Part shown: piece by piece, positions 1 to 64,000 of the stretch | Position numbering within the stretch: position 1 is the first letter of the stretch | Layout of the letters: every line of letters begins with the position of its first letter | Translations under genes and position numbers: made by a program | Assembly (NCBI RefSeq): GCF_024298825.1 | Contig: NZ_CP101153.1 | Coordinates: 2,046,001 to 2,110,000 of the forward strand | Direction: 5' to 3' | DNA from: Haloglomus salinum | GTDB lineage: Archaea; Halobacteriota; Halobacteria; Halobacteriales; Haloarculaceae | DNA: 64,000 nt | Notes under the pieces: model-generated | Told to the model about the DNA's origin: nothing | Seen by the model: the letters and a program-made list of their open reading frames with translations, nothing else | The model's database searches: none

Positions 1-117
1 CTCGAGCCGGCGGGCGCTCGGTACCGACAGGGTGTGCCACTCCGGGAGGCCCTGTGTCTGGAACTCGCGCACGACGCGTGCGCAGTCGGGGTCCAGTCCG
101 TCGAGGTCGTCGGCCAT
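1..117 (-). CDS. Alpha/beta hydrolase (acetyl-esterase type), N-terminal fragment
   Basis: This gene runs off the left edge of the window, so only the first 39 codons are visible. The peptide opens MADDLDGLDPD and continues with a Leu-Pro-x-x-His-x-Leu-Ser stretch followed by Ala-Arg-Arg. That resembles the short helical cap that precedes the catalytic domain in hormone-sensitive-lipase-type esterases of haloarchaea. No catalytic residue lies in the window, so the family call is an inference from the cap alone. An in-frame ATG at 177 is an alternative start; the start at 117 was preferred because the acidic MADD opening looks like a normal haloarchaeal N-terminus, while the upstream extension is Arg/Ala-rich. 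Confidence 0.5.
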   Translation of the reverse strand, partial: MADDLDGLDPDCARVVREFQTQGLPEWHTLSVPSARRLE

Positions 118-732
118 GGGACGCCCTGCGCGGGCAGCGGCCAAACGTGCTGGGATGAGCCCAGTGTCGGTCGGCATCGGTGTCTCCCGGTCAGCGTGCC
201 CCCCGCAAGTGTAGCATCCGCTCGCGAGCGAGTGCGAGGAACCCGCCGGGGCATCCCCGTGTCGGCCGCTCCCAGAACGAGGGCTCGCCGACGGCGGCCC
301 ACGGTCAGCACGCCGCGCGTTCTGCCGGGAGGGTAGCCAGAACCCGGCGCCCGACGAACAGCGCGGCGATGGCCCGGCGGCCGCGCTCGTCGGAACGGGC
401 CGTCCGCCGACAGCCGGTCACGCTCCTCCGGACCGTTCGGCACGCCGACCTCCCCCGGGCTCGCCGGACGCCTCTTCCGCGTATATTCTGCACCGGGTAT
501 GTCTATAAAATTCGTATTTTCTGGCTAATTCACTCTGCATTTGGTGCTTTTAGCGGACTATCGACGAACTGAATCTGTAGCTGCTTTCTCGACTCCATCG
601 CTCGTCCCTGGTCCCTCATCCAGTAAACCAGATATCACGATATCGAATCGCGGCTGGCGTCCCACGGTCGCGTGTCTCGGCGCCGTGGCTCCCGACTCGG
701 TGGCGAATCGGCCAGCGAGAACAGGGCGGGCG
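118..732. other. Intergenic region, no supported gene
   Basis: About 600 bases separate the partial esterase from the end of the SDR gene. Open frames here are short and translate to Arg/Pro-rich peptides without the acidic composition of real genes around them. The part from roughly 480 to 620 is distinctly AT-rich compared with its surroundings and contains TATA-like strings, but no convincing start follows on either strand. It may be decayed sequence; I see no repeat or RNA in it. Confidence 0.5.
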
Positions 733-1632
733 TCAGTAGCCCGGCGACATCCGCATCGTCGAGATGCCGTCGGTGAGTTCGTCCCAGCGTTCGTCGATCT
801 CGGCGGCGGTCCAGCCGCCCGCCTCGCCGACGTTCTTCGAGAGGCTCTGCTCGCGGTCGGGGTCCGAGACGACCGCCAGGTTCCCACCGGCGATGGCCAG
901 CGTGACGCCGTTGACGTCCTCGGCGCCATCGCTGGCGAGGAAGACCGGCGCGGCCGGCACCAGCTGTGGCCCCATCGACTCCTCGTCGGCACCGGCCATC
1001 GCGGGCAGGTCCTCGGTCATCCGGGTCAGGGCGGTCGGCCACAGCGCGTTCACGCGGACGTCGTACTGGTAGAGTTCGCGGGCCGACGTTCGCATCAGAC
1101 CCAGGATGCCGGCTTTCGCCGCGGAGTAGTTCGCCTGCCCCGGGTTCCCAGCTGCGACGCCACTGGAGACGCAGGTGAGCGAGCGCTGGCGGTCGAAGCC
1201 ACCTTCGGCCTTGTAGCGCTCGCGCCAGTGGCTCGAAACCGCGCGAACCACCGAGAAGTGGCCCTTCAGGTGGACATCGATGACGGCGTCCCACTCGTCC
1301 TCGTCCATGTTGAACACCATCGAGTCCCGGAGGATGCCGGCGTAGTTGATGACGCCGTGGACGGCGCCGTACTCCTCGACGGTGTCCGCGACGAGCTGTT
1401 CGGTGTATTCCAGGTCGGTCACGTCGCCGAAGTGGGCCATCGCCTCGCCACCAGCGTCCTCGATGCGCTCCACGGTCTCCTGAGCGGGTTCGGCGTCGCT
1501 CCCCTCGCCGTCCACGTCGACGCCGAGGTCGTTGACGACGACCGTCGCGCCGTGCTCGGCCATCGCGACCGCGGTCTCCTCGCCCAGTCCACCGCCCGCG
1601 CCGCAGACGATCTGCACCGTGTCCTCGAGCAT
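733..1632 (-). CDS. SDR family oxidoreductase (multifunctional-enzyme/17-beta-HSD4-like)
   Basis: A 299-residue short-chain dehydrogenase/reductase. The Rossmann nucleotide-binding loop GAGGGLG lies at about residues 11-17 and the catalytic pair appears as YSAAK near residue 170, preceded by a serine in VSSGVAAG. The usual NNAG motif reads NYAG. Length and the motif spacing fit the (3R)-hydroxyacyl-CoA dehydrogenase unit of peroxisomal multifunctional enzyme type 2, so a role in oxidation of hydroxyacyl-CoA or a related alcohol with NAD(P) is likely but unproven. The ATG at 1632 puts the glycine-rich loop at the expected position; frames extending further upstream run into the divergent kynureninase gene. 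The two genes share a 100-bp divergent promoter region. Confidence 0.88.
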   Translation of the reverse strand: MLEDTVQIVCGAGGGLGEETAVAMAEHGATVVVNDLGVDVDGEGSDAEPAQETVERIEDAGGEAMAHFGDVTDLEYTEQLVADTVEEYGAVHGVINYAGILRDSMVFNMDEDEWDAVIDVHLKGHFSVVRAVSSHWRERYKAEGGFDRQRSLTCVSSGVAAGNPGQANYSAAKAGILGLMRTSARELYQYDVRVNALWPTALTRMTEDLPAMAGADEESMGPQLVPAAPVFLASDGAEDVNGVTLAIAGGNLAVVSDPDREQSLSKNVGEAGGWTAAEIDERWDELTDGISTMRMSPGY

Positions 1633-1732
1633 TGGCGGGGGGTCGGTGGGTGGGTACTTGTATCCGCAGTTTCGCACGACGGGTCGCCGCCGACGCACAA
1701 GAGGCATATCGCCCGCGCCGTACACCGAAGCA

Positions 1733-3031
1733 ATGACCGAGACGCCGGGCGAGGACGGGCCCGACATCGACGCCGACCGGCTGACCCGTGAGTGGGCCGA
1801 ACGACGGGACGCCGACGCCTGGAGCCTCGCCAACGCCTTCGACGCGCCGGGGACGTACCTGGAGGGGAACTCGCTGGGGCCTATCTCCGACCACGCCGAG
1901 GCCGCCGTCGGCGACCTGCTGGCGGAGTGGCGCGACCTCGCGGTCGAGGGGTGGAGCGACTCGGACTGGTTCGAGTGGGGCGAACGCCTCGGCACGCGAA
2001 TCGCGCCGATGGTCGGCGCCCGCGACGACGAGGTCGTCTGCGCCAACAGCACGACGGTCAACCTCCACACGCTCGTCGGGACCTTCCTCCGCGAATCGGA
2101 CGGCGCGGAAGTCCTGGTCAACGAGCTGGACTTCCCGAGCGACCACTACGCCGTCCGCGCCCAGCTGCGCGAGCGCGGGCTCGACCCTGATGACGGCCTC
2201 GTGCAGGTCGCGTCGCGCGACGGCCGCACCATCCGGGCCGCGGACGTCGAGGCCGCGCTCGAGGCCAATCCCGAGGTGGGCGTCGTCGTGATGCCCTCCG
2301 TGCTGTATCGTTCGGGCCAGCTGCTCGACATCCCGGCTATCACGGAGGCCGCGCACGCACACGACGCGCTCGTGGGCTTCGACTGCGCACATTCGGTCGG
2401 TGTCGTCCCCCACGAGTTCGCCGACGTCGGCGTCGACTTCGCGGTCTGGTGTGGCTACAAGTACCTCAACGGCGGTCCCGGCGCCGTGGCGGGCCTGTAC
2501 GTCAACCGCCGGCATCACGGGACGACGCCGTCGCTCACGGGCTGGTGGGGTCACGACAAGGAGACGCAGTTCGAGATGAACGAGCGGTTCACGCCCGCTG
2601 ACTCGGCCGGGGCGTGGCAGATCGGGACGCCGCCGCTCCTGGCGATGGCGCCGCTCCGGGGCGTGCTGGACCTGTTCGACGAGCACGACGTGACGGTCGC
2701 GGCCCTGCGCGAGCGCTCGCTCGCGCTGACCGATTACTGCATCGACCTCGCCGACGAGCGCCTGCCCGAGTGCGACGTGGCGGCGCCGCGGGCGCCCGAC
2801 GAGCGCGGCGGGCACGTCGCCCTCGAACACCCGGAGGCCTACCGCATCGGCGAGGCGCTGCAGGCCCGTGACGTGGTGGTCGACGTCCGGCCGCCGGACG
2901 TGGTGCGGCTCTGTCCCGCCCCCACCCACGTCGGCTTCGCGGACGTGTTCGACGCTGTCGCGGCACTCCGGGCGGTGCTCGACGGCGAGGAGTACGAACA
3001 GTTCGACGCGCCCGACGGCGGCGTCACCTGA
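1733..3031 (+). CDS. kynU: Kynureninase
   Basis: A 432-residue PLP enzyme of fold type I that hydrolyses kynurenine or 3-hydroxykynurenine to anthranilate (or its hydroxy form) and alanine. Family hallmarks are the N-terminal YLEGNSLGP segment that contacts substrate, an ANSTTVNLH segment around the phosphate-binding loop, the FDCAHSVG segment with the aspartate that pairs with the pyridine nitrogen, and the Schiff-base lysine in GYKYLNGGPG (K243). Length is normal for the family. The ATG at 1733 is the only start that gives an acidic N-terminus. No other tryptophan-degradation gene is nearby, so the gene appears to act alone here, perhaps supplying anthranilate or salvaging alanine. It is divergent from the SDR gene. 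Confidence 0.92.
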   Translation: MTETPGEDGPDIDADRLTREWAERRDADAWSLANAFDAPGTYLEGNSLGPISDHAEAAVGDLLAEWRDLAVEGWSDSDWFEWGERLGTRIAPMVGARDDEVVCANSTTVNLHTLVGTFLRESDGAEVLVNELDFPSDHYAVRAQLRERGLDPDDGLVQVASRDGRTIRAADVEAALEANPEVGVVVMPSVLYRSGQLLDIPAITEAAHAHDALVGFDCAHSVGVVPHEFADVGVDFAVWCGYKYLNGGPGAVAGLYVNRRHHGTTPSLTGWWGHDKETQFEMNERFTPADSAGAWQIGTPPLLAMAPLRGVLDLFDEHDVTVAALRERSLALTDYCIDLADERLPECDVAAPRAPDERGGHVALEHPEAYRIGEALQARDVVVDVRPPDVVRLCPAPTHVGFADVFDAVAALRAVLDGEEYEQFDAPDGGVT

Positions 3032-3128
3032 GTCACGCGCTCGCGCGGTCATCCGTGGACTGCGCGACCGTGTGTCGCTCCCGCGCGGGGTGCGCAGCTA
3101 TTTGTCCGTCGACGGCCTGCGCGAAGGC

Positions 3129-4298
3129 ATGGACAGAGCACCGCCCCGCGTCGCTGGCGTGGGGCTGACCCACTTCGGTGTCCACCCGGAGCGGACGGGC
3201 CGTGACCTGTTCGCCGAGGCAGCCGCGACCGCGTTCGAGGACGCGGGCGTGCCACGCGCCGACGTCGACGGGGTCTACTACGGCAACTTCATGGGCGAAC
3301 TGACCGAGCACCAGGGCCACCAGGCACCGCTGATGGCCGAGGCCGCGGGACTCACCTGCCCGGCCACGCGCTACGAGAACGCGTGTGCGTCGTCGGGCGT
3401 CGCGGTCCGGGAAGCGGTCCGGACCGTGCGGAACGGCGAGGCCGACGTGTTGCTCGTCGGGGGTGCCGAGCGGATGAACAACGTCGGCACCGCCGGGTCG
3501 ACGGAGGGACTGGCGGTCGCGGCCGACGACCTGTTCGAGGTCCGCGCCGGCGTCACCTTCCCCGGAGCGTACGCGCTGATGGCGCGGGCCTACTTCGACG
3601 AGTTCGGCGGCTCGCGCGAGGCCCTCGCGCATATCGCGGTGAAGAACCACGACAACGCGCTCGACAACGAGTTCGCGCAGTTCCGGCAGGCCATCGACGT
3701 CGAGACGGCGGTCGAGGCACCCCCCATCGCGGAGCCGCTCCACCTGTACGACTCCTGCCCCATCACGGACGGCGCGAGCGCGTTCCTCCTCGTGAGCGAG
3801 GCGTACGCCGCCGAGCACGACCTCGACGCGGCCGTCAGCGTGACGGGCACGGGCCAGGGCGGGGACCATCTCGCACTGCAGGACCGCGCGGACCTGGCGT
3901 TCACGCCCGCGACCGAGGCGGCCGCCGGCGAAGCGTTCGCCGACGCCGGCATCGAGCGCGACGCCGTCGCCTTCGCCGAGGTCCACGACTGCTTCACCAT
4001 CGCGGAGGTGCTGGCGCTGGAGGGGCTGGGGTTCTACGACCGCGGCGCGGCCATCGACGCCGCGCGTGCGGGCGAGACGACCCGCGACGGCGACCTGCCG
4101 GTCAACCTCTCGGGCGGCCTGAAGGCGAAGGGGCATCCCGTCGGCGCGACCGGCGCCGCGCAGGTCGTGGAGGCCACGCGGCTCCTCCGTGGCGACCACC
4201 CCAACAGCGACGCCGTCGACGGCGACGTCGGCGTGACGCACAACGCCGGTGGGACCGTGGCGAGTGCCGTGGTCCACGTGCTGGAGGTGGACGCATGA
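3129..4298 (+). CDS. Thiolase domain protein (acetyl-CoA C-acyltransferase, SCP2-like archaeal type)
   Basis: A 389-residue condensing/thiolytic enzyme. The nucleophilic cysteine sits in NACASSG (C86), the second-half histidines in EVHDCFT and KGHPVGATG are present, and the C-terminal motif reads THNAGG, so the usual second cysteine of bacterial thiolases is replaced by His-Asn, as in other archaeal SCP2-type thiolases. The gene overlaps the next one by ATGA, and the DUF35 partner is the OB-fold/zinc protein that bridges thiolase to its partner enzyme in archaea. HMG-CoA synthase, the third member in the mevalonate complex, is not here, so a degradative or other acyl-CoA thiolase complex is as likely as isoprenoid synthesis. 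Confidence 0.9.
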   Translation: MDRAPPRVAGVGLTHFGVHPERTGRDLFAEAAATAFEDAGVPRADVDGVYYGNFMGELTEHQGHQAPLMAEAAGLTCPATRYENACASSGVAVREAVRTVRNGEADVLLVGGAERMNNVGTAGSTEGLAVAADDLFEVRAGVTFPGAYALMARAYFDEFGGSREALAHIAVKNHDNALDNEFAQFRQAIDVETAVEAPPIAEPLHLYDSCPITDGASAFLLVSEAYAAEHDLDAAVSVTGTGQGGDHLALQDRADLAFTPATEAAAGEAFADAGIERDAVAFAEVHDCFTIAEVLALEGLGFYDRGAAIDAARAGETTRDGDLPVNLSGGLKAKGHPVGATGAAQVVEATRLLRGDHPNSDAVDGDVGVTHNAGGTVASAVVHVLEVDA

Positions 4299-4687
4299 GC
4301 GACGAGTACACCCCCGAGAACCCGGCGCCGGACGGCGAGTACGACGCGTGGCTGGATGCCGTCGCCGCCGACGAGGGCTACTACCTGGCGTGCGACGAGG
4401 GACACGGCTGGCTGCCGCCCCGCCGGGTCTGCCCGCGCTGTGGTGGGGACCTGCACGAGGAATCCCTCCCCGAGACGGGCGAGGTGGCGACGTTCACCGT
4501 CGTCCACGTCCCGACGCCGTCGTTCGCGGCCGAAGCGCCCTACGCGACGGTCGTCGCGGAGTTCGGCGCGGTCCGGCTGACCGGTGTCGCCCGGACGTTC
4601 GAGGGCCTCGCGGTCGGTGACACGGTCGCCCCCGCGGTCGGCGAGCGGGAGGAGGGGGACCGGCTCCTCCTCCTGGAACCGGTCTGA
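4295..4687 (+). CDS. DUF35/OB-fold zinc protein partnered with thiolase
   Basis: A 130-residue protein of the Zn-ribbon plus OB-fold (DUF35) family. The ribbon half contains C33-x3-H37 and C46-x2-C49, so one position of the usual four-cysteine set appears to be a histidine. The OB-fold half follows from about residue 60 and ends in hydrophobic strands. In archaea such proteins scaffold a thiolase with HMG-CoA synthase and help channel acetoacetyl-CoA. The start codon overlaps the thiolase stop (ATGA), which indicates translational coupling and equal dosage of the two subunits. Which third enzyme, if any, joins this complex cannot be read from the window. Confidence 0.88.
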   Translation: MSDEYTPENPAPDGEYDAWLDAVAADEGYYLACDEGHGWLPPRRVCPRCGGDLHEESLPETGEVATFTVVHVPTPSFAAEAPYATVVAEFGAVRLTGVARTFEGLAVGDTVAPAVGEREEGDRLLLLEPV

Positions 4688-4688
4688 G

Positions 4689-4808
4689 CTACCGTCGGTC
4701 GGTCGCTCTCGTCCACTGACAGTCCGGGCAGTGCCGGAGTCCCTGGACGTTCGTCAGCTCGCCGTCGCAGTCCGGGCAGTGACGCGGCTGTGGTGTCTGC
4801 AGGACCAT
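4689..4808 (-). CDS. 39-residue CPxC zinc-finger micro-protein
   Basis: A very short gene on the opposite strand, immediately after the DUF35 stop. It encodes 39 residues with two Cys-Pro-Asp-Cys knuckles, C11-x2-C14 and C27-x2-C30, spaced by 12 residues, which is a complete four-cysteine zinc ribbon. Small one-domain zinc-finger proteins of this kind are known to be numerous in haloarchaea, where some affect growth, swarming or biofilm. The TAG stop is at 4689 and a weak TATA-like string lies about 27 nt upstream of the ATG, consistent with a leaderless message. The function is unknown; partners could be nucleic acid or protein. Confidence 0.75.
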   Translation of the reverse strand: MVLQTPQPRHCPDCDGELTNVQGLRHCPDCQWTRATDRR

Positions 4809-5103
4809 GTGTAGAGATAGCACTCCACACAGTTGAAGCTATGTCTGGTGGGTGCCCTCTCGGATATATGGCGAAGTAGCTTAATTATTGCATTATGAGC
4901 GTGTTATCTTTATAGAAATTTCATTAAACTGGAAATAGCGAAAAGGGGAACGCAACGGCGCCGATTCAGCAACAGAATCTGTGTGGTGCGCGGCGGCGCT
5001 CGGCGGATTTCGTATCGCGATATGTGATTTATCGGGCGTTTCCCGGCGTTCCCACCTGTCGGGACCGCAACCGGTAAGCCGGCGCCGTGTGCCGGGTTCT
5101 GGC

Positions 5104-5490
5104 ATGGCACCCACCTCGTTGCTGGGCAGTCTGGCGACGCTGTTGTTCGGCGTCGTCTCGCTCGTGAAACCGGACGCCACGGCGAAGGTCACCAACCTGG
5201 AACCGGTCGATGCGGCCGGTCGCTCGGAGATAACCACCGTCTTCGGCGGCGTGTTCACCACGCTCGGCATCTTCGGGCTCGCGGGTGAGGAGCGCCCCGT
5301 CACGCTCGTCTGGCTCGGGGTCGTCCTCGCGCGCATCGCCTCCTTCCGCGACCAGGAGGCCGTCTCGGCCGACACCATCGTCGGGCTCCTCGTCGAGATC
5401 GGCATTCTGGGGCTGTTCCTCGCGCCCGAGGGCGACGACGACACGGCGGCGGTCGAGGTCGAGGTCCCCGGCGCGGACGGGGACGACTGA
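5104..5490 (+). CDS. Small integral membrane protein (DUF4345-like)
   Basis: A 128-residue protein with about four hydrophobic segments (near residues 5-20, 45-60, 65-82 and 95-112) and a short acidic C-terminal tail. A GRSEITTVFGGVF segment before the second helix recalls the DUF4345 family of small membrane proteins, but this is a weak match by eye. No catalytic residues can be recognised. The 295-bp gap before it is unusually AT-rich between 4860 and 4950 and holds no other gene. The MoxR gene follows 70 bp downstream on the same strand and may be co-transcribed. Confidence 0.68.
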   Translation: MAPTSLLGSLATLLFGVVSLVKPDATAKVTNLEPVDAAGRSEITTVFGGVFTTLGIFGLAGEERPVTLVWLGVVLARIASFRDQEAVSADTIVGLLVEIGILGLFLAPEGDDDTAAVEVEVPGADGDD

Positions 5491-5560
5491 CGCCCCTTCT
5501 CCGCTTCTCTCCGACCCTCCAGCACCCCACACTCAAGCCCTCGGCGGGCCACGCCCGCCC

Positions 5561-6508
5561 ATGGACGTTTCCGAGGCCAGCGACGCGTGCGAGGCGGTGC
5601 TGGACGCGGTATCGACGGCGGTCATCGCCGACCGGACGGTGCTGGAGACGACGCTGCTGGGTGTCGTCTCGGGTGGGCACGTCCTGCTGGAGGACGTGCC
5701 CGGCACGGGGAAGACCCTGACCGCGCGCTCGCTGGCGACGGCGCTGGGGCTGGAGTTCTCGCGGGTCCAGTTCACCCCCGACCTGCTCCCCTCGGACGTG
5801 ACCGGGACCCACGTCTACAACGAGCGCGACCGCGAGTTCGAGTTCCGGCCTGGCCCCGTCTTCGCCAACGTCGTGCTGGCCGACGAAATCAACCGCGCGC
5901 CGCCGAAGACGCAGGCCGCGCTGCTCGAAGCGATGGAGGAAGAGCAGGTCACCGCCGACGGGGAGACGCGCCCGCTCCCGGACCCCTTCTTCGTCATCGC
6001 CACGCAGAACCCCGTCGAGCAGGAGGGGACCTTCCCCCTGCCCGAGGCGCAGGTCGACCGCTTCGCCGTGAAGACGGCGCTCGGCTACCCGGACGAGGAC
6101 GGCGAGGTCGAACTCCTGCGGCGGCGTTCGGACCGCCGGACCCGCTCGCCCGAAATCGAGTCCGTGTTCGACGAGGCGCGGGTGCGCGCGCTCCGCGAGA
6201 GCCCGGAGGACGTCGGCGTCGACGAGGACGTCCTCCGGTACGTCGCGCGCCTGGCACGGGCCACGCGCGAGGACCGCCGGGTCGCGATCGGTGTCTCCCC
6301 GCGTGGGACCCAGCGCCTGTTCGAACTCGCGCGCGCCCACGCGGTCCTCGTCGGCCGCGAGTTCGTCACCCCCGACGACGTGAAGCGGGTCGCGCCGTCG
6401 ACGCTGACCCACCGCCTCGTCCTCACCCCCGACGCGCAGGTCGAGGACGCCGAGAAGGCCGACGTGGTCCGGGACGCGCTCGATTCGGTGACCGTTCCAA
6501 CGGTGTGA
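5561..6508 (+). CDS. MoxR-type AAA+ ATPase
   Basis: A 315-residue AAA+ ATPase of the MoxR family. Walker A is EDVPGTGKT (residues 44-52), Walker B is VVLADEIN with D108 and E109, the family signature with NRAPPKTQAALLEAM follows directly, and sensor 1 is the ATQNP segment. A C-terminal AAA lid completes the usual length. MoxR proteins act as chaperones that insert metals or assemble complexes, normally with a DUF58 or VWA-domain partner encoded next door. Here the downstream gene is on the other strand and the upstream one is a small membrane protein, so this copy lacks its customary partners. Confidence 0.93.
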   Translation: MDVSEASDACEAVLDAVSTAVIADRTVLETTLLGVVSGGHVLLEDVPGTGKTLTARSLATALGLEFSRVQFTPDLLPSDVTGTHVYNERDREFEFRPGPVFANVVLADEINRAPPKTQAALLEAMEEEQVTADGETRPLPDPFFVIATQNPVEQEGTFPLPEAQVDRFAVKTALGYPDEDGEVELLRRRSDRRTRSPEIESVFDEARVRALRESPEDVGVDEDVLRYVARLARATREDRRVAIGVSPRGTQRLFELARAHAVLVGREFVTPDDVKRVAPSTLTHRLVLTPDAQVEDAEKADVVRDALDSVTVPTV

Positions 6509-6535
6509 CGCGGTCGACAGCGTGCCGGCGTCCGC

Positions 6536-6922
6536 TCAGTCGTCGCGCTCCGCGGTGAGCGTCGCCGCCACGTCCGCGGCGGCCGTTCGGACGCGCTCGG
6601 GCGTGCGGTACTCGCGTCGCTCGGCCAGTGCGGTGACGAGGAGCAGGCCCGCCAGCGCGACCGCGGCGACGGCCTTCGAGTCGGTCGGGTCGGCCACGTC
6701 GAGCGCCTGGTGGAACCAGAAGAGGTTGACCAGCGGCGAGCCGTGGGCGCCCTTCAGCGTCTCGGCCGCCACCGGACTGACCCAGTGGACGTCGGGGACC
6801 ATCGCCCAGCCGCCGCCGACTCCGGACAGCACCCGGGGATACCGGGCTCCCGGAACCAGGTAGGTGAGGACCAGCGCCGTCAGTGCCGCCCCGACGGCGA
6901 AGTGGGTGATGGCGAGCGACAC
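6536..6922 (-). CDS. Conserved haloarchaeal membrane protein
   Basis: A 128-residue protein convergent with moxR. A GTG at 6922 was chosen because it gives the hydrophobic opening MSLAITHFAVG that begins the first membrane helix; the frame upstream reads Arg-rich sequence. Helices are visible near residues 5-24 and 85-102, and a tryptophan/histidine-rich stretch between them (WAMVPDVHW and FWFHQALD) contains His and Asp residues arranged somewhat like small membrane-bound metal hydrolases. This resemblance is weak and the function is unknown. The C-terminal 25 residues are charged and probably cytoplasmic. Confidence 0.7.
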   Translation of the reverse strand: MSLAITHFAVGAALTALVLTYLVPGARYPRVLSGVGGGWAMVPDVHWVSPVAAETLKGAHGSPLVNLFWFHQALDVADPTDSKAVAAVALAGLLLVTALAERREYRTPERVRTAAADVAATLTAERDD

Positions 6923-7006
6923 GACTCCAGTTTGTCGGCTGCGGGTATCAGCGTTGGCCCCCCGTGGCCGCTTGTTTCTTGTGACCGCCACTCGTTGCCC
7001 CTGCGC

Positions 7007-7477
7007 ATGGAGAAAGTGACCATCGATGAACTCGCGGCGGACAACAACCCCGGCGGCGGCGAGGACACCGCTCGTCGCGTGGGTGAAGCACTCGAGACGG
7101 CCGACGTGGGGCTGAGCCACTACCAGCTCGACGCTGGCCAGAACCTCTCGGGCGGCGTCCACACCCACATGGACCAGGAGGAGATATTCTACGTCCTCGA
7201 CGGGACGGTCACCTTCCAGACGCTGGAGGGCGAGGTCGAGGTCGAGGGTGGCGAGGTCGTCCGGTTCGCGCCGGGGGACTTCCAGCAGGGCAAGAACGAG
7301 TCCGACCAGCCCGCGACACTGCTGGGTATCGGTGCCCCGAAGCCCTCGACCGACGTGCGGGTGCCCCAGCCGTGTAGCGCGTGTGGGGAGTCGGATACCC
7401 TGCGCTTCGTCCCGGGCGACGACGGGATGGTGCTGCAGTGTCCCGAATGTGGTGAGACCTTCGAGATGCCGGGGTAG
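7007..7477 (+). CDS. Cupin-domain protein with C-terminal zinc ribbon
   Basis: A 156-residue two-domain protein. Residues 30-115 form a cupin barrel: motif 1 reads HTHMDQEEIFYVLDG with the two histidines and a glutamate that bind metal, and motif 2 (FAPGDFQQG) lacks the usual final histidine. The C-terminal 40 residues form a ribbon with C-x2-C (CSAC) and C-x2-C (CPEC) knuckles. Cupin-ribbon fusions are common in haloarchaea and are usually annotated only generally; sensing or modifying a small molecule is plausible. It is a single gene, divergent from the membrane protein before it and followed by a long repeat region. Confidence 0.88.
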   Translation: MEKVTIDELAADNNPGGGEDTARRVGEALETADVGLSHYQLDAGQNLSGGVHTHMDQEEIFYVLDGTVTFQTLEGEVEVEGGEVVRFAPGDFQQGKNESDQPATLLGIGAPKPSTDVRVPQPCSACGESDTLRFVPGDDGMVLQCPECGETFEMPG

Positions 7478-7582
7478 GATGTAGATAAGTTATTTATCGG
7501 GGAAGTAATCTTTTTCTGTGCGCAATTATTCTAAAAATTCGGTGTTGTGTGGTTGGTTGGCTCTGGGGAGAGATGGGTGTCT

Positions 7583-8242
7583 ACGAAGCCCTCGCGCTCT
7601 CGACCGCCCGCGGCTCGCTGCGGTCCTCGGCCTCACTACGTTCGGCCTGTGGTCCTTACGTCGCCGGGGACGGGTCGAGAGCGCTCGCCCTTCGAGTCCG
7701 CCAGGGCCTCTGTTTCGAGTCGAGCGACGCGTGTAGTGATTCCAGCCTAGCAGGGTGTCCCCACACCTCCCCGCGCCAGCGCCGATGGCCGCCGAACACG
7801 CTCGCTGCGCTCGCGGTTCGGCGCGGGTGGCGCTGGCGCGCTTCCTGTCCACGGAACCGGCCGGCCGTGCAACTGCTCTCGGGCCGGGAGCGCGTGGCGG
7901 AGCGAAAGCGGAGCCCGCGCGACCTGGGGAAGGGCAGGGCCGCTGCCCCGGCGCCACCTTCCACGTTCCTGGTGGACTCGAAGGGCGAGCGCGCTCAGCG
8001 GTCCCCCGGCGACGCAAGCACCGCAGCGCATGCCCGGAACGGCGGGTGAGCGTCAGCGAACCCGCCGCAGGCCCGGAACGAGAGGAGCGCAGCGAGCCGC
8101 GGGGCCCTGAGCGCGCGAGGGCTTCGTAGGTGGTTCTGTTGTCGGAGTCGCTGTAATCGTCCGAGCGCGAGGGCTTCGGAGGTGGTTCTGTTGTCGGAGT
8201 CGCTGTAATCGTCCGAGCGCGAGGGCTTCGTAGGTGGCTCCG
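7583..8242. repeat. Compound dispersed-repeat region with long inverted repeats
   Basis: Between the cupin gene and purB, about 860 bases hold no credible gene but are packed with repeats. A module near 7583-7602 reappears inverted at about 8112-8134 (core CGAGGGCTTCGTAG). A 152-bp block at 7838-7989 matches a 148-bp block at 34260-34407 closely, sharing GCGCTTCCTG, GGAACCGGCCGGCCG, GGGGAAGGGCAGGG and GGACTCGAAGGGCGAG. Strings such as CGACGCAAGCAC and GCATGCCCGGAAC recur, the latter inverted, in the 55.4-55.8 kb element. The whole region could fold into large hairpins. It appears to be a haloarchaeal intergenic repeat family, not coding DNA. Confidence 0.75.
8116..8242 (+). repeat. 52-bp tandem direct repeat, about 2.4 copies
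   Basis: Two complete 52-bp units start at 8116 and 8168 and differ at a single base (GTAGG versus GGAGG). A third, partial unit starts at 8220 and diverges after about 18 bases. Each begins CGAGGGCTTCG. The array sits at the right end of the compound repeat region, about 95 bp before the purB start, so it may lie in or near the purB promoter. There are no unique spacers, so this is not a CRISPR array. Confidence 0.85.
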
Positions 8243-8335
8243 TCGTCGCTGTCGCACTCACAGCCACCGCCACAACACACCAACCCCTGGCAGCCATTCG
8301 ACACCGCTTTCCCACCACTCACACAGTACCCTGGT

Positions 8336-9718
8336 ATGACCGACCGTTCCGCGCTGCACGCCGTCTCGCCCCTCGACGGCCGCTACGCGCGCTACACCGA
8401 ACCCCTCGTCCCGTACGCGAGCGAGGTCGCGCTGATGCGGGCCCGCATCGAGGTCGAGGTGGAGTACCTCTGTGCCCTCGCGGACCTCGACGCCGTCCCG
8501 CTCACGCTGGACGAGGACAACCGTGACCTCCTCCGGGACCGCTACCGGCAGTTCAGCGAGACCGACGCGAAGGCCATCAAGCAACTCGAGACGGAGGGGT
8601 GGGCCGGCTACGACGCCACCAACCACGACGTGAAGGCCATCGAGTACTTCCTCCGGGAGCACACCGCCGACCGCATCCACCCGTGGATCCACTTCGGCCT
8701 CACCAGCGAGGACGTGAACAACCTCGCCCACCGGATTCTGCTGCAGCCCGCCGTCGAGGAGGTGCTCGTCCCCGCGCTGCGGGAGGTGCGCGACGCGCTC
8801 GCGGCCCTCGCGCGGGAGCACCGCGACCTGCCGATGCTCGCCCGGACCCACGGCCAGCCGGCCACGCCGACGACGTTCGGCAAGGAGATGGCTGTCTACG
8901 CCGCACGCCTCGGCCGAGCGCTCGGCCGCATCAAGGACGCCGCGGACGGGCTCTCCGGGAAGCTGGCGGGCGCCTCGGGCACCTACGCCGCCCACCACGC
9001 CGCCTACCCGGACGTCGACTGGCGCGCCTTCTCCGAGTCGTTCGTCCACTCGCTCGGCCTGGAGCACACGCCGCTCGCGACGCAGGTGAACCCGTGTGAC
9101 GACCTCCAGACGCTGTTCGACGCGCTCCGCGGGGCCAACAACGTCGTGCTGGACCTCAACCTGGACTGCTGGCTCTACGTCAGCCAGCGCTACCTCGGGC
9201 AGGAGGCCGTCGAAGGGGAGACGGGCTCCTCGACGATGCCCCACAAGGTCAACCCCATCGACTTCGAGAACGGCGAGGGGAACTGCTCGAAGGCCAACTC
9301 CGACCTGGTCTTCCTCGGGGACTACGTGACGGACTCGCGGCTCCAGCGCGACCTCTCGGACTCGACGGTGAAGCGCAACATGGGCGCGGCGCTGGCCCAC
9401 TGCCTCATCGGCTACCAGAAGACCACGCGCGGCCTCGAGAAGGTCGTCCCGCGCGAGGCGGTCATGCGCGAGGACCTCGAACGGAACCCGGAGGTCATCG
9501 GCGAGGCCGTCCAGACCATCCTCCGGCGCGAGGGCCGGGCCGACGCCTACGAGCAGGTGAAGGACCTCACGCGGGGCCAGCGTGCCTCGCTCGAGGACTT
9601 CCGCGACCTGTTCGACGGCCTCGACGTCGACGAGTCCGTGCGCGAGGAACTGCGCGCGCTCACGCCGGCCGGGTACGTCGGGCTGGGTGACGAGCTGGTG
9701 GACGACCTCGAGGACTGA
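8336..9718 (+). CDS. purB: Adenylosuccinate lyase
   Basis: A 460-residue member of the fumarase/aspartase superfamily catalysing two steps of purine synthesis: release of fumarate from SAICAR and from adenylosuccinate. The signature GSSTMPHKVNP is present at about residue 295, and the THGQPATPTTFGKE and TSEDVNNLA active-site segments are intact. The long opening with SPLDGRY and the FENGEGN tail to the signature loop place it in the Escherichia coli-like PurB subgroup. The ATG at 8336 starts just before the conserved SPLDGRY. It is a single gene preceded by repeat DNA. Confidence 0.97.
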   Translation: MTDRSALHAVSPLDGRYARYTEPLVPYASEVALMRARIEVEVEYLCALADLDAVPLTLDEDNRDLLRDRYRQFSETDAKAIKQLETEGWAGYDATNHDVKAIEYFLREHTADRIHPWIHFGLTSEDVNNLAHRILLQPAVEEVLVPALREVRDALAALAREHRDLPMLARTHGQPATPTTFGKEMAVYAARLGRALGRIKDAADGLSGKLAGASGTYAAHHAAYPDVDWRAFSESFVHSLGLEHTPLATQVNPCDDLQTLFDALRGANNVVLDLNLDCWLYVSQRYLGQEAVEGETGSSTMPHKVNPIDFENGEGNCSKANSDLVFLGDYVTDSRLQRDLSDSTVKRNMGAALAHCLIGYQKTTRGLEKVVPREAVMREDLERNPEVIGEAVQTILRREGRADAYEQVKDLTRGQRASLEDFRDLFDGLDVDESVREELRALTPAGYVGLGDELVDDLED

Positions 9719-9793
9719 CCGCGTCGCGCTACCGCCGGCGGCGCGGTCGCCCGCGGTGACGGCGCGTGAGGAATTGTACCGCTGGACACGGGG

Positions 9794-9802
9794 AAAGATT
9801 AT
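9794..9802 (+). promoter_or_regulatory. TATA-like box for the VTT-family gene
   Basis: AAAGATTAT is centred about 29 nt upstream of the GTG at 9827 in otherwise GC-rich sequence. That spacing is what a leaderless haloarchaeal transcript needs, and it supports the GTG as the true start. Confidence 0.5.
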
Positions 9803-9826
9803 CGCCCGAGCGCGCCAATCTACGCC

Positions 9827-10576
9827 GTGTGTTCCCCCGATACTGCCACCGACAAGTCCAGGGCCTCAGCGCTGGCTGTGGTGGTCGGTGCGGCACTCCT
9901 CCTCGGGGGGGTCGTCGTGGCGGTGCTGTTCGGCGACCGGCTCCTGGCGCTGTCCGACCCCGACGTTCTGGCGACTATCGTCCGTGATGCGGGTCCGGCG
10001 GCGCCGGTCGTGTTCGTCCTCGTGCAGATCACACAGGTCGTCGTCGCACCCATCCCCTCCCCGGCGGTGGCGCTCCTGGGTGGGTTCCTGTTCGGTCCGG
10101 TCATCGGGTCACTGCTCTCGGTCGTGGGAGTCACGGTGGGGTCGGCGCTGGCGTTCTGGCTGGCCCGCCGGTTCGGGCGGGCGGCCGTCGAGCGGTTCGT
10201 CCCCGCGGGCGCCATCGTGCGTTTCGACGCGCTGACCGCCCGGCGTGGGCAGGTGGGGCTGTTCCTCGCGTTCCTCGTCCCCGGGTTCCCCGACGACGCG
10301 CTCTGTTTCGTCGGCGGGCTGACGGCTATCCCGCTCCGACGGCTGGTGGCCATCGCGGTCCTGGGCCGCACACCGACGATTCTCGCGCTGAGTCTCGTCG
10401 GCGCCGGCATCGCCGACGGTGACGCTGCGCTGGTCGTCGGCCTCGGCGGTACGGTGGTGGCGCTCTCGCTGCTGGGCTATCTCATGCGGCACCGGGTGTT
10501 CGGCGACCCGGGTGCCCCGGTGTCGTCGGTGACGGAGACGACCGAGTCGGGCATCGAGGCGAGCGACTCGCGGTAG
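9827..10576 (+). CDS. TVP38/TMEM64 (VTT/SNARE-associated) family membrane protein
   Basis: A 249-residue polytopic membrane protein with about six helices. The VTT-domain hallmark is visible as the re-entrant stretch around PIPSPAVALLGGFLFGP (residues 76-92) and the second, GFPDDALCFVGGL, near residue 155. This family (DedA-related) is thought to move lipids or ions across membranes, with some members acting as flippases; substrate specificity cannot be inferred. The C-terminal 30 residues are Ser/Thr/Glu-rich and cytoplasmic. The GTG start is supported by the TATA box just upstream. It is convergent with the EEP gene. Confidence 0.88.
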   Translation: MCSPDTATDKSRASALAVVVGAALLLGGVVVAVLFGDRLLALSDPDVLATIVRDAGPAAPVVFVLVQITQVVVAPIPSPAVALLGGFLFGPVIGSLLSVVGVTVGSALAFWLARRFGRAAVERFVPAGAIVRFDALTARRGQVGLFLAFLVPGFPDDALCFVGGLTAIPLRRLVAIAVLGRTPTILALSLVGAGIADGDAALVVGLGGTVVALSLLGYLMRHRVFGDPGAPVSSVTETTESGIEASDSR

Positions 10577-10589
10577 TCGGCGGCGACCG

Positions 10590-11810
10590 TCAGCCGAACA
10601 GGAGCCGCCGCAGCACTGGCACCGGGTCACGCGTCCGCGGTTCGACGCGGACGTCCGCGACGACCCCCGCATGGTCCGAGGGCCAGAGCCGTACCTCGCC
10701 GTCCGGCGTGGTCGCCTCGATGCGGTCATCGGGGTCGGCGCCCGTCCGCCGGGCGGCCAGCGGCACCACCGGTCCCGCGCTCAGGACGTGGTCCACGCGG
10801 ATGCCCAGCCGCGAGCGCTCGTTGCGCATGAGTTCCCCCTGACAGCAGGTCGGTCCCGGGTCGTCGGTCACCGCCGCCCACACGTCCTCGAGGCCGGCGT
10901 CCGTGAGCCGCTCGTACGCGGCCGACCGGTCGCCCTCGGGGGTGGTGTTCAGGTCGCCCGCCACGAGGACCGGGCCGTCACGCCGCTCGGCGAGGCCCGC
11001 CAGCTCCTCGGCCTGTGCCTCCCGGATGATGCGACTCGCCACCGCGAGGTGCGTCGTCACGAACGTGAACGGTGCCCCCTCTAGTTCGACCGTCGCGAGC
11101 GCGTACCCGCGCTTGACCGACACCCGGGTGCCGTCCTCCAGGGTCGCGCTGACGTTGAGTCCGTAGGTCCCGTCGTCGGTCCGCCGGACGGCGAGGTCGT
11201 CGCGAACGAGCACCACGTCCCGGTCCGTGAGACGGATGTCGAACCGCTCGTCGTCGGGTCCTTCGGCGGGGAACTCCTCGTCGAGGTTCTGGCTGACGGC
11301 GGCGACGCGGTAGCCGACATCGAAGTCGTATCGGTCGAGCTCCGACTCGAGCGCCGTCGTGAGGAGGTCGAGGAAGTCGTACACCTCCCGTCGGGCGTTG
11401 GGCTCGCTCCCACCGGCGTAGTCGTTCGGGCCGCGCCTGATGCGCGCGACCTCCTGCAGCCCGACGACCGCCGGCAGGTCGTCGGCGAGGCCGCTCGCGA
11501 TGGCCGCCATCCGGGCGGGCGGTGCAGTCGAGCGGACCTGCTGGTAGCGCTCGTACACCTGTTCGGGGTCGATACGGAGCGTGTCGGTGTCGACGAAGCC
11601 GTACAGCCGGGCGCCCAGTCCGAGGTTCCGGGTCGCCACGCGGACGTGCTGTGGGAGGCGTGCCGACCAGTCCGCCGACGTATCGGGCTGTCGGCCCGAG
11701 GCGGCGGCCGCGCCGCTGGCCGCCGGGACGAAGCCGGCGACACCTGCTCCGGCGGCACGGAGTACCGACCGGCGACGTACCCCTCGTCTCTCGTCCGGTG
11801 ACCCCACCAT
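10590..11810 (-). CDS. Tat-exported endonuclease/exonuclease/phosphatase-family protein
   Basis: A 406-residue protein with an N-terminal twin-arginine signal (RRRSVLRAAGAG) and an EEP (DNase I-like) domain over most of the remainder. Catalytic landmarks are the ATRNLG opening strand, the glutamate of GLQEVAR, VAGDLNT and the C-terminal SDHAGV with the catalytic Asp-His. Such enzymes cut phosphodiesters in DNA, RNA, sphingolipids or inositol phosphates; a cell-surface nuclease or phosphatase for phosphate scavenging is the simplest reading. The start at 11810 places the Arg pair at residues 11-13; an ATG at 11915 would add 35 residues before the signal. Confidence 0.85.
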   Translation of the reverse strand: MVGSPDERRGVRRRSVLRAAGAGVAGFVPAASGAAAASGRQPDTSADWSARLPQHVRVATRNLGLGARLYGFVDTDTLRIDPEQVYERYQQVRSTAPPARMAAIASGLADDLPAVVGLQEVARIRRGPNDYAGGSEPNARREVYDFLDLLTTALESELDRYDFDVGYRVAAVSQNLDEEFPAEGPDDERFDIRLTDRDVVLVRDDLAVRRTDDGTYGLNVSATLEDGTRVSVKRGYALATVELEGAPFTFVTTHLAVASRIIREAQAEELAGLAERRDGPVLVAGDLNTTPEGDRSAAYERLTDAGLEDVWAAVTDDPGPTCCQGELMRNERSRLGIRVDHVLSAGPVVPLAARRTGADPDDRIEATTPDGEVRLWPSDHAGVVADVRVEPRTRDPVPVLRRLLFG

Positions 11811-12025
11811 CTGTCCGCTGGTAGTCCCGTCGGTCGTATAATCACGGCGGCCAGCGGTGGCCAGCTGAGACTCCGGCTCGTGGCTCCCGTTCGTCCGACT
11901 CGTCGTCACCGCCATCGGCGGCTCCGGCTTCGCCCCGCTGCTGGCGTACAGCTACGGCTCCCGGAGCGGCCCCGCCACTCACGTGGAGTGCATGGGCCGA
12001 CCGGCACCGCCGACCCGGGCCGCCG

Positions 12026-12634
12026 CTACGCCTCCCGGCGAGGGTAGGTCTGGCTCCCGCCGCTCGTGTTCCGCGCCACGAGCGTCGCCACCGCCGAGGT
12101 CCGGCCGTCCGCGACGCGCGTCGTCTCCTCGTAGTGCAGTACGGTCAGGTCCAGTGCCGCGCGGAGGAGGTCGTTCGACCGGAAGCGGTGGCGGTCGTCG
12201 CTCGGGCCGCGGTCGGCCTCGGGCGAGCGCAGGTGGTGCTCGTAGCAGAGGACGCCCCCGGGCGCCAGCGCCTCCTTCAGATCGGGGAGCAGCTCCAGCG
12301 CACGGTAGAAGCTCACCGACACCACGTCGTACGTCGACTCGGGGGCGCAGTAGGTGTCGAGGTCGGCCTGGATCCAGTCGACGTGGCCGTCGAGGTCGCG
12401 TTCGGCGGCCCGCTCGCGCGCCTCGGCCAGCGCGACGCCCGAGACGTCCACGGCGTCGACCTCGTAGCCCTGTGCCGCGAGGAACAGCGCGTTCCGGCCG
12501 GTGCCGGTGGCGACGTCGAACGCTCGCCCCTCGGGGAGGGCGTCGGCGAACTCGCGCAGCGGCCGCGAGGGCTCCTCGGGGAGCCGGAACGTCGCGTCCC
12601 GGTAGCGCTCGTCCCAGTAGGTCCGGTCGTCCAT
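12026..12634 (-). CDS. Class I SAM-dependent methyltransferase (TehB-like)
   Basis: A 202-residue methyltransferase. Motif I is FDVATGTGRNALFLA near residues 39-53, the acidic ribose-binding residue follows in VDAVDVSG, and motif II (IQADLD) and a post-motif segment ending in LAPGGVL are present. The YWDERY opening and small size are typical of the TehB/thiopurine-methyltransferase-like group that methylates small toxic compounds such as tellurite. The substrate is unknown. It is divergent from the site-2 protease gene, with about 80 bp between the starts. Confidence 0.86.
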   Translation of the reverse strand: MDDRTYWDERYRDATFRLPEEPSRPLREFADALPEGRAFDVATGTGRNALFLAAQGYEVDAVDVSGVALAEARERAAERDLDGHVDWIQADLDTYCAPESTYDVVSVSFYRALELLPDLKEALAPGGVLCYEHHLRSPEADRGPSDDRHRFRSNDLLRAALDLTVLHYEETTRVADGRTSAVATLVARNTSGGSQTYPRREA

Positions 12635-12714
12635 CGGCGACGGCTCCGTCCCGTACGGGCTTGAAAGGTCGGGGGCCCGTGGATTTATTCGCCGCCATCC
12701 CCGACCATCAGGTG

Positions 12715-13890
12715 ATGGATGATCTCGACGCGCCGACCGGAGGACCGCCGGTTGCGGCGTTCTCGTCGGCGTTCCACGTCGAGGAGGTCCGCCAGGACGG
12801 GGACCGGCTGGTGTACGTGGGCGAGCCCCGCGTGGGCCAGCAGGCTCTCGAGCGCGAGGTGTGGCCGCTGTTCCGCGAGCACGGCTACGAGGTCCGGCTG
12901 ACCACCGTCAAGGACAGCGAGACCGACCCCATCTCCGGGGTCGAACTCCACCAGAGCCGGCACGCCCTCGTCGCCGACCCGCGGAGCGTCGGCATCGACG
13001 GCATCCCGTGGACGAACGTCGTGATGTTGCTGCTGACGGTGCTGACGACGCTGTTCGCGGGAACAATCTGGTACTACGAGCCGCTGACCTCGCCGCTGGA
13101 CCTGGTGACTGGCGACTCCTGGAAGTTCTCGCTCGCCGTCCTGTCGGTGCTGGGTATCCACGAACTCGGCCACTACGTCCTCTCGCGCTACCACGACGTG
13201 GACGCCTCCTTGCCGTACTTCATCCCCGTCCCGACGTTCATCGGGACGCTGGGTGCGGTCATCCGGATGAAAGGGCGCATCCCGGACCGCGACGCGCTGT
13301 TCGACATCGGCGTGGCCGGGCCGCTGGCGGGGCTGGTCGCGGCCATCGTCGTCTCGACGGTGGGGCTGCTGATGGACCCCATCAGCGTACCGGCCAGTGT
13401 GCAGAACAGCCCCGACGCCATCGTCATCGAGTTCGGCTACCCGCCGCTGCTCCACGGACTGTCGATGCTGACGGGCCAGCCGCTCACGTACAGCGACCCC
13501 GGCATGGCCGTCAACCCGGTCGTCTTCGGCGGCTGGATCGGGCTGTTCGTCACCTTCCTCAACCTCATCCCCGTCGGCCAGCTGGACGGCGGCCACATCG
13601 TCCGGGCGATGGCCGGCGAGAACGCCGAGCGTGTCGCCGCGTTCGTCCCGCTGTCGCTGTTCGCCCTGGCGGGCTACCTCTTCTTCGTCCAGGGGCTGGA
13701 CATCCGCGACTCCGTGGCCATCTGGACGTTCTGGGGGTTCATCACCATCGGCCTGGCCTACGCGGGCCACGCGACCCCCATCTACGACGAGCCGCTCGAC
13801 CGCAAGCGGATGGCCGTCGGCCTGCTCACGTTCGTCCTGGGCCTGCTCTGCTTCACGCCGGTGCCGTTCCAGTACGTCGGTGGCTTCTGA
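12715..13890 (+). CDS. Site-2 protease family metallopeptidase (M50)
   Basis: A 391-residue intramembrane zinc protease. The HELGH motif (H149, E150, H153) lies in one membrane helix and the partner motif NLIPVGQLDGGH in a later helix supplies the aspartate ligand. There are about seven hydrophobic segments. The first 95 residues are soluble and acidic, longer than the catalytic core needs; similar extensions occur in haloarchaeal homologues. Such proteases release membrane-tethered regulators or trim signal peptides. A GGATTTATTC TATA-like string at about 12680-12689 is 26-30 nt before a probable transcription start near the ATG. No substrate candidate is adjacent. Confidence 0.92.
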   Translation: MDDLDAPTGGPPVAAFSSAFHVEEVRQDGDRLVYVGEPRVGQQALEREVWPLFREHGYEVRLTTVKDSETDPISGVELHQSRHALVADPRSVGIDGIPWTNVVMLLLTVLTTLFAGTIWYYEPLTSPLDLVTGDSWKFSLAVLSVLGIHELGHYVLSRYHDVDASLPYFIPVPTFIGTLGAVIRMKGRIPDRDALFDIGVAGPLAGLVAAIVVSTVGLLMDPISVPASVQNSPDAIVIEFGYPPLLHGLSMLTGQPLTYSDPGMAVNPVVFGGWIGLFVTFLNLIPVGQLDGGHIVRAMAGENAERVAAFVPLSLFALAGYLFFVQGLDIRDSVAIWTFWGFITIGLAYAGHATPIYDEPLDRKRMAVGLLTFVLGLLCFTPVPFQYVGGF

Positions 13891-13911
13891 GCGCGGTCGC
13901 CGCCCCCCGAT

Positions 13912-14205
13912 TCAGGTTCGCAGGTCCGTCGCCTCGTAGACGCCCGGCAGGTCCGTCTCATGGACCGTCGCGGTCACCTCGTCGCCCTCGTCGGCGCCGG
14001 TCTCGGAGACCAGCGTCGTCGCCTCGATGGGTCGTCGCGTGAAGAACGAGCGAACCCGTTCGAGCCACGACGGCTTCCCGCCCGCCCGGCAGACGAGGAT
14101 GTAGCGTGACTCCGCCATCGACTGGAGTTCGTCCTCGATGTCGTAGTCGTCCAGTTCCTCTGGCGGGACGACGTGCAGCACCTCGCCGTCCAGCGTTCGG
14201 GTCAT
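13912..14205 (-). CDS. Conserved haloarchaeal protein of unknown function
   Basis: A 97-residue soluble protein that opens with MTRTLDGEVLHVVPPEEL. It looks like a small alpha/beta or beta-barrel domain with two halves: an N-terminal part ending in a YILVCRAGG strand and a C-terminal part with EATVHET-like strands. From memory it resembles the family named DUF7526, but I could not check this. It is convergent with the site-2 protease gene (21 bp apart) and lies in the same direction as the methyltransferase upstream of it. Confidence 0.72.
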   Translation of the reverse strand: MTRTLDGEVLHVVPPEELDDYDIEDELQSMAESRYILVCRAGGKPSWLERVRSFFTRRPIEATTLVSETGADEGDEVTATVHETDLPGVYEATDLRT

Positions 14206-14321
14206 ACCACGACCCAGGTGCTCGACGGATATGGACCTTTCCGGCTGCCGTTGCGCCGGGAGCCGGCCCGGGACGGTCGGCCGACTGGTCCGAGACGACC
14301 GGCCGACTCGAGTTGCGGCGG

Positions 14322-15107
14322 CTACTCGGGCACTCGTGCCACGAGCCCGCCGCCGTACGGCGTCGGTGGGTCGACGAGAGCCGCCTCGGTGAATCCGGCC
14401 GAGAGCGCGACACCGGGCAGCGCCTCCGGCTCGAACACTCTGACCGGCAGCGACGCCTCGGCGCGGGCTGTCTCGCCCGTCCGCCGGTCGGTCATCGTGA
14501 ACTCGTAGTCGTAGCGGCCCGCCGCGCCGAGGTCGTCCGCGCCCCGGTCCTCGACGCGCGTGACGACCCGGCGCTCCACGCGGCACCGGTCCGTCTCGAC
14601 CGTATCTTCGGTCACGTAGCCGTTCATCAGGCTGTCGGTCAGCATGAAGTCACAGACCAGCGTCCCACCGGAACGCAGGCTCTCGGCGGCACGCTCGAAC
14701 GCTGTCCGCACGCCGTCTGGGGCGCCCGCGGGGAGGTGGGCCAGCGAGTTCCCGGTCACGGTGAAGAGGTCGAACGCGCCGGGCGCGACGACCGTTCGGA
14801 GGTCCGCGCGGACCAGCGCCGTGTCGGTCCGCCCGCCGGCCAGCCGGAGCATCGCCGCGCTGCGGTCGAGGCCGACCGCCCGGTCGTAGCGGTCGGCCAG
14901 GCGGGCGAGCAGTCGCCCGGTCCCACAGGCGCCGACGGCGACCGACCGCGCGCCCGCTGGTGCGCGGTCGGAGACGAACGTCGCGAGCGTGTCGTAGTCA
15001 CAGCGCTCGGCGAAGAAGATATCGTACAGCGGGGCGAACGCGCCGTAGAGCTCGTTTCCGGTGTCGGCGTCGGCGACGGCGTCCATCACCTGTCGGACCG
15101 GGTCCAT
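14322..15107 (-). CDS. Class I SAM-dependent methyltransferase
   Basis: A 261-residue protein. The N-terminus contains YDIFFAERCDYD, typical of the methyltransferase-25/41 group; motif I reads VAVGACGTGRLL near residues 56-67, in which the usual Asp/Glu-x-Gly-Cys-Gly-x-Gly is slightly altered to GACGTG. The acidic residue VGLD follows and a DLRT strand marks motif II. The C-terminal half is beta-rich with long strands that could form a substrate lid. The substrate is unknown. An ATG at 15107 was preferred over a distant upstream in-frame ATG whose extension is Ser/Arg/Pro-rich. Confidence 0.85.
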   Translation of the reverse strand: MDPVRQVMDAVADADTGNELYGAFAPLYDIFFAERCDYDTLATFVSDRAPAGARSVAVGACGTGRLLARLADRYDRAVGLDRSAAMLRLAGGRTDTALVRADLRTVVAPGAFDLFTVTGNSLAHLPAGAPDGVRTAFERAAESLRSGGTLVCDFMLTDSLMNGYVTEDTVETDRCRVERRVVTRVEDRGADDLGAAGRYDYEFTMTDRRTGETARAEASLPVRVFEPEALPGVALSAGFTEAALVDPPTPYGGGLVARVPE

Positions 15108-15186
15108 CGGCGATGGCGACGGCTGCCGGCGTGATAAACGCTCCGCGGGAACGAACGCGAGAACCGTCCGGGCGCTCCGGGGACGA

Positions 15187-15558
15187 CTACTCGACGAGAA
15201 CGGCGTTGATCTGCCCGTCCTGGCCGGGACGGGAGGTGACGCGGGCACGGCCCTCGCTCGTCTCGACGATGGCGCCCTTCGTGACGATGTTCCGTCGGAC
15301 GTAGTTCGGGTTGGCGTCGTTCTCGGTGACGTCCTCGACCTCGGCGCTGACGGTGCCGTCGTCGGTGGCGACCGTCGCGCGGTTGGTCGTGATGGCGCGG
15401 ACCTTGGTCGTGCCGCCGCGGGCGTCGACCGTCTTCAGGCGGGGTTCGCCGACGCGAGTCTCGGTCGGGGAGGTCCCCATCTGATGCTTTCGCTTCTTGT
15501 GGGTGCGGCGTCGCCGGCCACCGGTTCGCTTCGTCGTGGAGCGGCCCTGGAATTTCAT
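15187..15558 (-). CDS. rps8e: 30S ribosomal protein S8e
   Basis: A 123-residue small-subunit protein found only in archaea and eukaryotes. The basic N-terminus with GRSTTKRTGGRRRR is the classic S8e opening, followed by a KVRAITTNRATV strand and the RRNIVTKGAIVET segment near the C-terminus. Length is normal for archaea. The gene stands alone, with no other ribosomal gene beside it, as is common for S8e in haloarchaea. The ATG at 15558 is 28 nt from a TATA-like box, so the message is probably leaderless. Confidence 0.98.
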   Translation of the reverse strand: MKFQGRSTTKRTGGRRRRTHKKRKHQMGTSPTETRVGEPRLKTVDARGGTTKVRAITTNRATVATDDGTVSAEVEDVTENDANPNYVRRNIVTKGAIVETSEGRARVTSRPGQDGQINAVLVE

Positions 15559-15581
15559 ACGGGGAACGAGGCCGGACGACT

Positions 15582-15589
15582 ACTTGAAT
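15582..15589 (-). promoter_or_regulatory. TATA-like box for rps8e
   Basis: Read on the minus strand the string is ATTCAAGT, centred about 28 nt before the rps8e ATG in a GC-rich context. Position and composition fit the basal haloarchaeal promoter for a leaderless message. Confidence 0.45.
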
Positions 15590-15682
15590 CGCACGATGCC
15601 GGCCGCGACACCCCGAGTCCGCGGTCTGCCGCGGCGGTCCGTCGTTCCTGTGTGCCTTCCTTGCATAGGTTGCACCGTGCAG

Positions 15683-15690
15683 TAAATTTA
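15683..15690 (+). promoter_or_regulatory. TATA-like box for the 15.7 kb gene pair
   Basis: TAAATTTA is the only AT octamer in this gap and ends 27 nt before the GTG at 15717, matching a leaderless start. It supports the choice of GTG as the first codon. Confidence 0.5.
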
Positions 15691-15716
15691 CGTGCCGTCG
15701 GGCAGCAGCGCCGGTC

Positions 15717-16067
15717 GTGCTGCTGGTGGTGACGTACTCGCGGGGGGCCCGGCGCGACCTGCGGAACGTCTGTCGCGCCCACGAGGAGACGGTCGTCCGG
15801 CGGTTCGGGCGGGCAGCGCTGTTCGCGGCGACCGAACACGGTGCCTTCCTCGCCTGCCGATTGCGCGAGAAGCATCCCGACGACGTGCAGGTCGAGCGGA
15901 CCCGGCCGTTCAACGAGTTCACCGATGCCGACGCCGCGGTCCGGGAGGCTGCCGCGGCGTACGAGGCCCGCGACGAACCGAGCACGCCGTATCGCCGCTT
16001 CGCCGCCGGCACGGACCATCCCGACCCGGCGTCGCTGAAGGCGCGCGACCTCGACGACGACCGATGA
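15717..16067 (+). CDS. Conserved haloarchaeal protein (DUF7855-like)
   Basis: A 116-residue soluble protein starting at a GTG supported by an upstream TATA box. It has an N-terminal hydrophobic strand (LLVVTYS), a basic helix (ARRDLRNVCRAHE) and a conserved-looking VERTRPFNEF segment around residues 59-69. I recall this as a haloarchaea-specific family, tentatively DUF7855, always next to the gene that follows. The stop codon overlaps the next ATG (ATGA), so the two are translationally coupled. No function is known and no catalytic motif is evident. Confidence 0.76.
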   Translation: MLLVVTYSRGARRDLRNVCRAHEETVVRRFGRAALFAATEHGAFLACRLREKHPDDVQVERTRPFNEFTDADAAVREAAAAYEARDEPSTPYRRFAAGTDHPDPASLKARDLDDDR

Positions 16068-16936
16068 CATCGGCGGCGCCTGGGCTCCCCGACGCCCCCG
16101 ACGCTCGCCCTCGAATCCGTGTCCGTCTCGGTGACCGCTCCGTCCGTGGCCGGGCCGTCGACCTCGCGGCCCGGTCCGAGGCGCCCGCAATCGCTCCTGC
16201 AGCCCTCGCTGCGGCCGTCCGCGACCCGGACGACGAGCGCGTCCGGTGTGCGTCGCCCGGACCACTCCACGAGCACGTCGGGCTGGTCGACGGCCGCGCG
16301 CTCCCCCGGCGACGGGCACTGGCGGCTGCGGCGCGGGCGCTCGGTTACCGGGCGTCGAACCGGGCCCGTATCGAGGCCCTCGAGGACCGCCTCGCCGACC
16401 ACGACCCGCCTGCCGCCGACCTGCGTGCGGCCCGTGAACGGGTGGCCGAGGCGGGTGCCGATGTCGACCGCCAGCGCGAGCGCGTCGCGACGTACCAGGG
16501 CCGGGTCCAGGCGCTTCGGGAGGCCGGTGTCGATGCGAGCGATGCCGTGGCCGACCTCGAAGCGGCCGCGAGTGCCCTCTCGGAGGCCGAGACCGAGCAC
16601 GCGGCCGCCGAGCAGGCGCTCGCCCGGGAGCGACAGCGGGCGCGCGAGGCCCGCGACGCCCGGGAGCGCCGGCTGGAACTGGAGGACCGGCTGGCGAACG
16701 CCCGGCGCGAGGCCCGGGCGGAACTCGCTGCCCGGGTCCGTGAGCGGGTGGACGCTGCCGTGGTCGCGACGCCCGATTCGTCCGCGACGACGTTCGACCG
16801 GGCCGACCCCGTCACGGCGCGGCTGGCACTGGCACGCGCCGTGACGCTCGACGCGCCGGTGGTCCTCGCCGCGCGGCGGTTCCCGGACGTGGGAGCCGCG
16901 AGCGACTGGCTGGATGCGCCCGCGATTCGGGTGTGA
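16064..16936 (+). CDS. Conserved haloarchaeal coiled-coil protein (DUF7856-like)
   Basis: A 290-residue protein coupled to the preceding gene by a 4-bp overlap. Residues 15-100 form a compact domain containing IRVRLGDRSVRGRAVDL and a PGPLHEHVG segment. Residues from about 105 to 235 are Ala/Glu/Arg-rich heptads typical of a long antiparallel or dimeric coiled coil. The C-terminal 55 residues return to a globular region with several short strands. The architecture suggests a structural or scaffold protein, possibly of chromosome or envelope. I associate it tentatively with DUF7856; function unknown. Confidence 0.76.
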   Translation: MTSAAPGLPDAPDARPRIRVRLGDRSVRGRAVDLAARSEAPAIAPAALAAAVRDPDDERVRCASPGPLHEHVGLVDGRALPRRRALAAAARALGYRASNRARIEALEDRLADHDPPAADLRAARERVAEAGADVDRQRERVATYQGRVQALREAGVDASDAVADLEAAASALSEAETEHAAAEQALARERQRAREARDARERRLELEDRLANARREARAELAARVRERVDAAVVATPDSSATTFDRADPVTARLALARAVTLDAPVVLAARRFPDVGAASDWLDAPAIRV

Positions 16937-17041
16937 CAGGCCTCCGGATAATGGCTGGAGTCGGAGCACACTCGCCCAAATATCGTAATATCTGCCTAAA
17001 TTTCGACACAATGTGGTAGGTTCGGAATCACCGTGGATAAA

Positions 17042-17455
17042 TCAATCGCGCTTGACGTGCATCGTGACTCGCCCATCGGCGGCCAGCTGTTCCTCGTCGC
17101 CGTCGCCGGTGGTCACCTCGACGCGGACGACGGCCATCGAGCCGCCAACCCGGAGCGCGGTCCCCTCGGCGGTGAGGTCGCCGTCCGCGGGCCGGAGGAA
17201 GGAGACGCTGAGGTCGGTCGAGGCGTGTGGCGTCGCGAGCGGGTCATCGAGCGTCGTCCGCAGTACCGCCCCGCCGAGGTGGTCGATGAGCGTCGATACC
17301 ACGCCGCCCTGGATGGTGTCGCTCCCCGGGTTCGTCAGCTCGTCCTGATGGGGCAGGCTGGCCCGGACCCAGCCCTCCTCCTGGGCCTCGATGGTGATGC
17401 CGAGGCCGCGCAGGTGGTCGTGGTTCGCGACGAACTCGCGGTTGGCGTCGGTCAT
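17042..17455 (-). CDS. PaaI-type hotdog-fold thioesterase
   Basis: A 137-residue hotdog-fold enzyme that hydrolyses acyl-CoA thioesters. The characteristic active-site segment reads GSDTIQGGVVSTLIDHLGG at about residues 43-61, where the family usually has HGG; the position is Gln-Gly-Gly here, as in many haloarchaeal homologues. The central helix and the SFLRPADGDLTAEG strand pair are intact. It lies antisense between members of the unknown-function cluster, convergent with the coiled-coil gene and divergent from the next gene. It may recycle CoA in the acyl-CoA pathways represented elsewhere in the window. Confidence 0.88.
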   Translation of the reverse strand: MTDANREFVANHDHLRGLGITIEAQEEGWVRASLPHQDELTNPGSDTIQGGVVSTLIDHLGGAVLRTTLDDPLATPHASTDLSVSFLRPADGDLTAEGTALRVGGSMAVVRVEVTTGDGDEEQLAADGRVTMHVKRD

Positions 17456-17551
17456 ACCCCTCCCTGTTCCCGTCGGGCGATAAGCGTCGGGGACGGGGTG
17501 GCCCGGGGCACCGGCCGTAGCTTCACGTACCATGCCGGGACCACCGCCCCC

Positions 17552-18181
17552 ATGCCGACGCTCGACTGCGACATCGACCGCCGCGGCGGGCTCACGCTCG
17601 TCGAGTGCAGGGTTCACAACGATACGCCCACCCGTTGCCGGATTCGGGTCGAGAACCGACTCGATGGGCCGGTTCGAGCGCCGCCCGCCGACACCCTCGG
17701 CCCATCGTGGACCGACGGGACGGCAGCCTGCACGCTCGCGCCCGGCGAGCGCGTCGCGCTGGGGTATGCCAGTCCCGCGCCGCCCCGCGAGCGGCCCGTC
17801 GCCGTGGACCACGAGGTCGTCGGGCGGGGCACGACTGACGGCGGGTCGATGTCCGGAGCACCGACCGTTCCGGCTCCACGCGCGCCGGACGAGGCCGATG
17901 AGGCGGACGAGGACGTACCGAGCGACGGCGCGGGCACCGACGGCGACGACCCGCTCCGAGCGGACGGGACCGGCGTCGCGTTGCCACCGGCGGTCGGGGC
18001 GTGGCTGTCGGCGCTGGAGCGGCGCGTCGAGGCGCTCGAAGATGGCCGTCGCCGCTGCTCGCCGGGGCACGCGACGGTCGTGGTCGACCGGGAGACGCTG
18101 TCGGCGCTGGCGCAGCGAGCGGGGGCGCTCGAAGGGCGGCTGGCGGCGGCGCGCGAGGACGCGTCGGACCCCGGGGCGTGA
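17552..18181 (+). CDS. Conserved haloarchaeal protein (DUF7857-like)
   Basis: A 209-residue protein. The first 90 residues form a beta-sandwich-like domain in which an RIRVENRLDGPV strand and a GERVALGYASPAPP turn are recognisable. An acidic, Ala/Asp/Glu-rich linker spans about residues 100-145, followed by a short amphipathic coiled coil (LSALERRVEALE and a second heptad block near the end). I recall this as a haloarchaeal family, tentatively DUF7857. Its stop overlaps the GTG start of the next gene, so they form a coupled pair. Function unknown. Confidence 0.75.
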   Translation: MPTLDCDIDRRGGLTLVECRVHNDTPTRCRIRVENRLDGPVRAPPADTLGPSWTDGTAACTLAPGERVALGYASPAPPRERPVAVDHEVVGRGTTDGGSMSGAPTVPAPRAPDEADEADEDVPSDGAGTDGDDPLRADGTGVALPPAVGAWLSALERRVEALEDGRRRCSPGHATVVVDRETLSALAQRAGALEGRLAAAREDASDPGA

Positions 18182-18474
18182 GAGTCCGGGTCGGTGGTCG
18201 GGTCGGCACTCGGGCCGTCAATCGGGCACTCGCCATCGCGTCGGCGCTCGACGGTGTCGTCCTCGATACAGGCGGGTGGGTGGCGGCCGACGCGGCGGGA
18301 CGGGGCCCGGACGGGCGCGACGTGCTGGCGGGGCGGGCGACCGTGGTGGAGGCACTCCGGAACCGATGCGGTGTTCCGGTCGTTGGATGGGGTGGAGCGC
18401 TCACGCCCACCGAACGGGCGATACTCGCGCGGCGGGTCGAACACGAGGCCGGGGCGGTCGTGGTCGTCGCCTGA
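18178..18474 (+). CDS. Conserved haloarchaeal protein, coupled to the upstream gene
   Basis: A 98-residue alpha/beta protein starting at a GTG that overlaps the upstream stop (GTGA). It opens with a RVRVGG strand, an Ala-rich helix, and ends with a VVGWGGALTPTERAIL segment and a hydrophobic AVVVVA tail. The pattern of alternating strand and helix suggests a small Rossmann-like or flavodoxin-like fold, but no cofactor motif is clear. The gene ends 4 bp from the convergent tfb gene. Function unknown. Confidence 0.72.
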   Translation: MRVRVGGRVGTRAVNRALAIASALDGVVLDTGGWVAADAAGRGPDGRDVLAGRATVVEALRNRCGVPVVGWGGALTPTERAILARRVEHEAGAVVVVA

Positions 18475-18477
18475 GCG

Positions 18478-19407
18478 TCAGTCGTCGGCGGGCACGGCGC
18501 CGCACCCCTCCGGAGTCTCGTCCTCGCCGTCCCACTCGTTCGCGTCAAGGTCACGCACGTCCCGGTAGGCCGTGCGGAGGGTCACCGGCGTCACATCCGC
18601 CACCTCGGCGGCCTCGCGCTGGGTGAGGTCGCACCCGTGCTCGCGGGCGGCAGCGTACAGGCAGCCGCCGGCGAAGCCGCTCGGGTTCCGGCCGTTCACG
18701 AGCCCGGCGTCCGCGCCCGCCTCCGCGAGGGTGCGGGCACGGCGCTCGACGGCGTTCGGGAGCTCGAGCTTCGAGGCGAACCGGGCGAGGTACTCCGAGG
18801 GGTCTATCGGTCCCGTCGGGAGCCCGAGCTCACGGTTGAGTGCGTCGTACGCGGCCGCGAGTTCGCCCGCGTCCGCCCGGGCGGTGTCGACGATCTCGGT
18901 CCGCGTCCGCGAGACCGACGCCGTCCGGCAGGTGGCGTACACCGCGGCGGCGGCGAACCCCTCGATGGAGCGTCCCTGCAACAGTCCGGCGTCCTGGGCG
19001 GACTCGAACAGGACGCAGGCGCGGTCGCGCACGCTCTCCGGGAGTTCGAGCTGGCTCACCAGCCGCCGGACCTCCGTGAACCCGTACACCTGGTTCCGGT
19101 CGGCCTTGCCGCCGACCGACGCGCGCTTGTGGTGTTTGCGCATCCGGGCGACGCGTCGGCGCTTGCGGCCCTTCAGGCGTGTCGACCGGCCGATCTCCGT
19201 GGAGAGGCCGCGGTCGTGTCGACTTCTCGTCAGCGGTGCCCCGGTCCGCCGCGGGTCCGTATCGTCGTCCGCGAAGCTCCGCCACTCCGGGCCGCGGTCC
19301 ATCGCGTCCTCGGAGACCACCAGTCCGCACTCGCCACACACGGTCTCGGTTCCCTCGCTACGCAGTCGGCCGTCGCACTCGGGGCACGTGGTCGCCGTCG
19401 TGCTCAT
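18478..19407 (-). CDS. tfb: Transcription initiation factor TFB
   Basis: A 309-residue archaeal TFIIB. The N-terminal zinc ribbon has C8-x2-C11 and C24-x2-C27, followed by the B-finger region and two cyclin-like repeats (about residues 110-200 and 205-295), with a helix-turn-helix (TQREAAEVADVTPVTL) in the second repeat that contacts the BRE. Haloarchaea carry several TFB paralogues that partition promoters; which paralogue this is cannot be told. The ATG at 19407 is chosen over an upstream in-frame ATG because MSTTATTCPEC is the typical opening. A TATA-like CTTCTTGAAG lies about 28 nt before it. Confidence 0.96.
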   Translation of the reverse strand: MSTTATTCPECDGRLRSEGTETVCGECGLVVSEDAMDRGPEWRSFADDDTDPRRTGAPLTRSRHDRGLSTEIGRSTRLKGRKRRRVARMRKHHKRASVGGKADRNQVYGFTEVRRLVSQLELPESVRDRACVLFESAQDAGLLQGRSIEGFAAAAVYATCRTASVSRTRTEIVDTARADAGELAAAYDALNRELGLPTGPIDPSEYLARFASKLELPNAVERRARTLAEAGADAGLVNGRNPSGFAGGCLYAAAREHGCDLTQREAAEVADVTPVTLRTAYRDVRDLDANEWDGEDETPEGCGAVPADD

Positions 19408-19476
19408 GTGCGAGGCTTCGGCGCGATTCCCCTTCAAGAAGGAGCGGGAACGCCGGATTCGACCGCGAGCGACCGT

Positions 19477-19507
19477 GAGTTACCTACCGGTGACCGGTAG
19501 GTAACTC
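19477..19507. promoter_or_regulatory. Perfect 15-bp inverted repeat between tfb and the next gene
   Basis: The arms GAGTTACCTACCGGT and its exact complement are separated by one base. The palindrome lies in the shared upstream region of two divergent genes, about 35-40 bp beyond the TATA-like box of each. Symmetry and position are those of an operator for a dimeric regulator. It is not followed by a T tract, so it is unlikely to be a terminator. Confidence 0.6.
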
Positions 19508-19542
19508 GCGTCGGCGGACTCCATTCCTCGAGTGTGTGGACA

Positions 19543-19550
19543 AAATTTAA
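19543..19550 (+). promoter_or_regulatory. TATA-like box for the 19.6 kb gene
   Basis: AAATTTAA lies in GC-rich sequence with its centre 30 nt upstream of the GTG at 19577, consistent with a leaderless message from the divergent tfb region. Confidence 0.45.
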
Positions 19551-19576
19551 CGGCGGTCGCCCGACAAGCCTCGGCC

Positions 19577-20071
19577 GTGACGCTCTCGGATATCGCCGCG
19601 GGGCTGGAGGTGACCGCCGAGCAGAAGGACCGCGGCGTCGCGGCTGTCGACGACACGGATGCGCCGCTGGCCGAGCGGCTTCGCGGGTTCGCGGACCGGC
19701 TCCCCTGCACGCCCGAGGCGGCGGCCACGCTGGCCACCGAGTACGCCGCGGGCGCGAGTATCGGCGACGCAGCCCGGGCGGCCGGCGTGGCACCCGTCAC
19801 GGGCGCGAAGACGCTCCACCGGCTCGGTGAGCCCATCCAGCCGCTCGGCCCGACCGGGCGCGAAGTGGTCCGGGACTGGCTGGACGCGCGGCTCGCCCGG
19901 ACGGAGGCGGTGGAACTCGCCGGCGGCGACGAGACCGACTTCGCGCTCGCGGCCTACGTCGAGACCCACGACCCGATTCCGGGCGCCCGTGACGCCGTGA
20001 GTGGCGCGCTCGCCGTCGAGACGGGCGATCCGCTGGCCGAGACGCACAGTGGGGCCAACGAGTTCCTGTAA
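19577..20071 (+). CDS. Conserved haloarchaeal protein with HTH-like segment (DUF7858-like)
   Basis: A 164-residue mostly helical protein. An ASIGDAARAAGVAPVTGAKT segment at about residues 72-91 looks like a helix-turn-helix, and a GPTGREVVRDWL helix follows. I recall homologues in nearly all haloarchaea, tentatively DUF7858, usually near the other short unknown genes seen here. It may be a DNA-binding accessory of the divergent tfb gene, but that is inference from position. The GTG start is favoured by the TATA-like box and by the MTLSDIAAGLEV opening. Confidence 0.75.
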   Translation: MTLSDIAAGLEVTAEQKDRGVAAVDDTDAPLAERLRGFADRLPCTPEAAATLATEYAAGASIGDAARAAGVAPVTGAKTLHRLGEPIQPLGPTGREVVRDWLDARLARTEAVELAGGDETDFALAAYVETHDPIPGARDAVSGALAVETGDPLAETHSGANEFL

Positions 20072-20126
20072 TCGACCCCCTCTCACGGGGCCGAACGGTT
20101 TTGTGCGTGCCACGCCACCGCTGCTC

Positions 20127-21317
20127 ATGGATTTCAGCGAACCGGCCGAGGCGACACAGATCAAGAAGGCGCTGGACGACTTCATCGAGCAGGAAGTGGC
20201 GCCGCTGGAGGCCGAGCACCCGGAGTTCCTCGGCGAGGATTACCAGCGTCACATCGTCGACGAGGACCACTACCAGGTGCCCGAGTACCGCGAGGTGGTC
20301 GAGGAGATACGGCACAAATCCGTCGAGGCGGGCTTCTACGGGATGGATATGCCCGAGGAGGTGGGTGGCGGCGGCGTGGACCTCGTCACCTCGGCCATCG
20401 TCGCCGAGCATCTCGCGAACCGGCCGCCGGGGTTCCACTCGGCCATCACCGGCGGCGCGGGCGGCCCGACGAAGGTGCTGCTGGCCTGTACCGACGAGCA
20501 GCGCGAGGAGTACCTCGACCCGCTGATGGACGGCGAGATAACGACCTGCTTCGCGCTCACGGAACCGGACCACGGGTCGGACCCCCACTACATGGACACG
20601 ACCGCCGAGAAGGACGGCGACGAGTGGGTCATCGACGGGGAGAAGTACTGGATCACGAACGCGCCCTACGCGGACTTCGCGATGGTGTTCGCGCGCACGT
20701 CCGGCGAGAAGGGAGAGTACGGCGGCATCACCTGCTTCCTCGTCGATTCCGACCAGTACGAGGTCGAGAAGGTCCACCGGACGATGGGCCTGACCCCGGG
20801 CGGACAGGCGCAGCTCCGGTTCGACGGCGCCCGTGTCGGCGAGGACGCCGTGCTGGGCGAGGTGGACAACGGGTTCGGGACCGCGATGAGCTGGATCGGC
20901 GGCGGCCGCATCAAGATCGCCGCCAACGCCGTCGGCACCGCACAGTTCCTCCTCGACACCGCCGTCGACTACGCCCGCGACCGCGAGACGTTCGGCAAGC
21001 CCATCGGCCACCGGCAGGGCGTCTCCTTCCAGCTGGCCGACCTCGCCACCGACGTCCAGCAGGTCCGCCAGCTCTACCGCTACGCCGCGTGGAAGATAGA
21101 GAACGGCGAGCGCGCGCGGATGGAGGAGTCGATGGCGAAACTCCGGGGCGCGGAACTCGCCAACCATGCCGCCGATGTCGCGATGCAGGTGTACGGCGGG
21201 GCCGGCTTCATGAAGGACGCCCCCATCGAGCGCGAGTACCGCACCGCGCGGGTGCTCCGCATCTTCGAGGGGACCGACGAGATACAGCGCCGGACCATCG
21301 CCCGGGAACTCATCTAG
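20127..21317 (+). CDS. Acyl-CoA dehydrogenase
   Basis: A 396-residue FAD enzyme that introduces an alpha-beta double bond into acyl-CoA. The FAD-binding CFALTEPDHGSD segment, the WITNAPYAD beta domain and the C-terminal YGGAGFMKDAPIER helix with the EGTDEIQ motif are all present. The family length is normal, though the N-terminal domain carries a slightly longer acidic helix (residues 12-65). No electron-transfer flavoprotein gene is adjacent. A GGTTTTGTG TATA-like string lies 25-30 nt before the ATG, which suggests an independent promoter. Confidence 0.95.
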   Translation: MDFSEPAEATQIKKALDDFIEQEVAPLEAEHPEFLGEDYQRHIVDEDHYQVPEYREVVEEIRHKSVEAGFYGMDMPEEVGGGGVDLVTSAIVAEHLANRPPGFHSAITGGAGGPTKVLLACTDEQREEYLDPLMDGEITTCFALTEPDHGSDPHYMDTTAEKDGDEWVIDGEKYWITNAPYADFAMVFARTSGEKGEYGGITCFLVDSDQYEVEKVHRTMGLTPGGQAQLRFDGARVGEDAVLGEVDNGFGTAMSWIGGGRIKIAANAVGTAQFLLDTAVDYARDRETFGKPIGHRQGVSFQLADLATDVQQVRQLYRYAAWKIENGERARMEESMAKLRGAELANHAADVAMQVYGGAGFMKDAPIEREYRTARVLRIFEGTDEIQRRTIARELI

Positions 21318-21372
21318 TCTCGACGGCTCGTCGCCGGGTGTGCGGTGCCGCGAGCCGACCACAGGGGCCGGT

Positions 21373-24168
21373 TCAGGCCCCGTCGTCCCCACGCCCGATG
21401 CGGACGGTCTCCTCACCGTTCACCTCGCGGACCTGCTGGGCGAACAGCGCGTTCGTCATCACGAGGTGGCCGAAGTAGGTCGCCGCGTAGTCCACCATCC
21501 CGAACGGGTGGAGGTTGGTCTGCTTCGCCGGCGGGAGCAGGCTCCCGACGACCTGGATGGTGCCGGCACCGAGTTCGAGCGTCCCGACGACGACCCGGCC
21601 GCCCGTCAGCCCGGCGACGGTGCCGCCGGCGCTTTCGAAGGCGGCCTGGTCGATGCTTGTCACGGGGGCCTCGTTCTCCGCGTAGCCCAGCGGCGCGATG
21701 TACCAGAGGTGGTCCTGGATTGGGTCCCGGCCGGTGACGAGCGGGTGGTCGGTGACGGTGTCGAGGCGGGCGACGTAGTTGTCCTCGGCCGTCGTGACAT
21801 CGCCGTTCTCGATGGCGACGCCGTCCATCGCCCCGAGCAGGTCCAGCCCCGAATCCGTCAGAACGAGATTCCCGCCGTCGCTGACGAACGCTTCGAGGGC
21901 CGCGACGTAGTCGGCGTTCCCGATGCCGTCGTCGTGGCTTGCGACGACGTGGTCGTAGGCCGCGAGCGGATCCGTCTCGTCGCTCCGGGTCGGGTCCGCA
22001 CCGAGCATCCGGGCGAAGTCCGGCCGGCCTCCCTGCCGCTCGGTCTCCTCGTCGTCGCCGGCGATGGCGCCCACGGGGAGCCCATCGACGTCACCGGTCG
22101 CGTCGTCGTCGAGGTCGCGGAAGTACTGGAGCGGGTCGACCTCGTAATCGCGCTGCTCGTAGCCGAGTTCCGCCGCCGGGTCGGGGGCGTCGACGCTCCC
22201 CTGCGTCGCGGCGAACTGCGTCTGCACGCTGCTCCCCGACGCCAGTTCGTCCGTGAACCGGAGCGTCCAGTCGCCGGCCTGCGGGTCGGTCACCTCCCAC
22301 GTCGGGAGCGCACAGCAGGCCCCGCCGAGCGCACGGCCCTCCGTCGCGTCGAAGGTGCGAACGGTCGTCCCGTCGGGGGCGACCAGCTCGGCGCTCGCCA
22401 CCGACTCGTGGACGTGCGGGGAGACCGCGAACCGGGTGGTCGCCGCCTCCACGGTGTACGTCTGGGTCGTGGTTCCGCCGGCCGGCAGGGTGGCCATCTC
22501 GGCCGTCGTCGCCGTGGGACTCGCTGTCGCGGCGCTGCTGGTGTTCCCGCTCCCGCTGTCGCTCCTGTCATCGCCCCCGTCACCGCCCTCGTCGTCGCCG
22601 ACATCGAGGGCGTCCGAGGAGCGCACGAGGCTGTCCGTGTCGACGAACGCGATATCGCCGTCGGACTCGAAGCGACCGACCACGTCGCGGGTGGCGAACT
22701 CGACAGCACCGCGGATGGCGGCCTGGTAGCCGTCGACCTGCATCCCGACGCGAGCGGGGTCGTAGACGTTGCCGCCGACGGTGTTCGAGTAGGCCATCTC
22801 CATCGTCAGGCTGGGGACGTCCAACCCCCCGAGGCGTTCGGGGAACGACATCCACTCGTCGACGAAGCCCGTGCCGGAGTAGCCGATGGTCTCGACGGGC
22901 GTCCCGGCGTTGAACGCCTGCTCCGGGACGACGGAGAGCCCGGCGTAGCTGGGGTTCGTTCCGCCGGTCACCTCGGAGATGGTCCGCCCGGCCGTCTCCC
23001 ACTCGGACAGGGCCGCGGTGATGTTCTTGCCGATGCGTTCGATGAGTTCGAAGCTGTTCTGCAGCGCTCCGGTGTCGGACTGGGAGGCGCCGTCGAGCGC
23101 GAGGACGAAGTCCTTCGAGGAGAGCATCCCGTGGAGGTCGATGGCGCTGACGAGGTTCTCGTAGGTCCGGCAGTGCTCGATGAACGCGAGCGTGTCCGGC
23201 ACCGTGTCGGCCACGTAGTCCGGCGGGTCCGTCGTCCCGTCGAGGGTGCGGCCCTGCGGCTCGGCGATGGTGTGGGCCGGCGACACCCAGCCCGGATTGG
23301 GGTACTGGCGGTTGGTGTCGCCGCCGAGGTTGCCGCGCTCGTGGAGCGGCGCGTTCGGCACGCCGTTGCTCTCGTACTGCGGGCGGCGGGCGGCCCAGCC
23401 GTCCGGGTTGGTGAACGTGAAGACGAGCGCGTAGTCGTCGAGCAGGTCCTCGATTTCGGGCTCGTTGCCCGTCAGGAGCCGCTCGATGAACCGGGGGGCG
23501 GCCTCGCCGCCGGCCCGCTCGTTGCCGTGGATGGTGCAGTTGACGAGTACCTGGCGCTTCTCGCTGAACGCCGCGCGGTCCCCGACGTTCTCGGCCACCT
23601 CGACGACCATCACGTCGCGCGGGTCGCGCCGCGCCGTCAGGTCGTTGTACTTGCCGGCGCTCTGCCCGATGCCGAAGACGCGAATCCGGTCGGCGTGGTC
23701 GTCGGCGAGGTGCTCGAAGCCGGCGCCGACCTCCTCGATGTCGAGGTAGTCCACACAGCGAGCGGGGTCCGGAAAGACCCCCAGCGGGTAGTAGCCCAGC
23801 CGCCAGAACGGGTTGCCGCCGGGCGCGAAGTGGATGTCCGTCGCCGTCGGCAGGTCGGCCACCTGCTCGGCCTGCTCCGTCGTCAGCGCCGCATACGCCG
23901 CGGGCGCCGGCTCTGTCGTCGTCCGGGCGTCCGGCGCGATGCTCGCGATGGCCGACAGCGCGGCCGCGTCCGTGGCCTCGATGGCCGTCGGGACCGCGTA
24001 GTCCGCGGGCGTGTGGTTCTGGACGTACTGGTACTCGGCGTCGAACGCCTCGGCGCTGGCGTCGGCAGTCGCGTTGCCGGGCAGCGCGAGCGCCGCGCCG
24101 GTCGCCGCCGAGAGCTGTACGAACCGTCGACGGGAGATATCCGCGTCGGTGAACGAATGCTCGGACAC
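21373..24168 (-). CDS. Tat-exported M14 zinc carboxypeptidase with C-terminal Rossmann-like domain
   Basis: A 931-residue exported protein. The signal contains RRRFVQLS (residues 13-20). The M14 domain covers about residues 100-520: zinc ligands H214 and E217 in the HGNE motif, and the distal histidine in DLHGML. A Thr/Ser/Gly-rich linker follows, then a beta-sandwich (PPC-like) and, from about residue 690, an alpha/beta domain resembling glutamine-amidotransferase/ThuA-like folds with ASHDDG and SDGGNLVLTDSG strands, without a recognisable catalytic triad. A GTG start was chosen to keep the Tat signal short. It likely trims peptides at the cell surface. Confidence 0.88.
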   Translation of the reverse strand: MSEHSFTDADISRRRFVQLSAATGAALALPGNATADASAEAFDAEYQYVQNHTPADYAVPTAIEATDAAALSAIASIAPDARTTTEPAPAAYAALTTEQAEQVADLPTATDIHFAPGGNPFWRLGYYPLGVFPDPARCVDYLDIEEVGAGFEHLADDHADRIRVFGIGQSAGKYNDLTARRDPRDVMVVEVAENVGDRAAFSEKRQVLVNCTIHGNERAGGEAAPRFIERLLTGNEPEIEDLLDDYALVFTFTNPDGWAARRPQYESNGVPNAPLHERGNLGGDTNRQYPNPGWVSPAHTIAEPQGRTLDGTTDPPDYVADTVPDTLAFIEHCRTYENLVSAIDLHGMLSSKDFVLALDGASQSDTGALQNSFELIERIGKNITAALSEWETAGRTISEVTGGTNPSYAGLSVVPEQAFNAGTPVETIGYSGTGFVDEWMSFPERLGGLDVPSLTMEMAYSNTVGGNVYDPARVGMQVDGYQAAIRGAVEFATRDVVGRFESDGDIAFVDTDSLVRSSDALDVGDDEGGDGGDDRSDSGSGNTSSAATASPTATTAEMATLPAGGTTTQTYTVEAATTRFAVSPHVHESVASAELVAPDGTTVRTFDATEGRALGGACCALPTWEVTDPQAGDWTLRFTDELASGSSVQTQFAATQGSVDAPDPAAELGYEQRDYEVDPLQYFRDLDDDATGDVDGLPVGAIAGDDEETERQGGRPDFARMLGADPTRSDETDPLAAYDHVVASHDDGIGNADYVAALEAFVSDGGNLVLTDSGLDLLGAMDGVAIENGDVTTAEDNYVARLDTVTDHPLVTGRDPIQDHLWYIAPLGYAENEAPVTSIDQAAFESAGGTVAGLTGGRVVVGTLELGAGTIQVVGSLLPPAKQTNLHPFGMVDYAATYFGHLVMTNALFAQQVREVNGEETVRIGRGDDGA

Positions 24169-24328
24169 GATGGGTCTGTCTGCGGGATATACCTGTTCCA
24201 CGCAAAGGGTTCTGACAAACGTATCCAAATGTAGGCGAGAATACGGTACGTGATGGTCTCGTGGTTGTGCCGCTGTCTCACACCCATCGGTGATGCCCCC
24301 TCGGGCTGCGACCCGGCGCCCTCGGTCG

Positions 24329-25120
24329 CTACCCCGAGAGTCCGGGCACGTACTCGCCGAGGCCCCCGTCGTCATCGGGCTCGATGGCGACATCGAGCGT
24401 CGCTGCGAGAACCCTCGCGACGGCCGCCGCGAACGCGCCACCATCGCCGTAGGCCGGCGCCGCGTCGGGGGCCGTCGCCGCGCTCGCCGGCAGGGTCACG
24501 TCCGCCCGCTGGACGGTTCCCTCGGTGGTGCCGCCGCTCGCACCGGCGTTCGCCACCTCGCAGTCGGGAACTTCGCCGAGGTCGCGGAGTCGGTCGGCCG
24601 CCCGCGGGAGCGCGTCGGCGCCGCGTCTCGAATCCGGCGTCACCAGCGCGACCCGGTCGGCGGCCGTGACGGCCGCGACCGCCTGATTGGACGCCACCGG
24701 CGGCACGTCCAGCAGCACGGCGTCGAACCGGCTGGCGGCCGCGTCGAACAGTTCCTCCAGCCGCTGCGCCGCCTCGGGTGTCTTCGCCCGTGCTAGCCGC
24801 TCGAACGGCGCGTAGGCCGGCAGGCACGCGACCCGCCCGGGCGTGTCCAGCGGGAGCGTCACCAGCCCCGCGTCCAGCGACCGGCTCCCGGTCACGCAGG
24901 TCGTCACGTCGGGGTCGATACGCCCCGGGCAGTGGTTGGCCAGGCCCTGCGTGGCGTAGGCCGCATCCAGCACTGCCACGTCCCGTCCCTCGCTCGCCAG
25001 CGCCGCGGCACACTCGACGGTCAGCCTGGTCGTCCCTGCCCCGCCGACGGCACCCACCAGCGCCAGCGTTGTCGCGTCGTCGTCCCCCGCCGTTCGCCCC
25101 CAGCTCTCGCGCTCGGACAT
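24329..25120 (-). CDS. MinD/ParA-like protein with degenerate P-loop
   Basis: A 263-residue protein with the fold pattern of the SIMIBI ParA/MinD family: an N-terminal strand and P-loop, a VAVLDAAY strand (switch I side) and an FDAVLLDVPP strand carrying the Walker B aspartate. The P-loop reads VGGAGTTRLT where active ParA proteins have KGGVGKTT, so both conserved lysines are missing. ATP hydrolysis is therefore doubtful. The C-terminal tail is acidic. It stands between two Tat-exported hydrolase genes on the same strand but with gaps of 130-160 bp, so co-transcription is uncertain. Confidence 0.8.
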   Translation of the reverse strand: MSERESWGRTAGDDDATTLALVGAVGGAGTTRLTVECAAALASEGRDVAVLDAAYATQGLANHCPGRIDPDVTTCVTGSRSLDAGLVTLPLDTPGRVACLPAYAPFERLARAKTPEAAQRLEELFDAAASRFDAVLLDVPPVASNQAVAAVTAADRVALVTPDSRRGADALPRAADRLRDLGEVPDCEVANAGASGGTTEGTVQRADVTLPASAATAPDAAPAYGDGGAFAAAVARVLAATLDVAIEPDDDGGLGEYVPGLSG

Positions 25121-25252
25121 ACCGCTCGTTGCCTCGTCATCGCTGATAAAATCTAGTGACTGATGGCGTGAGACAGATGCTCGGCTTCCCGGACGATGGA
25201 CATCGTGTGCGCTGTCGCCCGTCCCCGGTCTGGGTCTCGACGGCCGATGCCG

Positions 25253-27496
25253 TCACTCCGGCGTTCCAACGACGAACGCGTCGGCGCTCGTTCCGGAGAG
25301 CGGGACCCAGTCCCCCTCGCGCCTGACGGCTGCGGGCCCCAGCGAGTACACCCCGGTCGCGGCCGGGCCGTCGGGGACCTCCACGAAGTACTCGAACGTC
25401 TCGCTGTCGGCGGTCGGCTGGAGGTAGACGTGCGTCACCCCGGCCTCGCTGTCCGTCTCCGTCCGCGCCACGTCCTTGCTGTCGGCCGCGAACACCGTCC
25501 ACGACGCGGGGACTGTGTCCCGGACGGGGGCGGGCGGGTCGGCACTGACGGTCAGGGTCTGTCGGGCCGTCGCCCCGCCCTGATAGGCGGTGCCGTCCGT
25601 GGCGCGCTGCCCGGCGGCCGTCGGCTGCGCGCCGCGGCCCAGGCCGGCGCCCCAGGCCTCGACGGTCAGCGACGCGTCACCGCCGGTCTCGACGCGCAGC
25701 GGCGTCGGCGTCGGCGACTCCGTCCGGCCGGAGACGGTCCCCTGGTTGAGGACGAGTGCCAGCGACGACCCCGCGGGCACCACCGCGTCGAGCGGTTCGA
25801 TGGGGAGCGACACCGACAGCGCCTCCCCGGGGACGACGGTGTCGGCTTCGGGACCGGGCTGGGCGTATCGGAGGTCGACCTGCCCCCACCCCAGCCGTTC
25901 GGGCGTCCCCTCCCCGTCGACGGTGAACAGGTGGGCGGTGAGGTGCGGGGCGCTGCTTGTGGGGGTCACGGTCAGCGACAGGGTCGGCGTCCCGGCCAGC
26001 CGGAACCGCTCGTCGACCGGGTCGGACCGGACGGTGACCGTCCCGCGGGCGCCGGGTTCGACCGTGCTGGTCTCGTCCTTGAACACGCGCCCGGTCGTTG
26101 TCTCCGGGTCCGGTGAGGTACGGAACTGCCCGTCGCTCCCGAGGTAGAGCGTGCGGGGCTCGGCCGGCGCCGGCGGCCACGACTCGGCCGTGTACCACTC
26201 CTTCGCCGAGTTCTGGACGTACACCTCGGGGACCGGGTCGTACGTCTCGTCGGGGTCGATGCCCTCGGCCTCGGGGAACTCGCCGACGTAGGACTCACCC
26301 TTCAGTTCGCTCTCGAACCAGGCCAGCAGGTAGTCCTGCCACTGCTCGTTGTAGTTGGGTTCGCCCTTCTCGCGGCCGTCGTCGGGGTAGCGGTGGCCGA
26401 ACTGGCCGAAGTAGAGATGGGTCTTGATGCCCGCGGCCCGCAACTCGTCGACCCACGGGTAGACCTGCGAGGGGTCGACGTTCCAGTCCTGCAGGCCGTG
26501 GACCAGGAGGATGCTCCCCTCGTAGTTGCGCGCGACGCCCGGCTTGAGCACCCGCTCGGTCCAGTAGCCCGACGGGTCTCGTTCGCCCGTCGCGCCCGAG
26601 TAGACGCTCCACGCGGTCCCGGCGGCGTAGTTGTCCGGGCACTGCGCTCGCGAGAGGTACGTCGCCAGCCCCGTCCCGGAGGTGGGTGCGTGCTCGGCCA
26701 GCGAGATGGCGTAGTACAGCGCCGGCAACACGCCGTAGCCGCGGCTCTCGGGCGCCCCGCGCTTGTACATCAGCTCGAAGACGTCCGTCACCCCGGAGTA
26801 GGGGACGATGGTCGCGAGATAGGGGTTCCCGGCGCGGGCGGCCATCCACGGGGTCGTCCCGTCGTACGACCGGCCGATGATGCCGACGTTGCCGTTCGAC
26901 CACTCGCGGGTCCCGAGGTGGGTCACCGCCTGGTTCACGTCGGCCTGTTCGGTCGCCCCGAACAGCTCCATACAGCCGCCCGACCCGCCGGTCCCGCGGA
27001 CGGCGACCACCGCGACGGCGTACCCCTGCTGGACGAAGTTCTCGGTCAGGCGCTCGATGCGCACACAGTCCCGGATGGAGTCGGGCTTGCGGAGGTCGCT
27101 GACGTACGGCGTCGCCCGCAGGATGACCGGGTAGTCGCCGTCGGGCTGGTCGTCGCCCAGCGGCTCCGGCTTGATGTAGCCGAGCTGGATCTTCTCGCCG
27201 TCCGCCTCGCTGTCGAGTTCGACCACGCGCTCCTCGCCGAAGTCGTGGGTCGGCGCCCGGGAGACCCCCGTGTAGTCGCCGGTCTGGTCCTCGCCACAGT
27301 CGTAGCCCAGCGGGGCGACGGTCGGCCCTGGTAGGGGTTCGTCGGCGGGGGCGAGCGGTCCCTCGTCGGTCGCCTCGCGCCCGCTCGCCGCGCCGACGAA
27401 CGGGAGCGCTGTCGCCGCCGCCCCTGCCCGGAGGAGTCCCCGTCGCGATACGTCCGTCCGCTCGGTTCCGTCGCCGTCCGCGTCCCGGCGTGTCAT
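25253..27496 (-). CDS. Tat-exported CocE/NonD family (X-Pro dipeptidyl-peptidase-like) hydrolase
   Basis: A 747-residue exported alpha/beta hydrolase. A Tat signal (SRRGLLRAGAAA, residues 17-28) leads into a catalytic domain with nucleophile S210 in GRSYDG, an aspartate in GLQDWNVD and a histidine in FGHRY. The C-terminal 300 residues form the jelly-roll X-Pro dipeptidyl-peptidase domain. Members cleave X-Pro dipeptides, cocaine-like esters or antibiotic side chains; extracellular peptide hydrolysis is the likely role. The ATG at 27496 was chosen; a TTG further upstream is less likely. A CTATTAG TATA-like box at about 27521-27527 fits a leaderless start. Confidence 0.9.
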   Translation of the reverse strand: MTRRDADGDGTERTDVSRRGLLRAGAAATALPFVGAASGREATDEGPLAPADEPLPGPTVAPLGYDCGEDQTGDYTGVSRAPTHDFGEERVVELDSEADGEKIQLGYIKPEPLGDDQPDGDYPVILRATPYVSDLRKPDSIRDCVRIERLTENFVQQGYAVAVVAVRGTGGSGGCMELFGATEQADVNQAVTHLGTREWSNGNVGIIGRSYDGTTPWMAARAGNPYLATIVPYSGVTDVFELMYKRGAPESRGYGVLPALYYAISLAEHAPTSGTGLATYLSRAQCPDNYAAGTAWSVYSGATGERDPSGYWTERVLKPGVARNYEGSILLVHGLQDWNVDPSQVYPWVDELRAAGIKTHLYFGQFGHRYPDDGREKGEPNYNEQWQDYLLAWFESELKGESYVGEFPEAEGIDPDETYDPVPEVYVQNSAKEWYTAESWPPAPAEPRTLYLGSDGQFRTSPDPETTTGRVFKDETSTVEPGARGTVTVRSDPVDERFRLAGTPTLSLTVTPTSSAPHLTAHLFTVDGEGTPERLGWGQVDLRYAQPGPEADTVVPGEALSVSLPIEPLDAVVPAGSSLALVLNQGTVSGRTESPTPTPLRVETGGDASLTVEAWGAGLGRGAQPTAAGQRATDGTAYQGGATARQTLTVSADPPAPVRDTVPASWTVFAADSKDVARTETDSEAGVTHVYLQPTADSETFEYFVEVPDGPAATGVYSLGPAAVRREGDWVPLSGTSADAFVVGTPE

Positions 27497-27602
27497 GACA
27501 CGGCGTGCCGAACCCAACGACTAATAGATGCTCCTCCAGATTTGTATAAAATTAGCCGCTCTGGCCCGGAGATGGACGACGTATTACCAATTGACTGCTG
27601 GT

Positions 27603-28028
27603 TCAGTTACCGTTTCGGATGCGCTCGGCGATGTCGTCCAGCTCCTCCTCCGAGAGGTCCGGGCGCGCGCCGGCGACGGCGTGGATGGGGCCGCCGCCGT
27701 CGTCCTCGAAGCGCGGGACGATGTGGCCGTGGACGTGGGGCACCTCCTGACCGGCCTCGGGACCGTTGTTGAACGCGACCGTCGAGGCGGGCGCATCGGC
27801 CGCGTTCTCGACGACCGGGACGAGCGCGTTCAGCGTCCCGAGGACCTCGCCCGCAAGTCCGTCGCCGAGGTCGTTCAGCCGCTCGTGGTGGGTCTTCGGG
27901 ATGACGAGCGTGTGTCCCGGCGCCAGCGGGTTCGCGTCGAGGAAGGCGAGCACGTCCTCGCTCTCGTAGACGGTCCGTGAGGGGATGTCGCCGGCCACGA
28001 TGCTGCAGAAGATGCAGTCGTCGGTCAT
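27603..28028 (-). CDS. HIT-family nucleotide hydrolase/transferase
   Basis: A 141-residue histidine-triad protein. The triad reads HVHGHIV with H98, H100 and H102, preceded by a conserved H40 in the PGHTLVIPK segment. An N-terminal CIFC (C5, C8) suggests a partial zinc site as in many archaeal members. The enzyme hydrolyses adenosine 5'-phosphoramidates or dinucleoside polyphosphates (Ap4A-like). The gene follows the small coiled-coil gene on the same strand after 46 bp, possibly in one transcript. Confidence 0.94.
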   Translation of the reverse strand: MTDDCIFCSIVAGDIPSRTVYESEDVLAFLDANPLAPGHTLVIPKTHHERLNDLGDGLAGEVLGTLNALVPVVENAADAPASTVAFNNGPEAGQEVPHVHGHIVPRFEDDGGGPIHAVAGARPDLSEEELDDIAERIRNGN

Positions 28029-28074
28029 GGACGGCGGTGCGTCCGGGTCGCGCATGAAGCTTCGGGCGGTGGGC

Positions 28075-28320
28075 TCACTCCCCCTCGTCCACCTGTTCCT
28101 CCAGCGCCACGATGTACTGTTCCAGCTGCCGGATGTACTGCTGTGTCGTCTCGATACCCTCCCTGAGTTCCGTCACGTCCGCCTGCGTCTTTCCGGTCCG
28201 CGCTTCCGGTGACGGCAGCTCGGTACACAGCTCCGTGTGGGCCTCGCGAGCCGCCGCGGCCAGTTTGTCGACGATTGGCTGTAGCTCCCCGCCGTCGCTC
28301 CCCCCATCCCCCGATTCCAT
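28075..28320 (-). CDS. Small coiled-coil protein of unknown function
   Basis: An 81-residue protein, acidic, with two helical heptad blocks (about residues 13-35 and 48-80) ending in a Leu/Ile-Val-rich segment. No cofactor or nucleic-acid motif is visible. The ATG at 28320 is supported by an AT-rich TATTAAATT-like promoter string about 26 nt upstream (28341-28350, TTTAATATAA on the minus strand). It lies 46 bp before the HIT gene and may share its message. Function unknown. Confidence 0.7.
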   Translation of the reverse strand: MESGDGGSDGGELQPIVDKLAAAAREAHTELCTELPSPEARTGKTQADVTELREGIETTQQYIRQLEQYIVALEEQVDEGE

Positions 28321-28429
28321 AGCGTGGCAATCACTCCGAATTATATTAAATCAACCGTCTATGGACTGTGAGTGGGGGGTGTGTCCGCCGCCGGAAGCCT
28401 TTGGTCGGTTCCCTGTGAAGCCGCGCGCC

Positions 28430-29350
28430 ATGACCGACCGTTCAGGGACCGACGGCCCGGGGGCCCCGCTCGCGCCCGCCGTCGACGCGCACGTCCACCT
28501 GATGCCCGAGCGGCTGATGGCCGCCATCCGGGACTCGCTCAACGACGCGGCCGACTGGGAGTTCCCGCACGGGGCGAGCGCCGACGCCGTCGAGACCGAA
28601 CTCCGGCGCCACGGCGTCACCCGCTACGTCGCGCTCCCGTATGCCCACCGCGCCGGTATCGCCCGCGAGTTGAACGACTGGCTCGTCGACACCGCCGCCG
28701 ACCGCGAGATGTGCATCCCGTTCGCCACCGTCCACCCGGAGGACGACGTCCGCGCGGTCGTGCGCGACGCGTTCGAGGCAGGGGCGCGCGGCCTGAAGTT
28801 CCAGTGTCCCGTGCAGGAGGTGGCGCCCGATGACGAGCGACTGGCGCCGGCGTACGAACTCTGTGCCGAGTACGACCGGCCGGTGCTGTTCCACGCCGGC
28901 ACCGCGCCGATGTTCGAGGACTCACCGTACGTCGGTGTCGACCGGTTCGAGTCGTTCGTGCGCTCGTACCCGGACGTGCGCGCGTGCGCCGCGCACATGG
29001 GCACGTTCGAGCACGAGGCGTTCGTCGCCCTCGCGCGCGAGCACGACCAGGTGTTCCTCGACACCTGCTTCGCGATGGCGACGGTCGTCGACGACTACGT
29101 CGACTTCGACCCCGCCGAGGTTCCGGACGCCGTCTTCGATGACCTCGCCGGGCAGGTGCTGTACGGGTCGGACTTCCCGAACATGCCCCACGACTACGCC
29201 CGGGAGTACGAGGGCCTGCTCGCGCGCGACCTCTCGGCCGGGGCGTTCGACGCGCTGTTCCGGGGGGCGGCCCGCCGGTTCCTCGGCGGCGAGGTCGACC
29301 TCCCGCCCGCCGACGCGCGGCCGGACACGCCGACCCCCGACGGCGAGTGA
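28430..29350 (+). CDS. Amidohydrolase (amidohydrolase-2/TIM-barrel) family protein
   Basis: A 306-residue metal-dependent hydrolase. The first strand carries the metal pair DAHVHL (residues 19-24), the mid-barrel histidine lies in LFHAGTAP, a later histidine in CAAHMG and the C-terminal metal aspartate in YGSDFPNMPH. This is the arrangement of the amidohydrolase-2 group, which includes decarboxylases such as ACMSD and various lactonases. Adjacency to no clear pathway leaves the substrate open. It is divergent from the small coiled-coil gene. Confidence 0.9.
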   Translation: MTDRSGTDGPGAPLAPAVDAHVHLMPERLMAAIRDSLNDAADWEFPHGASADAVETELRRHGVTRYVALPYAHRAGIARELNDWLVDTAADREMCIPFATVHPEDDVRAVVRDAFEAGARGLKFQCPVQEVAPDDERLAPAYELCAEYDRPVLFHAGTAPMFEDSPYVGVDRFESFVRSYPDVRACAAHMGTFEHEAFVALAREHDQVFLDTCFAMATVVDDYVDFDPAEVPDAVFDDLAGQVLYGSDFPNMPHDYAREYEGLLARDLSAGAFDALFRGAARRFLGGEVDLPPADARPDTPTPDGE

Positions 29351-29592
29351 ACGTCGGGGAACTCGCTTCGGGTTCCTCATCCGTATTCAACCTACTCGTC
29401 GCCCCAAATGGTACCCGGGTCGGTAGCGTTAGTGTACCGTCGGGACACAACCTCGGGTGCGAGCGGGGTCCCCGCACGCCCTCTCGCGTCGGCTCCATCA
29501 GGTGCGGGCACCACCGTCGGGGGTGGGACAGCGATGCGACACTCGCGTCGGTTCCGTCCCTGGAGCGGGGTGGGGGTGATGCACCTGCGCCG

Positions 29593-29635
29593 GCTCCCGG
29601 TCGGACGGGAGCGGCCCGCGGCGAACGTTTTTTTT
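29593..29635 (+). terminator. Hairpin followed by T8, candidate terminator; no gene in 29351-29679
   Basis: The stem is GCTCCCG/CGGGAGC (29593-29599 with 29606-29612), and a run of eight T occurs at 29628-29635, unusual in this GC-rich genome. A transcript running right from the amidohydrolase would reach it. Archaeal termination depends mainly on T runs. The 330-bp gap around it contains no credible gene; an open frame starting at 29531 is basic and unlike neighbours. The T run could also form part of the PEBP promoter. Confidence 0.45.
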
Positions 29636-29679
29636 CGGGCCCGCAGAACACCGATGGTGACCGGCATCCGGTCGATATC

Positions 29680-30138
29680 ATGACAGACCTCGCGCTCTCT
29701 AGTCCGGCGTTCGACGACGGTGAACGGATTCCCGAGAAGCACGGCCACGACGCGGCGGACGTCTCGCCACCGCTGACGGTCGCGGGCGTCCCCGACGCTG
29801 CGGTGTCGCTCGCGCTCGTGATGGACGACCCCGACGCGGTCGAGCCGGCGGGGACGGTCTGGGACCACTGGCTCGTCTGGAACGTCCCGCCGGACACCGA
29901 GCTGCCGGAGGGGTGGGACCCGACGGCCGACGGTGCGAACGAGGGGACCAACGACTTCGGCGAGACGGGCTACGGCGGCCCCGCGCCGCCGGACCGCGAG
30001 CACACCTACCGCTTCCGACTGTTCGCGCTCGATACGACGCTCGACCTCCCCGAATCGGCCGACAAGGAGGACCTGAAGGTGGCCATGTCGGGCCACGTCA
30101 TCGCCGAGGCACAACTCGAGGGGACGTACGCGCCGTAA
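29680..30138 (+). CDS. YbhB/YbcL family PEBP-like protein
   Basis: A 152-residue phosphatidylethanolamine-binding-protein-like protein of the YbhB/YbcL type. Recognisable segments are the DVSPPLTVAGVP strand, the anion-binding MDDPDA loop, the WDHWLVWNVPP histidine segment, and the GYGGPAPP turn followed by HTYRFRLFALD. The members bind small anions or lipids; bacterial homologues have been linked to inhibition of proteases or kinases but without a settled role. It is a single gene and no signal peptide is seen, so it is likely cytoplasmic. Confidence 0.93.
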   Translation: MTDLALSSPAFDDGERIPEKHGHDAADVSPPLTVAGVPDAAVSLALVMDDPDAVEPAGTVWDHWLVWNVPPDTELPEGWDPTADGANEGTNDFGETGYGGPAPPDREHTYRFRLFALDTTLDLPESADKEDLKVAMSGHVIAEAQLEGTYAP

Positions 30139-30166
30139 CGCGACAGTTCGACTCGCTCCCCCGCGC

Positions 30167-30694
30167 TCAGCCCGGCCGGTAACGCTCGCCGTCCCACCGC
30201 GCCACTCCGAGCACGACCGCCCAGTCGAGCAGGCGCTCGACGCGGTCGCGCCACACCTGCTCCGGGTCGGTGTGGCGCCGGCGCTCCCAGTTCGGGATGC
30301 GGTCGCGGAACTGCTCGAAGGCGGCGTCGGCGGTGAGCCCGTCGTCGGCGTCGGCCAGCGCCGCCAGGAGCTCCTCGGCGCCGAAGACGCGCTCGCGGAA
30401 GCGGTCGGCCAGCGTCGCGCGGCCCGCCTCGTCGGTCGGGTCCGGCGCCGCCCGGACACGGTGGTAGCCCCGGTCGGACTCGGCGACGAGTTCCAGCGCC
30501 CGCGCGAAGGTGAGCCACTCGCTGGCCAGGTCGCGTCCCCCGACGACGCCGGTGTTCACGACGCGCATACAGCAGTCGTCCTCGGACTTCGGGACGAGCG
30601 GGACGGCATCGCGTGCCCGCGAGAGCAGGTCCAGCGCCACGTCGGGCTCCTCGCGCACCTCGCCGGGAAGCGCGGGGACGACCTTGAACCGCAT
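30167..30694 (-). CDS. Conserved haloarchaeal protein, coupled to mch
   Basis: A 175-residue helical protein whose start overlaps the mch stop (TGATG). It contains several short helices with charged surfaces and a VPLVPKSEDDCCMRVV segment, with adjacent cysteines near residues 41-42. Towards the C-terminus WERRRHTDPEQVWRDRVERL looks like a winged-helix-like block, so DNA or RNA binding is possible. A GTG at 30697 is a further possible start, one codon earlier. The tight coupling with mch suggests a link with C1 metabolism, but its function is unknown. Confidence 0.75.
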   Translation of the reverse strand: MRFKVVPALPGEVREEPDVALDLLSRARDAVPLVPKSEDDCCMRVVNTGVVGGRDLASEWLTFARALELVAESDRGYHRVRAAPDPTDEAGRATLADRFRERVFGAEELLAALADADDGLTADAAFEQFRDRIPNWERRRHTDPEQVWRDRVERLLDWAVVLGVARWDGERYRPG

Positions 30695-31632
30695 CACTCC
30701 AGGCCGAAGCTCTCGGCCAGCAGGGACTCCTCGGTCGCGCCGACCGCGTGCGTGGGGCCGCCCAGCACGTCGACGGTCACCTGCGCCGGGGCGAACACCT
30801 CCCGCGGGATGGCGCCGAGGTTCCAGTCGGCGTCCTCGAAGAACGCCTCGAACGGGGTGCCGTACTCCTCGGCCGCGGTCGAGGGCACCTCGTCGAACCG
30901 GTCGAAGTCGCGGTCGACGGTCAGGTGGACGCTCGCGCCGTACGCCAGCGCGTCGTTCGTCCGGGCCATCGCGGTGGCCTCGTCGCCCGCCACCGGCGCG
31001 ACTGGTGCCCGTGCCGTCACCGTCAGCACGTCCAGCGGGTCGTAGTCGAGTTCCGAGAGGCGATACACGGCGAGTTCCCCGGCGCGAGCGGCCGTGGCGA
31101 TGCTCCCCGCGATGGACCCCGTCCGGTAGGTGGGCAGGAAGACGCTCTCTGGTTCGACGTCCGCGAGGTCGGCGACCGACTCGGCGACGGCCTCACCGGG
31201 GAGCGTATCCGACTCGATGCAGAGGGTGGCGAAGTCGGCCTCGTCCTGGAAGCCGGTCTGTCGGAACTCCTCCTCCTCGGCCACGAGTGCGCGGGCGGGA
31301 CCGCTCCCGAGACCGTCGTAGCCGTCGGGGAACTCGTCCCAGCCGGCCTTCTGCGAGCAGAGCAGCGCCAGCGCCGGGTGGTCGCAGGTCACCTCGACGT
31401 GCGGGACGGTCGCGCCCTCGACTGTGCCGGAGGCGTCGGCCTGCACCGTCGCGAGGCCGCCCGTGGCGATCTCCGCGAGCAGGAGGCCGGCCTCGATACC
31501 GCCGTACGCCTCCACGCCGAAGTCGAGGACGGTCGCCCCGTTGTCCAGTTCGTGGGTGTCGATGGCGAGTTCGTCCCGGAAGTCGATGGCCTCGTCGACC
31601 AGCTCGACGGCCATCACGTTGAGACTCTCCAT
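30694..31632 (-). CDS. mch: Methenyltetrahydromethanopterin cyclohydrolase
   Basis: A 312-residue enzyme that interconverts methenyl- and formyl-tetrahydromethanopterin (or the tetrahydrofolate analogue used by haloarchaea). The length matches the methanogen enzyme, and conserved segments such as AYGGIEAGLLLAEI near residue 52, the SDTLPGEAVAE block and the C-terminal HAVGATEESL are present. Haloarchaea keep this gene from methanogen ancestry for C1 transfer in purine or serine metabolism. The ATG at 31632 is chosen over an in-frame upstream start whose extension is Pro/Arg-rich. It is coupled to the downstream unknown gene. Confidence 0.95.
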   Translation of the reverse strand: MESLNVMAVELVDEAIDFRDELAIDTHELDNGATVLDFGVEAYGGIEAGLLLAEIATGGLATVQADASGTVEGATVPHVEVTCDHPALALLCSQKAGWDEFPDGYDGLGSGPARALVAEEEEFRQTGFQDEADFATLCIESDTLPGEAVAESVADLADVEPESVFLPTYRTGSIAGSIATAARAGELAVYRLSELDYDPLDVLTVTARAPVAPVAGDEATAMARTNDALAYGASVHLTVDRDFDRFDEVPSTAAEEYGTPFEAFFEDADWNLGAIPREVFAPAQVTVDVLGGPTHAVGATEESLLAESFGLE

Positions 31633-31717
31633 GCGCGGGCGTTCGGCGGGTCCGGGCAAAGGGTTGTGGTTAGGGTCCCGACGCGCCGCTTAAGCCCACG
31701 CCGCCCCACATCCGACC

Positions 31718-32695
31718 GTGCGCGAGTACGCCTTCGAGCTGGCTCTCTGTGCCCACTACGAGTCCGAGACGGATGGGCTCCTCGCACGCCAGCTCGGCGC
31801 CTCCTGCCACGGCTCGCGCGTGATGGACGTGGTCGAACTGGAGCCGGGGCCGGGGTTCGACGGGCGCGTCTCGCTCTGCCCGGGGACGATTCCGGCGCCG
31901 GTCCTTGAATCCGACATCGGGCCCGGCACCGCGCGGGCCCCGCGGCGGGCGCTCGATGTCCACCCGGACCGCGTCGAGGGCATCGTCGACGCGGCGGTCG
32001 ACGCGGGCTACCTCGAACGCGAGCGCCGGAACGGGCGCGAGATGGTGCGGGCGACGGGTCGCTACCCGGACGAGTGGCTCGGCTCGCTCCGCGGCATCGA
32101 GAACAAGCCCGACCTCGGGCGCCCCGGTGACCTCCAGGAGCAACTGCGGACCGACGTCTCGCTCGCGCTCCTGGACGAGGTGGTACTCGCGACGGCCTCG
32201 CACGTCACCGGGGCGCACCTGAACCGCATTCCCGAGGCCGTCGGCGTGTGGCGGTTCGACCCGGAGACGGGCGAGCGGGAGGTGGTGCGGGAGCCGACGC
32301 CACTCGACGACGAGTGGGGCGTCGAGCCGCTGGACGAACACCCGGGCCGGACCGAGGTCCGCGTGGTGTCGGCCGCCGAGAAACGCCGGGCGCGGCGCCG
32401 CCTCGCCGAGCGCGCCTTCGGGAAGGGCTGGCGGCCCGCCCCCGAGGCGTGGCCGGATTGTGCCCGCATCGCGGTCGGCGAGCGCGGGGGGACGGGCCCG
32501 GTGCCGGACTGCCCGTGGAAGGGCCGCATCGTCGACCCGGCCGCCGAGTGTGGCCCGGCGTGCGAGGGGTTCGTTTCGGGTGCAGCGCCCTCCGTCGACC
32601 CCGAGAGCGCCCGTGCTGACGCGACCGCCTGGGACCCCGACGCTGGCGAGCGCCGGCGGCAGACGGGGCTCGGCCGCTTCGTCGACCCGGAGTGA
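31718..32695 (+). CDS. DUF5787-type protein with nuclease-like core and C-terminal cysteine cluster
   Basis: A 325-residue protein starting at GTG. I recognise it as a haloarchaeal DUF5787 homologue. The middle region carries GIENKPDLG (E128 and K130), followed by a helix with DLQEQLRTD, which is what the second half of a PD-(D/E)XK nuclease active site looks like. The C-terminus contains four cysteines (C248, C265, C278, C282) that could bind zinc or an iron-sulfur cluster, as in Cas4/AddB-like nucleases. Catalysis is untested and the assignment is by eye. It is divergent from mch. Confidence 0.78.
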   Translation: MREYAFELALCAHYESETDGLLARQLGASCHGSRVMDVVELEPGPGFDGRVSLCPGTIPAPVLESDIGPGTARAPRRALDVHPDRVEGIVDAAVDAGYLERERRNGREMVRATGRYPDEWLGSLRGIENKPDLGRPGDLQEQLRTDVSLALLDEVVLATASHVTGAHLNRIPEAVGVWRFDPETGEREVVREPTPLDDEWGVEPLDEHPGRTEVRVVSAAEKRRARRRLAERAFGKGWRPAPEAWPDCARIAVGERGGTGPVPDCPWKGRIVDPAAECGPACEGFVSGAAPSVDPESARADATAWDPDAGERRRQTGLGRFVDPE

Positions 32696-32738
32696 GTGGA
32701 GCCGAAGGCTCAAGCCGGAGCGCCGACCAGAGGGGGGC

Positions 32739-34139
32739 GTGCATCCCCGCCGCGCCGTCGTCGCGTCGCTGCTCGCGCTGGCCGTGCTCGCGGGCACGCT
32801 CGTCGTCCCGCTGGCCGGGGGGTCCGTTTCGGGTCCAGCCGACTCCGCGGCAGCGGTCCAGGCGAACACGACGGTCGACAACCCCTGCGTCGGGCGGATG
32901 GAGCGGGCGCCGAACGGGACCACCGTCGTCTCCATCCAGGGCATCGCGTTCGACGGGGCCCGGTACGTCAAGCGGCCCTCGCTGGTCGTCGGCTTCGGGC
33001 CACAGGGTGGGTTCGAGTACGCGTACAACGCCACCGCAAGGGGTCGGTTCTGGGCGTACGACGTGGACCCGTTCCCGTCGGGTGAGCTGTTGCTGACCTC
33101 GACGGAGCCCCGTGTCGCCATCGCGGAGACGCTCGACCCGGTCACCGGCGAGCGGACCAGTGTCCAGCGCTTCGCCCGCGACCCCAACGTGACCAGCGCG
33201 ACCGATATCGACCGGCTGCCGAACGGGAATCTCCTCGTGGCTGACGCCACGCCCGGCAGCGAGGGGCTGCTCGTCTACGACCCACGGGCCGAGGAGCCGG
33301 TCTGGAACTGGACGTTCGCCGGGGACGGCGACTTCCCGCGTGCCGGCGGCGGTCCCTACCCCCGCGACTGGGTCCACGTCAACGACGTCGACCGGGTGGC
33401 GCGCGGCCAGTACCTGGTCTCGGCGCGCAACTTCGATACGGTGTTCGTGGTGAACCGCTCGACCGACGAGCTCTCGCTCCGCCTCGGCGCCGACGACGCC
33501 TTCCGGACGCTGGACACGCCCTCGAACCCGCAGCTCCTGCGCACCGCCGAGGGGCGGGCCGCGATACTCGTCGCCGACGGTCGCAACGACCGCGTCGTCG
33601 AGTACACGCGCACGCCCGGCGCGGCCGACCCGTCGAGTCCGGGCGGCGAGAACTGGACGCTGACCTGGGAGCTCGTCGGCGGCGGGCTGAACGAACCCCG
33701 CGACGCCGACCGGCTCCCCAACGGCAACACGCTCGTCATCGACCGCCGGGGGCACCGCGTGATGGAGGTCACGCCCGCGGGCCGCGTCGTCTGGGAGGTG
33801 TACGCCCCGTGGCAGCCCTACGACGCCGAGCGGGTCGCGCTGGGCGACGAGCCCGGCGGCCCCGCCGCCGCGTCGTTCGACGCGAACCGGACGGTGACGC
33901 TCTCGAACAGCGCCCGGGTCGACCAGGGGCAGGTGGCCGACTGCGCGACGGCGTTGCTGGAGTTCGCCCCGACCCGCGAAGAGCGACTACTGGGGGCGTT
34001 CGGCGTGAACGCCTCTGACTCGGACGATGGTGGTGTCACGCCCGGCGCGACCGGGCGCACGGGACTGCGAGCGCTCGCGTTCGGGGGCGCTGCGGTGGTG
34101 CTCGTGGCCGTCGGTGCGTTCTACGTGTTGCGGGAATAG
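32739..34139 (+). CDS. Secreted, membrane-anchored arylsulfotransferase-like beta-propeller protein
   Basis: A 466-residue protein starting at GTG. It has an N-terminal signal helix (residues 5-28, AVVASLLALAVLAG) and a C-terminal membrane helix (about 440-462), with the region between forming a six-bladed propeller of the ASST/NHL type. Repeated blades show the pattern DIDRLPNGNLLVAD, VNDVDRV and DADRLPNGNTLVIDR, each with a conserved Asp/Asn-Gly turn. The catalytic histidine expected for aryl sulfotransferases is not obvious; HVNDVD may be its site. It likely acts on the outside of the membrane, substrate unknown. Confidence 0.82.
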   Translation: MHPRRAVVASLLALAVLAGTLVVPLAGGSVSGPADSAAAVQANTTVDNPCVGRMERAPNGTTVVSIQGIAFDGARYVKRPSLVVGFGPQGGFEYAYNATARGRFWAYDVDPFPSGELLLTSTEPRVAIAETLDPVTGERTSVQRFARDPNVTSATDIDRLPNGNLLVADATPGSEGLLVYDPRAEEPVWNWTFAGDGDFPRAGGGPYPRDWVHVNDVDRVARGQYLVSARNFDTVFVVNRSTDELSLRLGADDAFRTLDTPSNPQLLRTAEGRAAILVADGRNDRVVEYTRTPGAADPSSPGGENWTLTWELVGGGLNEPRDADRLPNGNTLVIDRRGHRVMEVTPAGRVVWEVYAPWQPYDAERVALGDEPGGPAAASFDANRTVTLSNSARVDQGQVADCATALLEFAPTREERLLGAFGVNASDSDDGGVTPGATGRTGLRALAFGGAAVVLVAVGAFYVLRE

Positions 34140-34219
34140 GGAAGTGATATCTCTCGATAATCTGTTTTATAATCTAAAAGAGGTATATAAATAAAAACTG
34201 TGGCATTATACTTCGAAAT

Positions 34220-34430
34220 CTGTTGAAAGCCTCCGTTGTCTGTTGTACCGAGCGTTCGCGCGCTTCCTGTTCGTGGAACCGGCCGGCCGTCCAACCGCTC
34301 TCCGGCCGGGCCGCGCGTGCCGAGCGCAAGCGAGGCCGCGCAACCCGGGGAAGGGCAGGGATACGCGCCCGTGGAACGGCCGACTCCTGGCGGACTCGAA
34401 GGGCGAGAGCACGGGGGCTTCGTAGGGGGT
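34220..34430. repeat. Dispersed inverted-repeat element upstream of pyrE
   Basis: The 437-bp gap between the propeller gene and pyrE has no credible gene. An AT-rich block at 34140-34215 is followed by this element, bounded by imperfect inverted ends (GTTGAAAGCCTCCG near 34223 and ACGGGGGCTTCGTAG near 34412). Its core, 34260-34407, is closely similar to 7838-7989, and GCGCGCTTCCTGTTC at 34257-34271 recurs exactly within the 55.4 kb element. It belongs to the same dispersed family. The pyrE promoter is to the right of it. Confidence 0.7.
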
Positions 34431-34545
34431 CGTCTTGCCGTCGAAGTCACTGGCGTCAGAGCGCGCGAAGGTGTCTCAGTGCCCGCCACCATCCCTCCAG
34501 CCCCGGCCGAACAGTCACCAACTGTCCCGTATCCCGTTCCGGGCC

Positions 34546-34553
34546 GCTTAACC
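34546..34553 (+). promoter_or_regulatory. TATA-like box for pyrE
   Basis: GCTTAACC is centred 27 nt before the pyrE ATG, matching a leaderless promoter and separating pyrE expression from the repeat element upstream. Confidence 0.5.
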
Positions 34554-34576
34554 CACCACCACCCACACCCCCACCC

Positions 34577-35137
34577 ATGACCGACGACACGAACGAGCGC
34601 GACGACCTCGTCGCGGCCCTTCGCGCCGCGGACGCGGTGAAGTTCGGCGAGTTCGAGCTCTCGCACGGCGGCACGTCCGAGTACTACGTCGACAAGTACC
34701 TGTTCGAGACCAGTCCTGACTGTCTCGAACTCATCGCCGACGCCTTCGCCGCGCGCGTGGGCGAGACGAAACTCGCGGGCGTCGCGCTGGGCGCGGTCCC
34801 GCTCGTGGCCGCGACGAGCGTCGCCACCGGCAACCCGTACGTCATCGTCCGGAAGGCCGCCAAGGAGTACGGCACCGGCAACCGCATCGAGGGTCGCTTC
34901 GAGGCGGGCGAGGAGGTCGTCGTGCTGGAGGATATCGCCACGACGGGCCGGTCGGCCATCGACGCCGTCGAGGCGCTCCGCGAGGCCGGCGCGGTGGTCG
35001 ACCGCGTGCTGGTCGTCGTGGACCGCGAGGAGGGGGCCCGCGAGAACCTCGCCGAACACGACATCGAACTCGAATCGCTGCTGACCGCGTCGGACCTGCT
35101 GGCCGACGCCGATATCGACGTCGACGCCGAGGACTGA
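34577..35137 (+). CDS. pyrE: Orotate phosphoribosyltransferase
   Basis: A 186-residue enzyme that couples orotate to PRPP in UMP synthesis. The PRPP-binding motif reads [12 protein letters not shown] near residues 115-126, and the flexible catalytic loop region around [16 protein letters not shown] is intact. The [12 protein letters not shown] segment is typical of the haloarchaeal enzyme (the one used as a selectable marker as pyrE2). The gene is followed, after 150 bp, by a purine permease, so nucleotide salvage and synthesis genes are side by side. Confidence 0.96.
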
Positions 35138-35287
35138 CGCGGGCCGAGCGCTCCCCGTCACCTGTCGACTTCGGCACTCGATTCCGCTGCTGGAAGCCGT
35201 TCGACCGCCGAACGCCAACGGAATCGGACGGATGGGTGGTCCGATGCAAAAACCGTTAAGTGCTACCTGTGCGCGTCGCCGGGCGTA

Positions 35288-36748
35288 ATGGTACGCGAGA
35301 CGCTGGCCGACTTCTTCGGCTTCGACGAGCACGACACCGACCTGCAGACGGAGGTGGTCGCCGGCATCACGACGTTCCTGACGATGAGCTACATCGTCGT
35401 CGTGAACCCGGCCATCCTCGCGCCCGCTATCGTGAACGGTCCCGGCCCCGACCTCGGCCTGTCGGTCCCCGAGGCACAGCAGATGCTCGCGGTCGTGACG
35501 CTGCTGGCGGCCGCGACGGCGACGCTGGTGATGGCGTTCTACGCCAACCGGCCGTTCGGGCAGGCACCCGGACTGGGACTGAACGCGTTCTTCGCGTTCA
35601 CGGTCGTCCTCGGGCTGGGTGTCCCGTGGAACACGGCGCTCGCCGCCGTCGTCGTGGAGGGAATCATCTTCGTGTTGCTGACCGCCGTCGGCGCGCGTGA
35701 GGCCATCATCAGGCTGTTCCCACAGCCCGTGAAGCTGGCCGTCGGGGCCGGTATCGGCCTGTTCCTGGCCATCATCGGGCTCATCGAGATGCACGTCGTC
35801 GCGAACGACCCCGTGACGTTCGTCACGTTCAGCCCCGTCTTCGCCTCCGACCCCATCGCCATCCTGTCGGTGCTGGGGCTGTTCGTCACGCTCGCACTGT
35901 ACGCCCGCGGGGTCCGCGGCTCCATCATCATCGGCGTCATCCTCACGTCGGTCGCCGGCTACGCCGCCTCGGCGGCGGGCTACTCCGGCCAGCCGGCCAT
36001 GGCGGCCGCCGAGCAGGCCGGCGTCGCGCTGAAGTCGGGCATCCCGCTGGCGCCGAACGTTCCCATCGTCTACGACGCCGCGAGCTACGACATCACGCCG
36101 CTGGTCGGCGCGTTCGTCGACGGCTTCAGCGGGGTCGAGGGCTTCTCCTTCGCGCTGGTCGTGTTCACGTTCTTCTTCGTCGACTTCTTCGACACCGCCG
36201 GCACGCTGACCGGCGTCGGGCAGGCCGCCGGCTTCCTCGACGAGGACGGTAACCTCCCGGACATGGACAAGCCGCTGATGGCCGACGCCGTCGGCACCAC
36301 CGTCGGCGGGATGATCGGCACCTCCACCGTCACCACGTACATCGAGTCCGCGACCGGCGTCGAGGAGGGCGGCCGCACCGGGATGACGGCGCTCGTCATC
36401 GGCGCCTTCTTCCTGCTGTCGCTCGCCGTGGTGCCGCTCGCCGCGGCGGTCCCCACGTACGCCTCCCACCTCGTGCTGGTCGTCGTGGGCATCATCATGC
36501 TCTCGAACGTCGCCGAGATCGCGTGGGACGACCTCTCCTTCGCGGTCCCGGCGGCGCTCACCATCTTCGTGATGCCGTTCACCTTCTCCATCGCGTACGG
36601 TATCGCGGCGGGCATCATCTCCTACCCGGTCGTCAAGGCCGCGCAGGGCGAAGCCAGCGATGTCTCGGCCGGCCAGTGGGCGCTCGCGGGCGCGTTCGTC
36701 GTCTACTTCTTCGTCCGGACCTCCGGCATCCTCTCGGGCAGCCTGTAG
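35288..36748 (+). CDS. NCS2/AzgA-family purine (guanine/hypoxanthine) permease
   Basis: A 486-residue transporter with 12-14 membrane segments. The AzgA-type hallmarks are the N-terminal LQTEVVAGITTFLTMSYI helix, the GLGLNAFFAF segment with the conserved Asn in TM3, and the VFTFFFVDFFDTAGTL segment, all positions that line the substrate site in NCS2 carriers. It should take up guanine, hypoxanthine or adenine by proton or sodium symport. A CCGTTAAGTG string about 32 nt upstream of the ATG is a probable TATA element. Neighbouring pyrE supports a salvage role. Confidence 0.94.
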   Translation: MVRETLADFFGFDEHDTDLQTEVVAGITTFLTMSYIVVVNPAILAPAIVNGPGPDLGLSVPEAQQMLAVVTLLAAATATLVMAFYANRPFGQAPGLGLNAFFAFTVVLGLGVPWNTALAAVVVEGIIFVLLTAVGAREAIIRLFPQPVKLAVGAGIGLFLAIIGLIEMHVVANDPVTFVTFSPVFASDPIAILSVLGLFVTLALYARGVRGSIIIGVILTSVAGYAASAAGYSGQPAMAAAEQAGVALKSGIPLAPNVPIVYDAASYDITPLVGAFVDGFSGVEGFSFALVVFTFFFVDFFDTAGTLTGVGQAAGFLDEDGNLPDMDKPLMADAVGTTVGGMIGTSTVTTYIESATGVEEGGRTGMTALVIGAFFLLSLAVVPLAAAVPTYASHLVLVVVGIIMLSNVAEIAWDDLSFAVPAALTIFVMPFTFSIAYGIAAGIISYPVVKAAQGEASDVSAGQWALAGAFVVYFFVRTSGILSGSL

Positions 36749-36797
36749 CCCGGCGCCCGGCCAACGTTCAGGGCGCTCCAGCCCCTCCGGACGCGTG

Positions 36798-37112
36798 ATG
36801 CCGACCGCACCGGCACCGACGCCGCTCGCCGACCTGCTCGCCGCCGCCGGCCGCGACGCGCTGCCCGACGGCTGGACCGGCGGCGAGGCCACCCGTGATG
36901 CCGGCGTGCTCACGCGGCGCTTCGTGACCCACGACGGTGCTCGCGTCGTCTTCTACGCGCTTCGGGCCGACGGTACCGCCACCCTCGCCCGGGCGTCGTG
37001 GGACGACGTGGCCGGCGAGTACGTCGTCGGCCCGGACCGCACCGAGCGGGCCGATGCGGGGACGGACGCGGCGCTGTTCCGGGCGGCACTGGACCTGATG
37101 GCCGAGGCATGA
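36798..37112 (+). CDS. Small protein of unknown function
   Basis: A 104-residue protein with acidic residues spread over an Ala-rich background and a central strand set (RRFVTHDG, ARVVFYALR, ATLARASWDD). No family could be named. The ATG at 36798 is adjacent to a GTG at 36795. It follows the permease by 49 bp on the same strand and might be co-transcribed. The C-terminus is an amphipathic Ala/Leu-rich helix. Confidence 0.64.
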   Translation: MPTAPAPTPLADLLAAAGRDALPDGWTGGEATRDAGVLTRRFVTHDGARVVFYALRADGTATLARASWDDVAGEYVVGPDRTERADAGTDAALFRAALDLMAEA

Positions 37113-37276
37113 ACGACCCACCGTCCGGAGTGTCGCCCACCGCCCGAGTGTCGCGGTAGACGGCGCGTGCGTGTGCCTGCCGCTTCCCCTGGCCAGGTCG
37201 CTCGTTCTCACGTGGTGGGAACGAACGGCACGCCAACTTATCTACGAGGCCGACACATCGACAGGGGGAGACCGAA

Positions 37277-38272
37277 ATGGTCGCAATTCGAAGTGAGGGG
37301 TTGACGAAGTACTACGGCGATGTCTGTGGCATCGAGGACCTCACCTTCGATGTCAACGAGGGCGAGATATTCGGGTTCCTCGGCCCGAACGGTGCCGGGA
37401 AGACGACGTTCATCCGGACACTGCTGGGGTTCCTCTCGCCGACCGCCGGCAGTGCCGAACTGCTCGGGTACGACATCACCGACGACCGCGCGCTCGTGAC
37501 GGCCATGGAACAGGTCGGCTATCTCCCCAGCGAGCCCGGCCTCGACGATGGCGTCACCGGGCGTCGGCTCCTCGACCACTACGGAGCACTGCGCGGGGAT
37601 ACGCGGAGCGAGGAACTGCTGGAGCTGTTCACACCCCCACTCGACCGGAAGGTCGGGGAGTACTCGCGGGGCAACAAGCAGATGCTCGCCATCGTCATCG
37701 CGTTCATGCACGACCCGTCGCTCGTCCTGATGGACGAGCCGACTTCCGGGCTGGACCCGCTCAAGCAGGAGCGGTTCCACGAGTTCGTCCGGAGCGAGGT
37801 GGCCGCCGGCAAGACGATGTTCCTCTCCTCGCACGTTCTCAGCGAGGTGCAGAAGGTCTGTGACCGGGTGGGAATCATCCGCGAGGGGCGGCTCGTCGAA
37901 CTCGAGACGGTCGAGGAACTGCTCTCCCGTGGCGGGAAGGTCGTTCGGGTCCGCGTCCGCGGCGAGGTCGGCCCCGAGGCGTTCACCATCGACAGTGTCC
38001 ACGACCTGACTATCGGCGCCGGCGCGGACGAGGGGCTCGTCGGGCACAGCAGCGACTCGACGACGGCGTCGTTCACCTACACGGGCGACTACGACGCGCT
38101 CGTCGCGCACCTGGCCGGGTTCGAGATACTCGGCATCGATATCGAGGAGGCACCGCTGGAGGATGTGTTCCTGCAGTTCTACGGCGACGCGCCGGACAGC
38201 GACGGGACCGGGCCAGGGGCGGCTGCTGACGCCGAGCCCGGGACCGGGAGCGACTCCGGGGGGAGCGACTGA
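37277..38272 (+). CDS. ABC transporter ATPase subunit (ABC-2 type exporter)
   Basis: A 331-residue ATPase. Walker A is GPNGAGKTT at residues 36-44, Walker B is LVLMDEPTSGLD, and the H-loop follows in FLSSHVLSE. The signature motif reads YSRGNKQ, a variant of LSGGQ. The last 110 residues include a DUF4162-like domain and an acidic Gly/Asp/Ser tail. The stop codon overlaps the permease start (TGATG). The ATP-binding and permease pair fits the CcmA/NatA type exporter. A GGGGGAG string 8 nt before the ATG could act as a ribosome-binding site, and ACTTATCTA upstream as the TATA box. Confidence 0.95.
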   Translation: MVAIRSEGLTKYYGDVCGIEDLTFDVNEGEIFGFLGPNGAGKTTFIRTLLGFLSPTAGSAELLGYDITDDRALVTAMEQVGYLPSEPGLDDGVTGRRLLDHYGALRGDTRSEELLELFTPPLDRKVGEYSRGNKQMLAIVIAFMHDPSLVLMDEPTSGLDPLKQERFHEFVRSEVAAGKTMFLSSHVLSEVQKVCDRVGIIREGRLVELETVEELLSRGGKVVRVRVRGEVGPEAFTIDSVHDLTIGAGADEGLVGHSSDSTTASFTYTGDYDALVAHLAGFEILGIDIEEAPLEDVFLQFYGDAPDSDGTGPGAAADAEPGTGSDSGGSD

Positions 38273-39057
38273 TGTTCGAGGTGGCCCGCTACGAGGCCGA
38301 ACGACGGCTCCTCGGCACGCTTGCCATCGCCGTGGGCCTCTCGGCGTTCGCCGGCCTGTTCCTCGCCATCGGGCCCTCGATCCTCGAGGAGGTCGACTTC
38401 GCCCAGTTCGTCGACGCGTATCCCGAATCGCTCCAGACGGCCTTCGGGCTGGAGGGGATGGGCTCGCTGGCCGGGTTCCTCGCGGCCGAACTGTACCAGT
38501 TCGGCTTCGTCATCCTGCTGGGGCTGTACTTCGCCTACCTCGGCGGTGGGGTCGTGGCTGGCGACATCGAGACCGAGCGGCTCGACCTGCTGCTGTCGAC
38601 GCCCATCTCGCGGCCACGACTCCTGCTGGAGAAGTTCGCCGGACTGGTGCCCGCGATGGTACTCGTCAACGCCGTCGTGGCCACCGTCGTCTACGTCGGG
38701 GCCATCCTCGTCGACGAGCCCATCCCGCTGGTAGACGTCCTGATGGTCCACCTCCTCTCGTTGCCGTACCTGCTGGTGGCCGCGGCCGTCGGCCTGCTGT
38801 TCTCGGTCGTGTTCAGCCAGTCGTCGACGGCCCAGCGCGGCGCCATCGCCGTCGTGTTCGGCCTGTTCATGCTGGAGTCGCTCGTCACCGACACCGATTT
38901 CGGCGCGCTGGGGGCGTTTAGCCCATCCCGCTACTACGACCCGACCGCGGTACTGGTCGACTCGAGTTACGACCTGCTCGGCGCGTTCGTCCTCTGTGAG
39001 GCGGCGGCCCTGCTGGTCGTGCTCGCACTGCTGCGGTTCCAGGAGAGGGATATCTGA
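38272..39057 (+). CDS. ABC-2 type permease subunit
   Basis: A 261-residue membrane protein translationally coupled to the ATPase. Six hydrophobic segments are visible, with LYQFGFVILLGLYFAYLGGG forming TM2 and a coupling helix near GDIETERLDLLLSTP. This is the layout of Na+/lipid/antibiotic exporters of the ABC-2 class. The next gene, encoding a large COG1361 ectodomain protein, begins 73 bp downstream on the same strand and is probably transcribed with it. Substrate unknown. Confidence 0.92.
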   Translation: MFEVARYEAERRLLGTLAIAVGLSAFAGLFLAIGPSILEEVDFAQFVDAYPESLQTAFGLEGMGSLAGFLAAELYQFGFVILLGLYFAYLGGGVVAGDIETERLDLLLSTPISRPRLLLEKFAGLVPAMVLVNAVVATVVYVGAILVDEPIPLVDVLMVHLLSLPYLLVAAAVGLLFSVVFSQSSTAQRGAIAVVFGLFMLESLVTDTDFGALGAFSPSRYYDPTAVLVDSSYDLLGAFVLCEAAALLVVLALLRFQERDI

Positions 39058-39130
39058 TGCACACAACCCACCCGACACCGAATCGGCCACGACGCACCAC
39101 CGGCCACCCGACGACCCGACGGAGGCGCCG

Positions 39131-41395
39131 ATGACCCGCCGCTGGCTCGCGGTCGCGCTCGTCGTCCTCCTCGTGCTGCCCGGCACTGCGCTGGCATTCG
39201 TTCAGGGCGAACCCCGGCTCCGCGTCGGCCTCGCCGACGACACCGTCCACGCGGGCGAGGAGACGACCCTCTCCGTGACCGTCGCGAACGGGGCGGACCT
39301 GAAGTTCGCCTCGCGGTCGAATCCGGCGCTGAACGCGGAGGTGACCACGGCGCGTGCCGTCGCGGTCACCCTCGAGGATAGCGGCCCCGTCAGCGTCGAG
39401 ACCGGCACACGATTGCTCGGCAGCCTCCCCGACGGAGGGAGCGCCACCCTCCCGTTCGAGGTCTCCATCCGCGAGTCGGCGGCCCCCGGTGTCTACGACG
39501 TTCCCGTGGAACTCCGGTACGCGTACACCGCCTCCATCTCCGATAGCGGGGCGGCCGACCGACGGACGGAGACGGTGACCCGGACGCTCCGGGTCCGGGT
39601 CGAGGAGGCCGCACGGTTCCGCGTTCGCGACGTCGAGTCGGTGGTCCGCCCGGGTGAGACCGGTCGGGTCAGCGTCCTGCTGGAGAACGTCGGGAGTGCG
39701 ACCGCCCACGACGCGCAGTTCACCCTCTCCTCGCCCGACCCGGCACTCTCGCCGGGCACGGCCGGCACTGCCACCCGGTACGATGCCCGCTGGGCGCCCG
39801 GTGAGACGCGGCGGCTGAACTACACCGTCACGGCCGCGACCGACGCGCGCGCACAGTCGTACAACCTGGAACTGGCCCCCAGCTACCGCGACGCTGCCGG
39901 GGGGACCGTCTCCCAGCAGCCGCTCTCTGTCGGCGTCACGCCGTCGGCAGGCGGTCTGCTCTCGGTCGCCGAGGTCCGGAGCAGCGTCGTCACGGGGGGG
40001 TCCGGCCCAGTCACGGTGATGCTTCGGAACGACGGTGACCGGACGCTCCGCGACGCCACCGTCCGACTCTCCTCGGCTGGCGACCTCGCGGTCGGCGGTG
40101 GGGAATCAGCCAGCCGGTTCGTGGGGCGGTGGGGTCCGGGCGAGACTCGCTCTCTCACCTACGACCTCACCGCTGGGCCGGAGACGACCGCCGGGAGCTA
40201 CCCGCTCGCCGCCACGGTGGCGTACACCGACTCCGAGGGGGCGGCCCTCACCAGCCGGCCGACGACCGTCGCGGTGACGGTACCCGCGCGGTCGGGCTTC
40301 ACGGTCCAGTCGGTCAGCACCGACGCGACGGCCCCTGGCTCGGGGACCGTCTCGCTGACGCTCCGCAACGACGCCGGCCGCGCGGTCTCGGACGCGTCCG
40401 TCTCGCTCGCCACCACGGCGACCGGGCTCACGGTCGACGGCGGGCCGAGCGCCGAGCGGTTCGTGGGTCGGTGGGGCCCGGGCGAGACCCGTACCCTCAC
40501 CTACGACCTCACTGCGGGCGAGGCGACGACAGGCGGAACGTACACGCTCACGACGGGTGTCGCGTACACGGTCGATGGGGGGCAGGTCACCACCCGTTCG
40601 GTCCCCGTCGGGGTGCGACTGGCCGAGCCCCCCGAGTTCGGCCTCACCGACCTCGGCGGCGACCTCTACGTCGGGGAGCGCGGCACCGTCCGCGGGACGG
40701 TCGTCAACGAGGGCAACCGGACCGCCCGGGACGCCGTGGTCGTCGTCGCCCCCCGCGCAACGGGTATCGCGCTCCCCGGTGGTCCAGTGAGCCTCGGCGA
40801 CATCGGGCCGGGTGAGTCGGCCGGCTTCGAACTGGAGACCGACGTGGCTTCGACCGCGATGCCCGGCAGCCGGCCGTTCGCGCTCACCGTCGAGTACGGG
40901 ACCAGCGACGGCACACGCCGGACGAGCGACGCGCTGACCTTCCGGCGCTCGGTCGCGCCGGACCGCGAGCCGTTGCAGGTCGAACCGGTGAACGCGACGT
41001 TCGCGCCGGACAGCTCCGGGGCGCTCGTCGTCCGCGTGACGAACACCGGCGACACCGCTCGCGAGGACGTACGCCTGCAGATCACGCCCGTCCCCCCGTT
41101 CACGAGCGTCGCGCCGTCGGCGTACGTCGCGAGGCTCCCGGCCGGCGAGACCGCCGAGGTGGCGTTCGAACTCTCCGTCGACGAGGACGCCGTCCCGAGC
41201 AGTCACGCCGTGGCGCTGAACGTCTCCAGCGAATCCGCGGACGACCGCCGTGCGACGGTTGACAGGCACCAGCTGCCGGTGGTCGTCGCATCCGAGCCGG
41301 CCGGGCCGGTCGACACCCCGTCGACCATCGCGGCCGTGCTACTGGGTCTCGCCGTCGCCGCGAGCACCGGCTACTGGTGGTTCCGGAGGCGATGA
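39131..41395 (+). CDS. COG1361-type surface protein A (tandem beta-sandwich, membrane anchored)
   Basis: A 754-residue extracytoplasmic protein. Residues 1-23 are a Sec-type signal helix and residues 729-750 a C-terminal membrane helix ending in RRR. Between them are six or seven CARDB/NEW3-like beta-sandwich domains, each about 110 residues, with the recurring pattern WGPGETRxLTYDLTAG and SxSxLxNDGxRxxxDA. The repeat around residues 329 and 443 is nearly identical (114-residue period). The motif VTTARAVAV at residues 71-79 recurs in the second COG1361 protein. It is expected to act as the exporter's external adaptor or binding protein. Confidence 0.88.
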   Translation: MTRRWLAVALVVLLVLPGTALAFVQGEPRLRVGLADDTVHAGEETTLSVTVANGADLKFASRSNPALNAEVTTARAVAVTLEDSGPVSVETGTRLLGSLPDGGSATLPFEVSIRESAAPGVYDVPVELRYAYTASISDSGAADRRTETVTRTLRVRVEEAARFRVRDVESVVRPGETGRVSVLLENVGSATAHDAQFTLSSPDPALSPGTAGTATRYDARWAPGETRRLNYTVTAATDARAQSYNLELAPSYRDAAGGTVSQQPLSVGVTPSAGGLLSVAEVRSSVVTGGSGPVTVMLRNDGDRTLRDATVRLSSAGDLAVGGGESASRFVGRWGPGETRSLTYDLTAGPETTAGSYPLAATVAYTDSEGAALTSRPTTVAVTVPARSGFTVQSVSTDATAPGSGTVSLTLRNDAGRAVSDASVSLATTATGLTVDGGPSAERFVGRWGPGETRTLTYDLTAGEATTGGTYTLTTGVAYTVDGGQVTTRSVPVGVRLAEPPEFGLTDLGGDLYVGERGTVRGTVVNEGNRTARDAVVVVAPRATGIALPGGPVSLGDIGPGESAGFELETDVASTAMPGSRPFALTVEYGTSDGTRRTSDALTFRRSVAPDREPLQVEPVNATFAPDSSGALVVRVTNTGDTAREDVRLQITPVPPFTSVAPSAYVARLPAGETAEVAFELSVDEDAVPSSHAVALNVSSESADDRRATVDRHQLPVVVASEPAGPVDTPSTIAAVLLGLAVAASTGYWWFRRR

Positions 41396-41651
41396 GGCCA
41401 CTCGCCACCGTCCCGGTGGCCGCCTCCACTCCCCTGACGACCGGGTGGCTGAGACAGCCGGCCCGTAGCGGGCCCGGTCGGGTGAACGGGGTGGGGCTGG
41501 CTCTCCGCCGAGGGGGTCATCGGGGTGTCGCGGTAGGTCGGCCCCTGGCCAGCCGCGGACCCTGCTGGTGGCAATCGCTGGTCTCGGGGCTATCCTCGAC
41601 GTGAACGGCCATTCTACGGGACCTGGGACTGTTAGTAGAGAATTACAAACA

Positions 41652-41684
41652 GTTTTACCGGTGCGACGAGTACCGCCCGGTACT
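41652..41684 (+). promoter_or_regulatory. TATA-like box and overlapping palindromic operator in the 41396-41757 gap
   Basis: The 362-bp gap before the second COG1361 gene has no gene. GTTTTACC (41652-41659) is a TATA candidate, and a palindrome AGTACCGCCCGGTACT (41669-41684, 7-bp arms, 2-nt centre) lies exactly where transcription should begin. An operator there would block initiation. The local regulator encoded at the end of this operon is the obvious candidate to bind it, but this is inference. Confidence 0.5.
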
Positions 41685-41757
41685 GAATGAATGTTCGATG
41701 CACGAGTGGCGGTAGCCGGTCTCGGCTGGCGGCCGCCACCCGGACGGAGGGACGGAG

Positions 41758-43686
41758 ATGAGAGGGCAACGCGGACTCGCGCTCCTGCTGGTCGGACTGT
41801 TGCTGGTCCCGGTCGGCGCGATGGGTGTCGGGGCGACCCCCGCGAAGGGGAGCCCGTCACTGTCGGTCTACGCGCCGAGCAACGAACTCACACCGGGACA
41901 GTCGGGCTCGCTGACGCTACAGATTGCCAACAGCGGCGAGGTCGCCTACGCCTCGCCCGGCACCTCCGGACAGGTCACGACCGCGCGCGCGGTCGCGGTC
42001 GAACTCCGGAGTAACGTCGAGGGCATCGACGTGAAGACCGGGCAACAGTCCGTCGGGAGCATCCAGAGCGGCGGGCTGGGCGTGGCCGACTTCCAGGTCG
42101 TGACCGCCGAGGACGTCTCGCCCGGGACGTACGAGCTGACCGCCGAGGTCGACTACGAGTACACCGAGATCGTCACCCAGAGCGGCGCCCAGCAGGAGGA
42201 CGACGCCGAGAAGGAGTTCGACGTGACCGTCCGGGTCACCGACGACGCGCGGTTCGCCGTCGTCGATGTCGAGAGCGATGTGGCCGTCGGGCAGTCCGGC
42301 GACGTGAACGTCACCGTCGAGAACGTCGGCGCGTCGACCGCACGCGACGCCAGCGTCACGCTCCAGTCGACGAGTTCGAGCGTCGTCTTCGGCGGCGCCG
42401 CCAGCGCGACCCGCTATGCGGGCGGGTTCGCCCCCGGCGAGACGCGGACGTTCTCGTTCGAGGCCACGGTCGCGCCGGACACGCCGAGCGCTGACTACGC
42501 GCTCCAGGCGACCGTCGACTTCGAGGGGACCGACGGGGTCCCCGACACGGACGGTCCGTTCCGGGTCGGCGTCCGGCCGGGTGCCGAGCGGACGGTCGAC
42601 ATCCGGGCCGATGCGACCGACCTTGGCGTCGGAACCGAGGGGTCGGTGACGCTGCAGGTCACCAACGACGGTCCCGCGACACTTCACGACGCGACTATCG
42701 CCTTCCAGCCGGGTGGCGAGACGGTCGCCCCCGTCGAGGCCGAGCGGGTCGTCGGCACCCTCGACCCCGGCGCCTCGACGACCGTGGAGTACCCGCTCCG
42801 GGTGGCGGGAAGCGCCGAGCCCGGGCCCCGGCGGCTGACGTTCGCCGTCGACTACGAGAACGACGCCGGTGACGCCTACCGCACGGACCCGGTGGACCTG
42901 ATTGCGGAGGTGGCGCCCGAGCAGTCGTTCTCGCTGACCGGCGTGGAGCACTCGCTGCGCGTCGGCGAGGAGGGTGAGCTTCGGGGCACGGTCGTCAACG
43001 AGGGTCCCGGCCCCGCCCGCGACGCGGTGTTGCGGCTGGAGGCTGGCGGCCAGTCGATCCTGCCACAGGAGACCGAGTACGCCGTCGGGAGCCTGGAGTC
43101 CGGCGCGAGCGCCGACTTCGCGTTCCCCATCGACGTCTCCGCGGGCGCCGCCGAGGGGCCCCGGCAGCTCTCGGTGACGGTCGCCTACGACACGGACGAC
43201 GGGACGGCCGCGACGAGCGACTCGCTGAGCGCCCGGGCCGACGTGGCTCCCAGCCGCGACGTGTTCGTCATCGAAAGCGGTAACACGTCCATCGAGGCCG
43301 GCGAGAGCGGTACCGCCACCGTCTCGGTCACCAACAACCGGGACGTGGTGCTGCGGAACGTCAACGCCCAGGCGTTCGTCGACGACCCGCTGAGCGCCGA
43401 CACCGAGGAGGCGTACATCCCGCGGCTGGCGCCCGGCGAGACCACCGAGATCGAGTTCGACCTGAGCGTCGCAAGCGGCGCGAGCGCCCGGCCGTACCCG
43501 CTGGAGATGGACTTCCAGTACGACGAGCCGGACGGCGACACGAAGCTTTCGGACACCTACCAGGCCACCGTCCGGGTGACCGAGTCGACCGGCGGCGGCG
43601 GGTTCCTCTCGACGTACGGGCTCCCGCTCGGGCTGGTCGGCCTGCTCGCCCTGGCCGGCGCCGGGTTCGTCTACACGAGGCAGTGA
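41758..43686 (+). CDS. COG1361-type surface protein B (tandem beta-sandwich, membrane anchored)
   Basis: A 642-residue protein of the same architecture as the COG1361 protein at 39.1 kb: signal helix (residues 7-27), five or so beta-sandwich domains, and a C-terminal membrane helix (about 615-636) ending in TRQ. VTTARAVAV (residues 73-81) is identical to the motif in protein A and lies in the same place of the first domain, so the two proteins are paralogues. It ends 3 bp before the RND permease start. This suggests a partnership in which the ectodomain works with the pump. Confidence 0.88.
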   Translation: MRGQRGLALLLVGLLLVPVGAMGVGATPAKGSPSLSVYAPSNELTPGQSGSLTLQIANSGEVAYASPGTSGQVTTARAVAVELRSNVEGIDVKTGQQSVGSIQSGGLGVADFQVVTAEDVSPGTYELTAEVDYEYTEIVTQSGAQQEDDAEKEFDVTVRVTDDARFAVVDVESDVAVGQSGDVNVTVENVGASTARDASVTLQSTSSSVVFGGAASATRYAGGFAPGETRTFSFEATVAPDTPSADYALQATVDFEGTDGVPDTDGPFRVGVRPGAERTVDIRADATDLGVGTEGSVTLQVTNDGPATLHDATIAFQPGGETVAPVEAERVVGTLDPGASTTVEYPLRVAGSAEPGPRRLTFAVDYENDAGDAYRTDPVDLIAEVAPEQSFSLTGVEHSLRVGEEGELRGTVVNEGPGPARDAVLRLEAGGQSILPQETEYAVGSLESGASADFAFPIDVSAGAAEGPRQLSVTVAYDTDDGTAATSDSLSARADVAPSRDVFVIESGNTSIEAGESGTATVSVTNNRDVVLRNVNAQAFVDDPLSADTEEAYIPRLAPGETTEIEFDLSVASGASARPYPLEMDFQYDEPDGDTKLSDTYQATVRVTESTGGGGFLSTYGLPLGLVGLLALAGAGFVYTRQ

Positions 43687-43689
43687 GCC

Positions 43690-46149
43690 GTGGTGTCGGT
43701 CGACTCACTGCTCGAACGGGCGGACTCGCTCATCGTGGACCGGCCGCGGGTCGTCATCGGCGCGTTCCTGGTGCTGACGCTGGTGATGGCCGGCGGGCTG
43801 GGGCAGACGGCGACGCAGAGCGGCACTGACCAGTTCATCGAGGGCAACGAGGCCCAGGAGGCCCTCGACGAGATCAACGAGGAGTTCGAGGGGACGACGT
43901 TCGCCACGGACACGGGCGGCACCACGCTCATCCAGCGGAGCGAGAACGTCCTCTCCCGGTCCGCGATGCTGCGGATGCTCGCGGTGCAGGAGCGCGCACA
44001 GGCCCGCGAGGACCTCCGCGTGGTCGGCACCGGGAGCGCCGCCTCCATCGTCGCCCAGACCATCGACCCGTCGGCCACGACGCTGGCGGCCCAGCAGCGC
44101 GTCATCGAGGACGCCTCCGCCGGACAGATAGACGACGCCGTCCGGCGGGCCGACGACACTCCCGGGTTCCGGTCGCTGCTCGGCGAGGACTACAACCCGA
44201 CCGCCGCCTCGGCGGGCGCGACCATCGGCAGCCTCACCCACGAGGTGCCGTCGGGACTGTCCGGTTCGGCGGGCCAGGGCGGTTCCAGCCCGTTGACCAG
44301 TATCCAGCGCGACGTGGCCGACATCGCCGACGCGGTCGGCAGCGACATCACCGTGTTCGGCAGCGGCATCATCTCCGGCGAGCTGTCGGGCGTGGTCGGC
44401 GACTCGCTGGCCATCGTCGTCCCGGCGGCGTCGTTGCTCATCTTCGCCTTCCTCGTCTACGCCTACCGCGACCCGGTCGACCTGCTGCTCGGGGTCGTCT
44501 CGCTGGTGATGGCCATCGTCTGGACGTTCGGCTTCATGGGCTGGGCGGACATCCCGTTCGGGCAGATCCTCATCACGGTGCCGGTGTTGCTGCTGGCGGT
44601 CGGCATCGACTTCGGCATCCACGCAGTGAACCGCTACCGCGAGGAACGCGTCGAGGGCCGGGAGGCGAAGCCGTCGATGCGGACGACGACCGACCAGCTG
44701 CTGGTCGCCTTCTTCATCGTCACCGGGACGACGGTGCTGGGGTTCAGCGCGAACGGGCTGAGCGACCTGCCGCCCATCCGGGACTTCGGCATCGTCTCGG
44801 CGGTCGGCATCGTGTTCACCTTCCTCATCTTCGGGGTGTTCCTCCCGGCGGCGAAACTGTACGCCGACGAACTCCGGGAGTCGGTCGGGCTGCCGTCGTT
44901 CGGCCAGCAGCCCATCGGCAGCGAGGGGTCGGCCCTGAGCGGCGCGCTCGGGGCCGGCGTCACCGTCGCCCGCCGGGCGCCGAAACTGTTCCTGATTCTG
45001 ACGCTGGTCGTGAGTTCGGGCGCTGCCGCCTATGGGACCGGGCTGGACACCTCGTTCTCGAACGAGGACTTCCTGCCGCCCGAGGAGATGCCCGACTACG
45101 TTGAGGGGCTCCCCGCGGGACTGGCCCCTGGGGAGTACACCGTCACGGAGACCATCAACTTCCTCGAGGACGAGTTCCAGTCCAGTGAGGGCGGAGGGAC
45201 GGTGATCGTCTACGTCAGGGGGAACCTGCGCCAGGAGGACAGTCTGGAGCAACTCTACCGCGCGAACGAGGACCCGCCCGACATCATCGTCGCGGAGGAC
45301 CGGCGCGCCGACGCCCAGTCACTGCTCGGCGTCATCGACAGCTACGCCGCTCGGGACCCCGAGTTCGCCGCGCTGGTCGAGCGGAACGACCTGAACGACA
45401 ACGGCGTCCCGGACGACAACCTCGAGGACGTGTACGACGCCCTGACCGCGCCGGACTCGCCGGTCCGGGACCAGGCGCTCCGGTTCATCACGGAGGACTA
45501 CTCCGCCACGCAGGTCCGCTACACCGTCGAGGCCGGCAACAGCGACGCCGCGGTGGTCGACGCGGGCGATGAGCTGGCGGGTCGGGTCCGCGAGGGTGGC
45601 GTGGCGACCGGGCAGACGGTCGTGTTCAAGGCGATCCAGGACACCATCCTGCTGTCGTCGCTGACCGGCCTGGCGGCCGCGCTGGTCGCCACGGCCCTGT
45701 TCCTGATGTTCATCTACTACGTCATCGAGGGACGCCCCTCGCTGGGACTGGCCAATCTGGTACCCATCCTCGTCGCCATCGCGCTGCTGGCGGGGTCGAT
45801 GCGCTTCTTCGGCGTCCCGCTGAACGCGCTGACGGCGACCATCTTCTCCATCGCCGTCGGCGTGGGCATCGACTACTCCGCCCACATCGTCCACCGGTTC
45901 GCCGAGGAGTTCGACGAGACCGACGACCTGTACGGCTCACTGGACGCCACCGTCCAGGGGACCGGCGGCGCGCTGCTGGGCAGCATGCTCACCACCTCCT
46001 CGGGAACGGCGGTGCTGGTGCTGGCCATCACCCCGATCCTCGGTCAGTTCGGGCTGGTCATCGCGCTGAGCGTGTTCTTCTCGTTCCTCACCGCGGTGCT
46101 CGTCACCCCGCCGGTGATGGTCGTCTGGCACGAGGTGACGGTCGCATGA
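43690..46149 (+). CDS. HAE3/MMPL-type RND permease
   Basis: An 819-residue transporter with two similar halves, each having a large extracytoplasmic loop domain and six membrane helices. The second-half motif GVGIDYSAHIVHRF and the first-half motif VGIDFGIHAVNRY are the paired TM4/TM10 segments that carry proton-relay aspartates in the hydrophobe/amphiphile exporter-3 family. Such pumps export lipids, hopanoid-like isoprenoids or hydrophobic drugs. The GTG start follows the COG1361 stop by 3 bp and the permease overlaps the regulator by ATGA, giving a tight three-gene operon. Confidence 0.94.
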   Translation: MVSVDSLLERADSLIVDRPRVVIGAFLVLTLVMAGGLGQTATQSGTDQFIEGNEAQEALDEINEEFEGTTFATDTGGTTLIQRSENVLSRSAMLRMLAVQERAQAREDLRVVGTGSAASIVAQTIDPSATTLAAQQRVIEDASAGQIDDAVRRADDTPGFRSLLGEDYNPTAASAGATIGSLTHEVPSGLSGSAGQGGSSPLTSIQRDVADIADAVGSDITVFGSGIISGELSGVVGDSLAIVVPAASLLIFAFLVYAYRDPVDLLLGVVSLVMAIVWTFGFMGWADIPFGQILITVPVLLLAVGIDFGIHAVNRYREERVEGREAKPSMRTTTDQLLVAFFIVTGTTVLGFSANGLSDLPPIRDFGIVSAVGIVFTFLIFGVFLPAAKLYADELRESVGLPSFGQQPIGSEGSALSGALGAGVTVARRAPKLFLILTLVVSSGAAAYGTGLDTSFSNEDFLPPEEMPDYVEGLPAGLAPGEYTVTETINFLEDEFQSSEGGGTVIVYVRGNLRQEDSLEQLYRANEDPPDIIVAEDRRADAQSLLGVIDSYAARDPEFAALVERNDLNDNGVPDDNLEDVYDALTAPDSPVRDQALRFITEDYSATQVRYTVEAGNSDAAVVDAGDELAGRVREGGVATGQTVVFKAIQDTILLSSLTGLAAALVATALFLMFIYYVIEGRPSLGLANLVPILVAIALLAGSMRFFGVPLNALTATIFSIAVGVGIDYSAHIVHRFAEEFDETDDLYGSLDATVQGTGGALLGSMLTTSSGTAVLVLAITPILGQFGLVIALSVFFSFLTAVLVTPPVMVVWHEVTVA

Positions 46150-46949
46150 GCGACGACGCCCGGGCCGACGCCGACGACGAGGACGCGGTCGCGGCGCTGG
46201 AGCGACTCGGCCTCTCGAACTACGAGGCCCGGTCGTTCGTCGCCCTCCAGCGGCTCGGCACCGGTACCGCGCGCGATGTCCACGAGGAGACTGGCATCCC
46301 TCGCTCGCAGGTGTACGGCGCGGCCGACGAACTCGAGGAGCGGGGGCTGGTGAGCGTCCAGCAGTCCCGACCGAAACGGTACCGTCCCGTCGAACTCGAG
46401 GAGGCCCGCGAGCGACTCACCGCGGAGTTCGAGCGCGACCGCGAGGCCGCGTTCGACCACCTCGAACGGGTCCGCCGGGAGCCCGGTCCCAGCCAGGAGC
46501 GCCAGGAGGACGTCTGGACTATCACCGGCTCCGACGCCATCGACACCCGGATGACCGCGCTCACGGAGGAGGCCAAGCAACGGGTCGCCGTCGCGACCGA
46601 CGAGGCCGCGTACCTCCCGGACGAGACGTTCGAGGCGTTGCGGCGCTTCCACGCCGACGGCGGCGAGGTCGTCGCCATCTCGCGGACGGCGGCCATCCGG
46701 GAGTCGTTCGAGGCCGAGGGGATGGTCGCCGTCGCTCCGCCGGAGCAGCTCGTCGACCCCGACAACGACCGGAGCGCACGGCTTGTCCTCGTCGACGAGG
46801 ACGCGCTCCTGCTGAGCGTGCTGGCCGACGAGGAGATCGCCATCTGGAGCGAGCACACCACCTTCGCCCGCGTCTTCGGCGGCCTGCTCCGCCAGGGACT
46901 GCTCGGCGCGGCCGACGGGGACCCGGACGACGGAACCGGGGGGGCGTAG
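46146..46949 (+). CDS. TrmB-like transcriptional regulator
   Basis: A 267-residue regulator. The N-terminal TrmB winged helix (residues about 14-75) contains LGLSNYEARSFVALQ and the ETGIPRSQVYGAADELEERG recognition helix. A short coiled coil and a C-terminal effector-binding-like domain follow (about residues 120-250). Its ATG overlaps the RND permease stop, so it is made with the pump and probably autoregulates the operon. TrmB proteins in archaea respond to sugars, but members paired with transporters often sense the exported compound; the ligand here is unknown. Confidence 0.91.
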   Translation: MSDDARADADDEDAVAALERLGLSNYEARSFVALQRLGTGTARDVHEETGIPRSQVYGAADELEERGLVSVQQSRPKRYRPVELEEARERLTAEFERDREAAFDHLERVRREPGPSQERQEDVWTITGSDAIDTRMTALTEEAKQRVAVATDEAAYLPDETFEALRRFHADGGEVVAISRTAAIRESFEAEGMVAVAPPEQLVDPDNDRSARLVLVDEDALLLSVLADEEIAIWSEHTTFARVFGGLLRQGLLGAADGDPDDGTGGA

Positions 46950-47110
46950 TCGCGTCGGGCCGCCGGGCTCGCCCTGGCGTCGCCCCCGGCCAGTGTCCGA
47001 GATCTGGCGCCCGATACGGAACTACACAGCCACGGCTCCCTGTCGGTGGGACGCGACCGCAGAACGGGCCGAACGGCCCAGGTGGAGGATGGGACGGACG
47101 CCGGGGTGTG

Positions 47111-48919
47111 CTAGAGGAACCCGCGGTCCTCGTTGTAGTCGAAGTAGCGCTGTGCGATGACGTCGGCCGTGCGGAGCGCGAGCGCCTGGCCGGAGTTCGT
47201 CGGGTTCGGCCCGCCGACGCCGTTGGCGAGCGCGGAGTGGTCCGCGACGAACAGGCGCTGGACATCGTGGGCTTCGGCACCCTGGTCCAGCACCGGGCCG
47301 ATGCGCATCGAGGACTGCATGTGGAGCAGCAGCGGCGGCCACTCCGACCGGTGGACGTGCTTGGCCCCGGCGTTGCGATGGATGTTGGCCGCGATGCGTG
47401 CCAGCTCGTCGCGCCGCTCGTCGTCCTCGCGCCCGGGTTCGTACCGGACCTTCGGCACTGGACCGTGCTCGTCGGAGAAGGCGTCGTCCAGGGAGACCCC
47501 GTTCTCCTTGCGTGGCCGGTCGTCGGTGAGGACGAGCAGCGCCTTCGTGTTCTTGTAGTTCGACATCTTCCGCTTGAGCTCCTTGCCGACGACGTAGCCT
47601 CGGGTGTCCCAGGGCTCGCCCTCCGCGACGTTGTTCTCGAAGGAGTAGCCGGCCTCCGTGAACAGGTAGTCGGCGAAGGAGACGAGTCCCGGGGACATGC
47701 CGATGTCCTCGAGGCCGCCGACGCCGGGCTTGTCGAACCGGACCGCGGAGTTCTGCCCCTTGTACGGGTCCATGTGGCCGGCGTCGGTGATGTCCGCGAC
47801 GGTGTCGTCGTCGTAGGTGCCGACGACCCAGTCGAACCAGTGGGTGGTCAGCCCCTTGCCGACCCAGCCGTTCGTGTTCGGCAGGCCGGAGTTGAGCCAG
47901 AGCCGCGGTGACTCGATGCAGCCGGCGGCGAGGACGACCGTGTCGGCCTCGATGGTCTCGGTCGTCCCGGACCAGGTGTCGCGGATGTCGACGCCGGTCG
48001 CCTCCAGGTCGCCCGCGGGACCGCTGTCCGTATTGATGTTTGTGACGAACGTGTTGGGACGGATGGCGACGTTGCCCTTCTCTGGGTCCTCGTTGGTGTC
48101 CAGCGCGATGGGAACGTAGCCGATGTTGCTGGATTTGCGGGCCTTGTCACGAACCGGCGCGTTGACCGGCGTCGAGGAGCCCTGGAAGTGGTCGGCCGCC
48201 AGCGTGTCCCCGCGGAAGCCGTCCTCGTAGTCGAACGTGCCGGTGTAGTCCGAGTCGAGTTCCTCGCCGTTCGTGGTCTGGCGCCCGGGCACCTCGACGG
48301 AGTTGGCCTGGGGCCGCCAGCCCGTCTCCGTGACGTTCTTGGTCTCGATGAGTGGGTACTCGCCGGCCTTCTCCTCGCTGGCGCCGTGGATGAACACCTC
48401 CTCCTTGCCCGTCATCGGGGCCTGCTGGGTGGAGGTGTTCTCCTCGTTCTCCTGGTAGTACGGCACCATGTCCGCGTAGTCGATGTCGCCCCAGTGGGGC
48501 TGGTCGTCGAACGCGGTCGGGTAGCCGCGGGGGTGGTTGCCGAAGTAGTGAGTGGTGGTGCCGCCGACGGCCGCGACCTGCCAGATGAACGCGTTCTGAT
48601 GCAGGTTCCGGAACCACGGCGCGCGGCTGTGGTCCGGTGGGCCGACGCGAAGGTAGCCCGCGGTCGGGTCGTTCGCACCGTTCTCGAGGTGGGTGTACTG
48701 CGAGTCGAGCAGTTTCCCGTCGAGGTCGTCCGGGTCGTTGCTGATGGTGCCCCCCTCGTCGGCGTGGGGAGTGGGCCACTTCGTGTTCCCGTGGAACGGG
48801 CCGGCCTCGATCATCAGCACGTCCAGGCCGTGCTTGTCCGCCAGCGCCCAGGCCGCGGCGGGACCGTCCGCGCCCGCGCCGATGATGATGACGTCGGGGT
48901 CCTCGTGGGGGTTGCTCAT
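47111..48919 (-). CDS. GMC-family oxidoreductase
   Basis: A 602-residue FAD enzyme. The N-terminal dinucleotide-binding motif is IIIGAGADGPAAAWALA (residues 11-27) followed by EAGPFHG. Near the C-terminus are HMQSSMRIG and DHSALANG-type segments with the NPTNSGQALALR block that carries the catalytic His/Asn position of glucose-methanol-choline oxidoreductases. It lacks any signal peptide. The gene overlaps the preceding Tat-bearing gene by ATGA, and the two are made as a pair. A sugar or sugar-acid dehydrogenase is the likeliest role; the substrate is unknown. Confidence 0.91.
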   Translation of the reverse strand: MSNPHEDPDVIIIGAGADGPAAAWALADKHGLDVLMIEAGPFHGNTKWPTPHADEGGTISNDPDDLDGKLLDSQYTHLENGANDPTAGYLRVGPPDHSRAPWFRNLHQNAFIWQVAAVGGTTTHYFGNHPRGYPTAFDDQPHWGDIDYADMVPYYQENEENTSTQQAPMTGKEEVFIHGASEEKAGEYPLIETKNVTETGWRPQANSVEVPGRQTTNGEELDSDYTGTFDYEDGFRGDTLAADHFQGSSTPVNAPVRDKARKSSNIGYVPIALDTNEDPEKGNVAIRPNTFVTNINTDSGPAGDLEATGVDIRDTWSGTTETIEADTVVLAAGCIESPRLWLNSGLPNTNGWVGKGLTTHWFDWVVGTYDDDTVADITDAGHMDPYKGQNSAVRFDKPGVGGLEDIGMSPGLVSFADYLFTEAGYSFENNVAEGEPWDTRGYVVGKELKRKMSNYKNTKALLVLTDDRPRKENGVSLDDAFSDEHGPVPKVRYEPGREDDERRDELARIAANIHRNAGAKHVHRSEWPPLLLHMQSSMRIGPVLDQGAEAHDVQRLFVADHSALANGVGGPNPTNSGQALALRTADVIAQRYFDYNEDRGFL

Positions 48920-50349
48920 AGCAGGTCACCTCCGAGGCCCTCGGCGGCGTCACCGTCGGTCACGCCCTCGGTCAGACCGTCGGTCAGGCCACCCGTCGGG
49001 CTCTCCTCGTCGTCCGCGTCGTCCGCGGTCGTCCCCGCCGACGCCTCGTCCGGCGGGCCGTTGCCGGGCGTGTCGTCCGGCGGGCCGCCGGCCCTGCCGG
49101 CGAGTTCGTCGTCCGAGAGGACGTCGTCGCCGACCAGGTCGCCCTGGTAGTCCGAGGGGTCGTCGTCGAACCCGCCGTCGACCGCGTGGAACCAGTCGGT
49201 CGCGTAGCCGTCCGCCGGCCCTGGGTAGCCCGTCTGCTGGTGGCTCTGGGCCTCGCCGACCGGCCGCTCCAGCTCGCGCTCCTGGGGCAGGTCCGTCTTC
49301 GTGTCGCCGTAGGCGGACCACTCCGTGTAGTAGCCGAAGCCGTGGAGGCCGTTACAGGCCATGATGACGTACTTCAGGATGCCGACCGTGGGCAGCATCG
49401 GCGAGAGTATCGAGTCCAGCCGGTCGATGACGTTCCCGTCGACGATGTCCCAGAGGACGCGCAGGCGGTCCTCGCGGGAGAGCTTCGTGAACGTCCCACC
49501 CGCGGGGAACTGCGTGTTGGGGGAGGGCGGGTCCTCGTTGCGCTGGCGGAGCAGGAACTCCGCCGCCGCGATGTCGAAGACGACCGGGAAGACCTCCGCG
49601 TACGGGTAGTTCTGCTTGACGCGATGGACGGTCTCGGTGCCGGCCTCGACGAGCAGTTCCACGTCGGCCGGGCCGCTCGCGTCCGGTGCAGCCGGCGCGT
49701 TCGGGATGCTGATGTCGAGCGTGTCGAGCGCGCCGAAGTCCGTGAGCTCGGCGAGCTCGCCGAGGTCGACTACGTCGGTCAGCTCCGAGAGTACGCCCTC
49801 GTCCACGAGGTCCAGCACCGCGTCCAGGTCGGTACCCGAGCCGGTCGTGTCGAGGGTGGTCTCGAACAGGTCGAGCGGCATCCGGTCCTCCTCGTCGAGC
49901 AGTCCGGCAGCCCCGGAGACCGAGTCGGTGACGTCCGAGACCGAGCCGGTCGGGGACCCGCCCAGCAGCCCGTCGAGGCGCCCCGACAGCCCTGACGTGC
50001 CGCTACTCGGTGCCTCGAGTGTTCCGTTCTTGGCGGGCGTCTGGAGCGTCTCCAGGCGGATCTCCTGGAAGTGGTTGAAGTCGTAGACGATGAACTTCTC
50101 CAGTTCGACGTCCAGTCCGCCGGCGACGTGTTCCTCCCCGAGCTCGTCGGCCAGCTCCGGCGTCCGTGGGACGATGGCGTCCACGATAGAGCGGTAGGTA
50201 TCCAGCGTGTGTGGGTCCGTGGGAATCTCCTGCTGGAGGATCTCCCCGACGTCCTCGAGCTTCGTGTTGGACATCGAGAGGGCCGCGAACCCTCCCATCC
50301 CCTTCATCATGCCGCGGCGCGTCGTTGACGGTGTGTTTTTCTCGTTCAT
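48916..50349 (-). CDS. Tat-bearing partner subunit of the GMC oxidoreductase (gluconate 2-dehydrogenase subunit-3-like)
   Basis: A 477-residue protein with an N-terminal twin-arginine-like signal (TTRRGMMKGMGG, residues 9-20). The DPHTLDTYRSIVDAIVPRTPE segment (about residues 44-64) is what the gluconate 2-dehydrogenase small subunit looks like; the rest is larger than usual (bacterial members are about 150-250 residues). An insertion at about residues 100-215, rich in Asp, Leu and Gly, and a disordered acidic tail (from about residue 385) account for the extra length. No haem-binding CxxCH is visible. The GMC subunit has no signal, so this one probably carries it out through Tat as a hitchhiker. 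Confidence 0.82.
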   Translation of the reverse strand: MNEKNTPSTTRRGMMKGMGGFAALSMSNTKLEDVGEILQQEIPTDPHTLDTYRSIVDAIVPRTPELADELGEEHVAGGLDVELEKFIVYDFNHFQEIRLETLQTPAKNGTLEAPSSGTSGLSGRLDGLLGGSPTGSVSDVTDSVSGAAGLLDEEDRMPLDLFETTLDTTGSGTDLDAVLDLVDEGVLSELTDVVDLGELAELTDFGALDTLDISIPNAPAAPDASGPADVELLVEAGTETVHRVKQNYPYAEVFPVVFDIAAAEFLLRQRNEDPPSPNTQFPAGGTFTKLSREDRLRVLWDIVDGNVIDRLDSILSPMLPTVGILKYVIMACNGLHGFGYYTEWSAYGDTKTDLPQERELERPVGEAQSHQQTGYPGPADGYATDWFHAVDGGFDDDPSDYQGDLVGDDVLSDDELAGRAGGPPDDTPGNGPPDEASAGTTADDADDEESPTGGLTDGLTEGVTDGDAAEGLGGDLL

Positions 50350-50483
50350 GTGGCCGGCTAGCTCCGTGCTCCTTGCTGGGGAACACTATGGATAGGGCTG
50401 CTGCAGGAAATACGCGTTCATTTAAGTAGCAATCTGAATGGGCGGTATCTCCCGTATTCGGTCGAAAAAGCCACTGAGGTTGG

Positions 50484-50530
50484 GTTTATTGAATGAGCCT
50501 CGCTGCAAAGGTGTCCGGTGATGCCGGACA
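50484..50530 (+). promoter_or_regulatory. TATA-like box plus operator palindrome of iclR gene
   Basis: A GTTTATT box (50484-50490) is followed by the palindrome TGTCCGG-TGATG-CCGGACA at 50512-50530, with perfect 7-bp arms and a 5-nt centre. The palindrome starts about 26 nt after the box, exactly where transcription begins. An identical copy occurs upstream of the acyl-CoA synthetase gene. This is the layout of a regulator's autoregulatory operator. Confidence 0.65.
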
Positions 50531-50562
50531 GATTGAAGTGGGTGGGGGGTGATGAGGTGGGT

Positions 50563-51339
50563 ATGGACGCCGGCGACGACTACCCAGTGGGCGCGGTCAA
50601 GGTGACCCACGACGTCATCGAACTGCTGGCCGAACGGGGCCCGACCGGGGTGACCGCCGTCGCGGAGGCGCTGGATATCCCGAAGAGCACCGCGTACGAC
50701 CACCTCCGGACGCTGGCAGCGGTCGGTTACGCGGTCAACGAGGACGGGTCCTACCGTGCCAGCACCCGACTGTTCCACGCGGGTCGGCGGGCGCGTGACG
50801 ACCACGAACTGTACGCTCACGGCCGGGACGAGGCACTCTCGCTCGACCGGAACACCGCGGAGGGGCGCCACGTCCAGCTCGTCGTGGTGGAACACGGGCG
50901 CGGGGCTATCCTGTTCGCCACGCGGTGGCAGCGCGAGCGCCGCTCGGCCCAGCCCGCCCGCGCCTACCCCATGCAGGTTCGGCTCCACTCCAATGCCCCT
51001 GGCAAGGCGATTCTGGCCGAGCTGCCCGACAAGCGGGTCGACGAGGTCCTCGCGGAGGGGCTTCCACCCGTCACCGACCGGACCGTGACCGACGAGCGTG
51101 ACCTCCGTACGGAACTGGAGGCAGTCCGGAGCCAGGGGTACGCGACCGACGACGAGGAGCTCATCCGTGGAATGCGTGGGATCGCGGCCCCCATCGTGAC
51201 CGAGCGGGGCGTCCGCGGCGCCGTGGCCGTCTACGGCTCCGGCGACCGGATGCCCGCTGACCCGGCCACGGAGCTGGCCGAACCCGTGCGGGGGGCCGCT
51301 CGGACCATCGAGGCGAACATCATCTTCGGTGGGGACTGA
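50563..51339 (+). CDS. IclR-family transcriptional regulator
   Basis: A 258-residue regulator. The N-terminal winged helix (about residues 10-70) has GVTAVAEALDIPKSTAYDHL as recognition block. The C-terminal effector domain shows the standard IclR segments, including HSNAPGKAILAELP and IRGMRGIAAPI. The ATG at 50563 was chosen over the GTG/ATG at 50518/50521, because those lie inside the operator palindrome. Members respond to aromatic acids or carboxylates. It precedes an acyl-CoA synthetase that bears the same operator, so it is probably the pathway regulator. Confidence 0.91.
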   Translation: MDAGDDYPVGAVKVTHDVIELLAERGPTGVTAVAEALDIPKSTAYDHLRTLAAVGYAVNEDGSYRASTRLFHAGRRARDDHELYAHGRDEALSLDRNTAEGRHVQLVVVEHGRGAILFATRWQRERRSAQPARAYPMQVRLHSNAPGKAILAELPDKRVDEVLAEGLPPVTDRTVTDERDLRTELEAVRSQGYATDDEELIRGMRGIAAPIVTERGVRGAVAVYGSGDRMPADPATELAEPVRGAARTIEANIIFGGD

Positions 51340-51361
51340 CACCGGTTGTATCTCAGCCGAC

Positions 51362-51380
51362 TGTCCGGTGATGCCGGACA
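51362..51380 (+). promoter_or_regulatory. Second copy of the IclR-type operator palindrome
   Basis: TGTCCGGTGATGCCGGACA is identical over 19 bp to the site at 50512-50530 and is extended by one more paired base on each side. It lies just after the iclR stop, 140 bp before the acyl-CoA synthetase ATG and about 90 bp before its TATA box. That position suits an activator or an upstream looping repressor site. Confidence 0.65.
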
Positions 51381-51471
51381 GAACTGCACTGGTGCTCTGG
51401 TGCTCCGGTGCTCCCGGGCAAAATCGTCTGCCGATGTGGCCGTGCGGGCGCGCACGAATTTGGGAAAACCG

Positions 51472-51479
51472 TCTTTACC
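51472..51479 (+). promoter_or_regulatory. TATA-like box for the acyl-CoA synthetase
   Basis: TCTTTACC is centred 27 nt before the ATG at 51502, the expected position for a leaderless haloarchaeal transcript. Confidence 0.5.
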
Positions 51480-51501
51480 TCGTGGACGGAACCGGTATCG
51501 C

Positions 51502-53043
51502 ATGAACTTCGCCAACTGCGTCGACCGCGCGGCCCGGAACGCCCCCGACGGGCGGGCGGTGGCGGACCCGGGCGCGTCCCTGACGTTCCGTGACCTGTCG
51601 CGTGCGAGCGACCGCGTCGCGAGTGCGCTCGACTCGCTCGGCATCGAGCCCGGCGACCGGGTGGCCGTCGCGGCGCCGAACGGGGTCGCCTTCGTCGCCA
51701 CCCACCTCGGTATTCTCAAGCGGGGCGCGCTGTCGGTCCCGCTCAACCAGCGCTTCGACGAGCGACAGGCCGAGTACGTCCTGTCGGATGCTGACGCCGA
51801 ACTCGTCGTGACCGCCGGCGACGACGCGACCGTCGGCGGCACCCGCCCGGTCTACACCTACGCCGACCTCCGCGACCGCGGGGAGCCGACCCACGAGACG
51901 GTCCCCCGGAAGGCCGACGACGAGGCCGAACTGCTCTACACCAGCGGCACCACGGGCGCCCCGAAGGGTGTGTTCCACACCCACGGAAACCTCGCCGCCA
52001 ACGCCCGGGCGCTCGCCCACTACAAGAAGTGGAGCCGCGAGGACGTGGCGCTGACCGCCTGCCCATGCTTCCACGTCACCGGGCTCAACATCACGACGAC
52101 GCCGTTCCTCGAACTGGAAGCGACCAACCACCTCCTCCCGGAGTGGGACCCCGAGACCGCGCTGACCGCCATCGAGCAGTACGAGGTGACCTACACCTTC
52201 CTCATCCCGACGATGGTGCTGGACCTGCTGGAGGCCGACACCGACGCGTACGACCTGTCGAGCCTGGAGACGGTCGGCGTCGGCGGGTCGCCGATGCCCG
52301 CAGAGCGTATCGACGAGGTCGAGGACGCGCTGGGCTGTGCACTGTTGCAGGGGTACGGGCTCACGGAGACCACGCCGCTGGCGGCGTTCACTCGCCCCGA
52401 GGAGGCCGGCCGGAAACCGGGGAGCGTCGGCCAGCCCGCCAGTGAGGTCGTCGACCTCCGCATCGAGGACCCCGATACGGGCGAGCCCGTCGAGCAGGGC
52501 GAGCGCGGCGAACTGCTGTGGGCCGGCGACACGGTGACGCCTCGCTACACCCGCGACCAGCTCACCGCCGACCGGTTCGTCCGGCGCCCCGCCGACGTGA
52601 CGGCCACGAGCGACGACACCGGCCCCGACACGGCCACGGTCGGCGACGGCGGCACCGGGAGCCACCGGCGCTGGCTCCGCTCGGGCGACATCGGCTGGGT
52701 CGACGACGACGGCTTCCTCCACGTGGTCGACCGGCTCGCGGACATGTTCACGACCGGCTGTGGCGACGTCCACCCTCGCGAGATCGAGTCGGTCATCTAC
52801 GGGCTTGACGCCGTCGAGTCGGTCGCGGTCGTCGACAGCCGGGACGACGTCCGTGGCACGACGGTCACGGCGGTCGTCCGAACGCGTGAGGGGGCCGACC
52901 TCGACGGCGCGACGGTCGTCCGGGCCTGCGAGCGCGAACTCGCCGACCACGAGGTGCCCGACCGCGTCGAGTTCGTGGACGACCTCCCCACGACCGCGAC
53001 CGGGAAGGTCGACCGGCGGCGGCTTCGTGACCTTGTCAGATAA
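51502..53043 (+). CDS. AMP-forming acyl-CoA synthetase/ligase
   Basis: A 513-residue adenylate-forming enzyme. The phosphate-binding loop is LYTSGTTGAPKGV, the adenine-binding motif is GYGLTETTP, the hinge is GDIGWVDDDGFLHVVDR and the C-terminal catalytic lysine is in TTATGKVDRR. The enzyme activates a carboxylic acid as acyl-AMP and then transfers it to CoA. Medium/long-chain or aromatic acids are possible substrates. A short insertion of Asp/Thr/Gly-rich sequence (residues about 365-395) separates the last two core strands. It is paired with the IclR regulator by a shared operator. Confidence 0.94.
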   Translation: MNFANCVDRAARNAPDGRAVADPGASLTFRDLSRASDRVASALDSLGIEPGDRVAVAAPNGVAFVATHLGILKRGALSVPLNQRFDERQAEYVLSDADAELVVTAGDDATVGGTRPVYTYADLRDRGEPTHETVPRKADDEAELLYTSGTTGAPKGVFHTHGNLAANARALAHYKKWSREDVALTACPCFHVTGLNITTTPFLELEATNHLLPEWDPETALTAIEQYEVTYTFLIPTMVLDLLEADTDAYDLSSLETVGVGGSPMPAERIDEVEDALGCALLQGYGLTETTPLAAFTRPEEAGRKPGSVGQPASEVVDLRIEDPDTGEPVEQGERGELLWAGDTVTPRYTRDQLTADRFVRRPADVTATSDDTGPDTATVGDGGTGSHRRWLRSGDIGWVDDDGFLHVVDRLADMFTTGCGDVHPREIESVIYGLDAVESVAVVDSRDDVRGTTVTAVVRTREGADLDGATVVRACERELADHEVPDRVEFVDDLPTTATGKVDRRRLRDLVR

Positions 53044-53167
53044 CCCCAGCTTTACTTGCCGACAACCGTTGCGTGTTGCGGTTTTCCCTCCTGGTTACGC
53101 CCGGAGATAATCAGTATCTATCCGGGCAGGTCCGGCTTAATGGCCTCGTTAAATCCGGCACGGTGGT

Positions 53168-53177
53168 AATTTTTAAG
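53168..53177 (+). promoter_or_regulatory. TATA-like box for the pilin gene
   Basis: AATTTTTAAG gives a strong AT run centred 31 nt before the ATG at 53204, so transcription should start about 5 nt before it. Confidence 0.5.
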
Positions 53178-53203
53178 ACCTCTAATTGGGTAACAGTAGC
53201 ATA

Positions 53204-53683
53204 ATGCTATTCGACCAGGTGGGGTGCGGACTGGGGTCCAGCGCGGCCGACGACGCCCGGGGTGGGAGTCGGGGACAGTCCGAGGTTATCGGCGCCATCC
53301 TGACCGTCGCAATCGTCGTCATACTCGGCGCGCTGGTTGGACAGTACGTGTTCGGACTCGATATCATCCAGGCCGGCGAGCAGAACGTCGGCCCGCAGAT
53401 CAGTTTCGACACGACGGTGGAGAGCAATGACGACCTCACGATCGAGCACCAGAGCGGAAGCAGTGCTGAAACGAGTGAGCTGACCATCTCTTCCGACTCG
53501 GGGACGATTCTCGATAGTCAGCAACTCAAGAACAAGGTAGACGAGGAATGGACTGCCAGCGAGTCGATAACAATCTCCAACACGAACCCGAACCTGAAGC
53601 CGGGCGAGACCGTCCGCATCATCTGGGAATCCTCGACTACCGGCGACAGCACTGTCATCCTCAAGTACGAGTACACGCCCTGA
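53204..53683 (+). CDS. Archaeal type IV pilin N-terminal domain protein
   Basis: A 159-residue pilin-like protein. The class III signal ends around SRGQSEVIGAI, where prepilin peptidase would cut after a Gly or Arg-Gly, leaving a hydrophobic H-domain (residues about 31-54, AILTVAIVVILGALVG). The remaining 105 residues form a Ser/Thr-rich beta domain, typical of haloarchaeal pilins. The leader is longer than usual (about 28 residues) and the gene is less GC-rich than its neighbours, perhaps reflecting rapid evolution. No pilus assembly genes are adjacent. Adhesion or surface attachment is the likely role. Confidence 0.88.
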   Translation: MLFDQVGCGLGSSAADDARGGSRGQSEVIGAILTVAIVVILGALVGQYVFGLDIIQAGEQNVGPQISFDTTVESNDDLTIEHQSGSSAETSELTISSDSGTILDSQQLKNKVDEEWTASESITISNTNPNLKPGETVRIIWESSTTGDSTVILKYEYTP

Positions 53684-53695
53684 GACCCAGATAGT

Positions 53696-54235
53696 CTACT
53701 CCCTGACCGCGTCCAGCCGCTCGCGCAGGTCCCCCAACTCGACCGGCCCCCACGTCTCGAGGTCGTAGCTCACGTCCAGCAGCCGTCCGACCAGCACCTC
53801 GTCCTCGTCCGCGACCGCCCGGGCCACCTCGCCGCGGAACCGCTCCTCGACGGCCCGTCCCAGCCGCTCGCGGTCGACCGCCCGCGACTCGATATCGAGG
53901 ATGTGTGGCAGGTCGGCGGCGCCCTCCGGGAGCGTCGGGAAGGCCGACGGTCCCGGGACGAGGAGGGGCTCGGCGTCGGGCGTGTCACCCTCGTCGTCGC
54001 GCGGGTACTCGACCAGCGCGTACGCCCGGACGACCTGGTCGATGCGCTCCTCGGGCGGCGGTTCGACACCCCGGCGGAAGGCGAGTTCCTGCAGCGCCTC
54101 GGTCAGCTCCGTCCGCGTGAGTCCGCCGAACAGGTCGGCGACGCCTGCGGCCTCGTCCAGCGAGAGGTCGAGGCGCTCGTCCGCAGCGTCGCCCGAGCCG
54201 TCAGCCCCGTCTCCCTCGCCGTCGTCGCCGCTCAT
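53696..54235 (-). CDS. Conserved haloarchaeal protein, coupled to the glycosyltransferase
   Basis: A 179-residue acidic protein, tentatively of the family I recall as DUF7109. It begins with an acidic disordered tract (residues 1-25), then EAAGVADLFGGLTRTELTEALQELAF, a helical domain, and near the C-terminus VGRLLDVSYDLETWGPVEL. No catalytic motif is visible. Its ATG overlaps the stop of the upstream glycosyltransferase gene by 4 bp (ATGA), so the two are translationally coupled. It may be an accessory or regulator of that enzyme. Confidence 0.75.
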   Translation of the reverse strand: MSGDDGEGDGADGSGDAADERLDLSLDEAAGVADLFGGLTRTELTEALQELAFRRGVEPPPEERIDQVVRAYALVEYPRDDEGDTPDAEPLLVPGPSAFPTLPEGAADLPHILDIESRAVDRERLGRAVEERFRGEVARAVADEDEVLVGRLLDVSYDLETWGPVELGDLRERLDAVRE

Positions 54236-55335
54236 ACGTGTTCCTCCGCGGCGGCATCGAGGTCGGCACGGACGGCCTCGGCGACCTCCGCCGTGGTCAC
54301 CGGCGCCTCGTTCCACGGCGGGAGCCGGGTGTCCTCGCCGGGTGGCGCGATGCTGTCGGCGTACGATTCGACCTGCTCGCGCTCGCCGGCACGGTCGTAC
54401 TCGAGCCCGTTGAACGCGGCGTCGGTGGCGTACGCGTCGACGAATCCGTCGGCCGCGTCGCGGTAGCGGGCCGGGAGCGTCTCGTAGTCGGGGGTCACCC
54501 CGCCGTCCTCGACGGCCCGCAGCAGCGCCGCCCCGACCTCGTCGGCCATCGTCGACAGCCCGGCCGGGCCCGACACCGCGCGGTGGTCGTGTTCGTGCAG
54601 GCCGAGGTCGACCTGGGCGCTGCCGTCGAGCCCTGCGGCGTGGAAGGCGTCGCCGAGCGTGCCCACCTCGAGGCCCCAGCCGCGCTGGACGTGCAGCGAG
54701 CGGATGACATCGCTCGTCGCGGCGAACTCCCCGGCCAGCGCGTACCGGAACGCGCCGAGGTAGTCGAGAACCGCGGCGTCGTGGCTATCGTTCAGTGCTC
54801 GGACGAGCGGCGCGTAGAACAACCGGAACAGCCGGCCGTACAGCCGCCGGTTCTCGACGCGGGCGTAGTACCCCTTCGAGAACTGGAACCCGTGGGCCAG
54901 CGGGAACAGGAGCCGCGGGACGTGCGCCCTGCTGTAGGTGGAGGCGTCGGCGTCGTGGACGGCCACGTAGTCGGATTCGGCGGCCCGGCCCAGCGCCAGC
55001 CACACGTCCCGGCCCTTCCCGCGGCGGCCGTTCAGCCCCTCGCTGGCCAGCAACTCGCCGAGGCGGGGGCCGTCGCACCAGAGCGTCTCGACGGTGAGGT
55101 CGAACGAGTCCAGCCACGCACGGACGGCGGGGACGCGCTCGGCCTCCGCACGAAGGGCGATGACGACCCGCTCGGGCGCCACGTCCTCCAGCGCCGTCAT
55201 GACGCGCTCGGCGGCGAGGCTGGCGTGTTCGCGCTCGGTCATCGGCACGACCACGGCGGCGTCGTCGACGGGCGCGTCGGGGACGGGGTCCGTGAAATCG
55301 TGGAGCGTCGTCACCCGCTCCTGGACGTACTCCAT
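54232..55335 (-). CDS. Glycosyltransferase family 2 protein (GpgS-like)
   Basis: A 367-residue GT-A fold glycosyltransferase. The metal-binding motif is HDADAST with D128 and D130, preceded by a GRRGKGRDVW donor-binding segment and followed by SKGYYARVENRRLYG, typical of glucosyl-3-phosphoglycerate synthase-like enzymes. These transfer glucose or mannose from a nucleotide sugar to phosphoglycerate or similar acceptors, contributing to organic solutes or glycolipids. Which donor and acceptor are used is unknown. The ATG at 55335 was preferred over an upstream one with a Ser/Gly-rich extension. Confidence 0.86.
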   Translation of the reverse strand: MEYVQERVTTLHDFTDPVPDAPVDDAAVVVPMTEREHASLAAERVMTALEDVAPERVVIALRAEAERVPAVRAWLDSFDLTVETLWCDGPRLGELLASEGLNGRRGKGRDVWLALGRAAESDYVAVHDADASTYSRAHVPRLLFPLAHGFQFSKGYYARVENRRLYGRLFRLFYAPLVRALNDSHDAAVLDYLGAFRYALAGEFAATSDVIRSLHVQRGWGLEVGTLGDAFHAAGLDGSAQVDLGLHEHDHRAVSGPAGLSTMADEVGAALLRAVEDGGVTPDYETLPARYRDAADGFVDAYATDAAFNGLEYDRAGEREQVESYADSIAPPGEDTRLPPWNEAPVTTAEVAEAVRADLDAAAEEHV

Positions 55336-55443
55336 GTACCGGGCTGTAGTGGCGGCGTGCGTATCAATCCCGCCACTCGATGTCGGCTTCAGGGGTGCGT
55401 GCACATCGTGCTGGCGCGTTCGTATGCTCGACCACGAACTCCG

Positions 55444-55774
55444 CTCGGGCGGGACTGAAAGGGGCCGCTGGCTCGACCCGTCCCGGACGACGCAAGCACT
55501 GGACCGGAGCGAGCGCAGCGAGCGGAGGGAAGCGCGCAGCGAGGCCCGGGCGGTCGAGCCAGCGGGGGCTTTCTACGTCCCCTGGGACTCGATAGTAGCC
55601 GACGGAATCCTGTTGAAAGCCCCCGGCCGCTCGGGGTCCCGCGGCTCGCTGCGCGCTTCCTGTTCCGGGCATGCGGTTCCCTCCCTGCGGTCGGTCACCG
55701 TTCCGGGCATGCAGTCCAGTGCTTACTTCGCCGGGGAACCGCCGAGCGGCCGGCCCCTTTCAGTCCCACCCGAG
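55444..55774. repeat. 331-bp element bounded by 24-bp inverted repeats
   Basis: The ends, 55444-55467 and 55751-55774, match over 24 bp with one mismatch (CTCGGGCGGGACTGAAAGGG in the left arm, followed by GCCG). Inside are two further hairpin-forming arms: GCTGGCTCGACC near 55468 with GGTCGAGCCAGC near 55552, and GTTGAAAGCCCCCGGCCGCTCG near 55611 pairing with the right end. GCGCGCTTCCTGTTC (55652-55666) also occurs at 34257, and GCATGCCCGGAAC at 8029-8041 reappears here inverted. The 484-bp gap 55336-55819 holds nothing else. Confidence 0.8.
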
Positions 55775-55819
55775 TCGGGTTCTCGCACAGTCGCTCTGCA
55801 GTCGAAACCGGGGTGTGTG

Positions 55820-56395
55820 CTACTCCTCCTCGGGCTGGAAGCCGATGCCGTCGGGCCACCCGGTCGGCGCAGCTGCGCTCGGCTCCGCGAACTCGCGCTT
55901 GAGGACCATCGGCGTCCGTTCGAGCGACAGGACGAGGTTGTCGTCCTGGTTGAACGCCCGGAGTTCGGTCGTGACGATGCCGGAGTGCTCGCGTGACTCC
56001 AGTTCCCGTTTCGAGAGCACCTCGCTCTCGGCGAAGATGGTGTCGCCGTGGTAGACGGGTGCGTGGTGGCGGACGTTGTCGTAGCCGAGGTTGGCCGTCG
56101 CGTTCGCGCTCACGTCGATGACGCTCATCCCGACGACGAGCGCGAACACGTACGTCCCGTCGACGAGGCGCTCGCCGAACTCAGTCTCCGCGGCGTAGGC
56201 CTCGTTGAAGTGCATCGGGTTGACGTTCATCGTCAGGTTCGTGAACCAGACGTTGTCCGTCTCGGTCACCGTCCGCCCGTAGGGGTGTTTGTAGACGTCG
56301 CCGACCGCGAAGTCCTCGTAGAAGCGGCCCTGCCAGCCCTCGACGAGACGGCGGTCGTGGTCGGCCTCGTCCTCGGTGTCGGTGTCGTCGGCCAT
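55820..56395 (-). CDS. MaoC-family dehydratase
   Basis: A 191-residue hotdog-fold hydratase. The active-site segment reads NVNPMHFNEAYAA with the Asx-x-x-x-x-His pair at about residues 57-62, and LVDGTYVFALVVGMS is the following hydrophobic helix. It should hydrate or dehydrate a 2-enoyl-CoA or a branched analogue such as mesaconyl-CoA. It is a single-domain form, shorter than the mesaconyl-C1-CoA hydratases. It is on the same strand as, and 146 bp downstream of, the aIF6 gene. Confidence 0.91.
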   Translation of the reverse strand: MADDTDTEDEADHDRRLVEGWQGRFYEDFAVGDVYKHPYGRTVTETDNVWFTNLTMNVNPMHFNEAYAAETEFGERLVDGTYVFALVVGMSVIDVSANATANLGYDNVRHHAPVYHGDTIFAESEVLSKRELESREHSGIVTTELRAFNQDDNLVLSLERTPMVLKREFAEPSAAAPTGWPDGIGFQPEEE

Positions 56396-56541
56396 ACGCC
56401 GGCGTCTCACGGCCGTGACTAACCGGTTGTGGGCGCGCGATTACACAGGTGCCGGCCGCGTAGTCGAAATACTCGGGGGTATAGGTGATGGATATCCTCT
56501 TATGCCGAAAAATTGGCAAATATTCTCCGCACGTCGGGTAC

Positions 56542-57207
56542 TCAGTCGATGTAGCCCAGCGCGTTCTCGATGCGGCCCAGTTCCGGGCCGGAGGTGTCCT
56601 GCCCGACGACGAAGCCGTTCTCGTTGGCGACCAGGCCGGAGCCGACGAGCGGCCCGCCGTAGTTGATGGTGCCGAGGTCGGCCGGCACGTCCAGCAGGTC
56701 CTCGAGGAAGTCCAGTTCCTCGTCGGTCGATTTCGGGTGGCAGAGGACGCCGCGGTTGGTGGCGACGGCCGCCGTACCAACCGTGCGGACGCCCGCGAGG
56801 TCGCCGCGCTCGACGGGCACGTCCAGCGTGTCCTCGACGGCCTGCACCGCCTTCCGCGAGAGGTCCGGATGGACGTAGGCGCCGTGGTCGTTACAGCAGA
56901 CGACGTTGCCCGCGGCGTTCACCCGGCCGGGGAGTTCGCCGACGGGGAGGTCCGTGGCGTCCTCGATACGCTCGATCTCGCGCTCGTTGGCGCGGCTGCT
57001 GACGAGGATACCGTTGGCGTTGCCGGTGGCGAGCGCGCCGACGGTCGCCGAGCCGCCGACCGTCGTGGGGACGGCCGGCACCTCTAGTTCCTCGACGAAC
57101 GACTCGCGGACCTCATCCTCGGCGTCGCGCCGAATCAACAGGCAGTCGTCGGTGGCGCGGCTGAAGACGCCGATGTACGACGAACCCCCGAATGCCGCCC
57201 GGAGCAC
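56542..57207 (-). CDS. eif6: Translation initiation factor aIF6
   Basis: A 221-residue anti-association factor that binds the 50S subunit and prevents premature joining. It has the five-fold pseudo-symmetric repeats of the family, each with a conserved Gly-rich turn and terms such as [24 protein letters not shown] and [16 protein letters not shown]. The GTG start at 57207 is one base from the L31e stop. The gene ends the rpl39e-rpl31e-eif6 operon. The usual companions downstream (ribosomal LX, prefoldin alpha, ftsY) are not found; a MaoC gene follows. Confidence 0.97.
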
Positions 57208-57208
57208 G

Positions 57209-57484
57209 TTACGCGGTCTCTGCTTCGACGACGGCCTCGCCGTCCTCTTCGAAGCGTGCGGCGCGGACGCGGAGCTTGGACGGCGGCTTCTTGCGGCCGC
57301 GCGACCAGACCTCCTCGTTGATGGAGGGGTCGAGCCGGACGTCGTCCTCCTCGACCTTGAAGTGCTTCGCGAGGTGGCCGCGGATGATGCTCATCGCCTT
57401 GTCCGCGCGCTTGTGCTTGGCCGTGGCCTGCACGTCGCGCAGCGGCACCGTCACCACACGCTCCTCGAAATCACTCGCGCTCAT
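57209..57484 (-). CDS. rpl31e: 50S ribosomal protein L31e
   Basis: A 91-residue archaeal/eukaryal large-subunit protein. The [14 protein letters not shown] opening, the [20 protein letters not shown] helix and the [16 protein letters not shown] basic segment are diagnostic. The TAA of L39e is directly adjacent to the ATG of L31e, and the following aIF6 starts one base after its stop, so the three genes form one tight operon. Confidence 0.98.
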
Positions 57485-57637
57485 TTACTCGTCCGTGTCG
57501 TTCCGCCGCCAGTTGCGGCGCTTGGGGTTGCGGGTGGTGTCGCGGTCCGTCTTCATGATGACCCACGCCGGGACCCGGCTGTTCTGCTTCTCGAGCTTGG
57601 CCAGCCGCTTCTTGGAGGCCTTCGACTTCTTACCCAT
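57485..57637 (-). CDS. rpl39e: 50S ribosomal protein L39e
   Basis: A 50-residue, very basic protein of the archaeal large subunit. [19 protein letters not shown] and the C-terminal [10 protein letters not shown] are the classic L39e segments, and the length is exactly that of the family. It is the first gene of the operon, and a TATA-like box lies 28-29 nt before the ATG. Confidence 0.97.
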
Positions 57638-57660
57638 GGTACGCCCACTTCCGACGCGGC

Positions 57661-57670
57661 GGTTAAATTC
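57661..57670 (-). promoter_or_regulatory. TATA-like box of the rpl39e-rpl31e-eif6 operon
   Basis: The minus strand reads GAATTTAACC, centred 28-29 nt before the rpl39e ATG. It is the only AT-rich string in this gap and fits a leaderless ribosomal promoter. Confidence 0.5.
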
Positions 57671-57759
57671 TTGTTCCTTTGGGCGCCCCACCCGGATAGC
57701 GATGTCCCGCCTGGATGGTGGCCGGTCCCACCCGGACGGCGACCGGTAGCCCGGTGCGT

Positions 57760-59340
57760 TCAGGCGACCTCTGTCCCCTCGACCTCGCCGGCGTCGTCCT
57801 CGTCGTCCCGCAGCCGGAACTTCTGGACCTTCCCGGACGGGTTCTTCGGCAGCTCGTCGACGAAGTAGTACGCTCGCGGGCGCTTGAAGTCCGCGAGGTC
57901 GTCGCTCTCGAGGCAGAACGCGTCCAGCGTCTCGGCATCGGTGTCGCCCACGACGTACGCGACGACGGCCTGTCCCCACTCCTCGTCGTCCTCGCCGACG
58001 ACGGCCGCCTCGACAACCTCCTCGTGGCGGAACAGCACGTCCTCGACCTCCGCGGGGTAGACGTTCTCGCCACCCGAGACGATCATGTCGTCCTTGCGGT
58101 CGACCACGTAGAGGTAGCCGTCCTCGTCGCGGTAGCCCAGGTCGCCCGTGTAGTACCACTCGCGCCCCTCGTGCTCGCGGAGCGACTCGCGGGTCGCCTC
58201 CGGCCGGTTCCAGTACTCGCGCATCGTGCACGGCCCGGCGAACAGGATCTCGCCGATGGCACCCTGCTCGACGGTCGCGTCGGGATCGGCGTCCGGTTCG
58301 ACGATGCGAACGCGGTGGTTGAGTGCGGGTAGCCCCGCCGACCCCTGCTTCGTCAGCTGTTCCTCGGGGCTCTGGAAGGAGCCACACGGCCCGATCTCGG
58401 TCATCCCGTACGCCTGCACGTAGTCCTCACAGAGGTGCTCCATGCAGGCGTCGAGCACCTCCTCGGGCATCGGTGCGGCCCCGTACAGCCCCAGTCGGAG
58501 CGAGGAGACGTCGTGGTCGGTCTCGGCCGCCGTGCGGGCGACCCCGTTCCACGCCGTCGGCGCCGCGAAGAACACCGACACCTCGTGCTCCTCGAAGGCA
58601 TCGAGCACCTGCACCGGGTCGAACTCGTGGTGGATGACGCTGGTCGCGCCGCGCTGGACCCGCGGGAACAGGTTGGCGTGGAGTTCGGCGCAGTGGTACA
58701 GCGGGAGCGCCGACAGCCCCACGTCGTCGGTGGTCAGGTTCATCTCCGCGATGCAGAGCAGGTTGTGCTCCATCATGTCCCGGTGCTCGTGGACGACACC
58801 CTTCGGCCGGCCCGTCGTCCCCGACGTGTAGATGAACGCGTACGCGTCCGTCTCCTCGACCACGGTGTCCGGGCGCTCGGCGCTCGCACCGTCGAGCAGG
58901 TCGTAGAAGTCGTGGTCGTCCGCGGGCACGTCGTCGTCGACGTAGACGTACTCCTCGACGGTTTCGAGGTCGTCGCGGGCGCCGTCGACGGCGGTCTTCG
59001 TGTCCTCCTCGTACAGCAGGACCGTCGAGCCGGCGTCGTTGACGATGAACTCCACCTCGCCGGCCGGCAGCCGGTAGTTGAGCGGGTTGAACACGGCGCC
59101 CAGTTTCGCGCAGGCGTAGACGGCGAGGCAGATCTCCGAGCCGTTGAACAGCATCGTCGAGACCCGGTCGCCCTTCTCGACGCCGAGGTCGGCCAGCGCG
59201 TTCGCCAGCCGGTTGGCCTTCTCGTCGAACTCGGCGTAGGTCCAGTACTGGTCCTTCCGCGGGTAGACGATGGCGTCGCGTTCCGGGTGGAGCTCGGCAC
59301 TTCGTTCGAGCGTGTCGGCTATCGTGGCGTGAGATGCCAT
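57760..59340 (-). CDS. AMP-forming acyl-CoA synthetase (long-chain type)
   Basis: A 526-residue adenylate-forming enzyme and a paralogue of the synthetase at 51.5 kb. The phosphate loop is [14 protein letters not shown], the adenine-binding motif [10 protein letters not shown], the hinge [20 protein letters not shown] and the catalytic lysine in NPSGKVQKF. The hinge and C-terminal motifs are closer to long-chain or phenylacetate-type ligases. The ATG at 59340 was chosen. The minus-strand TATA-like string CGTTTTGTG lies about 26 nt upstream. Two regulators follow on the same strand further upstream. Confidence 0.94.
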
Positions 59341-59462
59341 ATCTGTACAAGAGGTAGCCGTCACAAAACGGTATGGGGCGTCCCGGTTCCGTCGGGTGGA
59401 TTCGACTGGCGACGTGCGCCCGGAGCGGTTGCTCTCGGCCGCGTGGCGTGTCAGCCCCGGTG

Positions 59463-59870
59463 TCAGTCCGCGAGGGCGCTGAACGTGGCGATGTCGCCCG
59501 ACTCCTCCGACTGCGAGGCGTTCGAGAGGCGCACGGAAACCCCCTCGGGCCCCATCGTGACGACGACATCGTCGACGGCGCGGACGTACTCGCTGGCGTG
59601 CTTGCCGGAGCGTCGGATGCGGACGCGCTCCTCGACCAGCGATGCCTCCGTGAGGATGTCGAGTTTCCGGTAGGTCGTCGACGTCGGGAGGTCGCACGCC
59701 TCGGCGACCTCGCTCGCGGTCAGGGCGCTGTCGCCCGTCGCCTCGAGGATGGAACGGCAGTCCGGGTCCTCGAGCGCACCGAGAACCGTCTCGACAGCGT
59801 CGGCGTCCTCGAGGAGGGTTGCGTCGTTCTGGCGGCGGAGCGTCGGGGTGGCCATCTGGGAACCGTTCAT
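59463..59870 (-). CDS. Winged-helix DNA-binding protein (ArsR/HTH_20-like)
   Basis: A 135-residue regulator. An LEDPDCRSILEATGDSAL segment leads into the winged helix ALTASEVAEACDLPTSTTYRKLDILTEASLV, typical of haloarchaeal ArsR-like regulators. The C-terminal 45 residues are beta-rich and may bind a ligand or dimerise. The ATG at 59870 was preferred; an in-frame ATG five codons further in is possible. A strong TATA box lies about 57 nt upstream. Target unknown; the downstream acyl-CoA synthetase gene is a candidate. Confidence 0.85.
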   Translation of the reverse strand: MNGSQMATPTLRRQNDATLLEDADAVETVLGALEDPDCRSILEATGDSALTASEVAEACDLPTSTTYRKLDILTEASLVEERVRIRRSGKHASEYVRAVDDVVVTMGPEGVSVRLSNASQSEESGDIATFSALAD

Positions 59871-59922
59871 ACCAGTAGGTGAACGCGTATCGGGAGGAAC
59901 CCGCACCCCCAGCAACGGGGTG

Positions 59923-59932
59923 GTTTATATAC
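59923..59932 (-). promoter_or_regulatory. Strong TATA box for the 59.5 kb regulator
   Basis: The minus strand reads GTATATAAAC in GC-rich sequence between the two regulator genes. Transcription should start near 59900, giving the regulator message a 5' leader of about 30 nt. Confidence 0.6.
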
Positions 59933-59981
59933 TCGGCGCGCAGAACCGGTCCGAGCCGCTCCCGGGGAGGCGGCGCGCGGG

Positions 59982-60617
59982 TCAGAGGACCTCCGAGAGG
60001 AGGTTCCGCTCGGCCGCCGCGAGGTGTTCGCTGAAGGTCGAGGGGTCGATGCCCATCGCCGTCGCGACCTCCCGGCCGTTCGCCTGCCGGGGGCGCTCGA
60101 AGTACCCCATCTCGTGGGCCGTCTCGAGCACCTCCAGTTGGCGGGCGGTGAGGCGACTCCGGTCGACGAGGACGCTGTCGGCCCGGTGGTCGTCGGTGGG
60201 GGCCCGGACGAACCGCTTGATGTCGACGCGGGAGAACCCCTCGCGGAGCGCGCCGATGGCGGTCTGGAGCGCGTCGTAGTCGCCGGCGTGGAAGACGAGG
60301 GTCAGTGTTGTCCCATCTGTGACGTACCGTGCGACCGGACACCCGAGCTGCCCGAGGCACTCACACGGACAGCTGCCCTCGTCACCGTGGCGGAACCGGT
60401 ACCACCGCATCGAACCGTGGGTGAATACCGGCTCCATATCCGTCTCGGGCGCGTCCTCGCTCTCGACCGCGAACTCGGTAATGCAGCCGTCACAGGCTCC
60501 AGAACAGGCGGTTCGTGAGACCGAGTCGACGGTCGCGTCCGCCGCCGCCGCGACATCGGTCACCGGGCATCCGTCCGGTTCGGTGAACTCGACGGTGGCG
60601 CGGATGCCTCCGGTCAT
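59982..60617 (-). CDS. Bacterio-opsin-activator-type HTH_10 regulator
   Basis: A 211-residue regulator. The C-terminal 50 residues are the HTH_10 domain of Bat-like proteins: LTARQLEVLETAHEMGYF, then the PRQANGREVATAMGID turn and an AAERNLL end helix. The N-terminal 150 residues carry clusters of cysteine (CSGACDGC around residue 38 and SCPCECLGQLGC around residue 82), so a metal or redox sensor is plausible. Neighbouring the PNPOx-like gene fits a redox signal, but this is inference. Stop-to-start gap to the winged-helix gene is 111 bp. Confidence 0.88.
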   Translation of the reverse strand: MTGGIRATVEFTEPDGCPVTDVAAAADATVDSVSRTACSGACDGCITEFAVESEDAPETDMEPVFTHGSMRWYRFRHGDEGSCPCECLGQLGCPVARYVTDGTTLTLVFHAGDYDALQTAIGALREGFSRVDIKRFVRAPTDDHRADSVLVDRSRLTARQLEVLETAHEMGYFERPRQANGREVATAMGIDPSTFSEHLAAAERNLLSEVL

Positions 60618-60701
60618 CTAGGTACGGGTATTCATGGCCCTCACACTTCAATGCAAAGGTGGCGCCGAACCGTGACTGTCTGGGGTGTCTGCTCGTCGTC
60701 G

Positions 60702-61163
60702 CTACGTCGTCTCGCCGTCGCGGTCGACCTCGATACGCCGACCGCTCAGTTCGTCCGGGTCGAGGCGGTAGAGCGCGATGTCGAGGTCCGGCTTCTCCTG
60801 CCCCCAGATCTCGAACAGCGGGCGCTTGGTCTCGCTGTACTGCTCGATGTGCTCGATGGTGAGGTCCTCGCGGGGAATCTCCCGGAGGCGCCCGGTGGCG
60901 ACGACGCTCCGGTAGACGTCGCCGTCCTCCTCGTAGACGACCAGCCGCGACGAGGGCTCGGACGCGAGGAACCGGCCCTTCTCGCTCTCGGGCGTGGAGA
61001 CGAGCCGGAGGTAGAACTGCCGCTCGTCGGCGTCGTAGCCGTAGGAGATGGGAATCGCGTACGGTTCGTCGTCGCGCGCGAGCGTGAGGACGCCGGTCTC
61101 GTGGCGGGCGAGGAGAGTGTCGGTCTCGTCGGGTGACATGGTGCTCTGTTCGTCCAGCGTCAT
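60702..61163 (-). CDS. Pyridoxamine 5'-phosphate oxidase-family flavoprotein
   Basis: A 153-residue split-barrel FMN-binding protein. GVLTLARDDEPYAIPISYGYD is the family's signature strand pair, and a LVVYEEDGDVYRSVVATGRL segment lies in the middle. It probably binds FMN or F420 and reduces a small molecule rather than making pyridoxal phosphate, because the family's catalytic set is incomplete. It is 84 bp upstream of the Bat-like gene, on the same strand. A GTAGGAG string just before its ATG could aid translation. Confidence 0.9.
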   Translation of the reverse strand: MTLDEQSTMSPDETDTLLARHETGVLTLARDDEPYAIPISYGYDADERQFYLRLVSTPESEKGRFLASEPSSRLVVYEEDGDVYRSVVATGRLREIPREDLTIEHIEQYSETKRPLFEIWGQEKPDLDIALYRLDPDELSGRRIEVDRDGETT

Positions 61164-61193
61164 TCGCTCCTACGTGTCCGGGGTACGGGGGCG

Positions 61194-61204
61194 GATAAAT
61201 AAGT
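61194..61204 (-). promoter_or_regulatory. TATA box for the PNPOx-family gene
   Basis: The minus strand reads ACTTATTTATC, centred 35 nt before the ATG at 61163. Transcription should begin about 8 nt before the start codon, consistent with a very short leader. Confidence 0.55.
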
Positions 61205-61222
61205 CTCGACGAGACGGGGCCG

Positions 61223-61372
61223 TCACTCGGTGAACGCCGCCGGGGACACGTCCGCGCTGCAGATGACACACCCGCGCTCGATGAGGGTCTCCCGCATCGG
61301 CCCGTTCACCTCCAGCCGCTCGCCACACTCCGGGCACCGGAAGATGAACTCCTGCTCCTCCTCGCAACTCAT
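61223..61372 (-). CDS. 49-residue zinc-ribbon protein (DUF7560-like)
   Basis: A very short gene between PNPOx-like and GNAT genes, easily missed. It encodes 49 residues with two knuckles, C13-x2-C16 (FRCPECGE) and C35-x2-C38 (RGCVICSA), and a middle helix with GPMRETLIE. I recall a haloarchaeal family of such one-domain ribbons (tentatively DUF7560). The ATG at 61372 is about 29 nt from a TATA-like string (GTTTATGA on the minus strand at 61397-61404), so it has its own promoter. Function unknown. Confidence 0.8.
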   Translation of the reverse strand: MSCEEEQEFIFRCPECGERLEVNGPMRETLIERGCVICSADVSPAAFTE

Positions 61373-61483
61373 GCTACCTGGTACAAGGCGTGCCCATCAT
61401 AAACCCGGTCCCATTGTTCTGAGTGTCTGAGAACCAGCCGCAGGTCGTGGGCACTCCCCGCTCCCCGGGGTCCCGCAGGACAC

Positions 61484-62065
61484 TCAATCGTCGGCTGTGC
61501 CCGGTTCCGGGGCCACTGTCGGCTCCTCGACGCCCATCGACAGGCCCATCTCGATGTCGTAGCCGGCGTCCTCCGTGACGACGAAGCCGACGGCCCGGTA
61601 GAGGCTGACGGCCGGGCGGTTGCTGCGCTCGACCAGGAGCCAGACGTCGTGGACCCCGTGGGCGCGGCCGTGACTCAGCATCGCCTCCGTCAGGTTGGTC
61701 CCGATGCCGGCGCCCTGATACGCCCCGTCGAGGAAGATGGCGAACTCGTACGCGTCCTCGCCGTCGGGCACCAGCACCGCCTGTCCGACCAGTCGGTCGC
61801 CGTGCCACGCGAGGACGCAGTACCCGGCCAGCATGTGGTCCTGCCACTCGTCGATGCCCTCGGCGGTGACCGGCGGGATGCCCAGCGTCCGGTCGGACGG
61901 GTCGTAGTCGCGGTACAGCGCCACGAGTGCCGCCCGCTCGTCGGCCACCGGGCCATCGCCGTACGGCCGGATGTCTATCTGCCGGCCCTCGCCGTCCTCG
62001 ATGGTCAGCGGCGGCTCCCGGACCCGGTAGCGCTCGCCGAGTGGCGGGAAGTGGCCTCGGTACAC
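61484..62065 (-). CDS. GNAT-family N-acetyltransferase
   Basis: A 193-residue acetyltransferase. The acetyl-CoA-binding motif A reads GAYQGAGIGTNLTEAML (around residues 113-129) and motif B ends in SLYRAVGFV. The N-terminal 45 residues (with RREPP-like basic and acidic patches) form an additional strand/helix pair. A GTG start at 62065 was used because no upstream ATG gives a better opening. The substrate is unknown; protein N-termini, polyamines or drugs are all possible. Confidence 0.91.
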   Translation of the reverse strand: MYRGHFPPLGERYRVREPPLTIEDGEGRQIDIRPYGDGPVADERAALVALYRDYDPSDRTLGIPPVTAEGIDEWQDHMLAGYCVLAWHGDRLVGQAVLVPDGEDAYEFAIFLDGAYQGAGIGTNLTEAMLSHGRAHGVHDVWLLVERSNRPAVSLYRAVGFVVTEDAGYDIEMGLSMGVEEPTVAPEPGTADD

Positions 62066-62158
62066 GCTCGGCTCCTCTCGGGGGAGTCTCGTAAACGTGC
62101 GGGACAGTGCCCCCGGCGCCCCCGCGGTTCGTCAGCGCCCCACGTCGCCGGCCCGCGC

Positions 62159-63532
62159 TCAGGTCCCCTCCAGCCGTGCCCGGACCTCACTCGCGGCGCG
62201 TTCGCCCGAGGCGACCGCGCCCTCCATGTAGCCGTACCCCTCGGTGGCGGTCTCCGTGCCGGCCCAGTGGAGCCGCCCGACCGGGTCGGCGCGGGCGTCG
62301 GCGTACCGCGAGAGGACGCCCGGCGGGAGCATCGCGGCGTAGCAGCCGTGGCTCCAGCGCCCGGCGTTCCAGACCTCGTCGGTGTAGCTGTTCGGCTCGC
62401 CCGCCCGGGGGCCGAAGAACGCCGCGAGCCGGTCCAGTACGACCTGTCGGCGCTCGGCTTCCGGTCGGTCGGCCCACTCGCGCGCCGCGTCGCCCAGTAC
62501 GAACGCCACGAGCGCGCCCGTCTCCCCGTCGGGTGGCGAGTCGTCGAAGACGAGTCCGACGGTGTCGTCGTCAGCGACGACCTCGCCCGAGCGCTCGGGT
62601 CGCCAGAACGGGTCGTCGTACGTGGCGACGGCCTTGACGACGTGACCCATCGGCGCGCGCTGGCAGAAGCCGTCCCGCGTGACCGGGAGCGCGGGGTCGT
62701 AGTCGAGCCGTCCGGCTGCCGTCGGCGGCACCGCGACGACCGCGTAGTCGGCCTCGATGCGGGTGTCGGCCGTCCCGTCGTCGCCGGCGTCGGCGTGGAC
62801 GGTCACGCCCGCGTCGTCGTGCTCGACGCGGCGGACGGGCGTCGCGGTGCGGACGTCGAGCGGTTCGGCCATCGCCACCGAGAGCTGCTGGGTCCCGCCG
62901 ACGAGTCGGGTCTGCTGAGCCCCGTCCTCGACGGAGGCGAGCCGCTCGAACCCGCCGCCCGCGTGACAGTAGAACAGCAGGAACAGGAGGGAGAGCTCGT
63001 CGGGTTCGGCGGTGAAGATGGCCCGGACGGCAGCGTCGAACAGGCTCCGGGCGGCCTCGGTCCGGAACCGCTCGTCGCGCCAGGTCGCGACCGTCGTCGC
63101 GTCCCACTCGCGGGCGCGGTCGGCCGAGGCGGGGTCCTCGAGCGGCACCTGCCGGCACAGCTTCTCCAGCTTCCGGACGCCCAGCTCGAAGTCGACCGCC
63201 GCGAGCGGCGGCAACGACCGGAGCTCGTGGTCGAACTCCCGGACCTCGCCGGCGACCCGGAACTGGGTCGCCCCCGCGTCGTGCTGGGGGAACGTCTCGA
63301 CGCCGAGCTCCGCGACGAGTGCGTGCATCCGGTGCTGGCCGGGCCCGATCCACTGCGCGCCCATGTCGAGCGCGTGGCCGTCGACCTCGCGGGTGAGCGT
63401 GCGACCGCCCACGCGGTCGCGGGCCTCCAGGACGGTCACGTCGGCACCCGCCTCGTCCAGTCGGCGAGCGGCCGTCACCCCCGCGAGGCCGGCCCCGACC
63501 ACGACGGCGTCCGCGCTGTCGATGGTGGTCAT
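62159..63532 (-). CDS. Flavin monoamine oxidase-like FAD oxidoreductase
   Basis: A 457-residue amine oxidase-family enzyme. The N-terminal FAD motif is VVGAGLAGVTAARRL (residues 11-25) followed by RDRVGGRT, and the C-terminal AGTETATEGYGYMEGAV segment closes the FAD site. It should oxidise an amine or amino acid with release of an aldehyde and hydrogen peroxide, but some members are desaturases of isoprenoids. It has no signal sequence. It follows the GNAT gene in the reverse order on the same strand, 93 bp apart. Confidence 0.93.
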   Translation of the reverse strand: MTTIDSADAVVVGAGLAGVTAARRLDEAGADVTVLEARDRVGGRTLTREVDGHALDMGAQWIGPGQHRMHALVAELGVETFPQHDAGATQFRVAGEVREFDHELRSLPPLAAVDFELGVRKLEKLCRQVPLEDPASADRAREWDATTVATWRDERFRTEAARSLFDAAVRAIFTAEPDELSLLFLLFYCHAGGGFERLASVEDGAQQTRLVGGTQQLSVAMAEPLDVRTATPVRRVEHDDAGVTVHADAGDDGTADTRIEADYAVVAVPPTAAGRLDYDPALPVTRDGFCQRAPMGHVVKAVATYDDPFWRPERSGEVVADDDTVGLVFDDSPPDGETGALVAFVLGDAAREWADRPEAERRQVVLDRLAAFFGPRAGEPNSYTDEVWNAGRWSHGCYAAMLPPGVLSRYADARADPVGRLHWAGTETATEGYGYMEGAVASGERAASEVRARLEGT

Positions 63533-63808
63533 GGCTCACCGGGTCGGGGGCCGATGGTTAGTACGTTCCGCCGTGTCCGACTCCAGTCGCTGCCGGACTG
63601 TAGAACGCGCCAAGCTGTGGAAGAATACACGCCATTGGCTGATATTAGTCGAATATATTTCGAAAAGGTGTAATAAAGTCAGAGAACTTTAATTTATTGA
63701 AATCTTTGGGGTCCTCCCCGTGGGCGTCGTCCGCACCAGCATCCTCGTCGATGGTCGGCATCGGGCCCCTCGTCGACAGCAGCCACGTCGAGTCGACAGC
63801 GACGGGAC
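63533..63808. other. Intergenic, AT-rich stretch without a gene
   Basis: Between the amine oxidase and the last gene there is no supported frame. Bases 63640-63710 are AT-rich (many TAT and TTTAATTTATT strings), an unusual block in this genome. A GTCGAGTCGAC palindrome occurs at 63787-63797, close to a longer one in the next entry. Confidence 0.5.
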
Positions 63809-63847
63809 CGGTTCTCGACTCTCGAGAACCGTGCTAACGCTATATTC
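63809..63847 (+). promoter_or_regulatory. 10-bp inverted repeat followed by TATA-like box
   Basis: The palindrome CGGTTCTCGA-CTC-TCGAGAACCG (63809-63831, 10-bp arms, 3-nt centre) is perfect. CTATATTC at 63840-63847 follows, centred 27 nt before the ATG at 63871. The palindrome lies directly upstream of the box where an activator or repressor would bind. Confidence 0.55.
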
Positions 63848-63870
63848 GGGCTCGTGACGTTCTCTCGAGC

Positions 63871-64000
63871 ATGAACGTGACCGTCGACACGAACCGAGCG
63901 GTCGGACTGGGTATCGTCTTCGGGGCCGGTGTCGGCGCGACTGCCGGCACGCTCGGCGGGTCCGGGCCTGCAATGGGTGCCGCCTACGGCATCGCGGCGG
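63871..64000 (+). CDS. Small glycine-rich membrane-type protein, 5' part
   Basis: Only the first 43 codons are in the window. The peptide is MNVTVDTNRAVGLGIVFGAG, followed by a Gly/Ala-rich stretch with several GxxxG patterns (GVGATAGTLGG and GPAMGAAYG), which suits a glycine-zipper membrane helix. Such short proteins are frequent in haloarchaea but none has a known role. Start supported by the promoter just upstream. The rest lies beyond the window. Confidence 0.62.
   Translation, partial: MNVTVDTNRAVGLGIVFGAGVGATAGTLGGSGPAMGAAYGIAA

Follow-up and report, generated by a model that had tools for sequence, protein, structure and literature searches.

What does a gene do that is present in two copies in nearly every haloarchaeon examined, and is therefore likely to matter, yet is known by a DUF number only? 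This question is raised by a DUF5787 gene at 31718..32695 (+ strand, as are all the features given below) of the window, i.e., the whole 64,000-nucleotide stretch of DNA that was analysed. The open reading frame, as proposed in the first-pass annotation, is real. It starts with GTG and encodes 325 aa, the stop codon being included in the coordinates, and its homologues start at the same residue: a GTG-type codon read as V is found in 38 of the 40 A-type (window-type) sequences, the window copy included. Residues 21-285 match the Pfam family PF19100 (DUF5787) with a score of 299.7 bits, where the gathering cut-off is 25 bits, and all 38 family members examined match it as well. In Pfam the family is listed simply as one of unknown function, none of the NCBIfam models matched the window protein, and the word DUF5787 was not found in the literature searched. 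Among the solved structures, there was no direct homologue of the window protein (best E 1), nor any homologue of the combined profile of copies A and B described below (best E 0.51). The divergent neighbour of the gene is mch, which encodes methenyltetrahydromethanopterin cyclohydrolase (PF02289), and an arylsulfotransferase-like gene (PF14269) lies downstream. The reading preferred here is that DUF5787 is probably a haloarchaea-specific PD-(D/E)XK endonuclease with a split core, an inserted winged helix and a metal-bound cysteine tail, which serves as a housekeeping protein in repair or genome maintenance.

A protein search found DUF5787 in 387 of 391 Halobacteria genomes; the four genomes that gave no match measure 1.9 to 2.3 Mb and come from two families of the order. 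When PF19100 was run over 294 genomes of the phylum, 53 showed a match, 52 of them above the cut-off, and all 52 lie inside the order. There, 52 of 53 genomes are matched, and in each of these the matches cover at least two stretches, namely copy A, of the window type, and a diverged paralogue, B. Outside Halobacteria, no credible relative was found among the 294 genomes. The lone non-haloarchaeal match, in genome G579 (E 2.9e-4, below the cut-off, profile positions 206-276), was rejected as a relative; it falls within a 664-residue ORF, which, from its motifs, we take to be a methionyl-tRNA synthetase that has a zinc region rich in cysteines. Haloferax volcanii is the sole one of 14 named control genomes with a PF19100 match. 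Viral contigs gave 18 pattern matches, none of them a DUF5787 relative, and a single plasmid record was matched with the query used. The A-type and B-type sequences share about 29-35% identity, and the B copy of the window's own genome is located at C1:3039379-3040242. A and B are two ancient DUF5787 paralogues, retained by nearly all Halobacteria. The best matches to the window protein are weak in three genomes (G205, G310 and G377; E about 1e-17 to 1e-21), where perhaps only the B-type copy was found.

Which residues have been held constant in both paralogues? After removal of identical proteins, 75 sequences were compared, 40 of A-type (window included) and 35 of B-type. Twelve residues are invariant in all 75 (E15, R24, Q25, R34, D37, R50, E128, N129, K130, Q142, D146 and D153), along with four cysteines, C248, C265, C278 and C282. 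The first-pass annotation had singled out the four cysteines and a GIENKPDLG segment containing E128 and K130, and had named their conservation as a check. The segment is indeed at residues 126-134, with DLQEQL following it, the cysteines are where they were said to be, and all six residues passed this check. Since E128, N129, K130 and the four cysteines are kept in every one of the 40 A-type and 35 B-type sequences, despite the roughly 29-35% identity between the types, their conservation is not a matter of chance. The invariant E15, D37, Q142 and D146, the inserted winged helix and the paralogue itself go beyond that annotation.

These residues can be laid out along the motifs of the PD-(D/E)XK superfamily, the definitions of which are taken from a passage of PMC1913061. 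Motif III, the conserved (D/E)-x-K, is present as E128-x-K130 (E128-N129-K130, 32099..32107). A polar residue is expected in the helix after it, and Q142 occupies such a position, with D146 also invariant; the stretch from Q142 to D146 (32141..32155) is the candidate motif IV helix. D37 (31826..31828), in the sequence RVMD, or RRWD in most B-type proteins, is a candidate for motif II. E15 (31760..31762), in the first predicted core helix, may be the acidic residue of motif I, by analogy to the motif I of Hjc as described in that passage of PMC1913061.

The first lead to a relative was the NCBIfam sce7726 model NF033832, which five of 38 DUF5787 members match weakly (best E 0.013), with residues 120-190 aligned on profile positions 47-116. 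The curated cut-off of 70 bits is missed, the only listed score being 14.7 bits (homologue L068). For profile comparison by hhalign, sce7726 members were drawn from plasmids and archaeal genomes, with 13 in the main comparison. The A-type profile matched them with a probability of 89.7, an E-value of 1.9e-6 and a score of 51.3, against at most 22.3 in 100 column-shuffles. Similarly, A and B combined gave E 6.6e-6 and a score of 48.6 (at most 20.0 in 100 shuffles), and an independent comparison of the combined profile with 11 sce7726 members gave E 4e-6. B alone scored weakly, at 25.8 against a null maximum of 20.6. Eight neighbour families served as controls; they scored 12.0 to 28.2 against A (the highest, 28.2, being DUF5797), 13.8 to 21.9 against A and B combined, and 11.3 to 18.2 against sce7726. 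With a mostly viral set of 52 sce7726 sequences, from which the archaeal relatives L177 and L179 were left out, A scored 44.6 (34.4 in 60 shuffles) and the combined profile 41.0 (25.3 in shuffles), while B, at 15.3, remained below its shuffle value of 22.9. The B profile also found no match in A9, an alignment of 35 of the 41 extracted viral sce7726 proteins. Narrower sce7726 sets returned the same register, with only 3-4% probability.

The homologous part is the nuclease core segment of residues 122-210 (32081..32347). In this register, E128-x-K130 falls on the E-x-K of sce7726 and Q142 on its near-invariant Q, and the helix-strand step and a P..G segment coincide too. At the level of profile comparison, the link of the A-type protein to the sce7726 family (NF033832, which includes the P4 cII and Rac phage proteins) is firm; the B-type would inherit this kinship through its clear homology to A. 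DUF5787 differs from sce7726 in its inserted winged helix and its four-cysteine module, whereas the C-terminal helices of sce7726 found no matching counterpart in DUF5787.

The argument then depends on what kind of protein sce7726 is. Its structure was predicted from a phage sce7726 protein with 34 relatives, and the model reached a pLDDT of 92.7 and a pTM of 0.87. The order of its elements is helix 3-18, strands 25-32, 37-44 and 48-54, helix 63-73 and strand 76-82. The invariant D40 lies on strand 2, E52 and K54 on strand 3, and Q66 on helix 2, so that D40, E52/K54 and Q66 are placed as expected of motifs II, III and IV. Foldseek returned no match for the model below E 0.001; its first row was SfsA (4dav, E 0.011), which a passage of PMC1189080 treats as a predicted PD-(D/E)XK family. 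The best VIA structural match was 3dnx (SPO1766), with Z 10.2, an rmsd of 3.4 and 130 aligned residues. It was followed mainly by chains of restriction enzymes, EndoMS, Can2/Card1, Bax1, VRR-NUC, XisH and Hjc, although acetyl-CoA carboxylase accounts for two of the 50 rows of this PDB comparison, middling Z values being common by this method. As 3dnx is presumably an MmcB/DUF1052 protein, the MmcB family (PF06319, DUF1052) is tied to DUF5787 in two steps, via this match of the sce7726 model; PF06319 itself matched neither the DUF5787 members nor anything in 120 genomes of the phylum. By sequence, sce7726 found no match among the solved structures, and against NucS and Cas4 profiles it showed no similarity beyond that of shuffles. 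Therefore, its assignment to the superfamily rests on the model and the motifs.

On the model, the sce7726 family, P4 cII included, looks like a PD-(D/E)XK nuclease. The cII protein of phage P4 (NC_001609.1 2013-2489, H54) is annotated as a sce7726 family protein. The homology of the E-x-K half to sce7726, together with the PD-(D/E)XK arrangement of the sce7726 model, makes the reading of DUF5787 as a PD-(D/E)XK nuclease well supported. The proposal in the first-pass annotation that GIENKPDLG resembles the E-x-K half of such a site is thus borne out. The fold of DUF5787 itself would follow from this kinship; its own structure prediction, from a three-row alignment of the window protein and two close relatives, did not succeed (pLDDT 32.0).

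If the core is shared, what separates its two halves? Across the 75 sequences, D37 and E128 lie 88-93 residues apart in A-type and 94-95 in B-type proteins, against 11 residues between the R-x-D and the E-x-K of sce7726 in 41 of 41 viral sequences. Most of this gap is an insertion between motifs II and III, at about residues 46-121 (31853..32080). Within it, residues 72-104 (31931..32029) resemble a winged helix in hhalign comparison with 29 haloarchaeal MarR_2-like winged helices. The A insertion matched these at E 8.5e-6, with a score of 31.0, where none of 100 shuffles exceeded 12.9. The B insertion scored 23.0 (14.5 in 100 shuffles), the combined insertion 27.9 (13.8 in 100 shuffles) and the full A profile 30.7. 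From this match and the difference in gap length, motifs II and III appear to have a winged helix threaded between them. A new observation, at the sequence level, is that the roughly 75 residues between D37 and the E-x-K match a MarR-type winged helix. Insertions that form DNA-binding subdomains are usual in the PD-(D/E)XK superfamily, according to passages of PMC1189080 and PMC1913061.

When the insertion was cut out, the alignment with sce7726 extended N-terminally, and R34..D37 came to lie on the R-x-D. The A score rose from 51.3 to 56.5; this gain is not evidence for motif II, since 16 of 100 N-terminal shuffles equalled it. For A and B combined against the 13-member set, none of 100 N-terminal shuffles was as good, while in the other four settings 10, 27, 50 and 60 of 100 were. 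The register of D37 with the sce7726 D thus beats the shuffles in one of six settings, and the case for D37 as motif II is made mainly by its invariance and its position.

A winged helix and four cysteines are usual in regulators, and no activity is known for DUF5787. The protein could, therefore, be a non-cleaving member of the fold, i.e., a DNA-binding regulator or a structural repair factor, in which the winged helix binds and the cysteines sense metal or redox state. This is nevertheless unlikely, as all 75 sequences, from two ancient paralogues, keep every candidate catalytic residue, and a dead enzyme would not need them.

The genomic neighbourhood was compared at 12 A loci and seven B loci, with flanks of about 4 to 6 kb. 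Near the A copy, eIF2-gamma and a metallo-beta-lactamase gene were each found at seven of the 12 loci, an arylsulfotransferase-like gene at four and mch at three. In other haloarchaeal families (L067, L068 and L075-L079), eIF2-gamma is close to the A-type gene, in a stretch where a PIN-domain gene and an Rpb7-like gene were also named. Near the B copy, DUF5797 is present at all seven loci and a NUDIX gene at six. The surroundings of both copies are of the housekeeping kind. These neighbours admit another enzyme, one that acts on RNA and is tied to translation or transcription, since eIF2-gamma is near the A copy at seven of 12 loci, often along with the PIN-domain and Rpb7 genes. Such a role is quite improbable: the A copy in the window's own genus sits elsewhere, near mch, the B copy sits with the NUDIX gene and DUF5797, and the winged helix and the sce7726 kinship favour DNA. 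At the B loci (L063, L065, L066, L069, L072, L074 and L182), the DUF5797 and NUDIX genes, the latter annotated as tetraphosphatase, are regularly close by; the B-type DUF5787, DUF5797 and the NUDIX gene possibly make up a functional group.

The cysteine tail raises the question of a metal-binding module (C248, C265, C278 and C282; 32459..32563). Its spacings in the 75 sequences are 12-19, 11-12 and 3 residues. The nearest cysteine pattern found is that of DUF7140 (11 sequences), which a profile of the B tail matched at E 3.4e-6; its score was 32.6, where none of 100 shuffles exceeded 19.5, and the combined tail scored 28.5 against 18.8 in shuffles. The A tail alone was marginal, at 18.0, with one of 100 shuffles as good. 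The Pfam model of DUF7140 (PF23601, cut-off 27 bits) is matched below its cut-off by nine of 38 DUF5787 members (best E 0.0014), and at E up to 10 the window protein is not among its listed matches. The two share C..F and PYC in register, whereas in DUF7140 an additional cysteine comes first and one is missing ahead of the last. The similarity suggests that the DUF5787 tail and DUF7140 may share a small metal-binding module for zinc or an Fe-S cluster. DUF7140 is itself a 42-residue cysteine domain, which ends a membrane-like haloarchaeal protein of about 300 residues (L160-L174; G000:C1:1342368-1342493).

It had been suggested in the first-pass annotation that this tail could hold a metal or Fe-S cluster as in Cas4/AddB nucleases. 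Like Cas4 (PF01930) and RecB/AddB (PF12705), DUF5787 has the superfamily signature, E-x-K and then a helix with a Gln, as well as a group of C-terminal cysteines. C11, moreover, lies roughly where Cas4 has its first cysteine and is nearly conserved (36 of 40 A, 33 of 35 B, 69 of 75 in all). A Cas4/AddB-like nuclease with a 4Fe-4S cluster lock is, however, very improbable. Against 15 haloarchaeal Cas4 sequences, hhalign gave scores of 13-14.5, and 44 to 73 of 100 shuffles were as good. None of the 38 DUF5787 members has a Pfam match to Cas4, or, at E up to 10, to the RecB/AddB-type PDDEXK_1 (PF12705). Further, the Cas4 alignment has one N-terminal and three C-terminal cysteines, whereas the four invariant cysteines of DUF5787 are all C-terminal, and C11 is replaced in five of the 75 sequences and gapped in one. 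The suggested likeness to Cas4/AddB did not hold up. DUF5787 showed no similarity to the NucS profile either.

That annotation had also left a choice between repair and defence. A search with PADLOC found nothing for the window protein, and other members weakly match two families there (best E 0.034); PHROGs gave 15 weak, unspecific family matches. A defence nuclease against viruses or plasmids, which the occurrence of sce7726 relatives on phages and plasmids and the PD-(D/E)XK fold of restriction enzymes might recall, is scarcely credible for a near-universal family with at least two copies per genome, housekeeping neighbours, no PADLOC match for the window protein, no relative found on viral contigs and the single plasmid record. 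The repair half of the proposal stands as plausible. Both paralogues, with all their key residues, are kept by nearly all Halobacteria, and this speaks for a housekeeping role in repairing DNA or maintaining the genome.

How, then, would the PD-(D/E)XK endonuclease work? Its core would be split, with E15 and D37 (motifs I and II) before the winged helix and E128-x-K130 and Q142 (motifs III and IV) after it. The winged-helix segment would bind DNA duplexes and bring them to the active site. There, D37, E128 and K130, assisted by E15 and Q142, would keep the Mg2+ or Mn2+ and the attacking water in place. A zinc ion or an Fe-S cluster, probably structural or in contact with the DNA, would be bound at the four C-terminal cysteines. 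The A and B paralogues may serve in repairing DNA or maintaining the genome, perhaps in partnership. Such a concrete catalytic prediction is directly testable in Haloferax volcanii, which has the family. If it is true, two nucleases are added to haloarchaeal repair, and the superfamily acquires an architecture whose active-site halves flank a winged helix.

A bolder extension can be entertained tentatively, though it is rather unlikely. A and B would form a heterodimer, an unnamed MmcB/sce7726-like repair endonuclease with a threaded winged helix and a metal-bound tail. It would act on damaged or branched DNA, e.g., cross-links or stalled-fork structures, and would partly explain the tolerance of radiation and desiccation.

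A passage of PMC9578287 describes MmcB of Caulobacter as a PD-(D/E)XK endonuclease under SOS regulation. On a Hymenobacter plasmid, a sce7726 gene (L181 1501-2085) adjoins umuD and is near a Y-family DNA polymerase gene. The role of MmcB and these neighbours give a hint of DNA damage, and neither concerns DUF5787 itself. In Rhodococcus, Sinorhizobium and a Rac phage (L184, L188 and L196), the sce7726 gene overlaps with a convergent one, whose annotation is “beta family protein” or beta, and the two possibly constitute a two-gene unit.
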